A DNA stretch of 64,000 bases, taken from Pseudomonas sp. BSw22131 (GTDB taxonomy: Bacteria > Pseudomonadota > Gammaproteobacteria > Pseudomonadales > Pseudomonadaceae). Each line of letters begins with the position of its first letter. Within the stretch, counting starts at the first letter, position 1. The stretch spans positions 682,001-746,000 of the forward strand of contig NZ_CP113949.1 of NCBI RefSeq assembly GCF_026810445.1, in the 5' to 3' direction. Both the position numbers and the translations under genes were made by a program. The notes under the pieces were generated by a model, which ran no database searches, had not been told where the DNA came from, and worked only from the letters and a program-made list of their open reading frames with translations. Shown here one piece after another: positions 1 to 64,000 of the stretch.

Positions 1-4
1 TCTG

Positions 5-811
5 TTGAGCAACGGCGAGCATGGTTTGCCCATGGAAGCGTTGCAGAAGCAGATCGACAAAGTGCGCGCCTGGCGGCTGAGGGACTTCCTGGCAAAAGTC
101 GGGCGAGATTGCAGCCTGTTCAGCGTCAAGGACAGTGCGTTTGCATTAAGTGCCGTTCGCCGCGAGGAGCAAGCGGCCATGACTCCCGTCCTGGCAAACG
201 CCGATGTGCTGGTCGATCAAGGGCATTTGTACAAGACCGGCGGTGCCGCAAGCGTGGCGAAAGTGGATGTGGCGGGTCGGCCGCTGGTGATCAAACGCTA
301 CAACATCAAGAACTTTGCCCATTGGCTGAAACGCTTCTGGCGCCCAAGCCGGGCCTGGCATTCGTGGCGCGAGGGCAATCGCCTGATGTTCCTCGGCATC
401 GCCACACCCAAGCCGCTGGCCCTGCTGGAACAACGTTTTTTCTGGCTGCGTCGCAAAGCCTATCTGGTGACGGAGTACCTGCCCGGCCCCGACATCATTG
501 AGCGATTCAGCCCGTATGTGGCGTCTGCGGACGTACCCGAAGCGGAGCTGGAGGCGCTGGATCTGTTGTTCGCGCAACTGGTTCGCGAGCGCATCAGCCA
601 CGGCGATCTGAAGGGGCATAACGTGTTCTGGCATAGGGATCGCTGGGCGCTGATCGACCTGGACGCCATGTGTCAGCACAGCTCACTCGCATCCTTCGTC
701 GACGCATTTGCCAAAGATCGCGCACGCTTCATGCGCAACTGGCCCATGGACAGCGCGTTGTATCTGCTACTGGATGCCCGCATTCCGAGGGTTGCCAGGT
801 CAGCAGATTAG
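5..811 (+). CDS. InaA/Kdo-type LPS kinase family protein (PA5006-like)
   Basis: 268 residues of the lipopolysaccharide kinase (Kdo/WaaP, InaA) family, expected to be cytoplasmic and to act on LPS core sugars. Kinase-like landmarks are visible: a lysine in LVIKRYNIK (about residue 97), then HGDLKGHNVFWH (about 198-209) as the catalytic loop and LIDLDAM as the metal-binding segment. The gene starts at a TTG whose last bases overlap a possible TGA of the upstream gene, which lies outside the window; an internal ATG at 32 is an alternative start. It precedes the carbamoyltransferase gene, as PA5006 precedes PA5005 in P. aeruginosa. The substrate cannot be read from the sequence. Confidence 0.82.
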   Translation: MSNGEHGLPMEALQKQIDKVRAWRLRDFLAKVGRDCSLFSVKDSAFALSAVRREEQAAMTPVLANADVLVDQGHLYKTGGAASVAKVDVAGRPLVIKRYNIKNFAHWLKRFWRPSRAWHSWREGNRLMFLGIATPKPLALLEQRFFWLRRKAYLVTEYLPGPDIIERFSPYVASADVPEAELEALDLLFAQLVRERISHGDLKGHNVFWHRDRWALIDLDAMCQHSSLASFVDAFAKDRARFMRNWPMDSALYLLLDARIPRVARSAD

Positions 812-835
812 TCAGCATGCGTGCTTCTGATTCTG

Positions 836-859
836 GCCGCAGGCTCCTACGCCTGCGGC
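836..859. repeat. REP-like palindrome
   Basis: A perfect 9-bp inverted repeat (GCCGCAGGC / GCCTGCGGC) with a 6-base loop. Read on the minus strand it contains GTAGGAGC, typical of Pseudomonas REP elements. It lies 25 bp past the kinase stop and could act as a terminator or mRNA stabiliser. Nothing else is recognised in the 243-bp gap up to 1054 apart from the ribosome binding site of the next gene. Confidence 0.6.
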
Positions 860-1054
860 AGAAGCTGATCCTCGGTGCGTTCGAGATTCGGATTCATTCC
901 TGGGAATGTCTCTCCTCCCCTTCATTTCCACCCGACCAAATCCGAACGCATTACGCTATAATCCCGCCCTTTAGCTGCCCACCGCCCCGGCGCGAGGCAC
1001 ACTTTTTTATCAGGCGCACGCCGCCTGCATGCAGACTAAAGAGGCTAGACCCTA

Positions 1055-2812
1055 GTGGCATTGACGATCCTTGGCCTGTCCGGCGCCCTTAGCCATGATC
1101 CTTCCGCGGCCCTGTATATCGACGGCAAACTGGTCGCGGCCGCCGAAGAAGAACGTTTCGTTCGCGACAAGCACGCAAAGAACCGCATGCCCTATGAGTC
1201 GGCAAAGTTCTGTCTTGAGCAAGCCGGCATCAAGCCCTCAGACGTCGACGTGGTCGCGATTCCATTTGCGCCGATCAGCCTGTTCGGTGAAGCCCGCTGG
1301 AAATACGCCAAGCGTTACTGGTACGCCCCGGACCGTGCGCTCGACGCCATCCTGATGGGCAACCGCCGCTACAAGCGCTATCGCAACAAGATCGTCTGGT
1401 GCCTTGAGCAACTGGGCTTCGATCCAAAAAAAATCAAGATCGAACCGGTCGAGCACCACCTGGCTCACGCCTCCAGTGCCTACCACTGTTCCGGTTTCAA
1501 AGAAAAAACCGCGATCCTCGGCATCGACGGTAAAGGCGAGTACGCCACCACGTTCTTCGGCTACGGCGAGAACGGCAAGATCCACAAAATCAAAGAATTC
1601 TTCGACCCCGACTCACTGGGCGGCCTGTACGGCGCGATCACTGAGTTTCTCGGGTTTGAAATGCTCGATGGCGAATTCAAAGTCATGGGCATGGCGCCTT
1701 ACGGCGATGCCAGCAAGTACGATTTTTCGCGTCTGGCCACCTTCGAAAATGGCGAGCTGGTGATCAATACCGAATACGCCAACGTCATCGGCATCCGCCG
1801 TTACAAAGAGAAGGGCAAGGGGTTCTACTTCTCGCCGAAGCTGATCGAGTGGCTGGGGCCGAAACGTGAAGGCGACATCGCCGACGAGCCCTACATCCAT
1901 TACGCCGCCAGCATGCAAGCGCTGTTTGAAAAACTCGCGCTGCAAATGATGGATTACTACCTGGGTGACATCCTCAAGGAAACCGGGAAGATCGCTTTCG
2001 CCGGCGGTTGTGCGCTGAACGTCAAGCTGAACCAGAAAATCATCGCGCTTCCCCACGTCAAAGAGCTGTTCGTGCAGCCGGCCTCGGGTGATGCGGGCAC
2101 AGCTGTCGGTGCGGCGGCATATGTGTCGCATGCGCGCGGCGTGCCAGTCGAGAAGATGGAGCACGTTTACCTCGGCCCTTCGTACAGCAACGAAGACGTG
2201 ATCGCGGCATGTGCCCGTCACCCGAGCAAGCCTGCGTGGCGCAAAATCGAAAACACCCCGCAGCACATCGCCAAAATCATGGTCGAAGGCAACCCCGTGG
2301 CCTGGTTTCAGGGCCGTATGGAGTTCGGCCCGCGCGCGTTGGGCGGTCGTTCGATCATTGGCTGCCCGAGCATTCCTGGCGTGGCTGATCGCATTAACCA
2401 TCAGATCAAGTTCCGCGAGCGATGGAGGCCTTTCTGCCCGTCGATGCTCGACACCGTCGCGCCACAGATGATCAAGATCGACCATCCTGCACCCTTCATG
2501 ACCTTTACTTTTGAAGTGGCCGAAGAGTGGAAAACCCGAGTGCCGGAAGTCGTCCATGAAGACGGTACGTCTCGCGCCCAGGTACTCAAGCGCGAATACA
2601 ATCCGCGCTACTACGACATGATGAAAGCGCTGGAAGAGTTGACGGGCAATGGCGTCTCGCTGAATACCTCGCTCAACCGCCGGGGCGAGCCGATGATTTG
2701 CTCGCCGACCGACGCGCTGAACATGTTTTTCGGCTCCGACCTGCAGTACCTGATCATGGAAGACATCCTGGTGGTAAAAGACGGCGCGGACACCTATGAC
2801 ACGCTCGGCTGA
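1055..2812 (+). CDS. LPS-core carbamoyltransferase (NodU/CmcH/TobZ family)
   Basis: 585 residues, full length for the NodU/CmcH/TobZ O-carbamoyltransferases, which use carbamoyl phosphate and ATP. The N-terminal Kae1-like domain opens with LGLSGALSHDPSAALY, AAAEEERFVR and the histidine-rich EHHLAHASSAYH (about 131-142). The C-terminal domain has FGPRALGGRSIIG (about 424-436). Start is GTG at 1055, with GAGG at 1041-1044. Position matches PA5005, linked in P. aeruginosa to carbamoylation of core heptose, so the same role is likely. The downstream glycosyltransferase gene overlaps its 3' end by 17 bp, suggesting translational coupling. Confidence 0.9.
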   Translation: MALTILGLSGALSHDPSAALYIDGKLVAAAEEERFVRDKHAKNRMPYESAKFCLEQAGIKPSDVDVVAIPFAPISLFGEARWKYAKRYWYAPDRALDAILMGNRRYKRYRNKIVWCLEQLGFDPKKIKIEPVEHHLAHASSAYHCSGFKEKTAILGIDGKGEYATTFFGYGENGKIHKIKEFFDPDSLGGLYGAITEFLGFEMLDGEFKVMGMAPYGDASKYDFSRLATFENGELVINTEYANVIGIRRYKEKGKGFYFSPKLIEWLGPKREGDIADEPYIHYAASMQALFEKLALQMMDYYLGDILKETGKIAFAGGCALNVKLNQKIIALPHVKELFVQPASGDAGTAVGAAAYVSHARGVPVEKMEHVYLGPSYSNEDVIAACARHPSKPAWRKIENTPQHIAKIMVEGNPVAWFQGRMEFGPRALGGRSIIGCPSIPGVADRINHQIKFRERWRPFCPSMLDTVAPQMIKIDHPAPFMTFTFEVAEEWKTRVPEVVHEDGTSRAQVLKREYNPRYYDMMKALEELTGNGVSLNTSLNRRGEPMICSPTDALNMFFGSDLQYLIMEDILVVKDGADTYDTLG

Positions 2813-3926
2813 GCGCCATGTGTTGCAGTTCTGTCACGGCTATGACGGGCCGTTTCTCGACTGCGCCCGTCAGTACGCCAGCCTCTTCGCCGGCAAGGGA
2901 TACCGCGTCACCACGGTATTTCTGACCGGCGCCGCCGACGCCGACGTCGCCGCAGGGTGTGCTTCGGACGAGGTGCTGTTCATGGAGTACAGCTCCAAGG
3001 CCATTCGCGGGCTCAAGCTGGGTGCCATCCGTGAGCTGCGCAAAATCACCGCATCGCGTGACTTCACATTCTGTATCGCCCATCGCTTCAAGCCGGTGTA
3101 TATCGCGCTGCTCGCCACGCAGTTGCCAGTGATCGGTGTGCACCATGCGTTTGGCGATTATCAGCGCCGTAGCCGCAAGCTTTTCGCCCACCTGTTCCGC
3201 TGGCGTCTGAGCCTGTTGGGGGTGTCTGATGCCGTGCGCGATGACATGCGCAAAAGCCTGCCCAAATGGCCAACCGGCCGTATTCAAACTCTTTACAACC
3301 GCATCGACGTCGATCAGATCCAGTCCAGCCTGCTATCGCGTGATCAGGCCCGCGAAGAGCTGGGCCTGTCTCAAGACGCCTGGGTTGTCGGCAATGTCGG
3401 CCGTCTGCATCCCGACAAGGATCAGGCGACGTTGCTGCGCGGTTTTGCCCTCGCCCTGCCAGATTTGCCCGAGAGCAGCCAACTGGTGATTCTCGGCAAA
3501 GGCCGTTTGGAGCAAGACCTCAAGGAGTTGGCGATGGAGCTGGGGATTGGCGGCCAGGTGCTGTTGCTCGGCCAGATTGCCCAGGCCAGTCGCTACTTCA
3601 AAGCGTTCGACGTCTTCGCGCTGACCTCTGACCATGAGCCCTTTGGCATGGTGCTGCTTGAAGCCATGGTCGCTGGCGTGCCGCTGGTGGCCACTGCGTG
3701 CGGTGGTGCGAAGGAAGTGGTTGAAGGCGTCGGCCTGTTGTTCCCGTTGGGCGATGATGCGCGTCTGGCCGGTGGGCTTAAACACTTGGCCGGGCTGGAT
3801 GCGGAACAGCGTCAGGCGTGCGCGGACCTCATGCTGCAACGCTTGAGCGACAAGTTCTCCGACTCCGCGGTGCGTGACGTGTTTTGGCGCTTACCGCAAG
3901 TGACCGACCTGACTGCGGAGTCTTGA
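2796..3926 (+). CDS. wapH: GT4-family LPS core glycosyltransferase (WapH-like)
   Basis: 376 residues with the two-Rossmann GT-B architecture of family GT4. The nucleotide-sugar site is seen in NVGRLHPDKDQ (about 199-209) and in HEPFGMVLLEAMVAGVPLVA (about 280-299), which carries the EX7E motif. It probably adds a sugar to the outer core on the cytoplasmic face of the inner membrane. The symbol rests on synteny with PA5004; the sugar and linkage are not readable. The start overlaps the carbamoyltransferase end, and its TGA shares an A with the next ATG. Confidence 0.8.
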   Translation: MTRSAERHVLQFCHGYDGPFLDCARQYASLFAGKGYRVTTVFLTGAADADVAAGCASDEVLFMEYSSKAIRGLKLGAIRELRKITASRDFTFCIAHRFKPVYIALLATQLPVIGVHHAFGDYQRRSRKLFAHLFRWRLSLLGVSDAVRDDMRKSLPKWPTGRIQTLYNRIDVDQIQSSLLSRDQAREELGLSQDAWVVGNVGRLHPDKDQATLLRGFALALPDLPESSQLVILGKGRLEQDLKELAMELGIGGQVLLLGQIAQASRYFKAFDVFALTSDHEPFGMVLLEAMVAGVPLVATACGGAKEVVEGVGLLFPLGDDARLAGGLKHLAGLDAEQRQACADLMLQRLSDKFSDSAVRDVFWRLPQVTDLTAES

Positions 3927-4822
3927 TGCTCAATCGATTTCAAAGCGTTCGTGAGCGTGGCTGGACGCAGATCGACGCGTCAGTCTACGGCCAGACCTGG
4001 CAGCGTTACGGCGGCAGTGTTGCCACCCATCCATTGGTGGTGGAGCGACTGGCCGCACTGGCGGGTATTCCTGTGCGCTACCTGGCGTGGGAGCAGGGTG
4101 GCGACGTGAAAGCCGCCATTGCAACCTGGGGCCGATCACTCGCGCTGTCCAAGGACGTATTGAAAAACCACGGCAAGAAGGGGCTGTTCGATCTGGGTAA
4201 TGCCGAGCTGATCCTGCCGGTCGCCGCTGATGTTCAGGTCCCGGTTCGCCATCGTGGACGCTACCTGTCTGCACTTAACGAGGGACGTGTGTCGACCCTC
4301 AAGCCGCAGACTGAGTCGCTGGCCATGGCCCGCACGCCCGAAGAATGGTCGAAGAAGTTTCGCTACAACCAGCGCCGGGAATTGCGTCTTCTGGAAGAGG
4401 CGGGCGGCGTGGTACGCCCGGTGAGCGACTTTTCAAGCGCCGAGCTGGCGACGATTTACTGTGATCTTTTTCAACGACGCTGGGATTTCCCTGCCACCGG
4501 CGCCGAGCGCATGGCGGAGGTGGTCGAGTTGCTACGCGATCTGCTCATCGGCTCGGTGATCTTTCTCAACGACGCACCCATCGCAATACAGCTGGTGTAC
4601 CGCGTCGAAGCACCTGAATGGATCAGTGTCGAGTACATCAACGGTGGCGTCGACCCGCAGACCCGCGAGTTCAGCCCCGGCAGTGTGCTGAGTTTTCTCA
4701 ACACACAAAGCGCTTGGGAACACGCCCGTGGGCTGGGCAAGCCGCTGCGGTTTTCCTTCGGTCGTGCGGATCGTGAGTACAAAGACCGCTGGTGCAACCC
4801 TGTGCCGGTATTCCAGCTTTGA
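3926..4822 (+). CDS. Mig-14 family protein (GNAT-like)
   Basis: 298 residues of the Mig-14 family, associated in Salmonella and P. aeruginosa with resistance to antimicrobial peptides. A central FRYNQRRELRLLEEAGG segment and a C-terminal FSFGRADREYKDRW block fit the acetyltransferase-like fold of the family. The ATG at 3926 overlaps the preceding stop (TGATG) and is preferred to an upstream in-frame start inside that gene. The order PA5004-PA5003-PA5002 is conserved. The substrate is unknown. Confidence 0.82.
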   Translation: MLNRFQSVRERGWTQIDASVYGQTWQRYGGSVATHPLVVERLAALAGIPVRYLAWEQGGDVKAAIATWGRSLALSKDVLKNHGKKGLFDLGNAELILPVAADVQVPVRHRGRYLSALNEGRVSTLKPQTESLAMARTPEEWSKKFRYNQRRELRLLEEAGGVVRPVSDFSSAELATIYCDLFQRRWDFPATGAERMAEVVELLRDLLIGSVIFLNDAPIAIQLVYRVEAPEWISVEYINGGVDPQTREFSPGSVLSFLNTQSAWEHARGLGKPLRFSFGRADREYKDRWCNPVPVFQL

Positions 4823-6228
4823 GCCGCAAACAAGCGTTGCTCAAACGCCATCGTCGCAACAAGCGGATGGCGCTGCTGGCCGGGCTGTTGTTGCTGATGC
4901 TCATTGGCGTTCTGGTCGCGTGGTGGTTGCCCTTGCCGCTGGCTGTACTGGCCTGGATCGCGCATGAAGCCTGGTTTTCCGACCACCTGTTTTACTCCCC
5001 TGCCGACGACTATCTGTATCGTTTCCCGGCCGACAACGAAGTCGCCGGTGTCCGTCTGGACGGGGAAGCACTGCGGCTGGACGCTCCTTTGTTGCTGGCC
5101 GGCGGCGAGACCTTGGTATTGTCGCTGCCGATCAAAAGCACATGGCTGGGGCGTTTTCTCGACCCGGAGATTGAGCTGCAGGGGCTGGATACTCACGACC
5201 GCCAAGCCTTCGAGCGCGGCGTCGACGGCTTGCGTTATGTGAACCTGACCGGCCTGGGCGAATCGCTGGTGACAGGATCGCTTCGTGTGCGAGGTCGTTT
5301 CTGTCGTGTTGCGGGGCAACCTCGGCTTTGGTCTTTCCGCCATGCAGACGCTCGCCGTCGGCGGGTCATGGTGATTGCGCCACATGCCGACGATGCAGAA
5401 CTGGCTGCTTTTGGTCTTTACAGCGAGGCGGATGAGAGCTGGATCGTCACGTTAACGGCCGGCGAGATTGAAGCCGAGCACTACCAACAGATGGGCATGA
5501 GCCCTGTCGAAGCTGCGCGGACCAAGGGCCGTTTGCGCGCCTGGGACAGCATCGCCGTGCCACGTTGGGGCGGTGTGCCTGAGTCGCGCTGCGTCCAGCT
5601 GGGTTATTTCTGCCTCCAGTTGCCGGCCATGCAAGCGGCGCCGGATCAACCGATTGCGTCGCGTGAAGCTGACCTTGGCGATATCCGTATGTTTCGCCAG
5701 TTCAACCCGATGCGCCTGCCCGCCGACGCCGATGGACTGCCTACCTGGAACAACCTGATCGCTGATTTACGTGCATTGCTGTTGCACGCGCGACCCGAAG
5801 TGCTGGTCATGCCGCATGCGACCATCGACCCGCACCCGGATCACGTCTGTTCACAGGCCGCTGTACTTGAAGCGCTCGAAGGGTTGGCCTGGCAGCCGAG
5901 TGTGATTCTCGGCTACGCCAACCATCTGCACGATAATGATCGCTGGCCCATGGGGTGCGCCCACACGGGCATCGCATTGCCTCCCGTGTTCGATCAAACC
6001 GCAGAGCTCGTGCCCTATTGCATTGAGTTAGATACTGCCGTGCAGCAAGACAAAGCCATGGCTTTGGGTATGATGCACGACCTGCAGCCCGCAGCCCCGT
6101 TGAAGCGGCGGATCCGGCGCTGGTTGCAGAAGGTTCTGGCGGGTCGCCGCTGGCCTGCTGGGGGCGAGAACGAGTTTTTCAGAAAGTCAGTGCGTCGGCA
6201 TGAGTTGTTCTGGCGCCAGGAACGTTGA
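4819..6228 (+). CDS. dnpA: PIG-L family de-N-acetylase DnpA
   Basis: 469 residues. Two hydrophobic segments (about 18-32 and 36-50) anchor the protein in the inner membrane, followed by a PIG-L/LmbE metal-dependent deacetylase domain. APHADDAELAAFG (about 191-203) corresponds to the metal-binding (A/P)HPDDE motif, and DPHPDH (about 337-342) supplies the second histidine set. In P. aeruginosa DnpA affects fluoroquinolone tolerance and lies in the same LPS locus. I place the start at the TTG at 4819, overlapping the Mig-14 stop, because the upstream ATG lies wholly within that gene. An LPS N-acetyl sugar is the likely substrate, by context. Confidence 0.85.
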   Translation: MSRKQALLKRHRRNKRMALLAGLLLLMLIGVLVAWWLPLPLAVLAWIAHEAWFSDHLFYSPADDYLYRFPADNEVAGVRLDGEALRLDAPLLLAGGETLVLSLPIKSTWLGRFLDPEIELQGLDTHDRQAFERGVDGLRYVNLTGLGESLVTGSLRVRGRFCRVAGQPRLWSFRHADARRRRVMVIAPHADDAELAAFGLYSEADESWIVTLTAGEIEAEHYQQMGMSPVEAARTKGRLRAWDSIAVPRWGGVPESRCVQLGYFCLQLPAMQAAPDQPIASREADLGDIRMFRQFNPMRLPADADGLPTWNNLIADLRALLLHARPEVLVMPHATIDPHPDHVCSQAAVLEALEGLAWQPSVILGYANHLHDNDRWPMGCAHTGIALPPVFDQTAELVPYCIELDTAVQQDKAMALGMMHDLQPAAPLKRRIRRWLQKVLAGRRWPAGGENEFFRKSVRRHELFWRQER

Positions 6229-6313
6229 CTGCAACGATAGATCGAGCCCGCCGGCGACAGTCGCCGTGCTCCAGCAATGCCAGGTGCGAAAACCGGTAGC
6301 GCCAAGGAAACCG

Positions 6314-7270
6314 ATGAAAGTTCTATTTCTGGTTCAGAAAGAGCAGCGTGCCATTCTGGACCGCTTATACGAAGGCGTTGCCGCGAGCTGCGATTGCGAC
6401 TTGCGCTGGCTGACGTCCGAACAGCAACGCGATCTGCGCGGCTATTTCCGCCGTGAGGTCGACGTTACGCGCTATGACCGCATCATCTTTTTCCTGCGCT
6501 TCAAGCAGGAGATACGTCAAGTCGGTTTTATACGCACGATCCCCAATCTGGTGATACTCGAGCACGACGCCTATCAGAACTATATTCCGTGCAAGTACAC
6601 CGGAAAGTTCAGCGCCCATTACCGCAAGCTGCCTTGGGTGCGCGTCATCAGTTCCGGGTTCATGGTCAGCGAGCGGCTGCGTCAGGAAGGCTTTGACGCC
6701 GTTTTCGTACCCAAGGGCTATGACCAGAGCCTGCTGGCAGACCAAGGCCGTGAACGTGACATCGAGCTGGCCTTCGTCGGCAGCACCAACAGTGTGGCCT
6801 ACAGCGGGCGCAAGGCATTGCTGGATGAGCTGGGGCGTGTCGAACAGCTGGTTGTCACGCGTACCAAGTCGGGTGAAGAGTATTGCGACACCCTCAACCG
6901 TATCCGTTTTTTCGTCAGCGCCGACGTGGGTATGGGGGAGTACATGATCAAGAATTTCGAGGCGATGGCCTGCGGCTGCGTGTTGTTGGCGTTTGATCAG
7001 GGCGATGCTGAAAATCGCGCGCTGGGTCTGGAAGACATGGACAACGTTGTTCTCTATAACGATATTCCACAGTTGCAAAAGAAACTGGCTATTCTGCGCG
7101 CCGATCCTGAACTGGCTGCGCGTATTGCCCAGAGTGGTAGAAATCTGGCAACGTCGCGGTTTGGCTTCGCCGCCATCGGTGAGCGCATCATCCAGGCATC
7201 AACTCCGGCACTGCGTGAGCGTGCGCCGTTGAGCTGGCTGGAGCGGTTGCGGGCTGTTTTAGGCTTTTGA
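6314..7270 (+). CDS. ssg: Cell-surface sugar glycosyltransferase Ssg
   Basis: 318 residues, GT-B-like glycosyltransferase matching Ssg (PA5001), needed for normal LPS, exopolysaccharide and phage sensitivity in Pseudomonas. The C-terminal half has a glycosyl-transferase-1-2 style segment, MGEYMIKNFEAMACGCVLLA (about 211-230). The ATG at 6314 follows AAGGAAACC and begins a typical N-terminus (MKVLFLVQKEQ); the longer upstream frame starts inside dnpA. An 85-bp gap separates it from dnpA. A 231-bp gap follows, in which I see no further gene. Confidence 0.84.
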   Translation: MKVLFLVQKEQRAILDRLYEGVAASCDCDLRWLTSEQQRDLRGYFRREVDVTRYDRIIFFLRFKQEIRQVGFIRTIPNLVILEHDAYQNYIPCKYTGKFSAHYRKLPWVRVISSGFMVSERLRQEGFDAVFVPKGYDQSLLADQGRERDIELAFVGSTNSVAYSGRKALLDELGRVEQLVVTRTKSGEEYCDTLNRIRFFVSADVGMGEYMIKNFEAMACGCVLLAFDQGDAENRALGLEDMDNVVLYNDIPQLQKKLAILRADPELAARIAQSGRNLATSRFGFAAIGERIIQASTPALRERAPLSWLERLRAVLGF

Positions 7271-7501
7271 AGGAGCGGCCATCTGCCGGACGGTGGAACC
7301 CATGTGTCATGGCAGATTACGAATTGAATACAACGAAAGCGCTCTGCTCGGGCGCCAATGCCCTTCTTTACTGCTCCAGAGTCATGCGCGCGTGACTGAA
7401 TTCTGGTTTTACGCTTCTCTCTCGGGGTGCGAATTGGCTTTACCACTGATTGACCCTGGCAACATGGATGTCGTGACGTTAGCGTCAAGGCACGGCGCCC
7501 G

Positions 7502-8605
7502 ATGACCATCATTAATGTGATGTGGTCCAGCGGTGCACCGTTTGCGTCGGTTCACAAAGTTCATCAGCAAATCATTTCACAGCTCGACCCGGCCACTGAG
7601 ATCAAGACATGGTTCCTGCAGGGCGAAGCCAGTGGCTGCGCGGAACCTGTGCCTCAGGTGCGGGAGTGGAAGCTGTCGTCCCGTCTGCTCAAAGAGCGCC
7701 ATGTCTGGCGGCTGTTGAAACCCGTGATGCATTACCGTCTTAAAAAGGCATTGATCGAGAGTCAGGCCAAAGTGGTGTTGCTCGACGGACTGGGCGTTGC
7801 ACGAGTGTTGCTGCCGATCCTCAAAGAGCTTCCGGAGATACGGGTGGTGGTGGTTTTTCATGGCGCCACCAAGATGCGCGAGCAGCAGCGGCTGATGTTT
7901 CAGCAGTTCCCGGCAGAGCGGATGACGCTGGCGGCGGTCTCCCAGACCCTCGCCGCTGCGTTGCAGAAAAGCTTGCAGATCCCGGTCATTGGTCTGCGCA
8001 GTGCGCTTGAGCCGGAGTCGTTCTGCCTGCGCCTGCTGGCCCGCAAACAGGCCCGCCGTGTGCTGGACCTGCCCTCAGGCAACATGCGAATTCTTGGTGC
8101 GATCGGGCGGCTGGTCACTGATAAAGGCTTTGATTACCTGCTCGATGCGTTCTCGCAGTCGCTGGTGCGTCATCCTGACCTCCATCTGGTGATCATTGGG
8201 GAAGGGCCGGACCGGGGTGTGCTGGAACGCAAAATCAAACAGCTGAAGCTCAGCGGCAAGGTTTTTCTGCCGGGGCATAAACCTGGGTTGGCGAAGCTTT
8301 ATCGCGGATTCGACTGGGTGGTGATTCCATCCCGCGAAGAGGGGCTTGGGCTGGTGTTGCAGGAGGCGGTGATCGCCGGAGTGCCGGTGCTGGTTAGCGA
8401 TCTTGATGTGTTCCGTGAGCAACTCGGCGATGCCGGACACTATGTGCCGGTGGCCGATGTTCCGGCCTGGGTCGTGGCAATCGAGCAGTTCACTGCCCAG
8501 CAAAGCGACGATGTGTCAGCGTCGCAGCACAGGGCGCTTGCCCCTGAAAAAGCCTGGGAGCAATTTCGCAAAGACTCCCGTGCGCTGTTGACCTCTCATT
8601 CCTGA
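7502..8605 (+). CDS. wapR: GT4 glycosyltransferase, WapR-like rhamnosyltransferase
   Basis: 367 residues of family GT4. RLVTDKGFDYLLDAF (about 203-217) and PSREEGLGLVLQEAVIAGVP (about 277-296) mark the donor site, the latter with the EX7E motif. Synteny between ssg and waaL points to WapR, the alpha-1,3-rhamnosyltransferase that makes the outer-core attachment site for O antigen in P. aeruginosa. The sugar specificity is inferred from position only. The ATG at 7502 lacks a strong ribosome binding site. The gene converges with the kinase-like gene at 8617. Confidence 0.82.
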   Translation: MTIINVMWSSGAPFASVHKVHQQIISQLDPATEIKTWFLQGEASGCAEPVPQVREWKLSSRLLKERHVWRLLKPVMHYRLKKALIESQAKVVLLDGLGVARVLLPILKELPEIRVVVVFHGATKMREQQRLMFQQFPAERMTLAAVSQTLAAALQKSLQIPVIGLRSALEPESFCLRLLARKQARRVLDLPSGNMRILGAIGRLVTDKGFDYLLDAFSQSLVRHPDLHLVIIGEGPDRGVLERKIKQLKLSGKVFLPGHKPGLAKLYRGFDWVVIPSREEGLGLVLQEAVIAGVPVLVSDLDVFREQLGDAGHYVPVADVPAWVVAIEQFTAQQSDDVSASQHRALAPEKAWEQFRKDSRALLTSHS

Positions 8606-8611
8606 GAGGTC
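8590..8611. terminator. Convergent hairpin at the wapR 3' end
   Basis: Inverted repeat GACCTCTCA / TGAGAGGTC, 9-bp stem and 4-base loop, overlapping the wapR stop and followed by CTTTAT. It lies in the 11-bp junction between convergent genes and could terminate transcription from either side. Confidence 0.6.
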
Positions 8612-8616
8612 CTTTA

Positions 8617-9222
8617 TCAAGACGCCAGCAGGGCGTTTTCAAGGTCTTGCAGCGGAAACTCCTTCCCCAGATTTTCCCGCTCGATATAGCGCGCAAAGTG
8701 CTGAACGTTACGCTTCTTCAAACGCTCTGAGAGAGGCGCTTTGAAGAAGCGCATATCGGCCACGTCGATCAGCCCCAGCGTGTCTTCCGGTGTCACCACG
8801 ATGTTGCCCAGGTGCAGCGAGCGGAAATAAATCCCCGAGCGATGCAGGCTGCGGATCAACTCGATCAGCGCGGGAAGTGCCTGTGGCCATGCAAAACCTG
8901 GTCTGGCTGCGATCTGGCGGAGTGTCTCACCCGGCAGTGGGCGGTACAGCACGGCGGTCATGCCTTGCTGCTCAAGCGTGTAGAAATGCGTGACCTTCAA
9001 GGTGGGAACGCCGAGCTTTTCGAGCTGGAGCGCGTTGTCGATGAAGCGTTTGGAATAGGGGCGCAGCAACGCAGATGAAAACCACCGCTTACGGCGAAAT
9101 AGTTTAAGGATTTTGCCGTCGTGCAGCATGTACACTTTCGCGCCATAGCTGTCGGCCTCCAACACTTTGGCGCCGACGATCATTTGATTTAAAGCGGCTT
9201 TCGAAAGCCGAAAACATTGCAT
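8617..9222 (-). CDS. Kinase-like LPS-locus protein (PA4998-like)
   Basis: 201 residues resembling small Kdo-kinase/Bud32-like proteins encoded beside waaL in Pseudomonas (PA4998 position). KLFRRKRWF (about 43-51) carries a candidate ATP-binding lysine. IYFRSLHLGNIVVTPED (about 135-151) replaces the HxDLxxxN catalytic loop and lacks the usual HGD aspartate. LGLIDVADM (about 153-161) resembles the metal-binding DxD/DFG element. The altered loop suggests reduced or atypical activity. The start at 9222 (MQCFRLSK) is preferred to an upstream in-frame start. It is the only minus-strand gene in this stretch of the LPS locus and diverges from waaL. Confidence 0.72.
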   Translation of the reverse strand: MQCFRLSKAALNQMIVGAKVLEADSYGAKVYMLHDGKILKLFRRKRWFSSALLRPYSKRFIDNALQLEKLGVPTLKVTHFYTLEQQGMTAVLYRPLPGETLRQIAARPGFAWPQALPALIELIRSLHRSGIYFRSLHLGNIVVTPEDTLGLIDVADMRFFKAPLSERLKKRNVQHFARYIERENLGKEFPLQDLENALLAS

Positions 9223-9331
9223 CAGTAGAAAGCCTTGTGAAAAGTTACGAGCCGTTTGACAGGCAATGATGCCCAAAAGTTAACGCTTTCACCATGCCGG
9301 GCAAGACTGGTCATACATTTAGGGAGACAGG

Positions 9332-10516
9332 ATGTACTCGAATCGCTGGGCGCATGCCCTTTTGTCTACCGGCTTGATGTGGTTCTTGCTCGCCATTGCC
9401 TTTGCGCCAGCCAACAAAATCTATCAGCAAGGTCTGGTTGCGCTGTTATGGGTGCCTTGTATCGCGCTTGCATGGTCGGCAAGGGCGCGTCTGGCCGAAG
9501 CCTGGCGTGGGCAGCGGGTGCTGTTTTCCCTACTGTTGTTGATGGCGTTGTGGGCGGTTGTCAGCCTGTACTGGACCCACGCGGCTGAGCCGGACCGTGA
9601 ATTCAAGCGGCTGCTCTACATCATGTTTTTCGTGTTGTTCTTTCCGATTCTCGCCGACAGCAAACCCGAGCAGGTGATGCGCCTGATGCAATGGGCCGGT
9701 GTAGGGCTTGCCATTGCAGCACTGGTGTCGATGATCAAGTTCTTCGGGCTTGAGCATCACGATTGGCGCGCGCGGCTCGAAGGCATTGGCGAGCTCAGTC
9801 ATCCTATTCTCGGTGCCTACGTGATTGGCGTATCGGTTATCTGGAGTTTGCTCTGGCCGCCCCGCACGCGGCCGTTTCAGGTCGGCTGGTGCCTGGCGCT
9901 GTTGGTCGGCGCTGCGTTCGTAGTGATGTCGCAAAGCCGCGGCGCAGTCGTCGCACTGTTTTTCACCGTTGTCGCGCTGCCCATCTGGTGGCGGCACCGG
10001 CGTGCCTTTTATCTGTCTGCCGGCACGGTGGCTGTGGTGGTCGTCGGCTTTATCGTGCTGGAACCGCTGATGATGGCTCGCGGCTCATCTTACCGGCCCG
10101 AAATATTCGCGGCCGTGATCAAAATGATCGAGTTGCATCCCCTGACCGGGCTGGGCCTGGGCTCGCCGTACAACGTTGTGGCGGCCGATGGCATGCGTTT
10201 CGATCATTCACATAACCTGTTTACTCACGTGGGCATCGAGTTGGGGTTGCCCGGCATGCTGCTATGGATAAGCATCTGGTTGACGGTGCTTTGGCAGGCG
10301 TGGCGTGTGCGCAAGACTGACCTGGGGCGTGGCCTTATTGGTATCTGGCTGTTTTCGACGCTGGCCATGCAGTTCGATGCCGCGAGCCTCACCGGCTCAC
10401 CCCGCGCCGAGTGGTTTATCAGTTGGTTGCCAATCGGCCTGGCCAGTCTGCTGGTATGGGCGCGAGGGGAACTGGCGCCGGCTGTGATAAAATCCCGCGT
10501 TCCACCCAATCAGTGA
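9332..10516 (+). CDS. waaL: O-antigen ligase WaaL
   Basis: 394 residues with about ten hydrophobic membrane segments, the size and layout of O-antigen ligases, which transfer undecaprenyl-linked O antigen onto lipid A-core in the periplasm. The Wzy_C-type region carries the conserved periplasmic-loop signature FDHSHNLFTHVGIELGLPG (about 290-308), including the HSHN histidines, and an upstream MSQSRGA arginine motif. The AGGGAGACAGG before the ATG is a good ribosome binding site. Just downstream of wapR, which makes its acceptor, and upstream of msbA. Confidence 0.9.
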   Translation: MYSNRWAHALLSTGLMWFLLAIAFAPANKIYQQGLVALLWVPCIALAWSARARLAEAWRGQRVLFSLLLLMALWAVVSLYWTHAAEPDREFKRLLYIMFFVLFFPILADSKPEQVMRLMQWAGVGLAIAALVSMIKFFGLEHHDWRARLEGIGELSHPILGAYVIGVSVIWSLLWPPRTRPFQVGWCLALLVGAAFVVMSQSRGAVVALFFTVVALPIWWRHRRAFYLSAGTVAVVVVGFIVLEPLMMARGSSYRPEIFAAVIKMIELHPLTGLGLGSPYNVVAADGMRFDHSHNLFTHVGIELGLPGMLLWISIWLTVLWQAWRVRKTDLGRGLIGIWLFSTLAMQFDAASLTGSPRAEWFISWLPIGLASLLVWARGELAPAVIKSRVPPNQ

Positions 10517-10524
10517 GCTTTACG

Positions 10525-12333
10525 ATGAGCGATACACCGTCCAGTAGCGGACAAAGCTCCAGCATGAAAATCTATTTTCGACTGCTGAACTACGTGAAAC
10601 CCTACGTCGGGATTTTCATGCTCAGCATCGTCGGCTTTGTGATCTTCGCTTCTACCCAGCCAATGCTGGCTGGCATCCTCAAGTATTTTGTCGATGGCTT
10701 GAGCAACCCCGAAGCGGTGCTGTTCCCTAATGTGCCTTACCTGCGAGACCTGCAGTTGCTGCAGGCCGTGCCGCTGCTGATTGTATTGATCGCCGCATGG
10801 CAAGGGCTGGGCTCTTATCTGGGTAACTACTTTCTGGCCAAAGTGTCGCTCGGGCTGGTGCACGACCTGCGCGTCGAGCTGTTCAACAAGCTGTTGGTCC
10901 TGCCCAATCGCTACTTCGACACCCATAACTCGGGCCACTTGATTTCCCGCATTACTTTCAACGTCACCATGGTCACGGGCGCCGCCACCGATGCAATCAA
11001 GGTGGTTATTCGCGAAGGCCTCACCATCGTCTTCCTGTTCATCTACCTGCTGTGGATGAACTGGCAACTGACCATCGTGATGCTCGCCATTCTGCCGCTG
11101 ATTGCTGTGATGGTCGGCAGCGCAAGCAAGAAATTCCGCAAGCAGAGCAAGAAAATCCAGGTGGCCATGGGCGACGTGACCCACGTGGCGTCCGAGACCA
11201 TTCAGGGTTACCGCGTGGTGCGCAGCTTCGGCGGCGAGAAGTACGAGGAAGAGCGTTTCGCGCGCGCCAGCACCAGCAATACCGACAGGCAACTGAAGAT
11301 GACCAAGACCGGCGCGGTGTACACGCCGATGCTGCAACTGGTCATCTACACCGCCATGGCAGTGCTGATGTTTCTGGTGCTTTATCTGCGCGGCGATGCG
11401 ACTGCCGGTGACCTGGTCGCCTACATCACGGCGGCCGGCCTCTTGCCCAAGCCTATTCGGCAGTTGTCTGAGGTCAGCTCGACAATTCAGAAAGGTGTCG
11501 CAGGCGCCGAAAGCATCTTCGAGCAACTGGACGTCGAGCCTGAGCTGGATGAGGGCACGGTCGAGCGCGATCGTGTTTCCGGCACGCTCGAAGTGCGTAA
11601 CCTGAGCTTTACCTACCCCGGCACCGAGCGGCAGGTGCTGAACGACATCAGTTTCTCGGCAGCGCCAGGCCAGATGATCGCGCTGGTGGGGCGTTCGGGC
11701 AGCGGCAAGTCGACGCTTGCGAACCTCATCCCACGCTTCTATCAGCACGAGACCGGCAACATCCTGCTTGATGGCGTCGATATCGCGGATTACCGCCTGC
11801 GTAACCTGCGTCGGCACATCGCTCAGGTAAACCAGAACGTCACGCTGTTTAACGATAGCGTCGCCAACAACATCGCTTATGGCGATCTGGCGGGCGCCCC
11901 ACGTGGCGACATCGAAGCCGCCGCGGCCGACGCGTACGCCAAAGAGTTCATCGACCAACTGCCTGATGGCTTTGATACGCAGGTTGGCGAAAACGGCGTG
12001 TTGTTGTCAGGTGGACAGCGTCAACGTCTGGCAATTGCTCGAGCCCTGCTGAAAAACGCCCCGTTGCTGATTCTTGATGAAGCGACATCAGCGCTGGATA
12101 CCGAATCCGAACGGCATATTCAGGCAGCGCTGGACCACGTCATGAAAGGTCGTACTACGCTGGTGATCGCTCACCGCCTGTCGACCATCGAGCGCGCCGA
12201 CCTGATTCTGGTCATGGACCAGGGGCGCATTGTTGAGCGCGGCACACACTCTGAACTGTTGGCGCAAAACGGCTATTACGCCCGTCTGCACTCAATGGGC
12301 CTGGATGAGCCTGCGGTTACCGGCGCTATCTAA
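10525..12333 (+). CDS. msbA: Lipid A export ABC transporter MsbA
   Basis: 602 residues, the usual MsbA length, with an N-terminal six-helix exporter domain (about 15-320) and a C-terminal ATPase. Walker A is GRSGSGKST (about 389-397), the signature is LSGGQRQR, Walker B is LLILDEATSALD, and the switch histidine lies in VIAHRLST. It flips lipid A-core across the inner membrane. The ATG at 10525 lies 8 bp past the waaL stop; longer upstream reading overlaps waaL. Tight spacing suggests a waaL-msbA transcript. Confidence 0.95.
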   Translation: MSDTPSSSGQSSSMKIYFRLLNYVKPYVGIFMLSIVGFVIFASTQPMLAGILKYFVDGLSNPEAVLFPNVPYLRDLQLLQAVPLLIVLIAAWQGLGSYLGNYFLAKVSLGLVHDLRVELFNKLLVLPNRYFDTHNSGHLISRITFNVTMVTGAATDAIKVVIREGLTIVFLFIYLLWMNWQLTIVMLAILPLIAVMVGSASKKFRKQSKKIQVAMGDVTHVASETIQGYRVVRSFGGEKYEEERFARASTSNTDRQLKMTKTGAVYTPMLQLVIYTAMAVLMFLVLYLRGDATAGDLVAYITAAGLLPKPIRQLSEVSSTIQKGVAGAESIFEQLDVEPELDEGTVERDRVSGTLEVRNLSFTYPGTERQVLNDISFSAAPGQMIALVGRSGSGKSTLANLIPRFYQHETGNILLDGVDIADYRLRNLRRHIAQVNQNVTLFNDSVANNIAYGDLAGAPRGDIEAAAADAYAKEFIDQLPDGFDTQVGENGVLLSGGQRQRLAIARALLKNAPLLILDEATSALDTESERHIQAALDHVMKGRTTLVIAHRLSTIERADLILVMDQGRIVERGTHSELLAQNGYYARLHSMGLDEPAVTGAI

Positions 12334-12338
12334 CCTGA

Positions 12339-12365
12339 CATCCCGGCGTTAATAGCGCCGGGATG
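12339..12365. terminator. Hairpin after msbA
   Basis: Perfect 10-bp inverted repeat CATCCCGGCG / CGCCGGGATG with a 7-base loop, 5 bp past the msbA stop. No T-run follows, so it may be a weak terminator or an mRNA-end stabiliser separating msbA from hldE. Confidence 0.55.
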
Positions 12366-12482
12366 GTCTGTGAAAATAGACGTGCACCCCTCCTTACACA
12401 TCCACTTCCCCTCAGTACCTCAAGCGCCTCAAACCCTGTGCTAAGATTCCGCCCCTGTTCATTCTTAGTTACGGGTTGTTCG

Positions 12483-13904
12483 ATGAAGTTGTCCATGCCG
12501 CGTTTCGATCAGGCACCAGTTTTGGTGGTGGGCGATGTAATGCTTGACCGCTATTGGCATGGCGGTACTTCACGTATTTCGCCAGAAGCGCCGGTGCCGG
12601 TGGTCAAGGTTGACCAGATCGAGGACCGTCCGGGCGGTGCTGCCAACGTTGCGCTCAATATCGCAGCCCTTGGCGCGACTGCATCGCTTGTTGGCGTAAC
12701 CGGCGAAGACGAAGCCGCTGAAAGCCTGAGCAACAGCCTCAAGGCTGCAGGCGTAAAGGCTCGCTTTCAGCGCATTGCTCACCAGCCAACCATCGTTAAA
12801 TTACGTGTCATGAGCCGCCATCAGCAGTTGCTGCGCATCGACTTCGAAGAACCGTTCGCCACCGATGCCGATGCGCTGAGTCAAGAGGTCGACGCGTTGC
12901 TTGACGGCGTCAAGGTGCTCGTCCTGTCCGACTACGGCAAGGGCGCCCTGAAAAACCACCAGGTCCTGATCAAGTCGGCCCGCGATCGCGGGATTCCGGT
13001 TCTGGCTGACCCCAAGGGCAAAGACTTCGCGATCTACCGAGGCGCGAGTGTCATCACGCCTAACCTCAGTGAATTCGAAGCCATCGTTGGCCACTGTGTC
13101 GATGAGTCGGAGCTTGTTGCCAAGGGCGCCGCGTTGATGCGCTCCCTTGAGCTGGGTGCGCTGCTAGTTACGCGCGGGGAGCACGGCATGACCCTGCTCC
13201 GCCCTGATCAGCCAGCGCTGCATCTGCCAGCGCGGGCGCGTGAAGTGTTCGACGTGACGGGCGCCGGCGACACCGTGATTTCCACGCTTGCGGCGGCACT
13301 TGCAGCCGGTGAAGAGCTCCCTCATGCGGTGGCACTGGCCAATCTGGCCGCTGGCATCGTGGTCGGCAAGCTGGGCACTGCTGCCATCAGTGCACCGGAA
13401 CTGCGCCGCGCCATTCAGCGTGCAGAGGGTTCGGAGCGTGGCGTGTTGACGCTCGATCAGTTGCTGCTGGCGATTGACGACGCGCGTGCTCACAACGAAA
13501 AAATCGTATTCACCAACGGCTGTTTCGACATCCTGCACGCCGGGCACGTGACCTACCTCGAGCAGGCCCGCGCACAAGGTGATCGTCTGATTGTCGCCGT
13601 CAATGACGATGCTTCTGTCAGCCGTCTGAAAGGCCCTGGCCGCCCCATCAACAACGTTGACCGACGCATGGCTGTGCTGGCGGGTCTTGGCGCTGTGGAC
13701 TGGGTGATCAGCTTTGCGGAGGGCACGCCTGAAAACCTGCTGACTCACGTAAAGCCCGACGTGCTGGTCAAGGGGGGCGATTACGGAATCGATCAAGTCG
13801 TCGGCGCCAGCATCGTCCAGGCCTACGGCGGCGAAGTGAAGGTGCTGGGGCTGGTGGCTAACAGCTCGACCACGGCCATCGTCGAGAAAATTCGCGGTCA
13901 GTGA
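12483..13904 (+). CDS. hldE: Bifunctional heptose 7-phosphate kinase / heptose 1-phosphate adenylyltransferase
   Basis: 473 residues, the normal HldE length. The N-terminal PfkB-type kinase (about 1-315) shows GGAANVALN and the catalytic FDVTGAGDTV (about 257-266). The C-terminal nucleotidyltransferase (about 340-473) shows FTNGCFDILHAGHVTYLEQA with the HxGH motif. It supplies ADP-heptose precursors for the LPS inner core. The ATG at 12483 follows GGTTGTTCG; the extra upstream reading frame is not expected in the family. It closes the LPS cluster, 149 bp after msbA. Confidence 0.95.
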   Translation: MKLSMPRFDQAPVLVVGDVMLDRYWHGGTSRISPEAPVPVVKVDQIEDRPGGAANVALNIAALGATASLVGVTGEDEAAESLSNSLKAAGVKARFQRIAHQPTIVKLRVMSRHQQLLRIDFEEPFATDADALSQEVDALLDGVKVLVLSDYGKGALKNHQVLIKSARDRGIPVLADPKGKDFAIYRGASVITPNLSEFEAIVGHCVDESELVAKGAALMRSLELGALLVTRGEHGMTLLRPDQPALHLPARAREVFDVTGAGDTVISTLAAALAAGEELPHAVALANLAAGIVVGKLGTAAISAPELRRAIQRAEGSERGVLTLDQLLLAIDDARAHNEKIVFTNGCFDILHAGHVTYLEQARAQGDRLIVAVNDDASVSRLKGPGRPINNVDRRMAVLAGLGAVDWVISFAEGTPENLLTHVKPDVLVKGGDYGIDQVVGASIVQAYGGEVKVLGLVANSSTTAIVEKIRGQ

Positions 13905-13916
13905 TCCAGCTCAGAC

Positions 13917-13942
13917 TGTAGGAGCGAAGTCATTCGCGAGAG
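13917..13942. repeat. REP element after hldE
   Basis: TGTAGGAGCGAAGTCATTCGCGAGA carries the Pseudomonas REP hallmark GTAGGAGC and an imperfect palindrome (GCGAA / TTCGC). It lies 12 bp after the hldE stop, in the convergent gap before the gene ending at 14030. Confidence 0.7.
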
Positions 13943-14029
13943 ATTGGTAGGTCCGACGCGTATTTGGCGCTCAGGCCTACGGATCGCGCATGGGTTCGCG
14001 CCTGCAGCGTTAAGTCAGTCGCACCGCAA

Positions 14030-14995
14030 TCACGATTTGTGCAGCTTCTTGCGCGCAAGTCGCAACAGTTGCTTGGCTCCTACCGTCAATCGACGCTTAA
14101 TCCCGGGTTTCTTCTTCGGGGTCATGCCTTGCTGCGCGAGCCAGTCTTTCCAGCGAATACGTTCTTCGTGGACCACCCAGCCCTCTTGAGCGGCGAAGCT
14201 CTCTGCCAGATACAGTCCCCGTGTACTCGCTGGCGTCAGCTTGTCCTGCTTGAGGGTGTAGAGCTCTGGCAGGGGTGAGCCGTTTTCCAGCGGCATCAGG
14301 TAAAGATCAGGCTTGCTGCGATTCAGGCGGGCGACCAGTTCGTCGTTTTCAAGGCTCTCATCCACGTGAAACAGACTCAGCGGTCGCGCCTCTTTTGGTA
14401 GCTCAAGTCGCATGTCGTAGATCAGTTGCAACGATGCCGTGGGCAGGTGTACGTAGGCGTGAGGGCGTTCGATCAGCGTCAGGCTACCGCAGCGCACCGG
14501 ACGCGCGGCACCAGACAGCGGGCTCAGGCGGAACGGCAGCGCCTCGCGATAACGCAGCGCTGCGGCGTACGGCGCGGGCAGCCAAGTGTCGTTGAATCGC
14601 CCGCTCAGCCAGCCTTGCGGTGTCTCGATCAGGCACTCTTCGGCCACTTCCTGGATTGCTGTGTGCAGCGGCAGGTTCAACTCGTGGGCGGGTACGTAGC
14701 CCGAAATCAGCTTGAGCACCACGTCGCCACGGTCACGTCGACGTTGGCGCACCAGTACCCAGTAATCACGATTTTGCCAGTTGAGCGTCAGGCGCACCGA
14801 AACACCAAGATTGGCCAGCTCCGTGGAAAAGCGCTCAGGGTTTTCCACTTCAATCTTGCGACGGCGTTGCAGTGTCTGGGAAAAATTAAGCGGCATCCCG
14901 ATACTCTGGTAGCTCAGGCTTTCAGGTGTGGCTTCGACGAACAGCGGCAGAGTCTTAAAGTTGTTGGGGTTTTTCCGAATCAGGGTTCGCGGCAT
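14030..14995 (-). CDS. Conserved Pseudomonas protein with a degenerate Nudix box
   Basis: 321 residues, no firm functional assignment. Similar Pseudomonas proteins are often labelled metal ABC transporter ATPase, but I see no Walker A or ABC signature. Instead residues about 116-124 read QEVAEECLI, matching the REUxEExGU core of a Nudix box with R replaced by Q and G by L, after a glutamate nine residues earlier. The flanking VVLKLISGYVPAHELN and WLPAPYAAALRYRE could be strands of that fold. The C-terminus is very basic (KKKPGIKRR...RLARKKLHKS). A decayed or regulatory Nudix-like domain is my inference. Confidence 0.75.
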   Translation of the reverse strand: MPRTLIRKNPNNFKTLPLFVEATPESLSYQSIGMPLNFSQTLQRRRKIEVENPERFSTELANLGVSVRLTLNWQNRDYWVLVRQRRRDRGDVVLKLISGYVPAHELNLPLHTAIQEVAEECLIETPQGWLSGRFNDTWLPAPYAAALRYREALPFRLSPLSGAARPVRCGSLTLIERPHAYVHLPTASLQLIYDMRLELPKEARPLSLFHVDESLENDELVARLNRSKPDLYLMPLENGSPLPELYTLKQDKLTPASTRGLYLAESFAAQEGWVVHEERIRWKDWLAQQGMTPKKKPGIKRRLTVGAKQLLRLARKKLHKS

Positions 14996-15031
14996 ATCGG
15001 CTCCTTCTTACGTTGGGGTCGGCCGCCTGCA

Positions 15032-15841
15032 TCAGGTCTGAGGGCGAATCACGGCAGCGGCGGTCGCGACGTTGTGGGCCAGATGCAGCGGATTTATCGT
15101 ACCGACGATAGCACCGGTGACGCCGGGATGTTTGAAAAGCAATTGGAAACTGGCCTCCACAGGATCGACACCTGGACTCAGGCAAGCGTGCCCGCTGGCG
15201 AGCGCTTTTTTTATCAACAACGCTTTTCCATGAGTAGCGGCGTAATCGAGAACCGGTCTTTCATGCTGCTCGTTCAGGTTGTAAGTGACCATGGCGCAGT
15301 CGCCTTCCTGCAAAGCCTGGAGGCCACCCTCTACCGTTTTCCCGGAGAAACCGAATCCGCGAATCTTGCCTTCACGCTTCAGCTCAGCCAGTGCTTGATA
15401 AACCCCAGACTCATTGAGTATCGCAAGGTCATTGCCGTCGGAATGCACCAGCACCAGATCGATGAAATCGGTCTCCAGGCGCATCAGGCTTCGCTCCACT
15501 GAAAGACGCGTGTGCGCGGGGCTGAAATCATGGCTCGACCGACCGGCTTCGAACTCCTCACCGACCTTGCTGACGATCACCCAATCCTGGCGCTGCCCGC
15601 GCAACAGTGGCCCGAGGCGTGCCTCGCTGGAGCCGTAGGCGGGGGCGGTGTCGATCAGGTTGATACCCAGGTCGCGCGCCAGCTTGAGCAGCATGTGCGC
15701 CTCGTTGTCGTCGGGGATTGTGAAGCCGTTGGGGTACTTCACGCCTTGGTCGCGGCCCAGCTTTACAGTGCCCAGCCCAATGGGTGAAACATTGATCCCT
15801 AGGCTGCCCAGCGGGCGATGGAGATCGTGCAGGGTCTTCAT
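15032..15841 (-). CDS. Aldo/keto reductase family oxidoreductase
   Basis: 269 residues, a complete though slightly short aldo/keto reductase barrel. Visible landmarks are NLIDTAPAYG (about 55-64, catalytic Asp and Tyr), WVIVSKVG (catalytic Lys) and FIDLVLVHSDG (active-site His). These NADPH-dependent enzymes reduce carbonyls in the cytoplasm; the substrate is unknown. The start overlaps the end of the FAD oxidoreductase gene by 4 bp (15838-15841), so the two are probably one transcript. Confidence 0.88.
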   Translation of the reverse strand: MKTLHDLHRPLGSLGINVSPIGLGTVKLGRDQGVKYPNGFTIPDDNEAHMLLKLARDLGINLIDTAPAYGSSEARLGPLLRGQRQDWVIVSKVGEEFEAGRSSHDFSPAHTRLSVERSLMRLETDFIDLVLVHSDGNDLAILNESGVYQALAELKREGKIRGFGFSGKTVEGGLQALQEGDCAMVTYNLNEQHERPVLDYAATHGKALLIKKALASGHACLSPGVDPVEASFQLLFKHPGVTGAIVGTINPLHLAHNVATAAAVIRPQT

Positions 15842-17013
15842 GGCAGCAGTTGATCCCAGACAGTTTGCGCGACGGGTGGCTTGGGGAAGTCCGTAAATTC
15901 AGGCTGCGGTGTGGGATGAATATCGTCCCGCGAGAGAGAAGCCAGTACGCGATCGGCGAAGTCCGGCGCCAGGGCCAGCTTGGTGGGCCAGCCGATCATT
16001 AACCGACCCTGAACATCGAGAAACGCATTATCGGGACGAGTAAGCCCGGACTGCTCGGGCTCGGCGCGGTCGACACGCACGGTCGCCCATTGCGCCTGGC
16101 TCAAATCGATCCACGGTAACAACTGCGACAGTTCTTTCCTCGCCGTCGCGATCTGCTCGGCCGGGTCGCGAGCGACGCCATCGCCTTCCGCAATATCGCC
16201 TCCCAGGTACCACACCCATTGCCCATTAGCGGCGGGGTGGGTAGTGACGGTAATTCTCGGTTTTGATCCGCCGCCCAGGCAGTGCGCGTAGAGCGGCTTG
16301 AGGGTCGGCCCCTTGACAAGCACCATGTGCAGCGGTCGGCGTTGCATGGTCGGGCGGGCGATGTGCAAGGCATTCAGCAACTCGGCATTGCCGCCGCCAG
16401 CGCTGAGCACGATGCGCTGGGCAAAGATATCTCGACCGTCGACCCGCAAGCCGACCAAGGCATCTCCATCACGCAGCGGCTCGATGATTTGCCCCGCAAG
16501 CAGGCTGTCGCCGGCCAGCTCAGCGAGCTGATCGATGAGGCTTGGCACGTCGATAACCAGTTCAGCCAGACGATAAACCTTGCCCTTGAAGCGTGGGTCT
16601 TGCAGCGCGGGAGGCAGTGCGTCGCCCTTGACCTGATCGACGCGACCTCGCACGGCCTTGCTGGCAAAGAAGCTGGTGAGGTTGCCTGCGAGAGTGCCCG
16701 GAGACCAAAGGTAATGCGCTTCGGACAACAGGCGCACGCCGGACAGGTTCAACTCCCCCTTGCCAGCCAGCGCTTCACGCCAGCGGCGCGGCATGTCCGC
16801 AATGGCTTCCGAGGCACCGGACAATGCGCCGTGCAGCGCATATTTGGCGCCGCCGTGGATGATGCCCTGGGATTTGAGCGTCTGCCCGCCGCCCAGCGTT
16901 GAGCTTTCCACTACAACTGTCGAGAAGCCTTGTCGACGCAGGCGCGCGTTGAGCCAGAGACCAGCGACGCCGGCGCCGACGATCAAAACGTCAGTGGAAA
17001 TTGCAGAAGGCAT
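15838..17013 (-). CDS. FAD-dependent oxidoreductase (DAO family)
   Basis: 391 residues. The N-terminal dinucleotide site is DVLIVGAGVAGLWLNARLRR (about 8-27, GxGxxG), followed by VVVESSTLGGGQT. The fold matches glycine oxidase/D-amino-acid dehydrogenase-type flavoproteins (DAO family). The start at 17013 (MPSAIST) is preferred because the Rossmann strand normally begins within ten residues of the N-terminus; an upstream in-frame start adds 11 residues. It sits upstream of and overlaps the aldo/keto reductase gene. The substrate is not identifiable. Confidence 0.85.
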   Translation of the reverse strand: MPSAISTDVLIVGAGVAGLWLNARLRRQGFSTVVVESSTLGGGQTLKSQGIIHGGAKYALHGALSGASEAIADMPRRWREALAGKGELNLSGVRLLSEAHYLWSPGTLAGNLTSFFASKAVRGRVDQVKGDALPPALQDPRFKGKVYRLAELVIDVPSLIDQLAELAGDSLLAGQIIEPLRDGDALVGLRVDGRDIFAQRIVLSAGGGNAELLNALHIARPTMQRRPLHMVLVKGPTLKPLYAHCLGGGSKPRITVTTHPAANGQWVWYLGGDIAEGDGVARDPAEQIATARKELSQLLPWIDLSQAQWATVRVDRAEPEQSGLTRPDNAFLDVQGRLMIGWPTKLALAPDFADRVLASLSRDDIHPTPQPEFTDFPKPPVAQTVWDQLLP

Positions 17014-17064
17014 GTGCACCTCAAATGGCGAAACGAATGCCGCCATTATAGGGGAACACGCTTT

Positions 17065-17397
17065 TCAATGACCGGCGGTTTTTGAGAACAGCTGAATGAC
17101 AATCACGCCTGCGACGATCAGACCCATGCCGAGCATGGCGGGCACGTCGAGTTTTTGCCCGTAAATGAACAGCGCTGCGATGCTCACCATCACAATGCCC
17201 ATCCCGGCCCAGACAGCGTACGCAACCCCTACCGGGATGCTGCGCACCACCAGCGTCAGCATCCAGAACGCGATGCCGTAGCCAACAATCACCAGCAGCA
17301 GCGGCAGCGGAGTGCTCAATCCTTTAACGGCCTTCATTGAAACGGTTGCGATGACTTCGGCGCAAATGGCAATCGCCAGCAAGTAGTAAGCGGACAT
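17065..17397 (-). CDS. Small multidrug resistance (SMR/EmrE) transporter
   Basis: 110 residues with four transmembrane helices, the standard SMR size. The essential glutamate of helix 1 is in AICAEVIATVSMKA (Glu about 13), and helix 3 carries AYAVWAGMGIV. Members export cationic drugs or polyamines by proton antiport. The ATG at 17397 gives the canonical N-terminus (MSAYYLLAIAICAEV). It lies divergent from the LysR gene, which could regulate it; the 107-bp gap is the shared promoter region. Confidence 0.9.
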   Translation of the reverse strand: MSAYYLLAIAICAEVIATVSMKAVKGLSTPLPLLLVIVGYGIAFWMLTLVVRSIPVGVAYAVWAGMGIVMVSIAALFIYGQKLDVPAMLGMGLIVAGVIVIQLFSKTAGH

Positions 17398-17471
17398 GGC
17401 GGCATTCCTCTTCAAATTCTCTCTTCTATGGCCTGGCATTCTAGGGATTTGGAAGATGGGGTAAAGTCATT

Positions 17472-17494
17472 ACCTATCTTTAATGCTGATAGGT
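17472..17494. promoter_or_regulatory. Candidate LysR operator
   Basis: ACCTATCTTTAATGCTGATAGGT forms a 7-bp inverted repeat (ACCTATC / GATAGGT) spaced by 9 bases in the gap between the divergent SMR and LysR genes, just upstream of the LysR start. Spacing and symmetry fit a LysR-type binding site (T-N11-A class). Inferred from symmetry only. Confidence 0.5.
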
Positions 17495-17504
17495 CGGTTG
17501 GCCC

Positions 17505-18389
17505 ATGCAATGGAATCTTGAGCAAATCCGCTTGTTTGTCAGCGTCGTTGAAATGGGTTCTTTTTCAGCCGCAGCGCGACAGTCCAAGCGTGCGCAGTCG
17601 GCGGTCAGTCAGGCCATTGCGCTGTTGGAAACCGATCTGGGTGTCAGTCTTTTTGATCGCAGCAGCGGTCGACAGCCATCGCTGACCAGCGCCGGCAGCG
17701 CATTGCTGGAGGAAGCGCGGGAAGTGCTGCGCCAATGCGAGCGGCTCGACGGTCGGGCGCTGGCGCTGATGCGCGGCGAGGAGGCCAGGCTGCGGGTGGC
17801 CCATGACGAAGCCATGCCGTACCAGCCGGTGCTCGACAGCCTTGAGGCTCTGGATGAGCGTTTTCCCAGCATGGAGGTGCAATTGGCGAGCAGTGCGCAG
17901 GGCGATGTTGCGCGCAAACTCGTCGAGCGCCGGGCGGATCTGGGGCTATTGTTTCACCACGAGCAAATGCCCGAAGCGTTGGAGAGGCGCGTGCTGGGCA
18001 GCGTTGAAATGGTGACGGTCTGCGCAGTCGATCATCCGCTGGCGAGCGAGGCTCACATCAGCCGTCAACAACTGGCCCGGCATCGGCAATTGCTGATCGC
18101 ACCGCTGCAAAGCGATTACCCCGGAGGCGAGCAGCTAAGCCCGCAAGTCTGGCGCGCGGACAGCTTTTATGTGATGGCGGAACTGCTGATGCGCGGTCTT
18201 GGCTGGGCGTGGTTACCTCGTCATGTAGTGCAATACCCGGCGTATCACGGGCAGATGATCGAACTGACCAGCGAATGGACACCGCCTGCGCTGGTGGTTG
18301 AAATGGTCTGGCGCCGCGACGAACCACTGGGGCCGGCCGCGCAATGGCTGGCCGAATGTTTCACTCATCATCTGAAGGCCATTGGCTGA
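17505..18389 (+). CDS. LysR-family transcriptional regulator
   Basis: 294 residues, typical LysR length. The N-terminal winged helix-turn-helix (about 1-60) reads LFVSVVEMGSFSAAARQSKR and AVSQAIALLETDLGVSLFDR, followed by a periplasmic-binding-type effector domain. It diverges from the SMR transporter gene, the usual LysR-target arrangement, so it may control that gene. A palindrome-like GATAGGT element (ACCTATC...GATAGGT, 17472-17494) in the divergent gap could be an operator. The effector is unknown. Confidence 0.92.
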   Translation: MQWNLEQIRLFVSVVEMGSFSAAARQSKRAQSAVSQAIALLETDLGVSLFDRSSGRQPSLTSAGSALLEEAREVLRQCERLDGRALALMRGEEARLRVAHDEAMPYQPVLDSLEALDERFPSMEVQLASSAQGDVARKLVERRADLGLLFHHEQMPEALERRVLGSVEMVTVCAVDHPLASEAHISRQQLARHRQLLIAPLQSDYPGGEQLSPQVWRADSFYVMAELLMRGLGWAWLPRHVVQYPAYHGQMIELTSEWTPPALVVEMVWRRDEPLGPAAQWLAECFTHHLKAIG

Positions 18390-18403
18390 TAAACTCCGCG
18401 CCC

Positions 18404-19678
18404 ATGAATAGAACCCTCTATAGCGTCCTGTTTCACCTTGGTCTACCCATCATCGCGCTGCGTTTGTGGCTGCGCTCACGCAAGGCTCCTGCCTACGCGC
18501 AGCGTGTAAGCGAGCGGTTTGCGCGACGCCTTCCGCGCATGCAGCGCGGCGGTATCTGGGTACACGCCGTCTCGGTCGGCGAGAGCATTGCCGCTGCGCC
18601 GATGATTCGTGAATTGCTGACACGTTATCCCCAGTTGCCCATCACCATTACCTGCATGACGCCCACAGGTTCCGAGCGAATCCGCTCGATGTTCGCCGAC
18701 GAGCCGCGCGTCCAGCATTGCTACCTGCCTTACGATTTTCCGTGGGCCGCGTCCCGTTTTTTGAATCACATCCAGCCCAGACTCGGTGTGATCATGGAGA
18801 CCGAGCTGTGGCCGAATCATATTCACCAGTGTGCGAAAAGAGGCATCCCGATAGTTGTCGCCAATGCCCGGCTATCTGAGCGTTCGGCACGTGGCTACGG
18901 CCGATTCGCCAAACTGACACGCCCGATGCTGGCCGAAGTCAATCTGTTCGCGGTGCAGACCCAGGCCGAGGCACAGCGGTTTCTCGACCTCGGTGCACGG
19001 CCCGAGTGTGTGGTGGTGACCGGTTCGATCAAATTCGATCTGACGATTGATCCCGCATTGCTTGAGCGCGCCACTCAACTGCGTGCCGAGTGGCAAACCA
19101 CGGAGCGTCCGGTCTGGATCGCCGCCAGCACGCATGCCGGCGAGGATGAAATTGTCCTGGCGGCGCATCGTCAGTTGCTGGCGACGCATCCTGACGCTTT
19201 GCTGATGTTGGTGCCGCGTCATCCCGAGCGGTTCAACAGCGTTTTCGAGCTGTGCGAGCAACAAGGGTTTGCAGCGGTTCGGCGGTCGACTTCTCAGTCA
19301 GTGACGTCGTCTACGTCAGTGCTGCTTGGCGATACGATGGGGGAATTGCTGTTCCTTTATGCGCTGGCGGATATCGCATTCGTTGGCGGCAGTCTGGTTC
19401 CCAATGGCGGCCACAACCTGCTGGAGCCAGCCGCATTGGCGAAACCGGTGCTGAGCGGCACGCATCTGTTTAACTTCCTTGAAATCGCGGCGTTGCTGCG
19501 CAATGCGGGGGCGTTGGAGGAAGTGAGCGACGCTGCAAGCCTGTCGATGGGCGTTCAGCGCCTGATCGAGCAGCCGCAGTTGGTACGCACAATGACCGAC
19601 GCAGGATTGGGCGTGATCAAAGCCAATCAGGGTGCGATGCAGCGATTGCTCGAGGGGATCGGACGACTGACTCGCTGA
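18404..19678 (+). CDS. waaA: Kdo transferase WaaA (KdtA)
   Basis: 424 residues, the normal length of the Kdo transferase that adds Kdo to lipid IVA at the inner membrane. The N-terminal domain has GIWVHAVSVGESIAAAP (about 48-64); the C-terminal GT-B domain has WIAASTHAGEDEIVLAAH (about 239-256) and SLVPNGGHNLLEPAAL (about 330-345). The ATG at 18404 is 14 bp after the LysR stop, at the conserved MNRTLYS start. It is unlinked here from the other core genes, as in other pseudomonads. Confidence 0.95.
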   Translation: MNRTLYSVLFHLGLPIIALRLWLRSRKAPAYAQRVSERFARRLPRMQRGGIWVHAVSVGESIAAAPMIRELLTRYPQLPITITCMTPTGSERIRSMFADEPRVQHCYLPYDFPWAASRFLNHIQPRLGVIMETELWPNHIHQCAKRGIPIVVANARLSERSARGYGRFAKLTRPMLAEVNLFAVQTQAEAQRFLDLGARPECVVVTGSIKFDLTIDPALLERATQLRAEWQTTERPVWIAASTHAGEDEIVLAAHRQLLATHPDALLMLVPRHPERFNSVFELCEQQGFAAVRRSTSQSVTSSTSVLLGDTMGELLFLYALADIAFVGGSLVPNGGHNLLEPAALAKPVLSGTHLFNFLEIAALLRNAGALEEVSDAASLSMGVQRLIEQPQLVRTMTDAGLGVIKANQGAMQRLLEGIGRLTR

Positions 19679-19714
19679 GATCATCGCTGGCCAGCGAACC
19701 CTAAGTAACACCGC

Positions 19715-19750
19715 ACGCCATCGACTATGTAGGCCCTTTGTCGATGGCGT
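19715..19750. terminator. Hairpin after waaA
   Basis: ACGCCATCGA / TCGATGGCGT forms a perfect 10-bp stem with a 16-base loop, 37 bp past the waaA stop. It is the only clear structure in the 205-bp gap before the Rhs gene and probably ends the waaA transcript. No T-run follows. Confidence 0.45.
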
Positions 19751-19883
19751 GTAGGACGCAATAACTCCCATCTGTAACCCCTTTCCGTAAATTCTGTAAC
19801 CCACGCTTTTTGTGTTTCGGCGTTCGGACAGCAGCGCTTTATCTCCCTACATTCCCGCGCTTTCTTGGCGCGAGCAACACGGA

Positions 19884-22800
19884 ATGTCCGACGCACTCTG
19901 GGCCGCTCGTCAGGGCGATGCCCTTTCCCACACCTCAGTGATGGCCGACATCCTCGGCGGCGTGCTCGAAGTAGCAGCTTATGTTGCGATCGGGGCGTTG
20001 GCGACGGCCGCTGTTGCCGCTGCGGCCGGGTTGACCCTGGCAACTGGCGGCATTGGTGCTTGCGTGCTTGGCGCAGTGGTCGGTCTGGTGGTGGGCGTCG
20101 CCATGAGTGCAAGTGGTCTGGACACGGGCCTCGGCAGCCTGTGCGAAGGCATCGGCAACGCGCTGTTTCCACCTTCGCCTGCTGCGACCATCCTCACCGG
20201 CTCTCACAACACCTTCATCAACGGACTGCCGGCTGCGCGAGCGGCAGGCAGCGTACCGGATGAAGGGCCTACGGATGCGTTCGATAACGACGAATCCGAG
20301 CCTGAATTCCACGACATCCCCCGTGAGATCTTCTCCCAGATGTGGTGCCCGACCATCGCCACGCCGGTGCCGGGCGCGACTCCCAAGCCGCACGATGAGG
20401 TGCTGTGCACGCGGCACTCACCTATGCCGGTTCCGCTGTTGGCCGAGGGTTCGGCGAAGGTTTTCATCAACGGTCAGCCCGCTGTGCGCAGCGGCGACCG
20501 CAGCAGTTGCGGCGCCACCGTGGTGTCGTCCGGGCTGATATCGCCCAACGTGCGTATTGGTGGCGAAACGGTCGTTGTGCGAGAGATTCGCAGCGGCAAA
20601 ACACCCGGCGTCGGGTTTGCCGTCACGGCGCTGGCGATGCTGCGCGGCGGCCCGAGAAAGCTGATCAGCAATCTGCCTTGCATGGCGCTTGGTGCGGTAA
20701 ACGGCTTCGTCTCCAGCCGGGCCGTCAGCGCGTTGACCCAGGCCGTGACTGGCTCACCTCATCCGGTGCACGCAGCGACAGGGGCCAAAGTGCTGTGCGA
20801 TGCCGAGGAACTGGATTTTGTTCTGCCGGGTGTATTGCCGGTGGCGTGGCAGCGTTTTTACAACAGCCGCGACGAGCGACCTGAAGGCCTGTTTGGCGCG
20901 GGTTGGAGCGTGCCGTTCGAAATCAGCGTGCGCATCGAGGCCCATCCTGATGGCGGCGAGCGGCTGATCTACCTCGATGAGCAGGCGCGTTCCATTGACC
21001 TTGGTGAGCTTGCACCGGGCAACGCGGCGTACAGCGCAGGCGAAGGACTGGCGTTGCGCCGACACGACGACGGGCGATTGTTGATCGAGAGCGAGGACGG
21101 GCTGTATCGCCTGTTCGAACCGCATCCGGCAGACCCTCAGCGGCTTCGACTCGTGCAACTGGAAGACCGTAACGACAACCGCCTCCTTCTTGATTACGAC
21201 GACCTCGGGCGTCTGATCCATGTGCGCGACACCTTCAATATCATGCGGGTTTTGCTGGTGTATTCGGTGCAGTGGCCGCGTCGGGTCTGTCAGATTGAGC
21301 GCTTTCATCTGGATGAGAGCCGGGAGGTGCTGGCCCGTTACGACTATGACGCGCAAGGCGATCTGGCCGAGGTGCGAGACGCGTTGGGGCACACGCAACG
21401 GCGTTTCGTCTACAGCGAGCGGCGCATGGTCGAGCACCAGATGCCGAGCGGGTTGCGCTGTTTCTACGCTTGGGCGTTGATCGACGAGCGCGAGTGGCGG
21501 GTTGTTAAGCACTGGACTGATGAAGGCGATGAGTACCGGTTTGATTACGACCTGACAGCAGGGACCACCTCCGTCACCGACGGTCTTGGCCGGATCAGCA
21601 CCCGGCGCTGGAATGCGCAGCACCAGATCACCGAGTTCACAGATGCGCTTGGACTTACCTGGCAGTTTGAGTGGAATGACGAGCGGCAGTTACTGGGCGC
21701 GGTTGATCCGCAGGGCGGGCAGTGGCAGTTCAGCTACGACGCGGCCGGTAATCTGTGCTCTACGCAGGATCCGCTCGGGCGTCGCGATGCGTCGGTGTAT
21801 CTCGAACACTGGTCGCTGCCGCTGGCGCAGACAGACACAGCGGGTAATAGCTGGCGCTACCGCTACGACAAACGCGGCAATTGTACGCATGTCACCGACC
21901 CGCTCGGGCACGTCACCCGTTACCGGCACGACGTTTACGGGCAGGTCGTCGAGATCATCGACGTCACACAAAAAACCAAAAAGCTGCGCTGGAACGAGCA
22001 TGGGCAGGTTACCCGCCAGACCGACTGCTCAGGTTATCCAACGGATTTTACGTACGACCGTCGCGGCCACTTGCAAGCCGTCACCAATGCCTTGGGCGAG
22101 CGCACGGTTTACCAGCATGACGCCTGCGGCCATTTGCAAAAGCGCGAGCTGAGCGATGGCCGTGTCGAACACTTTCAACGTGATGGCAGTGGTGCGCTGA
22201 CCCGTTTCATCGACGCGGCGGGCAGCGCGACTCACTACCAGCATGGCCTGCGCGGACAGGTCGTTTTGCGCGTCGATGCGCATCAACGCCAGGTCGCATT
22301 TGGCTACGACGCTTACGGCCGTCTGCAAACGCTGACCAATGAGAACGGCGAGCACTACCGGTTTGGCTGGGATGCGGGTGACCAACTGCTGTCGCAGCGC
22401 GACCTGGACGGCAGCGGTCGCCGCTATGGCTACGACGGGCTGGGAAACGTCAGCCATGTTGAGCATGTGCCTGCGCCGAGTCTGGAGGGTGATCAAACCG
22501 ACGCAGCCGAGGCGCTCATTCATCGTTTCGAGCGCGATGCGCTGGGCCGAGTGATCGCCAAAATCACCGACGACGGCTGCAGCGAATACCGGTACGACGA
22601 TGCGGATCAGCTGACGGCCGTTGTCTTCACCGACAGCGCCGGCGGCTCAAGCGCACTGGGGTTTGCGTACGACACTTCGGGCCAGTTGTTAAGTGAGCAA
22701 AGTGCATCGGGCAGCCTTGAGCATCATTACGACGAACTGGGCATTTGCCGTCAGAGCCGAATGCCTGATGGCCGCTGGATCAATCGCCTGCATTACGGCA

Positions 22801-24233
22801 GTGGTCATCTGCACCAGCTCAACATTGATGGTCAGGTGGTGTGCGACTTCGAACGCGACCGTTTGCACCGCGAAGTGCTGCGCAGCCAGGGCCAGATTGT
22901 CACCCGCAGCCAATATGACTTGGGCGGTCGACTCAGTAGCCGTCAGCGACGATCAATTGATCAGCCATTCCACTTGCCTGCTCATGCCCAAAGCGAATAC
23001 CGGTACGACCCGATCGACAACCTGATCGGACGCCTGGACCGCGCAACCCACCAGCGCCAAGTGCTCCACTACGACTCGACGCAACGGATCATGGCCGCCA
23101 ATGACTCGGGTGTCGGCTCGCCGGAAACGTTTGCCTATGACGCCGCCGCCAACCTGCTTGATGGCCCGAAAAGCCGCTTGGGTCAGGTCAGCCATAACCG
23201 GCTACTGAGTTTCCAAGACAAGCGATACCGCTACGACGGCTTCGGCCGCCTGATCGAAAAAAACAGCCTGCGTCACGGCCGACAAACCTTCGCCTACGAC
23301 GCCGAACACCGGCTGATCGAAGTGCGTAACGCACTCGGCAACGTCGTGCGCATGACGTACGACCCGCTCGGACGACGCATCAGTAAAACTGAACACGACC
23401 GCAGCGGCACCGAACTGGGCAAGACCAGCTTTGCCTGGGACGGCCTGCGGCTGCTGCAAGAACACCGCTACGGCCACAGCAGCCTCTATCTCTACATCGA
23501 CAACAGCCACGAACCGCTCGCCCGCGTCGACGGCACGGGCGAACACCAGACCATTCGCTACTACCACAACGACCTGAACGGCCTGCCGCAACTGCTCACC
23601 GAAACCAACGGCGAGGCGGTCTGGAGCGCCGAATTCCAGGTGTGGGGCAACACCCGCGAAGAGAACCGCGAACCCTATTACATCGAACAGCAAAACCTGC
23701 GCTTTCAAGGCCAATACCTCGACCGCGAAACCGGCCTGCACTACAACACCTTCCGCTTCTACGACCCCGATATAGGGCGGTTTACCACACCTGATCCGAT
23801 TGGGTTAGCGGGTGGTTTGAACCTGTATCAGTACGCGCCGAATCCGGTGGGGTGGATTGATCCGCTGGGCTTTGTATGCACGAAGAAATTTAACAAGCGG
23901 TTTGGAATAGCCCAGCCTTGGGTAAGCAAACTAACAGGGAAAAAGCCTGAGGATGTCGAGGCGATGCTGTTGAGTAAAGGCTACTACAAAAACATTACCG
24001 AGTTGGAAACAAAAAAAACATCCCATACTGAGTATATTAGGACAACCAAAAATGGAGCGCTTGTCACATTGGATTTTCATCCGGGTGGTGGTATCCATAA
24101 GACGAGTTATTGGAAGGTGAAGCGAGATGGGGATGTTCAAGGAAGGATCACACCTCCAGGATTTGTGCGATACGAACGAATAGTTGATAGTCCTGTGTTT
24201 GTCGGTGGCGAGCCCAAAAATCAGCCGAGATGA
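19884..24233 (+). CDS. PAAR/Rhs polymorphic toxin (probable T6SS effector)
   Basis: 1449 residues. Order: prePAAR motif AARQGDALSH at 7-16; two hydrophobic helices (about 25-75); PAAR-like segments with FINGLPAARAAG and FINGQPAVRSGDRSSCG (about 110-225); many YD/Rhs repeats (about 290-1290); the Rhs core end DPIGLAGGLNLYQYAPNP and WIDPLGF (to about 1330); then a variable 119-residue tail. PrePAAR-TM-PAAR-Rhs effectors ride the type VI secretion spike and release the tail as toxin; I infer that here. Start ATG 19884 puts the motif at the N-terminus. The tail DNA is more AT-rich than the core. The tail (HPGGGIHKTSYWKV region) is not a domain I recognise. No VgrG or Eag gene is adjacent. Confidence 0.9.
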   Translation: MSDALWAARQGDALSHTSVMADILGGVLEVAAYVAIGALATAAVAAAAGLTLATGGIGACVLGAVVGLVVGVAMSASGLDTGLGSLCEGIGNALFPPSPAATILTGSHNTFINGLPAARAAGSVPDEGPTDAFDNDESEPEFHDIPREIFSQMWCPTIATPVPGATPKPHDEVLCTRHSPMPVPLLAEGSAKVFINGQPAVRSGDRSSCGATVVSSGLISPNVRIGGETVVVREIRSGKTPGVGFAVTALAMLRGGPRKLISNLPCMALGAVNGFVSSRAVSALTQAVTGSPHPVHAATGAKVLCDAEELDFVLPGVLPVAWQRFYNSRDERPEGLFGAGWSVPFEISVRIEAHPDGGERLIYLDEQARSIDLGELAPGNAAYSAGEGLALRRHDDGRLLIESEDGLYRLFEPHPADPQRLRLVQLEDRNDNRLLLDYDDLGRLIHVRDTFNIMRVLLVYSVQWPRRVCQIERFHLDESREVLARYDYDAQGDLAEVRDALGHTQRRFVYSERRMVEHQMPSGLRCFYAWALIDEREWRVVKHWTDEGDEYRFDYDLTAGTTSVTDGLGRISTRRWNAQHQITEFTDALGLTWQFEWNDERQLLGAVDPQGGQWQFSYDAAGNLCSTQDPLGRRDASVYLEHWSLPLAQTDTAGNSWRYRYDKRGNCTHVTDPLGHVTRYRHDVYGQVVEIIDVTQKTKKLRWNEHGQVTRQTDCSGYPTDFTYDRRGHLQAVTNALGERTVYQHDACGHLQKRELSDGRVEHFQRDGSGALTRFIDAAGSATHYQHGLRGQVVLRVDAHQRQVAFGYDAYGRLQTLTNENGEHYRFGWDAGDQLLSQRDLDGSGRRYGYDGLGNVSHVEHVPAPSLEGDQTDAAEALIHRFERDALGRVIAKITDDGCSEYRYDDADQLTAVVFTDSAGGSSALGFAYDTSGQLLSEQSASGSLEHHYDELGICRQSRMPDGRWINRLHYGSGHLHQLNIDGQVVCDFERDRLHREVLRSQGQIVTRSQYDLGGRLSSRQRRSIDQPFHLPAHAQSEYRYDPIDNLIGRLDRATHQRQVLHYDSTQRIMAANDSGVGSPETFAYDAAANLLDGPKSRLGQVSHNRLLSFQDKRYRYDGFGRLIEKNSLRHGRQTFAYDAEHRLIEVRNALGNVVRMTYDPLGRRISKTEHDRSGTELGKTSFAWDGLRLLQEHRYGHSSLYLYIDNSHEPLARVDGTGEHQTIRYYHNDLNGLPQLLTETNGEAVWSAEFQVWGNTREENREPYYIEQQNLRFQGQYLDRETGLHYNTFRFYDPDIGRFTTPDPIGLAGGLNLYQYAPNPVGWIDPLGFVCTKKFNKRFGIAQPWVSKLTGKKPEDVEAMLLSKGYYKNITELETKKTSHTEYIRTTKNGALVTLDFHPGGGIHKTSYWKVKRDGDVQGRITPPGFVRYERIVDSPVFVGGEPKNQPR

Positions 24234-24412
24234 ATTTGTTGGTTTTGTGTGGTGTTTTATTTGGTAGCTGTGTGGAAGGTGCCTTTTGGAGGCTTTAATA
24301 AATACGATTTTAAATTTTAATGTTCTGGGTTTTATGTGCGGAAATCATATTGATGTGAGCTGTGAGTTATTTCAGATATTTCAGGTGCAAGTTAATTGTC
24401 TGTGAGAGAACT

Positions 24413-24838
24413 ATGATATTAAATACCACTATTGTTCCCGGAGAGTCATTAGGGGGGGTTTTTATAGGGGGTAATGTAGAAGATATAATTTCTGAGTTGC
24501 CCGAAATTTATTCGCTAGATGCAGGTCCGAACTCTATCATAATAAATGAAGGCATGATCACTGCTTATCATGACGACGCGGGGGTAATAAGGTATATATC
24601 CTGTAATTCAAGATTCCAAGGAAATTATTTGAATAAGCTCTGGCCTGGCATGACTGTGTCGGACGTGCTGCGTACTACGCGTGAGCAGGTTGCTCATATT
24701 GGACTTGTTAAAATAATCGGAATGCGAGGAATTGGCTTGTTGCTGCCCCGTGACAGAGATGATTTCTGTAAGTTAACCGATCACTTGGACGAAGCGTATG
24801 TGTTTGAAGAGCTTTGGATATATACGTCACATATATAG
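24413..24838 (+). CDS. Probable immunity protein for the Rhs tail
   Basis: 141 residues, no recognised family. It is the first complete gene after the Rhs toxin, the usual immunity position, 179 bp downstream in AT-rich DNA. The protein begins MILNTTIVPGESLGGVFIGG; a LGxxFIGG motif recurs near the N-terminus of the gene at 25484. No signal peptide or membrane segment is evident, so it would act in the cytoplasm. The ATG at 24413 has GAGAGAAC upstream; a longer frame upstream looks non-coding. The immunity role is inferred from position. Confidence 0.72.
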   Translation: MILNTTIVPGESLGGVFIGGNVEDIISELPEIYSLDAGPNSIIINEGMITAYHDDAGVIRYISCNSRFQGNYLNKLWPGMTVSDVLRTTREQVAHIGLVKIIGMRGIGLLLPRDRDDFCKLTDHLDEAYVFEELWIYTSHI

Positions 24839-24844
24839 CTCTAA

Positions 24845-24970
24845 ATGTTGCTGGCCTTTGATGTGCGGGCGCTATTTTTCGGGGCGAACCAAGGCTTGCA
24901 GTTCAATTGTTTAAGTGGTGTCGAAGCGATAAAAATGGTCACGTCTTTTATGAGGTTGCGAACTGAGTGA
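24845..24970 (+). CDS. Small ORF or gene remnant coupled to the next gene
   Basis: An open frame of 41 codons from ATG 24845, whose TGA overlaps the GTG start of the next gene (GTGA). The translation (with GANQGLQFNCLSGVEAIK near its middle) has plausible composition but no recognised family. It could be the 3' end of an older toxin or immunity gene left when the locus was rearranged, or a leader that couples translation. Low confidence that it is a real gene. Confidence 0.25.
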   Translation: MLLAFDVRALFFGANQGLQFNCLSGVEAIKMVTSFMRLRTE

Positions 24971-25365
24971 GAAAGGTACGATACCCATTTTCTGATTTGA
25001 GTAATGAGCCTCAAATTGATGCGGATAACCAGGCACGGCGTTATTCTGCGATGAGCGAGTTGTGCCAATATCAAAATATTATTGATACCTTTGAGAGTGT
25101 TGCAAGCGTTTCGTCTTTGCTCGTAGAAGATTATTACTATGTTGCTACCGATTTCGTCCGGTACAAAGGGAAAAAAATTTCATTTCGAGGTGAGTTATTG
25201 ATAGCCGGAAAAATGAAATTGATAGCCTATCTGGGTAATGCTGCTGCCAGTGATGACTTATGCCAGCTGCTCATATCGCCTCTGTTCGATGTAAGTCCGG
25301 AGCGGGTGATCGTTATTACTGAGGGTTTCTGCTATCTGTATTCGAGGGGGCGAGAGGGAATGTAA
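24967..25365 (+). CDS. Immunity-array family B protein, copy 1
   Basis: 132 residues, family not recognised. Start is GTG at 24967 with GAGG 11 bp upstream; this start aligns with that of the paralogue at 26179. The two share a central YYVAxDxVxYKGKxIxFRG segment and a C-terminal LxxxAAxxDLxxLLISPxF followed by VITE/VTEx(F/V)CxLYS. No signal peptide or membrane helix is seen. Position in the array after an Rhs toxin suggests an immunity role, possibly against a former tip; this is inference. AT-rich relative to the chromosome, consistent with transfer. Confidence 0.72.
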   Translation: MRKVRYPFSDLSNEPQIDADNQARRYSAMSELCQYQNIIDTFESVASVSSLLVEDYYYVATDFVRYKGKKISFRGELLIAGKMKLIAYLGNAAASDDLCQLLISPLFDVSPERVIVITEGFCYLYSRGREGM

Positions 25366-25373
25366 ATCTTTAG

Positions 25374-25480
25374 TTTGATGCAGGCATTGCAAAACAGATC
25401 GCGAAGAGCTTATGCAGGTTTTAGTGAAGGCGGCGGACGGCTTCAGTCGTTACTACATTTCTGGCAGTTATAGACTCTAA
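25374..25480 (+). pseudogene. Possible 3' gene remnant in the immunity array
   Basis: An open stretch of 35 codons between two stops with no upstream start region, reading TDREELMQVLVKAADGFSRY near its centre. It fills the 118-bp gap between two array genes. Composition looks like the C-terminal end of a small soluble protein, and DREEL weakly recalls DRDDF near the end of the 24413 protein. Too short to classify; it may be noise. Confidence 0.2.
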
Positions 25481-25483
25481 TAA

Positions 25484-25927
25484 ATGAATATCGAACTCAC
25501 CCTACTTTTGATAGATGATGAAATTACTGGTTTGGAGTTGGGGGATATATTTATTGGTGGTGATGGGAAGGTGATTGATTCAGGAAATTATAATCCTAGC
25601 CAGTCGATAATGATTTTCATATTTCTCAGTGGTCTGCTGGACGAACTGCAGTCACTGCATGTGACTAAGCGAAACAACCGGAGCGTTGTGAATGCTGCGA
25701 ATTCTTCATTTTATTTGCAGCTTGAAAAAAAGGATAAGAATCTCCTAATAAAAAATGGCGCGACAACCATAGAAATTTCTTTCGAGGATTTCTGTGGGAT
25801 GACCTACGCTAGGATCAAGTCATGGCTGGATGTGTGGCAGTTAAGAATCGATCCAGAGGATACGGTGCTTTGCGAATTGATCGAGTCGTTGGGTCGTTTT
25901 TGCACAGTCTTTAACTACGGATCTTAA
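25484..25927 (+). CDS. Immunity-array protein with LGxxFIGG motif
   Basis: 147 residues, family not recognised. The N-terminus has GLELGDIFIGGDGKVI, resembling the ESLGGVFIGGNVEDI stretch of the 24413 protein, so the two may be distant relatives; the rest does not align by eye. Soluble, with no signal peptide. Upstream ribosome binding site is weak (TAATAAATG). AT-rich. By position another immunity-type gene of the Rhs island. It is followed directly by a broken family B copy, giving an alternating arrangement. Confidence 0.68.
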   Translation: MNIELTLLLIDDEITGLELGDIFIGGDGKVIDSGNYNPSQSIMIFIFLSGLLDELQSLHVTKRNNRSVVNAANSSFYLQLEKKDKNLLIKNGATTIEISFEDFCGMTYARIKSWLDVWQLRIDPEDTVLCELIESLGRFCTVFNYGS

Positions 25928-25954
25928 CATTAAGATTGCTAGCTTAGATTTTTT

Positions 25955-26116
25955 TTGCTCGATGGCAGAGGTGCGAAATTGATACCCTGTTTGCGTAATG
26001 CTGTTGGCACTGAATAACTATGTCCAATGTTGATATCGTCTTTGTTCAGTGTTCGTCTTGGGCGGGTGGCAGATATCACTAAAGACCTATGTTGTCTCTA
26101 TGCAAGGAGCGAGCAT
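25955..26116 (+). pseudogene. Broken copy of the family B immunity gene
   Basis: This interval translates in one frame to the C-terminal half of the family B proteins. LLDGRGAKLIPCLRNAVGTE, then an in-frame TAA at 26015-26017, then LCPMLISSLFSV and DLCCLYARSEHV match the paralogue's LLIAGKMKLIAYLGNAAASD, LCQLLISPLF and GFCYLYSRGREG. No 5' half or start is present upstream. It is therefore a truncated, stop-interrupted third copy, and no long open frame reports it. The match is by eye but covers about 50 codons. Confidence 0.7.
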
Positions 26117-26178
26117 GTTCTTGCAAATAATAGGTGCTATATGTCGTGGGGGCATGTATTGATGATGTGCAAGCTTGT

Positions 26179-26595
26179 ATGAGTAATAATCTTTATAGGT
26201 TTGTTGGTTTGGAACAGTCAGAATTTTCATTGCATCAGGATCTCTCGGAAACGTACTTTGCAATGCGCGAATTATGTCTGCCTGAGGCCATGCTCGTCTT
26301 GTCAGACGGCATTGATGACGTTTTGTCTCTTTTGTCAGAATCGCAGTACTACGTTGCACAAGATTTAGTCAGCTACAAAGGCAAAACAATCACGTTTAGA
26401 GGACAGTTCGCTATGGCTGAAAGCAAAAGCTTGAAAGCTTTCCTCCAACATGCGGCGGCGACCGATGATCTTCGACCCATGCTGATTTCACCTGTCTTCG
26501 GTAGCAGCACCCCACTTCAGGTTATCGCCGTTACCGAAGACGTCTGTTGTCTCTACTCGACAACCGGCAAATGCGCTGCACCTTCCCAGGTTTGA
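26179..26595 (+). CDS. Immunity-array family B protein, copy 2
   Basis: 138 residues, paralogous to the 24967 gene over its full length: MSNNLYRF against MRKVRYPF at the start, YYVAQDLVSYKGKTITFRG against YYVATDFVRYKGKKISFRG in the middle, and a shared end. I chose ATG 26179 because it aligns with the copy 1 start; an in-frame start at 26134 overlaps no homologous sequence. The C-terminus is extended by TGKCAAPSQV. The gene is less AT-rich than copy 1. Function inferred as immunity from location. Confidence 0.72.
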   Translation: MSNNLYRFVGLEQSEFSLHQDLSETYFAMRELCLPEAMLVLSDGIDDVLSLLSESQYYVAQDLVSYKGKTITFRGQFAMAESKSLKAFLQHAAATDDLRPMLISPVFGSSTPLQVIAVTEDVCCLYSTTGKCAAPSQV

Positions 26596-26615
26596 GTGTG
26601 GCGGTGGGGCGGTAA

Positions 26616-26625
26616 CCCCCCCCCC
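26616..26625. repeat. C10 homopolymer between array and tolC
   Basis: Ten consecutive C bases in the 34-bp gap between the last array gene and the tolC stop. Flanking GCGGTGGGGCGG and CCAACCCTACCGC could pair as an imperfect stem around it, so it may belong to a convergent terminator. Confidence 0.5.
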
Positions 26626-26629
26626 AACC

Positions 26630-28069
26630 CTACCGCTCAACCGGCCGCTCAAAATTCTTAGCCGCTTCCTTCGCCAAGTCAGGCGGCAGGAAGTCCTTAT
26701 CCGGGTTGTAATCCGCTTTCAAATATCGCGACAGGTCCTGCAAATCCCCCGGATTCAATGTTCCCGCTGCTTGTTTCAGCCGCAGGTTGTCGAGAATGTA
26801 GTCGTAGCGGGTGTTGTTGTAGTCGCGCACGGAGGCGTAGAGCTGGCGTTGCGCGTCGAGCACGTCGACGATGTTGCGGGTGCCGACCTGATAGCCGATT
26901 TCTGTGGCTTCGAGCGCGCTTTGGTTGGAGATGATCGATTGCTTGCGGGCTTGCACCTGCTCCACATCGGTGTTCACTGCGCGGTGCAGGTTACGGGTAT
27001 TTTCCACGACCTGACGGCGCAGGCTTTCGCGGCGTTGTTCGCTCTGGCTCAAGCGTGAATACGCTTCACGCACCTGCGAGCTGGTCAGGCCGCCGCTGTA
27101 GATCGGGATGTTCAACTGAACACCGATGGTGCGCTGCTCGACATTGCCGTGATAAGCCTGGCCGGTGAAGTTCGGGTTGGAAAAACCCAGCGCATCGTTA
27201 TCGCCTTTCTCCACTTGGGCCACTGCGTCCAGCGTTGGCGCATGGCCTGCCTTGCGTTGGCGCAGGGTTTCTTCGGCGGCGCTCACCGCGTAGTTGCTGG
27301 CGAGCAAATTCAGGTTTTGCTGGGCGGCGGTGTCAACCCAGGCTTTTGCATCGTTGGGTGTTGGCGTCAGCACCGGCAGCGTGTGAACGATGCCTTCGAT
27401 GGAGTTGTATTCCCGGTTGGTCAGTGTCACCAATGCCTGAAACGCGTCGTCCACCTGGCGCTTTGCAACAATGCGACTGGCCCGCGCCGTGTCGTAACTG
27501 GCTTGTGCCTGCAGCACGTCGGTCTTGTCGGACAGGCCAACGTCGAAGCGCTCCCGCGCTTGATCCAGCTGACGCTTGAATGCGGCTTCCTCAGCCTTGG
27601 TCGACGCGAGGTTGTCCTGGGCGCGCAGCACAGTGAAGTAGTCCTGAGCGCTGTCCAGAATCAGGTTTTGTTCAGTGGCCGACAGCTCAAGTGCGGCCTG
27701 CTCGTTGACGTCTTTGGCCGCTTGCAACTGGAACCAGCGGTCAGCCCGGAAAATCGGCTGGCTCAGCGTGGCTCGATACACCGTGCCGCTGCGGTTGATG
27801 GTGGCCGCAGGTTGATCGAGCTGCGTCCGGGAATTGTTCACGTCAGCGCCACCGGAGATGTTCGGCAGCAAGCCCGCGCGGGCCTGAGGGACGATCTCCT
27901 TGCGGGCGTCATAATCGGCGCGGGCGGCGGCCAGGTCGGCGTTGTTATTGACGGCTTCCTGATAAACGCTGACCAGCCCGGTCTTGGTCGGCAGAGGCAA
28001 ATCCGCTGCTGCGGCCATTGCACTTGAAGCACACGACACGGCAATGGCCAGTGAAAGTTTGCGCAGCAT
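26630..28069 (-). CDS. tolC: TolC-family outer membrane efflux channel
   Basis: 479 residues with an N-terminal signal peptide (MLRKLSLAIAVSCASSAMAAAA) and the duplicated OEP architecture of TolC. Visible are the coiled-coil helices (QARERFDVGLSDKTDVLQAQ about 172-191; YQVGTRNIVDVLDAQRQLY about 395-413). It forms the trimeric outer-membrane exit duct for type I secretion and efflux. The position next to thiC matches PA4974/PA4973. The C-terminal part after about residue 430 is periplasmic and polar. It diverges from thiC. Confidence 0.92.
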   Translation of the reverse strand: MLRKLSLAIAVSCASSAMAAAADLPLPTKTGLVSVYQEAVNNNADLAAARADYDARKEIVPQARAGLLPNISGGADVNNSRTQLDQPAATINRSGTVYRATLSQPIFRADRWFQLQAAKDVNEQAALELSATEQNLILDSAQDYFTVLRAQDNLASTKAEEAAFKRQLDQARERFDVGLSDKTDVLQAQASYDTARASRIVAKRQVDDAFQALVTLTNREYNSIEGIVHTLPVLTPTPNDAKAWVDTAAQQNLNLLASNYAVSAAEETLRQRKAGHAPTLDAVAQVEKGDNDALGFSNPNFTGQAYHGNVEQRTIGVQLNIPIYSGGLTSSQVREAYSRLSQSEQRRESLRRQVVENTRNLHRAVNTDVEQVQARKQSIISNQSALEATEIGYQVGTRNIVDVLDAQRQLYASVRDYNNTRYDYILDNLRLKQAAGTLNPGDLQDLSRYLKADYNPDKDFLPPDLAKEAAKNFERPVER

Positions 28070-28242
28070 TGAGACATTCCCTAGTTATGGTGATCGCCAA
28101 GGCGGATCCAGATGGCTTTGGCGCCGCGTAGCGAGTGTAGTTCCGGAGGATGCCGACAACAATCGGGTAAATCAGCCATTTAACGAGCGTTTGAATTCCG
28201 CGCTTGGCGATCGGCGTGTACGACGACTAGACTGGCGACGTT

Positions 28243-28330
28243 CTTGTCGGGGTGCCTTGCTTTGAGGCTGAGATCGGATAATCCGGATCCCGTTGAACCT
28301 GATCAGGTTAGCGCCTGCGTAGGGAACAAG
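28243..28330 (+). ncRNA. TPP riboswitch (THI element) of thiC
   Basis: The thi-box core is clear: GGGGTGC at 28249-28255, GGCTGAGAT near 28266, CCCGTTGAACCTGATCAGGT near 28289-28308 and GCGTAGGGAA near 28317-28326. CTTGT / ACAAG close the P1 stem. In this family thiamine pyrophosphate binding lowers expression of the downstream gene, here thiC, whose ATG lies about 195 bases further on. The leader between 28331 and 28524 has no gene that I can support and probably holds the expression platform. The stretch 28070-28242 is the divergent tolC/thiC promoter region. Confidence 0.95.
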
Positions 28331-28410
28331 ATTTCTCGTCTCCCGGCGAGTCCTCTTGAGTGTCGTCCGGGGTCGATTGTTCAACCGCTGCTCTGCCAGC
28401 GAGCCGCTGA

Positions 28411-30426
<2,016 letters not shown>

Positions 30427-30429
30427 GCA

Positions 30430-30517
30430 GCAAGTTTCAAGCTACAAGCTGCAAGTTAACAGCGGGCACTTCCCTCGGTTTTCTTGCGGCTTGTAGCTTG
30501 CGGCTTGAGGCTTCTCC
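30430..30517. repeat. Inverted repeat between thiC and cytX
   Basis: The arm CAAGCTACAAGCTGCAAG (about 30442) is answered by CTTGCGGCTTGTAGCTTGCG (about 30483) on the other strand, forming a long imperfect stem of about 18 bp around a 30-bp loop. This resembles the common Pseudomonas intergenic palindrome built of CAAGCT/GCAAG units. It could attenuate transcription into cytX while protecting the thiC message. Confidence 0.7.
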
Positions 30518-30539
30518 CCATTCATCGAGATCAACATAA

Positions 30540-31829
30540 ATGAATCCGGCCAGCACCTATTCGCCTCACATCCCGATCCCCGCCGCCAAGCGTGTCTTTG
30601 GCGGCCGGGATCTGTTCTCCCTGTGGTTCTCACTCGGCATCGGCCTGATGGTGCTGCAAACCGGTGCGCTGCTTGCGCCGGGCTTGGGTATGTCCGGCTC
30701 GATGCTGGCGATCTTTTTTGGCACGTTGGTCGGCGTACTGTTGCTGGCCGCCGTTGGCGTGATCGGCAGTGACACCGGGCTTTCATCTATGGCGGCGCTC
30801 AAACTCAGTCTCGGCAGCAAAGGCGCGACATTGCCTGCACTGCTCAACCTGCTGCAATTGGTGGGCTGGGGCTCGTTCGAGATCATCGTCATGCGCGATG
30901 CCGCCAGCTTGTTGGGCGCCAGCGTTTCGTCACAAACCAGCCTGATCGCCAATCCGTTGCTCTGGACACTGGTGTTTGGCGCGCTCGTCACGCTTCTGGC
31001 TGTGAGTGGTCCGCTGACCTTCGTGCGGCAAGTCTTGCGCAAATGGGGCATCTGGCTGTTGCTGGCAGCCTGCATCTGGTTGACGTGGAATCTGCTGAAC
31101 AAGGCCGATCTTTCCGCACTTTGGGCGCGGGCGGGCGACGGCACGATGCCGTTTGCTGTCGGCTTCGACATCGCGATTGCCATGCCCCTGTCGTGGCTGC
31201 CGCTGATCGCCGATTACTCACGCTTCGGCAAACGTGCGGTCAGTGTGTTCGGCGGCACCGCGCTGGGCTTCTTCGTCGGGAATTTCTGGCTGATGAGCCT
31301 GGGCGTCGCCTACACACTGGCGTTTGCACCGAGTGGTGACACCCATGCATTGCTGTTGGCGTTGGCGGGTGCGGGACTGGGTATTCCGTTGGTGTTGATC
31401 TTGCTTGACGAGTCCGAGAACGCCTTCGCTGACATTCACTCTGCGGCGGTTTCCAGCGGCATTCTGGTGAAAGCCAAGGTCGAGCACATTGCGTTGGTGA
31501 TCGGTGTGATCTGTACCGTGATCGCGTGTCTGGCCCCACTGGCGCAGTATCAGAACTTCCTGCTGCTGATCGGCTCGGTATTCGCGCCGCTGTTTGGCGT
31601 GGTGCTGGTGGATCACTTTATCCTGCGCCGACGTACCGCCGTGGCGACCGATACAGGTTTTCGCTGGATGACGTTGCTGGCCTGGCTGGGCGGCATCAGC
31701 ACGTATCATCTGCTGGCCAATCTGTATCCGGACATCGGTGCAACACTGCCAGCCCTCATCGTGGCTGGCGTGTTGCAGCTGGTGCTGGGGAAAGCGATCA
31801 GCTCCGGCCGGGGAACAGTTCCGGCTTGA
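30540..31829 (+). CDS. cytX: Putative hydroxymethylpyrimidine transporter CytX
   Basis: 429 residues with about twelve hydrophobic segments, of the nucleobase-cation-symport-1 family. CytX is assigned to uptake of HMP, the thiamine pyrimidine precursor, from its association with thi genes. Here it lies 113 bp after thiC behind the inverted repeat, so riboswitch control may extend to it. ATG 30540 follows GAGATCAACATAA. Its 3' end overlaps the convergent lipoprotein gene by 32 bp. Confidence 0.88.
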   Translation: MNPASTYSPHIPIPAAKRVFGGRDLFSLWFSLGIGLMVLQTGALLAPGLGMSGSMLAIFFGTLVGVLLLAAVGVIGSDTGLSSMAALKLSLGSKGATLPALLNLLQLVGWGSFEIIVMRDAASLLGASVSSQTSLIANPLLWTLVFGALVTLLAVSGPLTFVRQVLRKWGIWLLLAACIWLTWNLLNKADLSALWARAGDGTMPFAVGFDIAIAMPLSWLPLIADYSRFGKRAVSVFGGTALGFFVGNFWLMSLGVAYTLAFAPSGDTHALLLALAGAGLGIPLVLILLDESENAFADIHSAAVSSGILVKAKVEHIALVIGVICTVIACLAPLAQYQNFLLLIGSVFAPLFGVVLVDHFILRRRTAVATDTGFRWMTLLAWLGGISTYHLLANLYPDIGATLPALIVAGVLQLVLGKAISSGRGTVPA

Positions 31830-32544
31830 GGATGCCGTTGAGCTGTGGATAAGGAATCTTCAGCTCGATGTGGCCCATGGCGTAGGGCGCGATGGTGGTT
31901 ACCGGGTATTTGAGAATCACCGCGCCGTAGGTCAGAGCGATGTTGGCAGTCCTTTTGAACGGCCAGCTCTGCACGAATGCAGGGTCTTCGCTCATTTTGC
32001 TGCTGATCAGCCAGCCTTGATGGGCGAGTTCGGCTTTCTGCCAGAACGCAGATTCCTGGCCCGGCACCAGCATGTCAGCCAGTGTCAGCACTTTCTGTTG
32101 CTGGCGTGAATAGTTGATGAAGGCCCGGCCTGGATCGCCATGTGCGCCGCCGGTGTCCAGGTAACTGGACAGCTCAACTACCACGATACCGTCATGCTGC
32201 TCGCGTACTTTGGCCTGCAAATAGCTGCTGTTGCGCGCTTGCGCCTGGCTCAGGTATTGCTCCTGATACGCTTTCAGCGTCGGCGGCACGGGGCCGTCGG
32301 AATCTGTGCGGGTCAGTTGCAGCAGGGTGCGCTGAACAATGGCGTCGAGTTTTGGCTCGTCGGGGAAATGCACCGTATCGATGTTCACCAACGGACAGTC
32401 GGCGGTGGTGCAGCCGGGTTTGATCAGCTCGGAGGCGTCACGCTGAACCGTCAGCGGACTGCGCATGTTTGGCTGGAACAGGCTTTGGCAGGCGCCCAGT
32501 ATGAGGGCCACGCAAGCCAGTGAAATGATCTTCAGAAACGACAT
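31798..32544 (-). CDS. RsiV-family lipoprotein (DUF3298/DUF4163)
   Basis: 248 residues. A lipoprotein signal peptide MSFLKIISLACVALILGAC ends in a lipobox (LGAC, Cys at about 19), so the mature protein is membrane-anchored and periplasmic. The body resembles the RsiV/DUF3298 domain: SSYLDTGGAHGDPGRAFINY (about 138-157) and a C-terminal IELKIPY strand. Related RsiV proteins are anti-sigma factors that bind lysozyme, but this one has no cytoplasmic sigma-binding part, so only the extracytoplasmic fold is shared. The start 32544 places the signal peptide correctly. Converges with and overlaps cytX. Confidence 0.82.
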   Translation of the reverse strand: MSFLKIISLACVALILGACQSLFQPNMRSPLTVQRDASELIKPGCTTADCPLVNIDTVHFPDEPKLDAIVQRTLLQLTRTDSDGPVPPTLKAYQEQYLSQAQARNSSYLQAKVREQHDGIVVVELSSYLDTGGAHGDPGRAFINYSRQQQKVLTLADMLVPGQESAFWQKAELAHQGWLISSKMSEDPAFVQSWPFKRTANIALTYGAVILKYPVTTIAPYAMGHIELKIPYPQLNGILKPELFPGRS

Positions 32545-32763
32545 GTTGATCCTTGGCAATGGCAAAGAAAGGCTGCAGCGTCATGTCGCTGCAAGGTGCT
32601 TCGACTCCGAGCAGCGCCATCAGTTCGCCGCCCCGCGGATTAGAGATCGTTTATACCGCCGCCGTCTACCCTGCCCGGCACAATTGCCGGACGGGGGGCT
32701 GCATCCCTTGACCCAGCACGTTAGGATGGGCCGAAGACACTGTGGTCCCGCTGCGAGAATGCT

Positions 32764-33381
32764 ATGACTGATACGACTAAATCGACGCCAACCCGACACG
32801 AGATCACCCAGCGTGAAAACTGCTACAAGGGTTTTTATCAGTTGGACCGATTGCATCTGCGTCATGAGTTGTTTGCAGGCGGTATGGGCCCGCAAATCAC
32901 CCGCGAGCTGTTCGTGCGCCACGACGCGGTTTGTGTGCTGCCCTACGACGCCAAGCGCGATGAAGTGGTATTGATCGAGCAGTTTCGTGTGGGGGCGGTG
33001 GGCAAGACCGCTAACCCGTGGCTGATTGAAATGGTCGCCGGGCTGATCGACAAGAAAGAGGAGCCCGAAGAAGTTGCTCACCGCGAAGGACAGGAGGAAG
33101 CTGGGCTGGTTTTCAAAGCGTTGTGGCCTATTACTCAATACTTTCCGTCGCCGGGTGGCAGCAACGAATTCGTTCATCTGTACTTGGGCAAGTGCGAAAG
33201 CGAAGGCGCGGGGGGCTTGCATGGTTTGGTCGAAGAAGCCGAGGATATCCGGGTGTCCGTCTGGTCTTTCGAGGATGCATTCCAGGCCGTGAAAGACGGC
33301 CGCATCGTCAATGCAGCAACTATTATTGCCATCCAGTGGCTGGCGTTGAACCGCACTGAAATCAGGGGGCTATGGTCGTGA
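32764..33381 (+). CDS. nudF: ADP-ribose pyrophosphatase NudF (Nudix)
   Basis: 205 residues, normal for NudF. The Nudix box is complete at about 98-120: GLIDKKEEPEEVAHREGQEE followed by AGL. It hydrolyses ADP-ribose to AMP and ribose 5-phosphate. The first gene of a run (nudF, DUF1249, cpdA) conserved with PA4971-PA4969. The 219-bp upstream gap, shared with the divergent lipoprotein gene, should hold both promoters. The next gene overlaps by 10 bp. Confidence 0.93.
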   Translation: MTDTTKSTPTRHEITQRENCYKGFYQLDRLHLRHELFAGGMGPQITRELFVRHDAVCVLPYDAKRDEVVLIEQFRVGAVGKTANPWLIEMVAGLIDKKEEPEEVAHREGQEEAGLVFKALWPITQYFPSPGGSNEFVHLYLGKCESEGAGGLHGLVEEAEDIRVSVWSFEDAFQAVKDGRIVNAATIIAIQWLALNRTEIRGLWS

Positions 33382-33824
33382 ATGTAATGCGCGAGCGCTA
33401 TCGTGTTGACCTCGCCGGGCTGCAGGCAGCCTGTGAGGCCAACTATGCGCGCTTGATGCGATTGCTTCCGGACATGCGCAACGCGCAACGGTCAAGGCGC
33501 GTTGCAGTGACGCAAGGCGATCAAATGCTTGGCGTGCTGGCCGTCGAGGTCATTCTCGATTGCCCGTACACCACCACTCTGCAAGTGCGTCAGGAGCACA
33601 GCCTGCCTTGGCTCCCGGTGCCCCGGCTCGAAGTGCAGGTTTACCACGACGCGCGCATGGCCGAAGTGATCGGCGCCGAACACGCGCGACGCTTTCAAGG
33701 CATCTACCCGTACCCGAATGCTGAAATGCATCAGCCCGACGAAAAGGCCCAACTCAACCTGTTTCTGGGTGAGTGGCTGAGTCATTGCCTGGCGTGCGGG
33801 CATGAATTTGAAGCGGTGCGTTAA
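33372..33824 (+). CDS. DUF1249 family protein
   Basis: 150 residues of the DUF1249 family (YqiB in E. coli, PA4970), function unknown. The conserved ends are YRVDLAGLQAACEANYARLM and NLFLGEWLSHCLACGHE. It overlaps nudF by 10 bp and precedes cpdA, the same order as E. coli nudF-yqiB-cpdA, suggesting co-translation with nudF. Confidence 0.9.
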   Translation: MVVNVMRERYRVDLAGLQAACEANYARLMRLLPDMRNAQRSRRVAVTQGDQMLGVLAVEVILDCPYTTTLQVRQEHSLPWLPVPRLEVQVYHDARMAEVIGAEHARRFQGIYPYPNAEMHQPDEKAQLNLFLGEWLSHCLACGHEFEAVR

Positions 33825-33944
33825 CGGTCATTTTTGCTGAGCCCTCCTTTCTCCCCCTTAAATGCGAACCACGACGCGTTGTCCGTTTGCCGTCCACTCG
33901 CTCTCGCACCATAATCCGGCCATATCTGCTCAAGGAGATGGCCG

Positions 33945-34754
33945 TTGCCAAGCGCATCCTCGCAATCCTCGTCCGTAATGGTGGTCCAGTTGACCGACAG
34001 CCATCTGTTTGCTGAGACAGATGGCCAGTTGATGGGCATGAAGACACTCGACAGCCTAAATGCCGTCGTAAAACTTGTGCTTGAAGAGCAGCCGCACGTG
34101 GATCTTGTCATCGCCAGCGGCGATCTCTCGCAGGACGGGTCTGTCGAGTCTTATCAGGCGTTTCGTGATGCGACCGAGCGCCTCGTTGCGCCCACGCGCT
34201 GGCTGCCTGGCAATCACGACGAGTTGGCGCCGATGGCGTATGCCGCACAGCACAGTGACTTTCTCGAACCCGTTGTGGATGTCGGCAACTGGCGCATCAC
34301 GCTGCTGGACTCTGCGGTCCCTGGTTCCGTGCCCGGTTATCTCGAAGACAAACAATTGCAGTTGCTCGCGCAGGCACTGAGTGAGGCGCCGGACCGGCAT
34401 CATCTGGTGTGCCTGCATCACCATCCGGTATCAATCGGCTGTGGCTGGATGGAACCCATCGGCCTGAAAAACCCCGATGCGCTGTTTGCCGTGCTTGACC
34501 GGTTCCCGCAGGTCAGGGCAGTGCTTTGGGGTCATGTGCATCAGGCGTTCGATCAGACGCGCGAGAGTGTGCGTTTGATGGCTTCTCCCTCGACCTGCAT
34601 TCAGTTCGCCCCCGCAAGCGCCGACTTCAAGCTCGACACCCAGGCTCCGGGCTACCGATGGCTGCGGCTGCACAAGGATGGACAGCTTGAAACCGGCGTG
34701 TCGCGGATTGCCGAGGATACTTTCAGCGTAGACCTTAGCGGCGGCGGGTATTGA
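33945..34754 (+). CDS. cpdA: 3',5'-cAMP phosphodiesterase CpdA
   Basis: 269 residues, a calcineurin-type metallophosphoesterase. Metal ligands are in order: QLTDSHLF (about 11-18), ASGDLSQDG (about 51-59), GNHDE (about 89-93), CLHHHPV and LWGHVHQ (about 192-198). It lowers cAMP and so affects Vfr/CRP-type control. The TTG start at 33945 has a strong AAGGAG 7 bp upstream, which decides the start. Follows DUF1249 after 120 bp. Confidence 0.93.
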   Translation: MPSASSQSSSVMVVQLTDSHLFAETDGQLMGMKTLDSLNAVVKLVLEEQPHVDLVIASGDLSQDGSVESYQAFRDATERLVAPTRWLPGNHDELAPMAYAAQHSDFLEPVVDVGNWRITLLDSAVPGSVPGYLEDKQLQLLAQALSEAPDRHHLVCLHHHPVSIGCGWMEPIGLKNPDALFAVLDRFPQVRAVLWGHVHQAFDQTRESVRLMASPSTCIQFAPASADFKLDTQAPGYRWLRLHKDGQLETGVSRIAEDTFSVDLSGGGY

Positions 34755-34887
34755 CGGCGTTATCCAGCGCATTATCGCGTCGGGGTCTGTTGGAGCGCGG
34801 CTAAAAATGAGCTACAGCAGGCGCGTCCCTGTAAACTGCGTGGCTTTGCCCGCGTGAGCGCTTTTTCAGAGGCGCGCGAGGCGACAA

Positions 34888-35517
34888 ATGAAGGTGACTG
34901 GAGGCGTGAGCGTGAACCAAGACCATCCGACGCTGCTTTATATACATGGGCTGAACAGCTCCGCCCTGTCGAAGAAAGCCACGCAGTTGACTGAGATGAT
35001 GCAGCACCTTGGTTTGAGCGAGCAGCTACGCGTGCCTGAGCTGCATCACCATCCGCGGGAAGCCATCGCTCAACTGGATGCTGCGATCAGCGAGCTGGGG
35101 CGGCCATTACTGGTCGGCAGCTCGCTCGGCGGCTACTATGCAACTCATTTGGCCGAGCGCCACGGGCTCAAGGCAGTGCTGATAAACCCGGCAGTCAATC
35201 CGCACCAACTGTTCGACGGTTTTGTCGGTACTCAACAAAACCTTTATACCGGTGAACTTTGGGAGCTGACGCACGATCATGTTGCGGCGCTGGCTGAACT
35301 CGAAGTGCCGGCCCCGCAAGACCCTCAGCGGATTCAGGTGTGGTTGCAGACCGGCGACGAGACGCTCGATTACCGCCGTGCCCAAGCCTTCTATCGAGCC
35401 TGCGCCTTGAGCATCGAAGCAGGCGGCGATCACGGTTTTCAGGGTTTTGCAGAACGGTTGCCCGCGTTACTGTCGTTGGCCGGCTTTGCCTCCCACCTGT
35501 TGAATGTTGACCCGTAG
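34888..35517 (+). CDS. YqiA-family esterase
   Basis: 209 residues of alpha/beta hydrolase YqiA family. LYIHGLNSS (about 18-26) forms the oxyanion region, GSSLGGYYATHLAE (about 75-88) the nucleophile Ser, and GGDHGFQGF (about 187-195) carries the catalytic His. The E. coli homologue sits at the same place between cpdA and parE. ATG at 34888 used; a GTG at 34903 is a possible alternative. Confidence 0.87.
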   Translation: MKVTGGVSVNQDHPTLLYIHGLNSSALSKKATQLTEMMQHLGLSEQLRVPELHHHPREAIAQLDAAISELGRPLLVGSSLGGYYATHLAERHGLKAVLINPAVNPHQLFDGFVGTQQNLYTGELWELTHDHVAALAELEVPAPQDPQRIQVWLQTGDETLDYRRAQAFYRACALSIEAGGDHGFQGFAERLPALLSLAGFASHLLNVDP

Positions 35518-35586
35518 GTCTGCCAGACACTGCGCGCTGCAACGTTGATACCCCGAATTTTAATGAACGACTGATGACGAGACCCT

Positions 35587-37491
35587 ATGGCCAATCCCAG
35601 CGCTAGCTCTTATAACGCAGACGCCATCGAAGTCCTCTCGGGACTCGACCCGGTCCGCAAACGGCCGGGCATGTACACCGACACCTCGCGGCCGAACCAC
35701 CTTGCCCAGGAAGTCATCGACAACAGCGTCGATGAAGCCCTGGCGGGCCACGCCAAATCCGTGCAGGTCATTTTGCACGCTGACAACTCGCTGGAAGTCG
35801 CCGACGACGGGCGCGGCATGCCGGTGGACATTCACCCGGAAGAGGGCGTGTCCGGGGTCGAATTGATCCTCACCAAGCTGCACGCGGGCGGTAAGTTTTC
35901 CAACAAGAACTACCAGTTTTCCGGCGGCCTGCATGGCGTGGGTATCTCTGTGGTCAACGCGCTGTCGACTCAGGTACGGGTGCGGGTCAAGCGTGATGGC
36001 AATGAATACGAAATGACCTTCGCCGATGGCTACAAAGCCACCGAATTGGCAGTGGTGGGCGCGGTTGGCAAGCGTAATACCGGCACCAGCGTCTACTTTG
36101 CGCCGGACCCCAAATACTTCGACACCCCCAAATTTTCCGTCAGCCGCCTCAAGCATGTGCTAAAGGCCAAGGCAGTGTTGTGCCCCGGTCTGTTGGTCAG
36201 TTTTGAAGACAAAGCCAGCGGCGAGAAGGTCGAGTGGCATTACGAAGATGGCCTGCGCTCTTATCTTCAGGATTCGGTCAGCGATTTTCTGCGGTTGCCG
36301 GATGAGCCTTTTTGCGGCGTGTTCGCAGGCAATAAAGAAGCAATCGACTGGGCGCTGTTGTGGTTGCCGGAAGGTGGCGACAGCGTGCAGGAAAGCTACG
36401 TCAACCTGATCCCGACGGCTCAGGGCGGCACCCACGTCAATGGCTTGCGCCAAGGGCTGCTCGACGCGATGCGCGACTTTTGCGAATACCGCAATCTGCT
36501 GCCGCGTGGAGTCAAGCTGGCGCCGGAAGACGTTTGGGAGCGGATCGCGTTCGTGCTGTCGATGAAAATGCAGGAGCCGCAATTCTCGGGGCAGACCAAA
36601 GAGCGTCTGTCGTCACGTGAAGCTGCTGCGTTTGTGTCCGGTGTGGTCAAGGATGCGTTCAGCCTGTGGCTCAATGTGAACTCCGAGCTGGGCATGCAGT
36701 TGGCAGAGCTGGCGATCAACAACGCCGGACGTCGCCTCAAGGCCAGCAAAAAGGTCGAGCGCAAACGCATCACTCAGGGGCCAGCGTTGCCCGGCAAGCT
36801 GGCCGACTGCGCCGGTCAGGATCCGATGCGCTCCGAGCTGTTTCTGGTTGAAGGTGATTCCGCCGGTGGCTCAGCCAAACAAGCGCGTGACAAGGAGTTC
36901 CAGGCCATCCTGCCGTTGCGCGGCAAGATCCTGAACACTTGGGAAGTGGACGGCGGCGAAGTGCTCGCCAGCCAGGAAGTCCACAACATCGCGGTTGCCA
37001 TCGGCGTCGATCCGGGCTCTGCGGACATCGCGCAGTTGCGCTACGGCAAAATCTGCATCCTCGCCGATGCCGACTCGGACGGCCTGCACATCGCAACGTT
37101 GCTGTGTGCTCTGTTCGTTCAGCATTTCCGCCCGTTGGTGGATGCTGGGCACGTGTATGTCGCCATGCCGCCTCTGTTCCGCATCGACCTGGGCAAGGAC
37201 ATTTACTACGCCCTGGACGAGGCCGAGCGCGATGGCATTCTCGACCGTCTGGTGGCCGAGAAGAAACGCGGCAAACCGCAGGTCACCCGATTCAAAGGCC
37301 TGGGCGAGATGAACCCGCCCCAATTGCGCGAAACCACGATGGACCCGAACACCCGTCGACTGGTCCAGCTCACGCTGGATGACTTCGCCGCAACGTCGGA
37401 AATGATGGACATGCTGCTGGCGAAGAAACGCGCCGGTGATCGCAAAAGCTGGCTCGAATCCAAAGGCGATCTGGCTGAGGTGCTGACTTGA
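35587..37491 (+). CDS. parE: DNA topoisomerase IV subunit B
   Basis: 634 residues, full-length ParE. The GHKL ATPase domain shows VIDNSVDEALAGHA (Asn-Asp of the ATP site), DDGRGMPVDIH and GGLHGVGISVVNAL. The TOPRIM region shows LVEGDSAGGSA and ADADSDGLHIATLL. With ParC it decatenates daughter chromosomes. The stop shares an A with the next start (TGATG), linking it to two small genes before parC. Confidence 0.97.
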   Translation: MANPSASSYNADAIEVLSGLDPVRKRPGMYTDTSRPNHLAQEVIDNSVDEALAGHAKSVQVILHADNSLEVADDGRGMPVDIHPEEGVSGVELILTKLHAGGKFSNKNYQFSGGLHGVGISVVNALSTQVRVRVKRDGNEYEMTFADGYKATELAVVGAVGKRNTGTSVYFAPDPKYFDTPKFSVSRLKHVLKAKAVLCPGLLVSFEDKASGEKVEWHYEDGLRSYLQDSVSDFLRLPDEPFCGVFAGNKEAIDWALLWLPEGGDSVQESYVNLIPTAQGGTHVNGLRQGLLDAMRDFCEYRNLLPRGVKLAPEDVWERIAFVLSMKMQEPQFSGQTKERLSSREAAAFVSGVVKDAFSLWLNVNSELGMQLAELAINNAGRRLKASKKVERKRITQGPALPGKLADCAGQDPMRSELFLVEGDSAGGSAKQARDKEFQAILPLRGKILNTWEVDGGEVLASQEVHNIAVAIGVDPGSADIAQLRYGKICILADADSDGLHIATLLCALFVQHFRPLVDAGHVYVAMPPLFRIDLGKDIYYALDEAERDGILDRLVAEKKRGKPQVTRFKGLGEMNPPQLRETTMDPNTRRLVQLTLDDFAATSEMMDMLLAKKRAGDRKSWLESKGDLAEVLT

Positions 37492-38468
37492 TGCGCGGCT
37501 GGCTAGCGGCGCTGTTGATGATTGCAGCGCCGGTGTTTGCGGCTCCCTTGCCCGAGTTGAAGTTGCTGTCAGAGCATCCGGTGGATGACATGATCGGCGG
37601 CAACCTTTCAGGGCTGGCGTCCTGTAATGGTGTGCTGTGGACGGTTTCCGATCGCGATGACGCCATTTTGTACAGCCTCGACACTAAGCAAACGGTCTGG
37701 AAAGCCCGGCAGACGCTGCTTGATATCCCGCCTGTTCCGGACAGCGGTCTCCCCTTGACGCTGCGTTCAATGGCCAAGGCGTCTGCGCTCATTCGCGGTG
37801 GCAACCTGGACTTCGAAGGGGTCACGTGTGATGCCGCCGGCAATCGGTATCTGGTCAGCGAAGCCTATGCCTCTGTGCTGAAGGTGCCGGTCAACGGTGC
37901 GCCCGTCTGGCTCGACCTGCCCAAAAAGCTGGTCCAGGAAGCGCAAGCAGCCGGCATGCTGGCGCATTTCAATGCCATTTTCGAAGGCATCGCCATCAAT
38001 GCTGCAGGTGATCAGCTGTGGTTGGCCGCCGAGCGTGATAACCGCGGGATTCTGATCGCTCACCTGAACAAGGGCGTGTGGCAATGCACGGGCAGTTGCA
38101 TCCTGCGCGTCGAGTCGGGCGAAGACGTGCTTCCGAAAGAAGTCGGCGGCCAGCCGTTGCCCAAGGACTTCGCCGATATCTCGCTTTTCAGGGGCAAGCT
38201 GTATGCCTTGGAGCGCGCCGCGTACCGCGTCTGCCGGCGCACCCTGGAAACCGGGCAGATTGAGGCCTGTTGGTCGTTTGCAAAAGAGGCGCTGCGCCCC
38301 AACCGTCTTTATGACCAGAAGTTTGGCCTGACCGAGGCACTGGTGGTGGATGAGAAGGGCGCCTGGATTGGCGTTGACAACAATTTTGGCGCCCGCGCCG
38401 ATGGCGAAAAACGCCCGATTGTCTGGCGCTTCGCAGCCCCTGAAGGTGGCTGGAGCGGCAAGCCGTGA
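37491..38468 (+). CDS. Esterase-like phytase-family secreted protein (PA4966-like)
   Basis: 325 residues with a signal peptide (MRGWLAALLMIAAPVFAAP, cleavage after about 18), so periplasmic. The body matches the esterase-like activity of phytase family (beta-propeller type; FEGVTCDAAGNRYLVSEAY about 103-121). Its true substrate is unknown. The ATG at 37491 shares a base with the parE stop, and its end overlaps the next GTG start by 4 bp. Conserved between parE and parC in pseudomonads. Confidence 0.82.
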   Translation: MRGWLAALLMIAAPVFAAPLPELKLLSEHPVDDMIGGNLSGLASCNGVLWTVSDRDDAILYSLDTKQTVWKARQTLLDIPPVPDSGLPLTLRSMAKASALIRGGNLDFEGVTCDAAGNRYLVSEAYASVLKVPVNGAPVWLDLPKKLVQEAQAAGMLAHFNAIFEGIAINAAGDQLWLAAERDNRGILIAHLNKGVWQCTGSCILRVESGEDVLPKEVGGQPLPKDFADISLFRGKLYALERAAYRVCRRTLETGQIEACWSFAKEALRPNRLYDQKFGLTEALVVDEKGAWIGVDNNFGARADGEKRPIVWRFAAPEGGWSGKP

Positions 38469-38986
38469 CGCAGGCGCCTGCCGGCAAACGCGCCGGTCGC
38501 GTGATGTTGATACTGGCGTGGGCGGCGGCGCTGTTTCTGGCCACGCGTTTTTTTGGCGACTGGGAGCAGCGCCAGGAAAACCCGAACATGACCGTCACCT
38601 CGCAATACGGTGACGGTTATATCGAAGTGCAATTGATGAGCAATCGACAGGGCCATTTCGTGATGACCGGGAAAGTGAACGGTCAGCCGGTGTCGTTTTT
38701 GCTCGACACCGGCGCGACCGATGTGGCGATCCCTGAAGCCGTGGCGCAAAAGCTCGGCTTGACGCGTGGAGCGCCCGTGACCTTGAGTACCGCCAATGGG
38801 CGCAGCGAGGGTTTCCGGACCACGCTGGACCGCCTGCAAATTGGCGAAATCGTCCTGACCAATGTGCGCGCCCTGGTGGCGCCAGGTCTGGGCGGGGAAC
38901 AGGCGCTGCTGGGCATGAGCGCCATGAAGCAACTCGAATTCACCCAGCGCGGCGGCACCATGCTGCTGCGTCAGACGACGAAATAA
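38465..38986 (+). CDS. Retropepsin-like aspartic protease (clan AA, TIGR02281 type)
   Basis: 173 residues. One N-terminal transmembrane helix (about 13-26) precedes a retropepsin-like domain with the catalytic [14 protein letters not shown] (about 78-91). A single-domain protein of this family would need to dimerise. The GTG at 38465 overlaps the previous stop. It is probably inner-membrane-anchored with the domain in the periplasm. The substrate is unknown. Lies 10 bp before parC. Confidence 0.87.
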
Positions 38987-38996
38987 TGAGGCCCGC

Positions 38997-41261
38997 ATGA
39001 GCGACTCCCTTGACCTCAGCCTGGATGGCGTAGAACGCCGATCACTGGCTGACTTCACCGAACAGGCCTACCTCAAATATTCCATGTACGTGATCATGGA
39101 CCGGGCCTTGCCGCATATCGGTGACGGCCTGAAGCCTGTGCAGCGACGCATTATCTATGCCATGAGCGAGCTGGGCCTGGACGCAGATTCCAAACACAAG
39201 AAGTCCGCGCGTACGGTCGGTGACGTTCTCGGTAAGTTTCACCCGCACGGCGATTCCGCCTGCTACGAAGCCATGGTGCTGATGGCGCAGCCGTTCAGCT
39301 ATCGCTACACGCTGGTCGACGGGCAAGGCAACTGGGGTGCGCCGGACGATCCCAAGTCATTCGCAGCCATGCGTTACACCGAAGCCCGCTTGTCGCGCTA
39401 CTCCGAAGTGCTGCTCAGCGAGCTGGGCCAGGGCACCGCCGATTGGGTGCCTAACTTCGACGGTACGCTGGACGAGCCATCGGTATTGCCAGCACGTTTG
39501 CCGAACATCCTGCTCAACGGCACCACGGGCATTGCAGTCGGCATGGCGACGGATGTGCCACCGCATAACCTGCGTGAAGTGGCGTCTGCCTGCGTGCGTT
39601 TGCTCGATGAGCCCAAGGCAACCATTCAAGAGCTGTGCGAGCAAATTCAGGGTCCGGACTACCCGACCGAAGCCGAGATCATTACCCCCCGCGCCGATCT
39701 GCTGAAAATGTACGAAACCGGCAAGGGCTCGGTGCGCATGCGCGCGGTGTATCACATCGAAGATGGCGACATCATCGTCACGTCGTTGCCGCATCAGGTG
39801 TCCGGCGCCAAGGTGCTGGAGCAGATCGCAGGGCTGATGCAGGCAAAACCTTCCAAGGCGCCGCAGGTTGCTGACCTCAGAGATGAGTCAGATCACGAAA
39901 ACCCATGCCGCATCGTCATCATTCCCGTTAACAGTCGGGTGGATCACGACGCCTTGATGCAGCACTTGTTCGCCAGTACCGATCTGGAGTCCAGCTACCG
40001 CGTCAACATCAACATCATCGGGCTGGACGGCAAGCCGCAGTTGAAGAACCTGCGCGGATTGCTGGTGGAGTGGCTGGAGTTCCGTGTGCGCACCGTGCGC
40101 CGGCGCTTGCAATTCCGCCTCGATAAGGTTGATCGTCGTCTGCACCTGTTGGACGGCTTGCTGATCGCTTATCTCAACCTGGATGAAGTGATTCACATCA
40201 TCCGTACCGAGGAGCACCCGCGAGCCAAGTTGATAGAACGCTTTGAATTGAGTGAAATCCAGGCCGACTACATCCTCGACACGCGTTTGCGTCAGCTGGC
40301 GCGCCTCGAAGAAATGAAGCTGCGCAACGAGCAGGATGAGCTGAACAAGGAGCGCACCAAGCTGTTGGCCCTGCTGGGCAGCGAGGCCAAGCTCAAGAAA
40401 CTGGTACGCACCGAGCTGATCAAAGACGCCGAAACCTATGGCGATGATCGTCGTTCGCCGATTGTCGAGCGTGCCGAAGCCAGGGCCATGACTGAGCATG
40501 ACCTGCTGCCAAACGAGAAAGTGACCGTTGTGCTGTCGGAAAAAGGCTGGGTGCGCTCTGCCAAAGGCCACGATATCGACGCGACGGGGCTTTCCTACAA
40601 GGCGGGGGACGGTTTCCAGACTGCTGCAATGGGTCGTTCCAACCAATACGCTGTGTTCATTGACTCCACCGGGCGCAGTTATTCCCTCGCCGCGCACACC
40701 TTGCCTTCAGCGCGGGGGCAGGGCGAGCCGCTCAGTGGCAAGCTTCAGCCGCCACCGGGCGCCACGTTTGAATGTGTGTTGCTGCCAGAGGATGACGCGC
40801 TCTATGTCATTGCTTCCGATGCAGGATACGGTTTTGTGGTGAAGGGCGAAGACCTGCAGGCCAAGAACAAGGCAGGCAAGGCACTGCTGAGCCTTCCGGC
40901 GGGTGCGAAAGTCATTCCTCCGCGCCCGGTCGCCGACCGCGAGCAAAACTGGGTGGCCGCTGTTACGACGGAAGGTCGTTTGCTGGTGTTCAAGATCAGC
41001 GACTTGCCTCAGTTGGGCAAAGGTAAAGGCAACAAGATCATCGGTATTCCGGGCGAGCGCGTGGCGAGTCGTGAGGAATATGTGACTGACTTGGCGGTTG
41101 TCGCCGATGGCGCCACCTTGGTGCTACAGGCCGGCAAGCGGACGCTCTCGCTCAAGCCAGATGATCTGGAGCACTACAAAGGTGAGCGCGGACGGCGGGG
41201 TAACAAGCTGCCACGTGGCTTCCAGCGGGTCGATTCGCTGTTGGTGGAAAGCGCTACTTAG
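38997..41261 (+). CDS. parC: DNA topoisomerase IV subunit A
   Basis: 754 residues, ParC length. The quinolone-region and catalytic tyrosine segments are visible: [20 protein letters not shown] (about 79-98, with Ser and Glu at the quinolone-resistance positions as in wild type) and [11 protein letters not shown] with the active-site Tyr (about 123-126). The C-terminal beta-pinwheel follows. GAGGCCCGC before the ATG gives a ribosome binding site. Confidence 0.97.
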
Positions 41262-41442
41262 CCAGTGGTTTTGAGTGGTGGGTCTTCGTTTTGCCACGAA
41301 GATCGACTCATAATCGCTGGAGTCATCGCGTATATTCACGGATGATATGACGTCTTGAGGTGCAGGCGTGGCTCAGTGCCTTCATGTTTTCTTGAGTCTT
41401 TAACATCGTGGTGTGCCTTGTGGCCGCCACTTGGATGGAATG

Positions 41443-42150
41443 ATGAATTTTCTACGCGTTCCTGTTGTGTTGCTGTTGACCGGCGTTTTTGGTTTGGCCG
41501 GGTGTAGCGTGCATCAACCTACTTCGCTTTATCAGCTTGACAGTGGCGAACCCGGGCAGCCTAAACAAAGTGCCGGCGTTGCCGTGTTGCTGGGTCCGGT
41601 TTCCGTCGCTGATTATCTGCAGCGTGAAACATTACTGCAGCGCCAGCCCGACGGCAGCCTGACGGCTTCCACCGACGGTCGCTGGGCGGGCAGCCTGTCT
41701 TCCGACATCGATCAACTTTTACTGCGCCAACTGGCCTGGAAGCTCGACAGCCAGCGAGTCGTCATGGCGCCAGCGGCTGCTAATTTTGCCCCGGATGTTC
41801 AAGTGGTGTTGTCCATCACGCGGCTGGACTCAGGCAAGGATCAGCCGGCAATCCTCGATGCGCAATGGCGCTTGCTGGACCGTCGAGGCACAGTGCGTGA
41901 CACCAGGATGATCCATCTGGAAGAGCGCCACGCCGGCAGCTCTGCTGCTCAAGTGAAGGCGCAAGGCATACTGTTACAGCGTTTGGCCGATCAGTTGAGT
42001 GTTGCTGTGAAGCCAGTTGCGAATCAACCACTGGTGGCTGAGCAGCCGAAGAAGGCCGCCAACCCGGCCAAGACGAGGACTGATCAGGACAAGCCGAGAA
42101 TCCCGATGGCCTCACCGATCCGTACCGATCTTGAAGTGTTCCGCTTCTGA
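41443..42150 (+). CDS. PqiC-family membrane integrity lipoprotein (DUF330)
   Basis: 235 residues. Lipoprotein signal with lipobox LAGC (Cys about 21), so an outer-membrane-directed lipoprotein. The domain resembles PqiC/YmbA (DUF330), which couples PqiAB lipid transport to the outer membrane: LYQLDSG, VLLGPVSVADYLQR. No pqiA or pqiB is nearby. The tail (about 200-235) is low-complexity with many Lys, Pro and Ala. I take the second of two adjacent ATGs (41440 or 41443). Confidence 0.83.
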   Translation: MNFLRVPVVLLLTGVFGLAGCSVHQPTSLYQLDSGEPGQPKQSAGVAVLLGPVSVADYLQRETLLQRQPDGSLTASTDGRWAGSLSSDIDQLLLRQLAWKLDSQRVVMAPAAANFAPDVQVVLSITRLDSGKDQPAILDAQWRLLDRRGTVRDTRMIHLEERHAGSSAAQVKAQGILLQRLADQLSVAVKPVANQPLVAEQPKKAANPAKTRTDQDKPRIPMASPIRTDLEVFRF

Positions 42151-42159
42151 TATTGACGC

Positions 42160-42199
42160 CCACAAAAAAGCCCGCAGCGATGCGGGCTTTTTTGTGGGT
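42160..42199. terminator. Bidirectional terminator
   Basis: CCCACAAAAAAGCCCGCA / TGCGGGCTTTTTTGTGGG forms a long near-perfect stem with A- and T-tracts on both sides, between the convergent PqiC-like and AhpA-like genes. Both strands end in T-rich runs, as for rho-independent termination in both directions. Confidence 0.9.
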
Positions 42200-42209
42200 C
42201 ACTTCTTTA

Positions 42210-43730
42210 CTAGACCTTCCGCGCCTCGTGCATGCGCGCCAGTTGACGCTCCAGCATGGAAGGGTAGGGCTCCAGCAAGCGCTCCACACAACTTGCGCCT
42301 TCCGGGCTGGCGATCGGGCGAATTCGTGCGCGCTGGCGGATAGTCGGGTCTTCGCTGATTTTACGTTCGACCAGCAGCAGATTCCGGCTGTGTTGTGACA
42401 GCGCCAGTGCGTCCTGAGCCGTTTCGGTCAGCAACAGATCAATCTGCGTCATGCCGTGCAGGCCTTCGCCGAGGGTCAGGCCCAGCTGCAGTTGCAAGGT
42501 GATGCCGCTGTCCGCCACTTCAATTTGCAGAGCGTGGCTCAATGCCCGCAACAGCTCGCCACAGCAAATGGCGTTTGTCAGGTAGTCATCGCCGCTGTCC
42601 TGAGTGCTGAACAACATCAGCGAACTGCCGTCGTTCAGGGTGTGCAGCTCGCTGTCGTAGAGCGCGGAAGCCTGATCGATGCAGTCGCGGTAACGCTCCA
42701 GCAACTCTGTCAGGCGAGCACGCGGCAAACGTCTCAATTGCTCTTGAGAGCCCAACTGCACCGCCAGCACTGCACTGTACTGGGGCTCTGACGGCGCGAC
42801 CGGCAATGTCGGGCGGGCAATCGGCTTGGGCAGCGAGTCGTCATGCAGATCGGAAAACGGATCGTCTTCCTCATCCTCGTCCGCTACCACTTGCCGAGGC
42901 GAGGCAATCACGCGTTGTTTTGGTTTGGGCGCATCGTCGAAATCCGGGTCGCGCAGATCGCTGTCATCAAACGAGGTTTGCGCGTCGTCGGCATCGTCGG
43001 CGTATTCCGGCTCAGGTTCGGGCACAGGCTCAGGTGCAGGCGGCGCGTACGAAGTCTTGAGCTGGCGCGCCAGATCGCCGATCTCATCCTGACGATCAGT
43101 GGCCGGCGTGTAGGGGTCGATGTAGCGCAGCCACATCCGCAATTGCAACAGCGGCGTAGAGATTTGGCGCCCCAGCCTCAGGCTGAGTGCCAGAGCAAGC
43201 GCCAGCAGGATACCGCTGAGAATGGCCATGCTCTGCAGGCTGATGGTCATCGGCTGCTGGAATTGAGTCATGTCCAGGCTGATGCGCAAATGCCCGGCGA
43301 CCACATCCTGAAAGGTGATCTTGATCTCGTAGAGACCTTGCGCTTCCCCCAGCAGTCCGTTTTTAGGCCGCTGGCCCGCTTCTGCGAGAATTCGGTTGTC
43401 GACGCTGTAGATGGCCGCGTGGGCCACCAACGGGTTTTTTACCAGATTGCCCAGCAGTACGTTGAGGCTGAGGATGTCATTGGACACCAGCAGCTCGGTT
43501 GCCGAGGTCGCGGTCTGAGTGGTCAGGGCCTGCCCCAGTGCGTCAGCCTGTTCGTGCATGGCCTGCTTGAACTGCAAGCCCATGACGCAGGCGTAGATCA
43601 CCAGCGCCAGCGCGACGAGGATCACGTTGTGGCTGGCGATACGCAAAGCTATCGGTACGCGACGATGCCGCAATGCCCGGAAGATTAGCAGGAAGAAGTT
43701 ATCGGTTTTAACGGGCGTGGGCCGGTTCAC
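42210..43730 (-). CDS. AhpA/YtjB (Smp) family membrane protein
   Basis: 506 residues. An N-terminal transmembrane helix (about 24-46) and a second (about 150-172) enclose a periplasmic sensor-like loop. The cytoplasmic part contains an acidic, low-complexity stretch (about 235-345, rich in Asp and Glu, including DEDEEDDPF) followed by a cyclase-like domain (AVLAVQLGSQEQLRRLPRAR). The family (Smp in E. coli) sits next to serB, as here. The GTG at 43730 gives the start VNRPTPVKTDNFF; the longer frame is upstream non-coding. Its role is not firmly known. Confidence 0.82.
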   Translation of the reverse strand: MNRPTPVKTDNFFLLIFRALRHRRVPIALRIASHNVILVALALVIYACVMGLQFKQAMHEQADALGQALTTQTATSATELLVSNDILSLNVLLGNLVKNPLVAHAAIYSVDNRILAEAGQRPKNGLLGEAQGLYEIKITFQDVVAGHLRISLDMTQFQQPMTISLQSMAILSGILLALALALSLRLGRQISTPLLQLRMWLRYIDPYTPATDRQDEIGDLARQLKTSYAPPAPEPVPEPEPEYADDADDAQTSFDDSDLRDPDFDDAPKPKQRVIASPRQVVADEDEEDDPFSDLHDDSLPKPIARPTLPVAPSEPQYSAVLAVQLGSQEQLRRLPRARLTELLERYRDCIDQASALYDSELHTLNDGSSLMLFSTQDSGDDYLTNAICCGELLRALSHALQIEVADSGITLQLQLGLTLGEGLHGMTQIDLLLTETAQDALALSQHSRNLLLVERKISEDPTIRQRARIRPIASPEGASCVERLLEPYPSMLERQLARMHEARKV

Positions 43731-43860
43731 AGAGCACGGCTCTCTTGGAGAAGTTGCCGCGCAGTATAGCGAGCGACCCAGGTGCGGCAAAGCGCTCGCT
43801 GTGCCCGGTGGTCACTGAAAGTGAGTAGAATGCGGTTTTTTCCCACCGTGGGGGTGCGCC

Positions 43861-45075
43861 TTGCGCGAAATCGTCCTGATTAACATCACAGGTCTTGACC
43901 GTCCGGGTCTTACTGCGGCCATTACCGGTGTCCTCGCCCAGGGTGGCGTGAACATTCTGGACGTTGGTCAGGCGGTGATCCACGACACCTTGTCGTTCGG
44001 CATCCTGGTTGAAATTCCGGGCACCGAACAAGGCTCCTCGGTACTCAAAGACATTCTGTTCACGGCCTACAAGCTCGACCAGCAAGTGCGCTTCACGGCG
44101 GTCTCCGAAGAGGACTATCAGCACTGGGTAGACGGCCAGGGCAAGTCTCGTCACATCGTCACGCTGCTCACACGCAAAGTCACTGCCGAACAACTCCAGC
44201 GCGTCAGCGCCATCACCGCTAAATACGGCCTCAATATCGATCATATCGACCGCCTGTCCGGACGTATGCCGCTGGACACACCCGCTGACAAGGGCAAGGG
44301 CTGTGTCGAGTTTTCGGTGCGCGGCGAGCCCGCTGATCCTAAAGCGATGCAAGCCGAGTTTTTACGTGTGGCTCAGGAGCTGAACGTCGACATCGCGTTC
44401 CAGCAGGACTCGCTGTTCCGACGCAACCGTCGTCTGGCGGTATTCGATATGGACTCGACGCTGATCGAGGCCGAAGTGATCGACGAACTGGCCAAGGCCC
44501 ACGGCGTAGGCGAGCAGGTCTCTGAGATCACCGAGTGCGCAATGCGTGGCGAGCTGGACTTCAAAGCCAGCTTCAAGGAGCGCATGGCGTTGCTCAAAGG
44601 GCTGGACGTGAGCGTGCTGGATGAAATCGGTGCTTCGCTGCGACTGACCGAAGGCGCAGAAACGCTGTTTGCCGAGCTCAAACGCCTTGGTTACAAGACG
44701 GCAATTCTGTCGGGTGGTTTCACCTACTTCGCCAGGCAGCTTCAGGCGAAGCTGGGCATCGACTACGTGTTCGCCAATGAACTGGAAGTCGTCGACGGCA
44801 AGTGCACCGGTAACGCAATCGAGCCGATTGTCGATGCGCAGCGCAAGGCAGACCTGTTGCGTGAGCTGGCGCTCAAAGAGGGTTTGAGCCTTGAGCAGAC
44901 AATTGCCGTCGGCGATGGCGCGAACGACCTGCCGATGCTGGCGATTGCGGGTTTGGGTGTCGCATTCCGAGCCAAACCTTTGGTGAAGCAGTCCGCCAGG
45001 CAGGCGATTTCAACCTTGGGCCTGGACGGTATTTTGTACCTGCTCGGCTTCCGCGATCGCGATGGGCGCGGTTGA
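43861..45075 (+). CDS. serB: Phosphoserine phosphatase SerB
   Basis: 404 residues with two N-terminal ACT-like domains (about 1-160) and a C-terminal HAD phosphatase. The HAD motif DMDSTLIEAEVID (about 196-208) holds both nucleophile aspartates; later motifs include LSGGFTYFARQL and VGDGANDLPM (about 352-361). It makes serine from phosphoserine. The TTG start at 43861 is taken from the family N-terminus LREIVLINITGLDRPG. Divergent from the AhpA-like gene. Confidence 0.95.
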   Translation: MREIVLINITGLDRPGLTAAITGVLAQGGVNILDVGQAVIHDTLSFGILVEIPGTEQGSSVLKDILFTAYKLDQQVRFTAVSEEDYQHWVDGQGKSRHIVTLLTRKVTAEQLQRVSAITAKYGLNIDHIDRLSGRMPLDTPADKGKGCVEFSVRGEPADPKAMQAEFLRVAQELNVDIAFQQDSLFRRNRRLAVFDMDSTLIEAEVIDELAKAHGVGEQVSEITECAMRGELDFKASFKERMALLKGLDVSVLDEIGASLRLTEGAETLFAELKRLGYKTAILSGGFTYFARQLQAKLGIDYVFANELEVVDGKCTGNAIEPIVDAQRKADLLRELALKEGLSLEQTIAVGDGANDLPMLAIAGLGVAFRAKPLVKQSARQAISTLGLDGILYLLGFRDRDGRG

Positions 45076-45173
45076 TTCGATACGTTTCAGAGTTGGTCGT
45101 GTTGGTGAGACGGCGGTTCGGCGGCCCTGAAGGTCTTGCCGGCACAGGCTACTGAGGCGCTCGATCCTAAGCG

Positions 45174-46961
45174 CTACAGCACACCCCACAACGAATCAAA
45201 TTCCTGTTCCGGTTCTGGACCGTTGCCCGGGGTGTCGACTTTTTTCGGACCTTCCTGAATCTGGTATTCGAACTGGTTGTAGCTGCCCGTTGTAGAGCGA
45301 CGATTGCTCAGCCCGGCACGACGTTCCTGGCCACTGGTATTGATCATCACCTTGCTGCCTTCTTCAAAAGGCAGGCGCGGCGCCATGACGGTCGGAGGTA
45401 CGTCGATGGCGCGAACCTCCGGCAGCAACAGTGCCCGCAGATACTGGCTGTTTTGCTCGGCGCGCAATAACTGCATTCCGCAGGCCTGCGCGAAAGGAGC
45501 GATCAGCTCAATCCCCATCTGGGTTCCGCCACCGCGTACCTGACGCACCCAGCGCACGGCGGCGATGCTCCAGCCTTGACCATGATCGTGAATGCCGACC
45601 ATCTCGCCCGCCTGCAGTTGGTCCGGGACTTCCTTTGGCCATGCCAGGCAATAACCGCCCGGGCTGTGATTCACGATGTTAAGGCTGTAAGTCGGAAAGC
45701 TCTGCTGATTATCAAAAGCTGAGCTATTGCCGTCGTCCGGTTGCTGATACTGGATTTCCTCAAACGGCAACATCGTGTTGGCTGTACCACTGCGGTCAAC
45801 ATCCCTCGTCTGTCCCCAAACGTTGGATTTATCGGCGCTCAGTGGTTGCAGCGAGAAATTGGCCGGCTTGCTGACGATTGGCAGTTGCAGCACATCGTTG
45901 AAGCTTTTCTGACCGCTGATGAAGTAGTGCAGCGCGCTCATACCAACGCACAACGTCAGCGTGCCTTGCCCCGGCGTGCGCTGAAAAGCGCGCTCGGAAA
46001 CGTCGCCCCACGCCGCCGCCAGATGGTGCAGCAGGTCCAGCGAAAAGCCTGCCGGCACCGCCAGATAAGACTGCGAACGTTGATCCGCAGGGGTGTCGAG
46101 GTAGCGCTGAATGGCCGCTGACAGGGCCATTGGATTGATCCCCAGCAGGTTGGGTAGCTGCTCCGGTGTGAACAGGGATTTATAGCGGGGGGGGGCGTCC
46201 ACCGTCGGCGCCAGCGCAAAAAGGCTGGAATCTTCGGCAGGCGATTGCAGCTTGACCAGCGAACTCCAGGCGTCGAGCACCTCGGCCAGGCGACCGATAT
46301 TGTGCTGACGCATCTGGTTGCAGCGTGAGCTGCCCATCAGCAATGCGATGACGTAGGTCTGCTCCACCGACAACGTACGGGTTTGGATGGCCAGGCTGTC
46401 GTTTACAGCGACGCTTTGCAGATTGTTTTGCCGGGCAATCTGGTAGATCTGGTGAAGCTCAAGCCACAACCCCTCCTGAACCGGGCAGTAAAGCTGGTTG
46501 GCGCGTATCAGCGGCCCGTTCAGGCAATGCAATGCCCGCTGCAAGGCGGTGGTCAGCAAGGTGGTGCGGTCTTTGGTGAGCTTGGGGGCCACACGCGCAA
46601 TGATTTGCTTGTAGCCGATCGCTAGGTGGTTTTGCAGCGCCTGACAGAGATTGGCGACTTTGCGCGGACGCTCTTCGAGCACCACCGACTGGTTGAGAAA
46701 GTGCCGTTCAAGGTGCTTGCACACGAAATACACTTCGGGGCGCAGCAGCTCCAGCAGTTGCAGGCGGTTTTCGCTTGGAGTGAGGAGTTGATTCAGCTCG
46801 CCTAACCCTTGATAGAGCTGACGTGCCATTTCGCCGAGGTTGGCTTTGGGCAGGCTCGAGATCCAGCGTTTCAGGTCTTTTGGGGTCGCGTCACAGAATG
46901 ACAGGCTCGACTGAGTGGGCACTGGGGCACGCAACAACAGAGGGAGACTTAGATTGCTCAT
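45174..46961 (-). CDS. PilZ-like domain protein (PA4958-like)
   Basis: 595 residues, conserved next to psd in Pseudomonas (PA4958 position). The N-terminal half is helical and lacks recognised motifs. Near residue 435-450 NIVNHSPGGYCLAW resembles the N/DxSxxG part of PilZ domains that bind cyclic di-GMP, but I cannot see the paired RxxxR, so binding is uncertain. A run of nine C in the coding strand (plus-strand G at 46187-46195) lies in codons for APPRYK. Start 46961 (MSNLSLPLLLR) is preferred to an in-frame start 21 bases upstream. Confidence 0.75.
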   Translation of the reverse strand: MSNLSLPLLLRAPVPTQSSLSFCDATPKDLKRWISSLPKANLGEMARQLYQGLGELNQLLTPSENRLQLLELLRPEVYFVCKHLERHFLNQSVVLEERPRKVANLCQALQNHLAIGYKQIIARVAPKLTKDRTTLLTTALQRALHCLNGPLIRANQLYCPVQEGLWLELHQIYQIARQNNLQSVAVNDSLAIQTRTLSVEQTYVIALLMGSSRCNQMRQHNIGRLAEVLDAWSSLVKLQSPAEDSSLFALAPTVDAPPRYKSLFTPEQLPNLLGINPMALSAAIQRYLDTPADQRSQSYLAVPAGFSLDLLHHLAAAWGDVSERAFQRTPGQGTLTLCVGMSALHYFISGQKSFNDVLQLPIVSKPANFSLQPLSADKSNVWGQTRDVDRSGTANTMLPFEEIQYQQPDDGNSSAFDNQQSFPTYSLNIVNHSPGGYCLAWPKEVPDQLQAGEMVGIHDHGQGWSIAAVRWVRQVRGGGTQMGIELIAPFAQACGMQLLRAEQNSQYLRALLLPEVRAIDVPPTVMAPRLPFEEGSKVMINTSGQERRAGLSNRRSTTGSYNQFEYQIQEGPKKVDTPGNGPEPEQEFDSLWGVL

Positions 46962-47240
46962 GTGACAGGCTGACTCCAACAACTACTGACCCGAACGACT
47001 GTTTGAAACCGATTGTGGAAATAGCAGCTGGCTACATCAAACGACCCAGTCTACGACAATCGAAAGCGAAGTTTCCTACAGCGCCGATTCACGACTTTAG
47101 CAGCATCGGTTGGCAGTAGCAGCCCCATATCAAAGTGCTATTTCATTCAGGACGACACTTCATCCCTTTGACACCGTTGCCGGGCGCCGTGTCGGGCGGC
47201 GACCGTCAACAAAATGCTTCTGTACGAGCGGAGGCAAGAA

Positions 47241-48104
47241 TCAGGCCTGAACAGGCAACGCCAACGTTTGACCCATTTGCGTCGGTGAGCCGGCTGCGAG
47301 TTGCTCTGCCCACTTCACCTGACCTGGCCCGAACAGCACGATGGCGGTGGAGCCGAGCTTGAAACGGCCCAGTTCTGCACCTTTTTCCAGATGAATCGGC
47401 GCCCGAGCGGCCTCGTCATAACGGGTAGTTTTCAGCTCGCGCTTGGGCGGCGTCACCAGTCCGGCCCAGACCGTTTCGATGGACGCCACGATCATTGCGC
47501 CGACGAGCACCACGGCCATTGGACCGCGTTCAGTATCGAACAGGCACACGACACGTTCGTTGCGGGCGAACAACTCAGGTACGTTTTCGGCAGTGGTCTG
47601 GTTGACCGAGAAAATGCGCCCCGGCACGTAGACCATTTCGCGCAGCGTACCGGCCAGCGGCATGTGCACGCGGTGGTAGTCCTTCGGTGACAGGTAAATA
47701 GTGGCGAACTCACCGCCCATGAAAGGGGCCGACAAACGCGCGTCGCCGCCCAGCAGTTCCAGAGCGCTGAAGCTGTGGCCTTTGGCCTGGAAGATTCTGC
47801 CGTGCTCAATGGCGCCCAGTTGGCTGACGGCTCCGTCAGCAGGGCAAAGAATGGCACCAGGCGTTTCGTCCAGTGGACGTGCGCCCGGTTTCAGTGCCCG
47901 GGTGAAAAACGCATTGAAGTGCTCGTAAGCCGTGACGTCTTCCACCAGCGCTTGAGAAATATCGACTTGATAGCGGCGAGCGAACCATTGGGTAAAAGCG
48001 TTTTTGAACCACCGCACCCGGCATTCGGCGACGCAGCCAGCGAGGCGAGACAGCAGGTGATGAGGGAGCACGTATTGAAAAAAGATAAACAGACGCTGTT
48101 TCAT
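47241..48104 (-). CDS. psd: Phosphatidylserine decarboxylase proenzyme
   Basis: 287 residues. The self-cleavage motif LGST lies near the C-terminus ([20 protein letters not shown], about 249-268), where the pyruvoyl group forms at the Ser. Conserved blocks [20 protein letters not shown] and DYHRVHMPL precede it. It makes phosphatidylethanolamine at the inner membrane. ATG 48104 gives the usual start [11 protein letters not shown]. Confidence 0.95.
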
Positions 48105-48179
48105 CAGGGTTCCTAAAGCATGTTCTTGAGAGGTGGCCGTGATCCGGTTAGTGAATCGCGGCGGTATTCTGGCTGACGT

Positions 48180-48995
48180 TCAGCGTTCGACCGGTGTGTC
48201 CGGGTGATTGCCCCATTCGCCCCACGATCCCGCATAGCCTTTCACGCGCGGGTAACCCAGTGCTTTGGCCACCAGGTAGGTAAAGCCGGAGCGGTGATGC
48301 GTCTGGCAATGGGTGATGATTTCTTTGTCGGGCGTGATGCCCAGGCGCTCGAGGATTTGCGGCATGTCCTTGCGGATGCGCAGGCTGCGCGCCGTGTCCA
48401 TGCCAGCTGTCCATTCGAAGTTGACGGCGCCGGGGATGTGCCCGCCTTTGGCTGCGACCACTTTCTCCCCGGAGTACTCGGTGGGCGCTCGCGCGTCCCA
48501 GATAGCCAGATCGTCAGCGCCAAGGCGACTTTGCAGGTATTCACGTGTTGCTGTGGGTTCGTCGTGCAGCGTGAGCTGGACCGGTCCGCCGACAGCATCC
48601 GGCACCTCGGTGGAGAGCGCCAGGTTCTCGGCTTCCCAGGCAATCAATCCGCCGTCGAGATAGTGGTACTGGTGATGCCCGATGACATCCAGCAACCAGA
48701 TGAAGCGTCCCGCCCAGCCACCGCCTTCGTCGTCGTAGACCACGTACGCCGCGTTCGGGTTATGGCCCAGTTCGCCGAAAAGCGCTTGCAGTTGTGACAG
48801 TGACGGCAGCAGGCCTGGGGCGGGCGGCTGGCCCAGTTGCGTGAACTTGGGGTCGACAAAGCGTGCGCCCGGGATGTGGCCGGCGCTGTAACGAGCGCTG
48901 CTGGTCAGGTCAACGAGAATCAGCTCTGGAGCGTCGAGGCGAGCCTGGAGTTCGGCAGGCTCAATCACCAGTGGCAGGCTTGAAAAGGCAGACAT
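48180..48995 (-). CDS. rhdA: Thiosulfate sulfurtransferase RhdA (rhodanese)
   Basis: 271 residues, tandem rhodanese domains. The active-site cysteine lies in THCQTHHRSG (about 228-237), the RhdA-type loop; the N-terminal domain has no catalytic Cys, as usual. Transfers sulfur from thiosulfate to cyanide. ATG 48995 begins MSAFSSLPLVIEPAELQ. Between psd and the HDOD gene, as PA4957-PA4956-PA4955. Confidence 0.93.
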   Translation of the reverse strand: MSAFSSLPLVIEPAELQARLDAPELILVDLTSSARYSAGHIPGARFVDPKFTQLGQPPAPGLLPSLSQLQALFGELGHNPNAAYVVYDDEGGGWAGRFIWLLDVIGHHQYHYLDGGLIAWEAENLALSTEVPDAVGGPVQLTLHDEPTATREYLQSRLGADDLAIWDARAPTEYSGEKVVAAKGGHIPGAVNFEWTAGMDTARSLRIRKDMPQILERLGITPDKEIITHCQTHHRSGFTYLVAKALGYPRVKGYAGSWGEWGNHPDTPVER

Positions 48996-49041
48996 GCAAG
49001 GTCTCCAGATCGTCAAAAAGAGGCGAATTGTAGCTCACGCT

Positions 49042-50577
49042 TCACTCGTTGCGATGGCTAAACGTCGTGAGCGCCTTTTCGATGCATTGAGCGGTTTTGC
49101 CAAAGGCCTGCACCGTGATTTCCGAGAGAGGTCCGCCGCCCTGATCGGCCATCAACAGCATCAACACTCGGCCACTGTTGCCAATGGAGCGAATCAACAG
49201 GTTATCGCCGCTGAAAGGGCTGCGCAGGCTGGCAGGCAGCAAGGCAGAGAACTGTGCGTTGTTGGTCGGGGTAAGGCGCAGTTGAGTGGGCTGTGCCAGC
49301 AAGCGCTGGAGCACGGCGCTGTCCTTTATTGGCACGACCAGCCCGGAGACGGCTTTGTCCAGCCCCGCCATTTGATGAACGCGCAGGACCTCTGTCTTGC
49401 GGTCGATCATCAGCAGCATGACCCGCTTGAGACCGCAGGCCAGCAGGGCGTCACGGGCAAATGAGGTCAAGTGCACCGCGTTGCTGAACGGAGTCGGTTC
49501 TTGCAGCAGTTGCGCGCACTGCTTGCGCCAGTCCTGCAGCGCCTCCGTGGACGGAGGTGGCGCTGCCAGCAGGCTTTTGTGCGTGCGCCGTGTGCCCCAC
49601 GGCCACAACAATGCCTGTGCGGGGTGCCAGATATCCGGCCGTGCGTGCAGGCGGGCACTGCTGGCGGCGTTTTGATGGACTTGCTGCTGAACGGCCGCCA
49701 GTGGCTGCTGCAAATACAGGCTGGTAAGCAATTGCCAGCGCAGGTTATGCGGGCTGTCCCAGGCATGTTGCGCCGCCAGTGAAAGGCCGGTGGCTAGCAG
49801 GATGGTGTTGGCGGGCTGATTCAGCCAGCGTTGCAGCGGCAGATCGGCATCCAGTTGTTGCTGTTGTTTGAGCGGATCATCGTTCTCGTGGGCGATGTGC
49901 AGCACCTTCGCCAGATTGCGCTGCTCGCTGATCATCAACCGGTAACCCCGGGTCACCCAGATCGGCAAATGCCAGTGCTCGGCTATGGCTTTACACAGGT
50001 GAACAAGGCGGACGCCAAACAGCGCTTTTTCAGTTTTTTTGGCGCACTCACCCTTGTGAATGACCCGCAATTCCCAGTCTTCCAGAAGCGTGGGATGCGC
50101 CAGGGCCATGGGCCACAGGGGCGACAGAAACAGCAGACTGCCCAGATGAATGTCTTGCCACAGTCGGGCCAACTGATTGGCGAAAAGCCCGGTGGCTTGC
50201 TGCGTTGCGTGCTGACTGATCATCTGCAATTGCCGGAGCGCCAGCGGGATATCTTGTGGCTCTTTGGCCGGCAAGCGGGCGAGGAGGGTTTCGGTGCGCG
50301 CCAGCCCAAGGCGATTGAGCGCGACTTCGAGGCTCTCGGCGGGCTCCGTAATCCCGCCGTTGTGCAGGTTGGCTTCACGCAGAACGCTCAGGACCAGTGC
50401 AGGGCTTTCATGCATCAAATCAGCGATGTCACGCATCGAGCGGCGGCTGTCATTGAGCGCGGCGCGCACTTTGGCGTGCGCCGCAGCCGGGACGGGAAGC
50501 ACGAGGCTGTCCAGCTGCTTGATCCATCCGTCGAGTGTTTTGGGGACATGAAGCTGTGGCGAGGTTTCTGGTTGCAT
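49042..50577 (-). CDS. HDOD-domain signalling protein (PA4955-like)
   Basis: 511 residues. An N-terminal HDOD segment (LPVPAAAHAKVRAALNDSRR, DIADLMHESPALVLSVLREA, about 27-70) without a complete HD metal site, then a GAF-like C-terminal region (about 370-511). Such proteins act in motility and cyclic di-GMP signalling, fitting its place divergent from motAB, but the precise role is unknown. A 210-bp gap to motA holds the divergent promoters. Confidence 0.8.
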   Translation of the reverse strand: MQPETSPQLHVPKTLDGWIKQLDSLVLPVPAAAHAKVRAALNDSRRSMRDIADLMHESPALVLSVLREANLHNGGITEPAESLEVALNRLGLARTETLLARLPAKEPQDIPLALRQLQMISQHATQQATGLFANQLARLWQDIHLGSLLFLSPLWPMALAHPTLLEDWELRVIHKGECAKKTEKALFGVRLVHLCKAIAEHWHLPIWVTRGYRLMISEQRNLAKVLHIAHENDDPLKQQQQLDADLPLQRWLNQPANTILLATGLSLAAQHAWDSPHNLRWQLLTSLYLQQPLAAVQQQVHQNAASSARLHARPDIWHPAQALLWPWGTRRTHKSLLAAPPPSTEALQDWRKQCAQLLQEPTPFSNAVHLTSFARDALLACGLKRVMLLMIDRKTEVLRVHQMAGLDKAVSGLVVPIKDSAVLQRLLAQPTQLRLTPTNNAQFSALLPASLRSPFSGDNLLIRSIGNSGRVLMLLMADQGGGPLSEITVQAFGKTAQCIEKALTTFSHRNE

Positions 50578-50787
50578 TCACGTATCCCGTACGGCTGGGT
50601 GGTTTTGAATGAAATTGAATGCTGGCATCATGCTGGCCCTTTCGGTGAGGCCCGCGCTAGGTCTGCCACGCCGTTTTTTCGTCCTGAATGCCTACAGTCT
50701 GGCGCAGTTGTGCCGATATGTAGAACAAGAGTTTTGATGCTCTTGCGCACATGACCTTGAACCCGACTCAGCAAGAATTCATTACCT

Positions 50788-51639
50788 ATGGCAAAAATTA
50801 TCGGCATCATCGTCGTTTTCGCGAGTGTACTCGGCGGATACGTCCTGTCCCACGGCCAGATTGCCGCGTTGATTCAGCCCTATGAGGTGTTGATCATCGG
50901 CGGCGCCGCACTGGGCGCATTTTTGCAGGCCAACCCTGGCTACATGACCATGCTGGTCATCAAAAAGTCGCTGAAGATGTTCGGTACTCGCTTTACTCAT
51001 GCGTTCTATCTGGAAGTGCTTGGCCTCATCTACGAGATCCTCAACAAGAGCCGCCGCGAAGGCATGATGGCAATCGAGGGCGACATAGAAGAGCCCGAGA
51101 ACAGCCCGATTTTTACGAAATATCCCGGCATCCTGAAAGACACCCGCATGATCGCGTTCGTCTGCGACTACCTGCGCATCATGTCCTCCGGCAACATGGC
51201 GCCGCACGAGCTCGAAGGCTTGTTCGACATGGAACTGCTTAGCATGAAGGAAGAACTCGAACATCCTTCGCACGCTGTAACCGGCGTTGCTGACGCCATG
51301 CCCGGCTTCGGCATCGTGGCTGCGGTACTCGGTATCGTGGTGACCATGGCTTCGCTGGGTTCTGGCGACAAGGCAGCCATTGGCATGCACGTTGGCGCGG
51401 CGCTGGTGGGGACCTTCTTCGGTATTCTCGCGGCCTACGGCTTCTTTGGCCCATTGGCGACTTCTCTGGCCCATGACGCCAAAGAGGAGATGAACGTGTT
51501 CGAGGCCATCAAGGCGTCGTTGGTTGCGTCGGCGTCCGGCGTGCCGCCGTCACTGGCTGTCGAGTTTGGCCGCAAAGTGCTGTACCCCGCACACCGCCCC
51601 AGCTTCAGTGAGCTGGAACAAGCTGTCCGCGGTCGTTGA
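50788..51639 (+). CDS. motA: Flagellar stator protein MotA
   Basis: 283 residues, four membrane helices (about 4-22, 30-50, 168-190, 200-222) with a large cytoplasmic loop, as MotA. The proline-containing GVADAMPGFGIVAAVLGIVV segment (about 166-185) is the conserved helix 3 region. With MotB it forms the proton channel that drives the flagellar rotor. The motB start follows after 3 bp. Confidence 0.95.
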   Translation: MAKIIGIIVVFASVLGGYVLSHGQIAALIQPYEVLIIGGAALGAFLQANPGYMTMLVIKKSLKMFGTRFTHAFYLEVLGLIYEILNKSRREGMMAIEGDIEEPENSPIFTKYPGILKDTRMIAFVCDYLRIMSSGNMAPHELEGLFDMELLSMKEELEHPSHAVTGVADAMPGFGIVAAVLGIVVTMASLGSGDKAAIGMHVGAALVGTFFGILAAYGFFGPLATSLAHDAKEEMNVFEAIKASLVASASGVPPSLAVEFGRKVLYPAHRPSFSELEQAVRGR

Positions 51640-51642
51640 TCC

Positions 51643-52707
51643 ATGGAAAATAATCAGCCGATCATAATCAAGCGCGTCAAGCGCTACGGCGGCGGGCACC
51701 ACGGCGGCGCCTGGAAAATCGCTTTCGCTGACTTTGCGACGGCGATGATGGCGTTCTTCCTGGTGCTGTGGCTGATGTCGTCCGCTACCCCTGAGCAATT
51801 GATCGCAATCGCCGGTTACTTCAAAGACCCGGTTGGTTTTTCCGACAGCGGGTCGCCCTACGTGATCGACCTGGGCGGATCGCCCGAGATGTCCCCGGAC
51901 CAGACCCTTAACCCCGAAGTGCAATCGGTGCCTGCGCCTGATCGCGTGCCTATTGATTCCGATAAGCAAAACGCAGCGTCCGAGCAAGCTGAACAGGTTG
52001 AGCAGGAACGTCTGGAATTGTTGCTGCAAGAGTTGCAGAACAAGGTCAACGAGAACCCTCAGTTGCAGAAGTTCAAGGACCAGATCCTGTTCGAAATCAC
52101 GCAGGACGGCCTGCGGATTCAGATCATGGACGCCGATAACCGGCCGATGTTCGACATTGGCAGCGCGCGCCTCAAGCCGTATTTCGAGGACATTCTGCTA
52201 GCCATGGCTGACACCATCAAGGCGGTGCCCAACAAAATCAGCGTCAGCGGTCATACCGATGCAACGCCGTTCGTGGGCAACAATGGAATTGGTAACTGGG
52301 AGTTGTCGGCTGGCCGTGCCAATGCCGCGCGCCGCGCGCTGGTGGCCGGCAGTTATCCGGAGTCGCAGGTGGCGCGTGTGGTCGGTTACGCCTCGTCAGC
52401 GTTGTATGACAAGGAACACCCCGAGAGCCCTATCAATCGACGTATCGACATTGTGGTCATGACCAAAAAGGCCCAGCAGAAAATCGAAGGCTCGCAGAAC
52501 GTTGGCGAGGCGCCGCAAACGCCGGATGCGCCTGGAGCCCCTGCGCCATCGCCTGTACCTGGCGCTACAGCGCCGGCCAATCAGCCGGGGGCGTCGATTT
52601 CCACACCTGCAGTTGATCCACAGGCTTACGCCCAACCCCACGAGATTCGGCAGAAGCTGAACATCTTCGATCAGGGCCAGTTGAAGATCGACGAAACCAA
52701 TAACTGA
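51643..52707 (+). CDS. motB: Flagellar stator protein MotB
   Basis: 354 residues. The single helix carries the essential proton-binding Asp in FADFATAMMAFFLVLWLM (about 28-45). The OmpA-like peptidoglycan-binding domain follows (about 150-270; SVSGHTDATPFVG, NWELSAGRANAARRALVAG), and a Pro/Ala-rich tail (about 287-330). Stop is close to the first copy of the palindrome at 52726. Confidence 0.95.
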   Translation: MENNQPIIIKRVKRYGGGHHGGAWKIAFADFATAMMAFFLVLWLMSSATPEQLIAIAGYFKDPVGFSDSGSPYVIDLGGSPEMSPDQTLNPEVQSVPAPDRVPIDSDKQNAASEQAEQVEQERLELLLQELQNKVNENPQLQKFKDQILFEITQDGLRIQIMDADNRPMFDIGSARLKPYFEDILLAMADTIKAVPNKISVSGHTDATPFVGNNGIGNWELSAGRANAARRALVAGSYPESQVARVVGYASSALYDKEHPESPINRRIDIVVMTKKAQQKIEGSQNVGEAPQTPDAPGAPAPSPVPGATAPANQPGASISTPAVDPQAYAQPHEIRQKLNIFDQGQLKIDETNN

Positions 52708-52725
52708 TACTTGGGTTGCATACAC

Positions 52726-52754
52726 AAAAACGCCGCGATGATCGCGGCGTTTTT
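52726..52754. terminator. motB terminator, copy 1 of a duplicated palindrome
   Basis: The 29-base palindrome AAAAACGCCGCGAT-G-ATCGCGGCGTTTTT has two 14-base arms and a one-base centre, with A and T tracts at the ends, as for a bidirectional rho-independent terminator. The same 29 bases recur at 55324-55352. It ends the motAB transcript. Confidence 0.92.
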
Positions 52755-52815
52755 TTGATTAGATGGTCGCGTCTGAGGCGATATCCAGCGAAAGCCACTA
52801 CCTCTGCGGGTGACT

Positions 52816-53073
52816 TTATTCTGGTTTAAACCCAGGCTTGCCGTTGGCGGTTCGCCATTCTTTCACTTCTCGCACTATTCCCTGCGGGCTGTCTTCACGG
52901 TCATCTCTAGGGTAGAAAATGAGATCAGAACCCTCTGGGTGTTCAGTCAGTCTCTCAAACTCCAAGACATTCCGGACGTCTTCTTCCTCTGAAGCCCCTC
53001 CGCCGTCACAGATTGCGCTAACAAGCTCAAGGAATTCTTTCTCGGTATATTCGGAGATTAGTTTACTGGTCAT
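52816..53073 (-). CDS. Colicin E/pyocin-S-type DNase immunity protein
   Basis: 85 residues, the size and motif of Im9-like immunity proteins: [15 protein letters not shown] (about 8-22), and [19 protein letters not shown] (about 49-67) with the conserved YP motif that contacts DNase. Its start overlaps the bacteriocin stop by 11 bp, the usual coupling. It should bind and block the HNH nuclease encoded upstream. Cytoplasmic. Confidence 0.94.
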
Positions 53074-55109
53074 AATCTTTACCTTGTTTGTGGATACTGA
53101 TATGAAGCTTCGAGGTTACGATTCGAAGATTGCCGATATCATATAGCTGGCCGCCAGCGGCTAAATGTATGCGGTGATGGATTTCGAGCTTGACCCTACC
53201 TCCCACTCTATCTGCTCTTCGAGAATAAGGAGCTTTGCCTTTTAACAGATGCCCCATATTCTGCTTTGTAAATTGCTTCGCCATCTGGGGGTCATTCCCC
53301 ACGGCCCTCCAAAGCGCTTCTCTAAAATGTCTGAAGTTTCTGAATTCTTGTCCTCTCAATTGATCGGCTATATGTGAGGGGATCGCAACCCCCTCTCCAG
53401 TCGACGCTCCGCTCAACCATCTCTCTCCAGCCTGCTCTCCGTTACCTGTTACGGTCCCTGGTTCCTCCCTCCGATCTTTAAACATTACATAGATCGGGGA
53501 GAGTCCCGAATCTATGGGGAAGACAATGATCAAGTCGTTGAAGGTTGTATCTGCCACTTGGGGATATGTCTCAATTCTCCCTTCAGCCGGGGTTATGCTT
53601 GGGCCAAGGATTATCGATGGCGCTGGCTCCTCAGTTGGAAGGGTAGTCGAACTGTTCTCGGGCGTTTCGGCTGGCGTCCAGATTAGAGTCCTAGGCGGGC
53701 TATCTGCGGTTGTGAGGCTGTAAGTGTTGGTCTCTTGGTGATACGTAGCTGCGACGACCTTCACTAATGTTGGCAAGCTTGACGCGGTCGCATGAATCAC
53801 AATGAGCTCTGAATTGCCTTCCTCGTGGGGTTTCGAGCTGATTCGAAATGGCAATTCAACAGCGCCCCCGTCGGCTGCAACAGTGTGTAGGTCCTGCCTT
53901 TCCTCAGGAGCCATTTCTGACAAGGGAAGGCTGAAAAAGTAATCTTCCGGGAGTTCACCATCAGCGAGCCTGGGCGAGTATATCAATGCCGAAACACCCA
54001 CAAAAAGTCCGGCAGCCACACTTGAAACTGTTGTGGTCAGAGTTGCTATCGCCGCCCGGATGGCTGCCTGCAAGGTGAGGGCGGCGGTTTCAACGAGCGC
54101 GATAGCACCCGAAGCTGTTACCAGCGAGGGCTGAGTAACGCCGATGGATCCTCTGATGTGATAAATGTTGGCCACTGCACTTGCGTCAGCCTCCAGCCCA
54201 TTGCTCTCATGAGATGGTTTTTGCTCTTCGCTTGCGGCCCGCTCTTGTTCAACTGCTAGGCGCTGTGCTTCCGCTTTAGCCTGTGCAGCCAGCTGCGCTT
54301 GCTCTTCGGCGTGCCGTCGTGCTTCCGCTTCAGCCTGTGCAGCCAGCCGCGCTTGTTCTTCGGTGCGCCGCCGTGCTTCTGCCTGTGCGGCTAGGTGCGC
54401 TTGCTCTTCGGCGTGCCGCCGTGCTTCCGCTTTAGCCTGTGCAGCCAGCTGCGCTTTTTCTTCGGCATGCCTCCGTGCCTCCGCTTCTGCTATAGCTTGT
54501 TGCGCTCGGGCCACCTCTATTTCGGCGTCTAGAGAGGCAGCTTGTTCATTGAGGATTCTGATCGTCGCTGTGAGAAGCGTGACTCCGTGAGCAGCGCTGT
54601 AAGATTCAATCCAAGCTTTAAATACCTCATCAGGGCTTTTCGAGCGTATGCGTGGAAAAAATGCATTTACGAAGTCGACAGGGTTTCGATTTAGAGGACT
54701 GCTTCCATAGAATACGTTGGCAATCTCATTGCTTCGGTGAAGCTCGTCACTTTTCGAGTTGATCAGCATGTCAATTGCTGCTCTCTTTCGCGTCAGCTTC
54801 TCGATCACGGGAAGTGCGGCGCTGCCTACAACTAAATTGATTTCGTCTTCGGTTGCTGCAAAGAGCTGCTGCAGAGTAGTCATTGTCAATGGCATTTGCA
54901 GTTGTGCGTGTAAGTACATAGATTGCAACGCTTGCATTAGGTTGTCGGATATTTATTTTCTTGCCGAGCTCTGCCATTGAGGATAAGCCGGAAAATCGTT
55001 CACTCCATGGCAGTGGCTGGGCTATATGGCCTGGTAATGTAATTGGAGGCGGAGGTGGTGGTGGAGAGGGCGTGATGATGAGTGGTGGTAATTCAATTTG
55101 ATTGGGCAT
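53063..55109 (-). pseudogene. S-type pyocin / colicin-like HNH-DNase bacteriocin, frameshifted
   Basis: The 5' part, from ATG 55109 (AAGGAG upstream), encodes MPNQIELPPLIITPSPPPPP and WSERFSGLSSMAELGKKINI, then leaves frame near 54940. A second frame carries on with QALQSMYLHAQLQMPLTMTT, which is what the family has next. So the gene appears broken by a small indel near 54935-54950. Beyond it: a coiled coil of 18-residue repeats (54265-54500), a Pyocin_S-type domain, and a C-terminal HNH DNase (LEIHHRIHLAAGGQLYDI, HISIHK). The expected 600-650-residue toxin could be made only if the frame were restored. The unbroken 3' frame alone spans 53063-54937 (624 codons). N-terminal receptor domain is short. 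Confidence 0.8.
54265..54500 (-). repeat. Tandem repeats encoding the bacteriocin coiled coil
   Basis: Four adjacent units begin at 54265, 54319, 54373 and 54421, with lengths 54, 54, 48 and 54 bases, and a partial fifth begins at 54475. They encode variants of EARRHAEEQAQLAAQAKA, a heptad-like charged helix. The third unit lacks six bases (two codons). Such repeats can expand and contract by recombination. Confidence 0.85.
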
Positions 55110-55323
55110 GGTGAAGCTCCTTGTTTTTTTGTCTTCCATTCATCAGTTGAAAGATAAGGCTTAATTGCGTAGTTCGCGAAACTGATGTGTGGTGCATCTC
55201 CACGTTGCATAGGTTGAATGTGTTCGGCAAGTGCATTTTTTATAAAGGGATAATAGATAGGTGTGCGAGCTTAGTCGCCTGGCGCTCTGAGGCGGGTGTT
55301 TAAAGGTTATTTACAGAGCAATA
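55110..55323. other. AT-rich bacteriocin promoter region
   Basis: About 210 bases upstream of the bacteriocin start and before the second palindrome. No gene is supported here. The DNA is more AT-rich than the chromosome and must hold the bacteriocin promoter. I found no clear CTG-N10-CAG LexA box, and no named activator site that I could confirm by eye. Confidence 0.5.
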
Positions 55324-55352
55324 AAAAACGCCGCGATGATCGCGGCGTTTTT
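55324..55352. terminator. rsgA-side terminator, copy 2 of the duplicated palindrome
   Basis: Identical over 29 bases to 52726-52754. It lies 72 bp beyond the rsgA stop, where it can end rsgA transcription, and faces the bacteriocin promoter region on the other side. Confidence 0.92.
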
Positions 55353-55423
55353 GTTTGAGCTTTTCAAGCGCTGTCGCGCTTTGTCCATCGAGGGGGCAGC
55401 TCGCTCACGAAGACAAAGGCCCG

Positions 55424-56455
55424 TCAGTAGCTGCTTTCCGGCAGACTTGCGATGATCGAGCGATAGCTGTTCATTCGCTGCTGCTGCACGCGGCCGTCGT
55501 CCAGAGCCTTGAGCAATGCGCATCCTGGCTCGCGATCATGCTTGCAGTCACGGAAGCGGCAGGTGCCGATCAGGTCGTTGAACTCGATGAAACCCGCTTC
55601 CACGTCGGCGCGACTGACATGGCCAAGGCCAAATTCACGAATGCCGGGGGAGTCGATCAAGTCACCGCCGTTGGGGAAGTGGAACAGGCGAGCGGTGGTT
55701 GTGGTGTGCGTGCCTTGGCCGGACAACTCCGACAACGGCCCGACGCGTGTGCCGACTTCCGGCAACAGGCTGTTGACCAGCGACGATTTACCCACGCCCG
55801 ATTGACCAACGAACACGCTGATGTGCCCATCCAGTTGCGCTTGCAGTTGTTGCATGCCGTCGCCGTGGTGCGCCGACACTTCCAGTACCGGATAACCCAG
55901 CGTGCGATAAACCGCGAGCAGTGCATTCAGCGCGGGGGCGTTTTGTTCGTCGATCAGGTCGAACTTGTTCAGCAGCAGCAGCGGATGAATGCCTGCGTGC
56001 TCGGCTGCGACCAGATAGCGGTCGATCAGGTTGGCGTGAGGCTCGGGCATTGGCGCGAATACGATCACGATCAGGTCGACGTTGGACGCGACAGGTTTGA
56101 GCTGACCGCGGCTGTCAGGCCGGCACAGCTCGGTGTTGCGCGGCAACTGCGCGACGATCACACCAATGCCCTGGTTGCCGGCTCGCCAGACCACACGATC
56201 ACCGGTGACCAGCGCAGGCAGGTTGGCGCGCAAATGGCAGCGGAAAACCTGACCGCTCAGATCGCCTTCCTGGGCCTCGACTTCCACTTGCACACCAAAG
56301 TGCGCAATGACCAGCCCCGTTTGCTCGGGGCCAAGGTCGCCGCCTTCCAGCGATTCGATTGTCAGCGATTCACGTTTGGCGGCGCGGGCGGCACGCTCGC
56401 CTTGAATCTTTTCGATGCGCCAGTTTTGACGACGATTGAGTTGGCGTTTGGCCAT
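55424..56455 (-). CDS. rsgA: Ribosome small-subunit GTPase RsgA
   Basis: 343 residues, a circularly permuted GTPase. G4-like LLNKFDLI comes before the P-loop [17 protein letters not shown] (about 216-232), then TTTARLFHF and the zinc knuckle [16 protein letters not shown] (about 296-311). An N-terminal OB-fold precedes. It matures the 30S subunit. Divergent from orn with a 114-bp gap. Confidence 0.95.
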
Positions 56456-56569
56456 GGGTGTTCAGTGATCCGTTTTTATGTCGCGAAATGCAGCTGATAG
56501 AGTGAAACGCGAAGGAGTCTAGCATGCCTGCCTAGGCTAAACTGCGCGCCTACGTTGAGGAGCCAACAT

Positions 56570-57106
56570 ATGCAGAGCAAGCAGAACCTGATCTGGATCG
56601 ACCTGGAAATGACCGGTCTGGACCCCGATAACGACGTCATCATCGAGATGGCGACCATCATCACCGACAGTGAACTGAACACCCTGGCTGAGGGCCCGGT
56701 CATCGCCGTGCACCAGAGCGACGAGTTGCTGGCCGGCATGGATGAATGGAATACCCGTCAGCATGGCGGCTCAGGCCTGACCCAGCGCGTGCGCGAGAGT
56801 ACGATCTCCAATGACGAAGCCGAAGCCATGACGCTGGCATTCATCAAGCAATGGGTGCCGGAGCGCAGCTCGCCGATTTGTGGCAACAGCATCTGCCAGG
56901 ATCGTCGCTTCCTTTATAAGCGCATGCCCACCCTGGAAAACTATTTCCATTACCGCAACCTCGATGTCTCGACGCTCAAGGAGCTGGCGGCGCGCTGGTC
57001 ACCCGAGCTGAAGTTCAAGAAGGGCAGTACGCACCTGGCACTGGATGACATCCGCGAATCCATTGCTGAACTGCAGTTCTATCGCGAGCACTTCATCAAG
57101 GTCTGA
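56570..57106 (+). CDS. orn: Oligoribonuclease
   Basis: 178 residues, the DEDDh exonuclease: [20 protein letters not shown] holds the first two acidic residues (about 8-27), [15 protein letters not shown] the third, and [12 protein letters not shown] the fourth with His. It degrades short RNAs including pGpG from cyclic di-GMP breakdown. ATG 56570 gives the family start ([18 protein letters not shown]); an upstream in-frame ATG adds five residues. Confidence 0.96.
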
Positions 57107-57114
57107 TCGTCACT

Positions 57115-57726
57115 ATGTTGTTGATGCTTTATTTGATCGCCATCACTGCCGAGGCCATGACTGGCGCGCTGTCGGCCGGTCGTCGCGGCATGGACTGGTT
57201 CGGCGTGATGTTGATCGCCTGCGTCACGGCGTTGGGCGGCGGCTCGATGCGCGATGTATTGCTCGGGCATTACCCGCTGACGTGGGTCAAGCATCCCGAA
57301 TACTTGATCCTGACCAGTGTAGCGGCGCTGATGACCATCCTGATCGCGCCGCTGATGCGGCACTTGCGCTCGCTGTTTTTGGTACTGGACGCGCTGGGGC
57401 TGGTGGCTTTCACGGTGATTGGCTGCACCACGGCGCTGGAGATGGGCCACGGTATGTTGGTCGCCGCGGTCAGCGGGGTGATCACCGGCGTGTTCGGCGG
57501 CATCCTGCGCGATATCTTCTGCAATGACATCCCCCTGATCTTCCGTCGCGAGCTGTACGCCAGCGTGTCGTTCGCAGCGGCATGGTGCTTTTTACTGTGT
57601 CAGCACCTTGGCTTGCCGGTGGCGCAGAGCACGTTGATTACCTTGTCGAGCGGTCTGTTGCTCAGGCTGCTGGCAATCAAGTACCGCTGGGAAATGCCCA
57701 AATTTGTTTACAAGGATGGGCATTGA
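57115..57726 (+). CDS. TRIC-type channel family protein (UPF0126/YicG)
   Basis: 203 residues with about seven hydrophobic helices and the duplicated GGGSMRD (about 41-47) and VFGGILRDIFCNDIPLIFRRE motifs of UPF0126 proteins related to trimeric intracellular cation channels. Starts 8 bp after the orn stop, so co-transcribed with it. Physiological ion not known. Convergent with queG. Confidence 0.85.
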   Translation: MLLMLYLIAITAEAMTGALSAGRRGMDWFGVMLIACVTALGGGSMRDVLLGHYPLTWVKHPEYLILTSVAALMTILIAPLMRHLRSLFLVLDALGLVAFTVIGCTTALEMGHGMLVAAVSGVITGVFGGILRDIFCNDIPLIFRRELYASVSFAAAWCFLLCQHLGLPVAQSTLITLSSGLLLRLLAIKYRWEMPKFVYKDGH

Positions 57727-57738
57727 GTGGCGACCCCT

Positions 57739-57813
57739 GTAGGAGCGAACTTGTTCGCGAAGCGGCGCATCTGGCACGCCCGTGTCGTTTGCATCGCCAA
57801 CAAGTTGGCTACA
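57739..57813. repeat. Paired REP elements overlapping the queG stop
   Basis: TGTAGGAGCGAACTTGTTCG at 57739-57758 is answered by CAACAAGTTGGCTACA at 57798-57813 in inverted orientation, a REP pair. The second arm covers the queG stop codon (TAG on the minus strand, 57809-57811). It fills the convergent gap between the TRIC-like gene and queG and may terminate both. Confidence 0.75.
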
Positions 57814-58921
57814 GAATTGCCGCGCGGTTGTCGTGTTGATCCAGCGCCCATTCCACATGCTCACGCACCATTTCTGACGAATGCTCCCGGCGCGATGCCA
57901 AGGCTTCCAGCACTGGAATGGTCGAGGGTGCATTCCCCAGTCCGACCGCCAGATTCCTCAACCAGCGCTCATAGCCCGCACGTCTTAACGGCGAACCCTC
58001 GGTATTGCTGAGGAAGGTCTCTTCATCCCACATAAAGAGCTCGGCCAGTCCGGCGTTATCCAGATTGTGCCGGGGTTTGAAATCCTGCTGATCGGTGGGG
58101 CGCGCAAAGCGGTTCCAGGGGCAGACGATTTGGCAGTCGTCACAGCCGAACACCCGATTGCCGATCATCGAGCGCAGCTCTTCCGGGATCGACGTCTTCA
58201 GCTCAATGGTCAGGTAGGAAATGCACCGCCGCGCATCCAGCACGTAAGGGCCGACGAAGGCGTTGGTTGGGCAGATATCGAGACAGGCCGTGCAGCGTCC
58301 GCAATGCTCGGTCGCATGCGGGTCATCCACGGGCAAAGGCAAGTCAACGAACAGCTCGCTGAGGAAGAAGTAACTGCCCGCCTTGCGATTGAGCACCAGG
58401 GTATTTTTGCCGATCCAGCCCAGCCCGGCTTGTTCGGCAATCGCTTTTTCCAGCACCGGCGCACTGTCCACAAACGCCCTGAAGCCAAATGGTCCGATAG
58501 CCTTTTGAATGCGCTCGGCCAATTGCTGGACGCGCTTGCGAATCAGCTTGTGGTAGTCGCGGCCCAACGCATAACGTGAGACATATGCCTTCTCGGGTTC
58601 TGTCAGGCGATGCGCCATTTCAGTATCGCCGGGCAAATAGTCCATGCGCAGCGAGACAACACGCAACGTGCCGGGCACCAACTGATCGGGATGCGAACGT
58701 TTGCTGCCATGGGCTGCCATATAGTCCATCTCGCCGTGATATCCGGCTTCGAGCCAGCGCTGCAGATGTTGCTCATGTTCCGCAAGGTCCAGCCCTGAGA
58801 TGCCCACCTGCTGAAATCCCAGCTCACGGCCCCATGCCTTGATCGATTGGACAAGGTCGTCCAGCCCGGCGACGGTCATCGGCGACGAGGTGGCAGTTGG
58901 ATCAACGGTAATAGCGGTCAT
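57809..58921 (-). CDS. queG: Epoxyqueuosine reductase QueG
   Basis: 370 residues. Two [4Fe-4S] ferredoxin-type motifs are clear: CGRCTACLDICPTNAF (about 202-217) and CDDCQIVCPWNRFA (about 251-264). The N-terminal cobalamin-binding region precedes. It makes queuosine in tRNA from epoxyqueuosine, in the cytoplasm. ATG 58921 chosen; another Met at residue 15 (MTVAGLDD) is possible, and a longer frame upstream overlaps nnr. Divergent from nnr. Confidence 0.93.
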   Translation of the reverse strand: MTAITVDPTATSSPMTVAGLDDLVQSIKAWGRELGFQQVGISGLDLAEHEQHLQRWLEAGYHGEMDYMAAHGSKRSHPDQLVPGTLRVVSLRMDYLPGDTEMAHRLTEPEKAYVSRYALGRDYHKLIRKRVQQLAERIQKAIGPFGFRAFVDSAPVLEKAIAEQAGLGWIGKNTLVLNRKAGSYFFLSELFVDLPLPVDDPHATEHCGRCTACLDICPTNAFVGPYVLDARRCISYLTIELKTSIPEELRSMIGNRVFGCDDCQIVCPWNRFARPTDQQDFKPRHNLDNAGLAELFMWDEETFLSNTEGSPLRRAGYERWLRNLAVGLGNAPSTIPVLEALASRREHSSEMVREHVEWALDQHDNRAAIL

Positions 58922-58983
58922 GCGAAGAGGACACCAAGGCGCAGGTGCGTATAATTCTGCCAGACATCGGAGCTCATAGACGT

Positions 58984-60480
58984 ATGTTGCACAGCAAACC
59001 CCAATTACCCGACGCGCTGTACAGTGCCGAGCAGGTCCGCGAACTTGATTCGCGACTGATTGCAGCCGGCACCTCTGGCCTGGAATTAATGCAGCGTGCG
59101 GCCCATGCGGCGTGGCGAGCAGTACGCCGACGCTGGCCTGACGCAACTCAATTGACGGTGTTGGCGGGGCGCGGCAACAACGCAGGTGACGGCTATCTGG
59201 TGGCCGTACTGGCTCAGCGTGCGGGTTGGCAGGTTCGGGTGCTGGCCGTCGGCGACGCTTCAGCCCTGACGGGTGATGCTCAGTATGCTTATAAAGAAGC
59301 GCTCGCCGCTGGCGTAACAATTGAGACTTGGCAGCATCAGGCGCTGGGAGGGATTGTGCTGGACGCATTGCTCGGCACCGGCCTCAAAGGTGATGTCCGT
59401 GAGCCCTATGCGGGCGCGATCAAGGCGATCAATGACAGCAGTCTGCCAGTGGCGGCCATTGATATTCCTTCAGGCTTGAGCGCCGATACCGGCAGCATGT
59501 TGGGCGTTGCGGTGCGGGCGGACCTGACCATCACGTTCATTGGCCTCAAGGTCGGGCTGTTTACAGGCGATGCGGCGGACCTGATCGGGGAGCTTGTGTT
59601 CGATGATCTTCAGGCCGATCCGGCAATCGTCACGCAGGTATCGGTCAGCGTTAAGCGGCTGGACACCTTCAATCTGCCAACCCTGGCACCACGTCCCCGT
59701 ACCGCTCACAAAGGCATGTTTGGCCGCGTGCTGGTGATGGGCGGTGATTACGGTTTCGGCGGCGCTGCGTTGCTGGCGACCGAGAGCACACTGCGCAGCG
59801 GCGCGGGCATGGTCACATTGGGTACGCGTCCCGAACACGTTTCGGCGGCATTGACGCGATTCCCCGAGGTCATGAGTGCAGGCATCAGTTCGGCCAACCA
59901 GCTTATGAAACTGATTGAGGCCGCGACGGTTCTGGTGGTAGGTCCCGGCATGGGGCAGCACAGCTGGGGTCGCAGTTTGCTATCGGCGGCGGCCAATGCC
60001 GAGCGTGCGCAGGTCTGGGATGCGGATGCCCTCAATCTGCTGGCTGAGGGATTTGTCCAATTGCCACAAGGCTGCGTGATCACGCCGCATCCGGGGGAGG
60101 CGGCCCGCTTGTTGGGCATTAGCACCAAGGACATCCAGGCTGATCGTCCGTCCGCAGCCCGAGCGCTGGCGCGTAAATTTAACGCCGTGTGCGTGCTTAA
60201 AGGTACGGGCAGTCTGGTCGTTAACCCTGATGGCGATCTGGCTTTGTGTGATCGCGGTCATCCGGCAATGGCTACCGGTGGGCTCGGTGATGTGCTGTCA
60301 GGCGTCATTGGGGCATTGATGGCGCAAAAAATGTCGGCATTCGATGCCGCCTGTCTGGCCGTCTGGTTGCATGCGACCGCTGGAGAGCAATTAGGCAGTT
60401 TCGGTCGTGGACTGGTTGCCGCTGATCTGATTCCTGTTATTCGTGCGCTGTTGGAGGAGCAACAACCGTGTCTGAGCTAA
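58984..60480 (+). CDS. nnr: Bifunctional NAD(P)HX epimerase/dehydratase Nnr
   Basis: 498 residues. YjeF N-terminal epimerase domain (about 15-215; GNNAGDGYLVA) and C-terminal ADP-dependent dehydratase (about 230-495; GPGMGQHSWG, VITPHPGEAARLLG, ATGGLGDVLSGV). Repairs damaged NAD(P)H. ATG 58984 gives a normal length. The tsaE start overlaps its end by 13 bp. Confidence 0.95.
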   Translation: MLHSKPQLPDALYSAEQVRELDSRLIAAGTSGLELMQRAAHAAWRAVRRRWPDATQLTVLAGRGNNAGDGYLVAVLAQRAGWQVRVLAVGDASALTGDAQYAYKEALAAGVTIETWQHQALGGIVLDALLGTGLKGDVREPYAGAIKAINDSSLPVAAIDIPSGLSADTGSMLGVAVRADLTITFIGLKVGLFTGDAADLIGELVFDDLQADPAIVTQVSVSVKRLDTFNLPTLAPRPRTAHKGMFGRVLVMGGDYGFGGAALLATESTLRSGAGMVTLGTRPEHVSAALTRFPEVMSAGISSANQLMKLIEAATVLVVGPGMGQHSWGRSLLSAAANAERAQVWDADALNLLAEGFVQLPQGCVITPHPGEAARLLGISTKDIQADRPSAARALARKFNAVCVLKGTGSLVVNPDGDLALCDRGHPAMATGGLGDVLSGVIGALMAQKMSAFDAACLAVWLHATAGEQLGSFGRGLVAADLIPVIRALLEEQQPCLS

Positions 60481-60938
60481 CCCTGCATCTGGTCGGTGAA
60501 GACGCCATGACGGCGTTCGGCGAAAAAATAGCCCAAGTGACTGAGGCCAATGGGATTATTTTTCTGGAGGGCGACCTTGGCGCCGGCAAGACCACGTTGT
60601 CGCGCGGGATCATCCGCGGCCTTGGCCATGTCGGTGCGGTAAAAAGCCCGACTTTTACCCTTGTCGAACCTTATGAAATTGGGAGATATCGCGCGTATCA
60701 CTTTGATCTCTACCGACTTGTTGATCCAGAAGAGCTAGAATTCCTGGGCATCCGCGATTATTTCGAGGGAGAAGCACTCTGCCTCATTGAGTGGCCCCGT
60801 CTTGGTGCAGGCTTTTTGCCAAAGCCTGACCTGACCATTACCATTGGGCCGCACGCTGAAGGTCGGGCGCTGACTCTGAGCCCGGAAGGCTCACGTGGCG
60901 AGGCTTGGTGTGCCGCTTTGGCTTTGGAATTCAAATAG
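60468..60938 (+). CDS. tsaE: tRNA threonylcarbamoyladenosine biosynthesis ATPase TsaE
   Basis: 156 residues, normal TsaE length. Walker A is GDLGAGKTTLSRG (about 36-48), followed by KSPTFTLVEPY and HFDLYRL. It drives the TsaBD complex that makes t6A. The GTG at 60468 follows GGAGGAGC and overlaps the nnr end, so translation is likely coupled. Confidence 0.95.
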   Translation: MSELTLHLVGEDAMTAFGEKIAQVTEANGIIFLEGDLGAGKTTLSRGIIRGLGHVGAVKSPTFTLVEPYEIGRYRAYHFDLYRLVDPEELEFLGIRDYFEGEALCLIEWPRLGAGFLPKPDLTITIGPHAEGRALTLSPEGSRGEAWCAALALEFK

Positions 60939-60940
60939 AT

Positions 60941-62377
60941 ATGGGGTTAGGTATGCGCATGCGCGCGCTGGTTACTGTGATAGGGCTTTTACTGACGACA
61001 TTAGCCATCGATGCGTTCGCTGCTTCACAGGTACGAAGTGTCCGCTTATGGCGTGCACCGGATAACACGCGGCTGGTGTTCGATCTGTCCGGACCCGTCC
61101 AGGCCAGTGTTTTCACGCTTGAATCGCCCGACCGTCTGGTAATCGACATCAACGGCGCTACCTTGGGCGGCTCGCTTAACGTCCCCACCGCTAATACACC
61201 CATCACCAGCATGCGGTCCGCCCAGCGCACCCCGGACAGCCTGCGGGTGGTCATCGACCTGAAAAAGGCCGTGACCCCGAAAAGCTTTACGCTGGCGCCG
61301 AACCAGCAATACGGCAACCGCTTGGTCGTCGATCTGTTCGACAGCGCCGCTGACGCCAACCCAACCCCAATTTCGACCGTACCCGATACTGCCGCCAACA
61401 CTGCTCCGGCAGTGCCGATCAGCCCTGCCAAGCCTGAAATCAAACTGACCCCGGTGCCCAACGGCAAGCGCGACGTTGTGGTGGTGATCGATGCCGGCCA
61501 CGGTGGTGAAGACCCCGGCGCCTCGGGCGGACGCGGTCAGAAAGAAAAAAACGTTGTGCTGGCTATCGCCAAGGAGCTGCAGCGCCAGATCAATGCCGAG
61601 AAGGGCTATCGCGCTGAGCTAACCCGTACGGGTGACTATTTCATCCCATTGCGCAAGCGCACCGAAATCGCACGGGCCAAGGGCGCTGATCTGTTCGTCT
61701 CCATTCATGCGGATGCCGCGCCCTCTTCTGCGGCATTTGGCGCATCTGTATTTGCTTTGTCCGAGCGCGGCGCAACGTCCGAGACTGCTCGTTGGCTGGC
61801 AGACAGTGAAAACCGCTCCGATCTGATCGGTGGTGCAGGCGCGGTGAGTCTGGACGACAAAGACCGCATGCTGGCAGGCGTACTGCTCGATCTGTCAATG
61901 ACCGCCTCTCTGACCTCAAGCCTGAACGTCGGCCAGAAGGTCCTGAGCAACATTGGCCGTGTCACTTCCCTGCACAAATCCCGTGTTGAACAAGCCGGGT
62001 TCATGGTGCTCAAGTCGCCTGACATTCCGTCGATTCTGGTCGAAACGGGCTTCATCTCCAACGCAGCCGAGGCCAGCAAACTCGAGGGTTCCAGCCACCA
62101 ACAGGCACTGGCGCGTTCGATTACTGCTGGCGTGAAGCAGTTTTTCCAGCAAAACCCGCCGCAGGGCACTTACCTTGCCTGGTTGCGTGACACTGGCAAA
62201 CTTGCCATGGGGCCTCGTAACCACGTGGTGCGCCCAGGCGAAACACTGGCAATGCTCGCAGCACGTTACGAAATCACCACTGGCGCGCTGCGTAACGCCA
62301 ATTCCTTGAAGTCTGACGACCTGAAAATCGGCCAGGACCTCAGGATTCCGAGCACGGAACTGGCAGGTGAGCCGTGA
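60941..62377 (+). CDS. amiB: N-acetylmuramoyl-L-alanine amidase AmiB
   Basis: 478 residues with a signal peptide (about 1-28, ending DAFAAS), an AMIN domain (about 30-130, septum targeting), an amidase_3 catalytic domain ([20 protein letters not shown] about 184-203, with the zinc His, and VETGFISN with the later Glu), and a C-terminal LysM ([19 protein letters not shown] about 427-445). It cuts peptidoglycan during cell separation. Start could instead be the ATG at 60953, with GGGG 6 bp upstream. The mutL GTG overlaps its stop. Confidence 0.95.
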
Positions 62378-64000
62378 CCGACCTGTTGCTGGATGAATCC
62401 GGGTTCGATGCTGCGGTCATGCACTCCGACAATCCTGAAGCCAGGGTTGCCCGGATTGCCTTGCTCAGCCCGCGTCTGGCTAACCAGATTGCAGCTGGTG
62501 AGGTAGTCGAGCGGCCGGCATCAGTGATCAAGGAGTTGCTGGAAAACAGCCTTGACTCGGGTGCGCGCCGTATCGATATCGATGTTGAACAAGCGGGCAT
62601 CAAGCTCCTGCGCGTGCGTGACGACGGCGGTGGCATTTCATCTGATGATCTGCCGTTGGCGCTGGCACGACACGCCACCAGCAAGATTCGTGATCTGGAA
62701 GACCTTGAGCGTGTCATGAGCCTAGGTTTTCGCGGAGAGGCGCTTGCCTCAATCAGTTCGGTCGCGCGCCTCACGCTGACATCTCGCACGCGCGACGCTG
62801 ATCAAGCCTGGCAAGTTGAGACCGAAGGCCGCGACATGGCTTCTCGCGTCCAGCCCGCCGCGCACCCGGTCGGCACGTCGGTTGAAGTGCGTGACTTGTT
62901 TTTCAACACGCCGGCGCGGCGCAAGTTCCTCAAGGCCGAAAAAACCGAATTCGATCACCTGCAAGAAGTCATCAAACGCATGGCATTGGCGCGTTTTGAC
63001 GTGGCGTTTCATCTGCGACACAACGGCAAGACCATCCTCAGTCTGCACGAGGCGCGTGATGACGTTGCCCGTGCACGGAGGGTTTCGGCCATCTGCGGCG
63101 CAGGGTTTCTCGAGCAGGCGCTGCCAATCGAGATTGACCGTAACGGCCTGAAACTGTGGGGGTGGGTGGGCCTGCCGACGTTCTCGCGCAGCCAGGCGGA
63201 CCTGCAGTATTTCTTCGTCAATGGCCGGGCAGTGCGCGACAAGCTGGTCGCCCACGCGGTGCGTCAGGCTTACCGCGACGTTCTGTTCAACGGCCGGCAT
63301 CCCACGTTCGTGCTGTTTTTCGAGGTCGATCCGGCCGTCGTCGACGTTAACGTACACCCCACCAAACACGAAGTTCGCTTCCGCGATGGTCGCATGGTCC
63401 ATGATTTTCTATATGGCACATTGCACCGTGCGTTAGGCGACGTGCGTCCGGAAGATCAGTTGGCGGGCACAACTTCTGTGACTGCGCTGGTGCGGCCGAC
63501 CGGTCCGGATGCCGGCGAGTTTGGGCCTCAAGGTGAAATGCGCCTTGCAAGCAACCTGCTGGAACAGCCGCAGGGTGATACTGCGCTCAGGCCTGCGGGT
63601 TCGGGCAGTGGTGCCGGTTATCAGTACCAGTACACACCGCGCCCGTCGTCTGTTTTGCCAGCGGCAGAGGCGCAGGCTGCGTATCGCGAGTTTTTTGCGC
63701 CGCTCCCCGGCGCCCAGGGTGAGAGTGCCGGTTTACCTGGCGCCAACCCGGTAGCGCTTCCCGATTCGACGGGTGACGTTCCGCCTCTGGGCTACGCGTT
63801 GGCGCAGCTCAAGGGCATTTACATTCTTGCGGAAAACGCTCATGGGCTCGTGCTGGTGGACATGCACGCCGCTCACGAGCGGATCATGTACGAACGGCTA
63901 AAAATCGCCATGGCCAGCGAAGGCCTGAGCGGTCAGCCACTGTTGGTGCCTGAGTCGCTGGCCGTGAGTCAGCGTGAGGCCGATTGTGCAGAAGAGCACA
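62374..64000 (+). CDS. mutL: DNA mismatch repair protein MutL (3' end outside window)
   Basis: At least 542 codons. GTG at 62374 overlaps the amiB stop and gives the Pseudomonas N-terminal extension before [24 protein letters not shown] motifs follow: [21 protein letters not shown], and [15 protein letters not shown] variable Gln/Pro/Gly-rich linker (about 355-465) leads into the C-terminal dimerisation domain, where [15 protein letters not shown] is visible. The gene runs off the right edge. Confidence 0.95.

Follow-up and report, generated by a model that had tools for sequence, protein, structure and literature searches.

A DNase pyocin-immunity module at the motB-rsgA junction of a Pseudomonas genome and the probable duplication of a gene end and terminator by its insertion

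Islands that tyrosine recombinases integrate at gene 3' ends restore the host gene and displace its original 3' fragment, and the minimal mobile elements of Neisseria are exchanged through both of their flanks and are not known to duplicate gene ends. In Escherichia coli, according to the part of the article available to us (PMC3240628), single crossovers of circles lead to partial gene duplications of 109-950 bp, and homology-facilitated illegitimate recombination (HFIR) generally leaves a deletion. HFIR has been proposed for the T6SS effector-immunity modules of Vibrio cholerae (available part of PMC5361080). No mention of a chromosomal pyocin setting with duplicated host gene ends was found in the available parts of PMC5277000, PMC3390384, and PMC5536347, and the open-licence PMC text yielded no literature on the motB-rsgA junction or on duplication of a terminator or gene end at bacteriocins.

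The window, that is, the whole stretch of 64,000 nucleotides analyzed here (bases 682001-746000 of a Pseudomonas genome, label G000, assembled as one contig of 5.74 Mb), carries a pyocin locus between motB and rsgA. Pyocin loci at protein-coding genes, including those of other genomes described below, share the topology of the tyrosine-recombinase islands but differ from them in that no recombinase was seen and the lengths of the repeats vary. With the minimal mobile elements of Neisseria, the motB-rsgA locus shares the arrival of different cassettes at one conserved core-gene junction. Campbell-type integration in E. coli, as presented in the available part of PMC3240628, has in common with the pyocin loci a complete gene, a partial copy, foreign DNA between them, and repeats of about 100 bp to 1 kb; the pyocin loci, however, are inferred from natural chromosomes, and no circle was seen. 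The T6SS modules of V. cholerae (PMC5361080, same part) likewise consist of a toxin-immunity module with border homology and no known integrase, yet HFIR leaves deletions (PMC3240628, same part), whereas the pyocin loci show duplications.

In the window, motB (51643..52707, + strand) is complete, with Pfam MotB_plug and OmpA domains, and its 3' end is the insertion point. It is convergent with rsgA (55424..56455, - strand; PF03193, 2.6e-57), the second host gene of the ancestral junction. The module between them (52755-55323) has a GC content of 51.3%, compared with 58.2% in motB and 61.2% in rsgA. It starts with an 85-aa pyocin/colicin immunity gene (52816..53073, - strand; PF01320, 6.8e-34), whose product is 79% identical to its counterpart in a relative, G068, and continues with an S-type pyocin that has no single intact frame. 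More specifically, the larger frame (53063..54937, - strand), with Pyocin_S and DNase domains (PF06958, 1.5e-36; PF21431, 1.1e-44), matches the G068 pyocin starting at its residue 85, and an N-terminal piece in another frame (54771..55109, - strand) aligns to residues 1-81 of that intact protein, so that the two overlapping frames are consecutive parts of the G068 protein. The window gene thus appears to be broken by a frameshift, which the earlier note had overlooked, and is either a pseudogene or the product of a sequencing error. With a Pyocin_S domain, a Col-Pyo DNase domain, and a linked, overlapping small immunity gene, all above the curated Pfam cut-offs, the pair belongs with the S-type (nuclease) pyocins and their immunity genes, from which it differs by its broken toxin frame. 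About 120 bp of the pyocin upstream region (55110..55323, - strand) resemble the G068 upstream region, and the two regions are homologous (score 52.5 versus a shuffle maximum of 36.5). Of the ORFs of at least 40 aa that the repeats enclose, none but the pyocin frames and the immunity gene resembles a gene by eye, and no recombinase was found (ORFs judged by eye, Pfam on the pyocin frames and immunity gene). A DNA transposon was considered and rejected, as there is no transposase-like ORF and, among inverted repeats, only the palindromes pair across the ends of the insert. A second, distant pyocin-type match of about 30% identity is present elsewhere in the same genome (G000:C1:373210-374007).

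The module is bounded by two 29-bp palindromes, at 52726..52754, between motB and the oppositely oriented immunity gene, and at 55324..55352, 3' of rsgA; the earlier note on this DNA had reported them as identical, and both copies are indeed exact. The motB stop codon is 18 bp from copy 1 and the rsgA stop codon 71 bp from copy 2. The repeat is exactly 29 bp long, since the flanking bases are C and T at copy 1 and A and G at copy 2, so that identity ends at the ends of the hairpin. None of 100 dinucleotide shuffles of the window matched the palindrome at up to 3 mismatches, and in the whole genome (5,739,290 bp) these two sites are the only ones at that threshold. Copy 2 is therefore not one of many similar terminators, which rules out a terminator common in the genome, and the pair is not due to chance. 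On either strand, each copy folds into a 13-bp hairpin with a 3-nt loop (-19.7 to -20.9 kcal/mol, z -5.1 to -6.1), as would be expected of a bidirectional intrinsic terminator; the GC-rich hairpin, a T-run on both strands, and the convergent genes all agree with this prediction. Neither palindrome was reported by a simple scan for terminators, in which the A/T tract may have been taken as part of the stem.

We compared the motB-rsgA junction across relatives that lack this bacteriocin. From an rsgA search of named GTDB genomes, the best 80 of 536 loci were kept, motB falling outside the stretch in five of them (L021, L027, L061, L070, and L081); nine further loci from other genomes were added, giving 84 measured junctions, of which 80 are distinct after allowing for four same-genome pairs. 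Neither the immunity nor the pyocin query matched at any of the 84. The core palindrome, GCCGCGAT-N-ATCGCGGC, occurs once in 45 of these junctions, not at all in 39, and twice in none, and a near-complete 27-bp form is single in 26 and double in none. Relatives with one terminator and no bacteriocin, for which the earlier note had proposed to look, thus exist, and the two-copy state, which by that note would have refuted its proposal, does not occur among them. This indicates that the ancestral junction had a single bidirectional terminator that was duplicated by insertion, as that note had supposed. Under a looser definition of the hairpin, one junction of the 84 (L079) has two related, non-identical hairpins. 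In L079, this GCCGCG hairpin pair lies at both ends of a different insert, of 4.65 kb, between rsgA and motB, which hints that this insert, too, may have brought a terminator copy in a possible second terminator duplication. Several other insert-bearing junctions are bounded on either side by hairpins that differ in sequence from this one.

Inserts other than the pyocin module are indeed found at this junction, where the gap between rsgA and motB is at least 1.5 kb in 18 of the 84 cases. Ten ORFs from the inserts of five loci were tested; four had no Pfam match, and the families found include TIR proteins, a caspase-like protein, an IrrE-type peptidase, a fatty acid hydroxylase, and a Bro-N protein. 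PADLOC was run on nine of the ten. A three-gene TIR / caspase-like / TIR module, possibly a defense system, occupies the junction in L024 (7257-9133); its families were tested in L024 alone, and similar ORFs were seen by eye in several other gaps on the P. fluorescens side. At two further loci, L065 (7206-8171) and L041 (10076-11056), we observed a Bro-N protein matching PADLOC PDC-S13, a candidate defense family, and an IrrE-type peptidase. The predicted gene content suggests that foreign DNA, in part with conflict genes, occasionally settles at this junction. Among 28 junction gaps of at least 250 bp, no convincing duplication of the motB or rsgA end was found; L044, L053, and L064 were nominally above 20 shuffles, with short, weak alignments, two of them inverted. 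At this junction, gene-end duplication is known for the pyocin insertion only.

That insertion has an orthologous counterpart in G068, where the site and orientation are as in the window and the order is rsgA, terminator, motB fragment, pyocin, immunity gene, terminator, and motB. Contig C21 of this genome begins within the 3' end of rsgA and carries a terminator at 53-73, with one central mismatch, and an intact pyocin at 469-2394. The rest of rsgA is at the end of contig C4, whose last 21 bases are the first 21 of C21, and from this overlap we infer the rsgA adjacency across the contig break. Elsewhere in G068, far from rsgA, there are three tandem 225-bp units, each with a REP-like element and a copy of the rsgA 3' end (L169 16307-17025, G068:C20), a repeat that is probably the cause of the contig break at rsgA. 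The direct repeat flanking the G068 module is 125 bp long and ungapped (score 150 versus a shuffle maximum of 40) and still stands out without the terminator (106 versus 35). It consists of the last 26 motB codons with the stop (81 nt) and the terminator. The fragment is 81.5% identical to the end of the intact motB, with 15 differences in 81 nt and five amino-acid changes. Third codon positions account for 13 of the 15 differences (P = 3e-5 versus an even spread), so that much of the divergence arose under coding constraint, and a donor allele fits better than local decay. Of the 15 sites, however, the intact motB has the consensus base of the clade at 11, the fragment has it at 3, and neither has it at 1; together with the five amino-acid changes, this leaves room for a contribution from decay of the local copy or from a more distant donor. 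The 12 best matches of the fragment are all members of the same clade. We found no donor of the G068 upstream segment among 398 genomes and no clear recombination breakpoint in the G068 motB.

Gene-end duplications were then sought at 102 pyocin loci by comparing upstream and downstream flanks in direct orientation. Ninety-nine of these are matches of the G068 pyocin taken in order, from the third row to G216:C1:1401234 and skipping G077, G157, G215:C56, and G130:C2; the remaining three are G068, the window, and G022 (L230), the last of which entered out of order with its repeat already seen, so that the count is not blind. Fourteen of the 102 exceeded the best of 60 cross-locus pairs (48), and the other 88 had no flanking repeat above this control. 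None of 77 pseudo-inserts around rsgA exceeded it (maximum 36; a conserved region rather than accessory genes, three loci shorter than 12 kb being dropped). Besides the motB 3' end in G068 and the 29-bp terminator pair in the window, the repeats comprise the 3' end of livF in L263 (G235; 144 bp, 2 mismatches), the 3' part of a zinc-type oxidoreductase gene in L244 (about 345 bp), the 3' end of a conserved hypothetical gene in L230 (64 bp, 1 mismatch), the interior of gltS in L225 (diverged), the 3' end of a tRNA in L181 (57 bp, with a weakly matched integrase between the repeats), and a 59-bp repeat of unclear nature near a regulator gene in L198. In L187 (G153), it is the immunity gene that is duplicated; its copies flank the pyocin on both sides in a 335-bp alignment, and one of them has perhaps been displaced. 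The repeats of L186, L237, L183, L188, and L277 are, by eye, REP-type elements or unclear. Five protein-gene cases have a complete gene on one side and a fragment on the other. Thus, no constant att core was found, the duplicated host sequences differing in gene and length.

At the livF locus, the toxin has a Pyocin_S domain and no DNase-domain match. In all 13 other genomes of that clade, livF lies beside its native neighbor without an insert (the two matches are 59-414 bp apart in 12 genomes and contiguous in one); the insert (L263 4242-6678, oriented coordinates) therefore looks recent, and it suits bench tests. The relatives of L230 were matched on the cytochrome b561 side only. A yceI-like identity of the L230 gene was rejected, as the gene is conserved hypothetical by eye and the tested ORF had no Pfam match.

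On this comparative evidence, we consider it rather probable that a foreign DNase-pyocin/immunity module inserted at the 3' end of motB by a single crossover through short homology, duplicating the gene end and the bidirectional terminator; such a crossover at a gene 3' end is the best-supported mechanism. The insertion would have happened in an ancestor or in a donor lineage. The incoming DNA would have carried the motB 3' end together with the module and recombined once, like a circle integrating by short homology, so that a complete motB with a terminator would bound the module at one end and a displaced 3' fragment with a terminator, next to the native neighbor rsgA, at the other. A direct repeat of a host-gene end with a complete gene on one side, as expected of a single crossover, was found in G068, L263, L244, and L230, and the window keeps the terminator part of it. 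Upstream of copy 2, no motB remnant was found in the window (score not above shuffles), so that the 125-bp unit is read across to it from one relative; here the motB fragment would have been lost and the terminator alone would survive, retained since rsgA needs one. Selection would account for what has persisted, a complete host gene and a terminator on either side, and the two terminators may now shield the module from its neighbors, motB and rsgA. Related pyocins on Pseudomonas plasmids (e.g., of P. cerasi and P. ficuserectae; the best with 55% identity over 59% of the query) mean that circular sources exist; no pyocin match was obtained on phage records. In principle, the repeats could also permit a precise, RecA-dependent excision of the module.

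The earlier note had cast the palindrome itself as the site of integration and excision, and on this point it is most likely wrong. The G068 repeat is 125 bp long and includes 81 nt of motB, and other pyocin modules duplicate different genes over 64 to about 345 bp, all of which weakens the case for a dedicated 29-bp att site; as judged from these repeats, the palindrome probably represents a duplicated gene end that has been reduced to its core. The second version of that proposal, in which the incoming module already had a terminator and recombined directly through the hairpin with no need for motB, would account for the identity that ends exactly at the hairpin ends in the window, and the clade-typical 3' end of the intact G068 motB also fits a crossover beyond motB, in the terminator. 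We nevertheless regard it as distinctly doubtful, given the motB sequence within the G068 repeat and because 29 bp is short for RecA-type recombination. Site-specific integration, with the motB 3' end and terminator as attB, a recombinase acting in trans on a non-autonomous module, and the restored and displaced ends as attL and attR, predicts the topology seen in islands integrated at the 3' ends of genes, and L181 does resemble such an element, its repeats enclosing a 382-aa ORF with a phage-integrase central domain just below the Pfam cut-off (26.5 bits versus 27). At other loci, however, the repeats vary in gene, length, and identity (about 80 to 99%), and this variety argues against one site-specific enzyme; moreover, in the window, G068, L126, L225, L230, L244, and L263, none of the ORFs seen between the repeats resembles an integrase (ORF lists judged by eye, no integrase family among the tested ORFs). 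Such integration therefore seems unlikely. That the second palindrome is an unrelated terminator, brought with the pyocin or common in the genome and alike by convergence, is very improbable: strong hairpins of similar composition do occur at this junction across Pseudomonas, but only the two copies match in 5.74 Mb and the G068 repeat includes coding sequence.

Whichever mechanism applies, the module may have been gained once or twice. The nearest sampled kin of the window genome by motB and rsgA are L090, P. petrae, and two P. graminis strains (83.7-85.7% nucleotide identity), and a motB-rsgA tree of 16 tips (14 distinct genomes) places G000 and G068 in two subclades of one clade with support 1.0. 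The other 12 distinct genomes of the clade lack the module at the junction; 11 of them have exactly one palindrome and L005 has none. Both one old gain with several losses and two gains at the same site fit this distribution. Independent acquisition of related modules in the G000 and G068 lineages would replace one gain and several losses with two gains, and other inserts do occupy this junction elsewhere in the genus. Against it, the two modules share their orientation and a homologous upstream region, and G000 gave the sole other 65% match to the G068 pyocin among the matches listed from 398 genomes of the genus, the others listed reaching at most 57%. In addition, the divergence is that expected of old shared ancestry: nucleotide identity between G000 and G068 is 74.8% in the immunity gene and 68.7% in the 3' part of the pyocin, compared with 82.3% in motB, and a module that has diverged more than motB speaks against recent transfer between the two. 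The differences between the modules and their presence in separate subclades nevertheless make two gains conceivable, though less likely than not. The perfect identity of the window copies reveals little about age, because the same hairpin is kept in relatives whose MotB differs by up to about 23%.

The structure in the window is real and explicable, and both neighboring genes were left whole. Extending the single-crossover reading from motB to the genus, we suggest, tentatively, that Pseudomonas bacteriocin-immunity modules may spread as integrase-free DNA that enters the 3' ends of host genes by short homology and restores the gene end and its terminator, the displaced copy permitting precise loss; the palindrome pair of the window would be an eroded trace of such an event. 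Genomic islands, prophages, and other mobile elements are commonly held responsible for the turnover of bacteriocin genes between close relatives. If one crossover at a gene 3' end suffices, the gain and loss of a module would need no mobile-element machinery, and toxin-immunity cassettes would have a general route of harmless insertion. The displaced gene fragment would then be a searchable mark of such events in other genomes.
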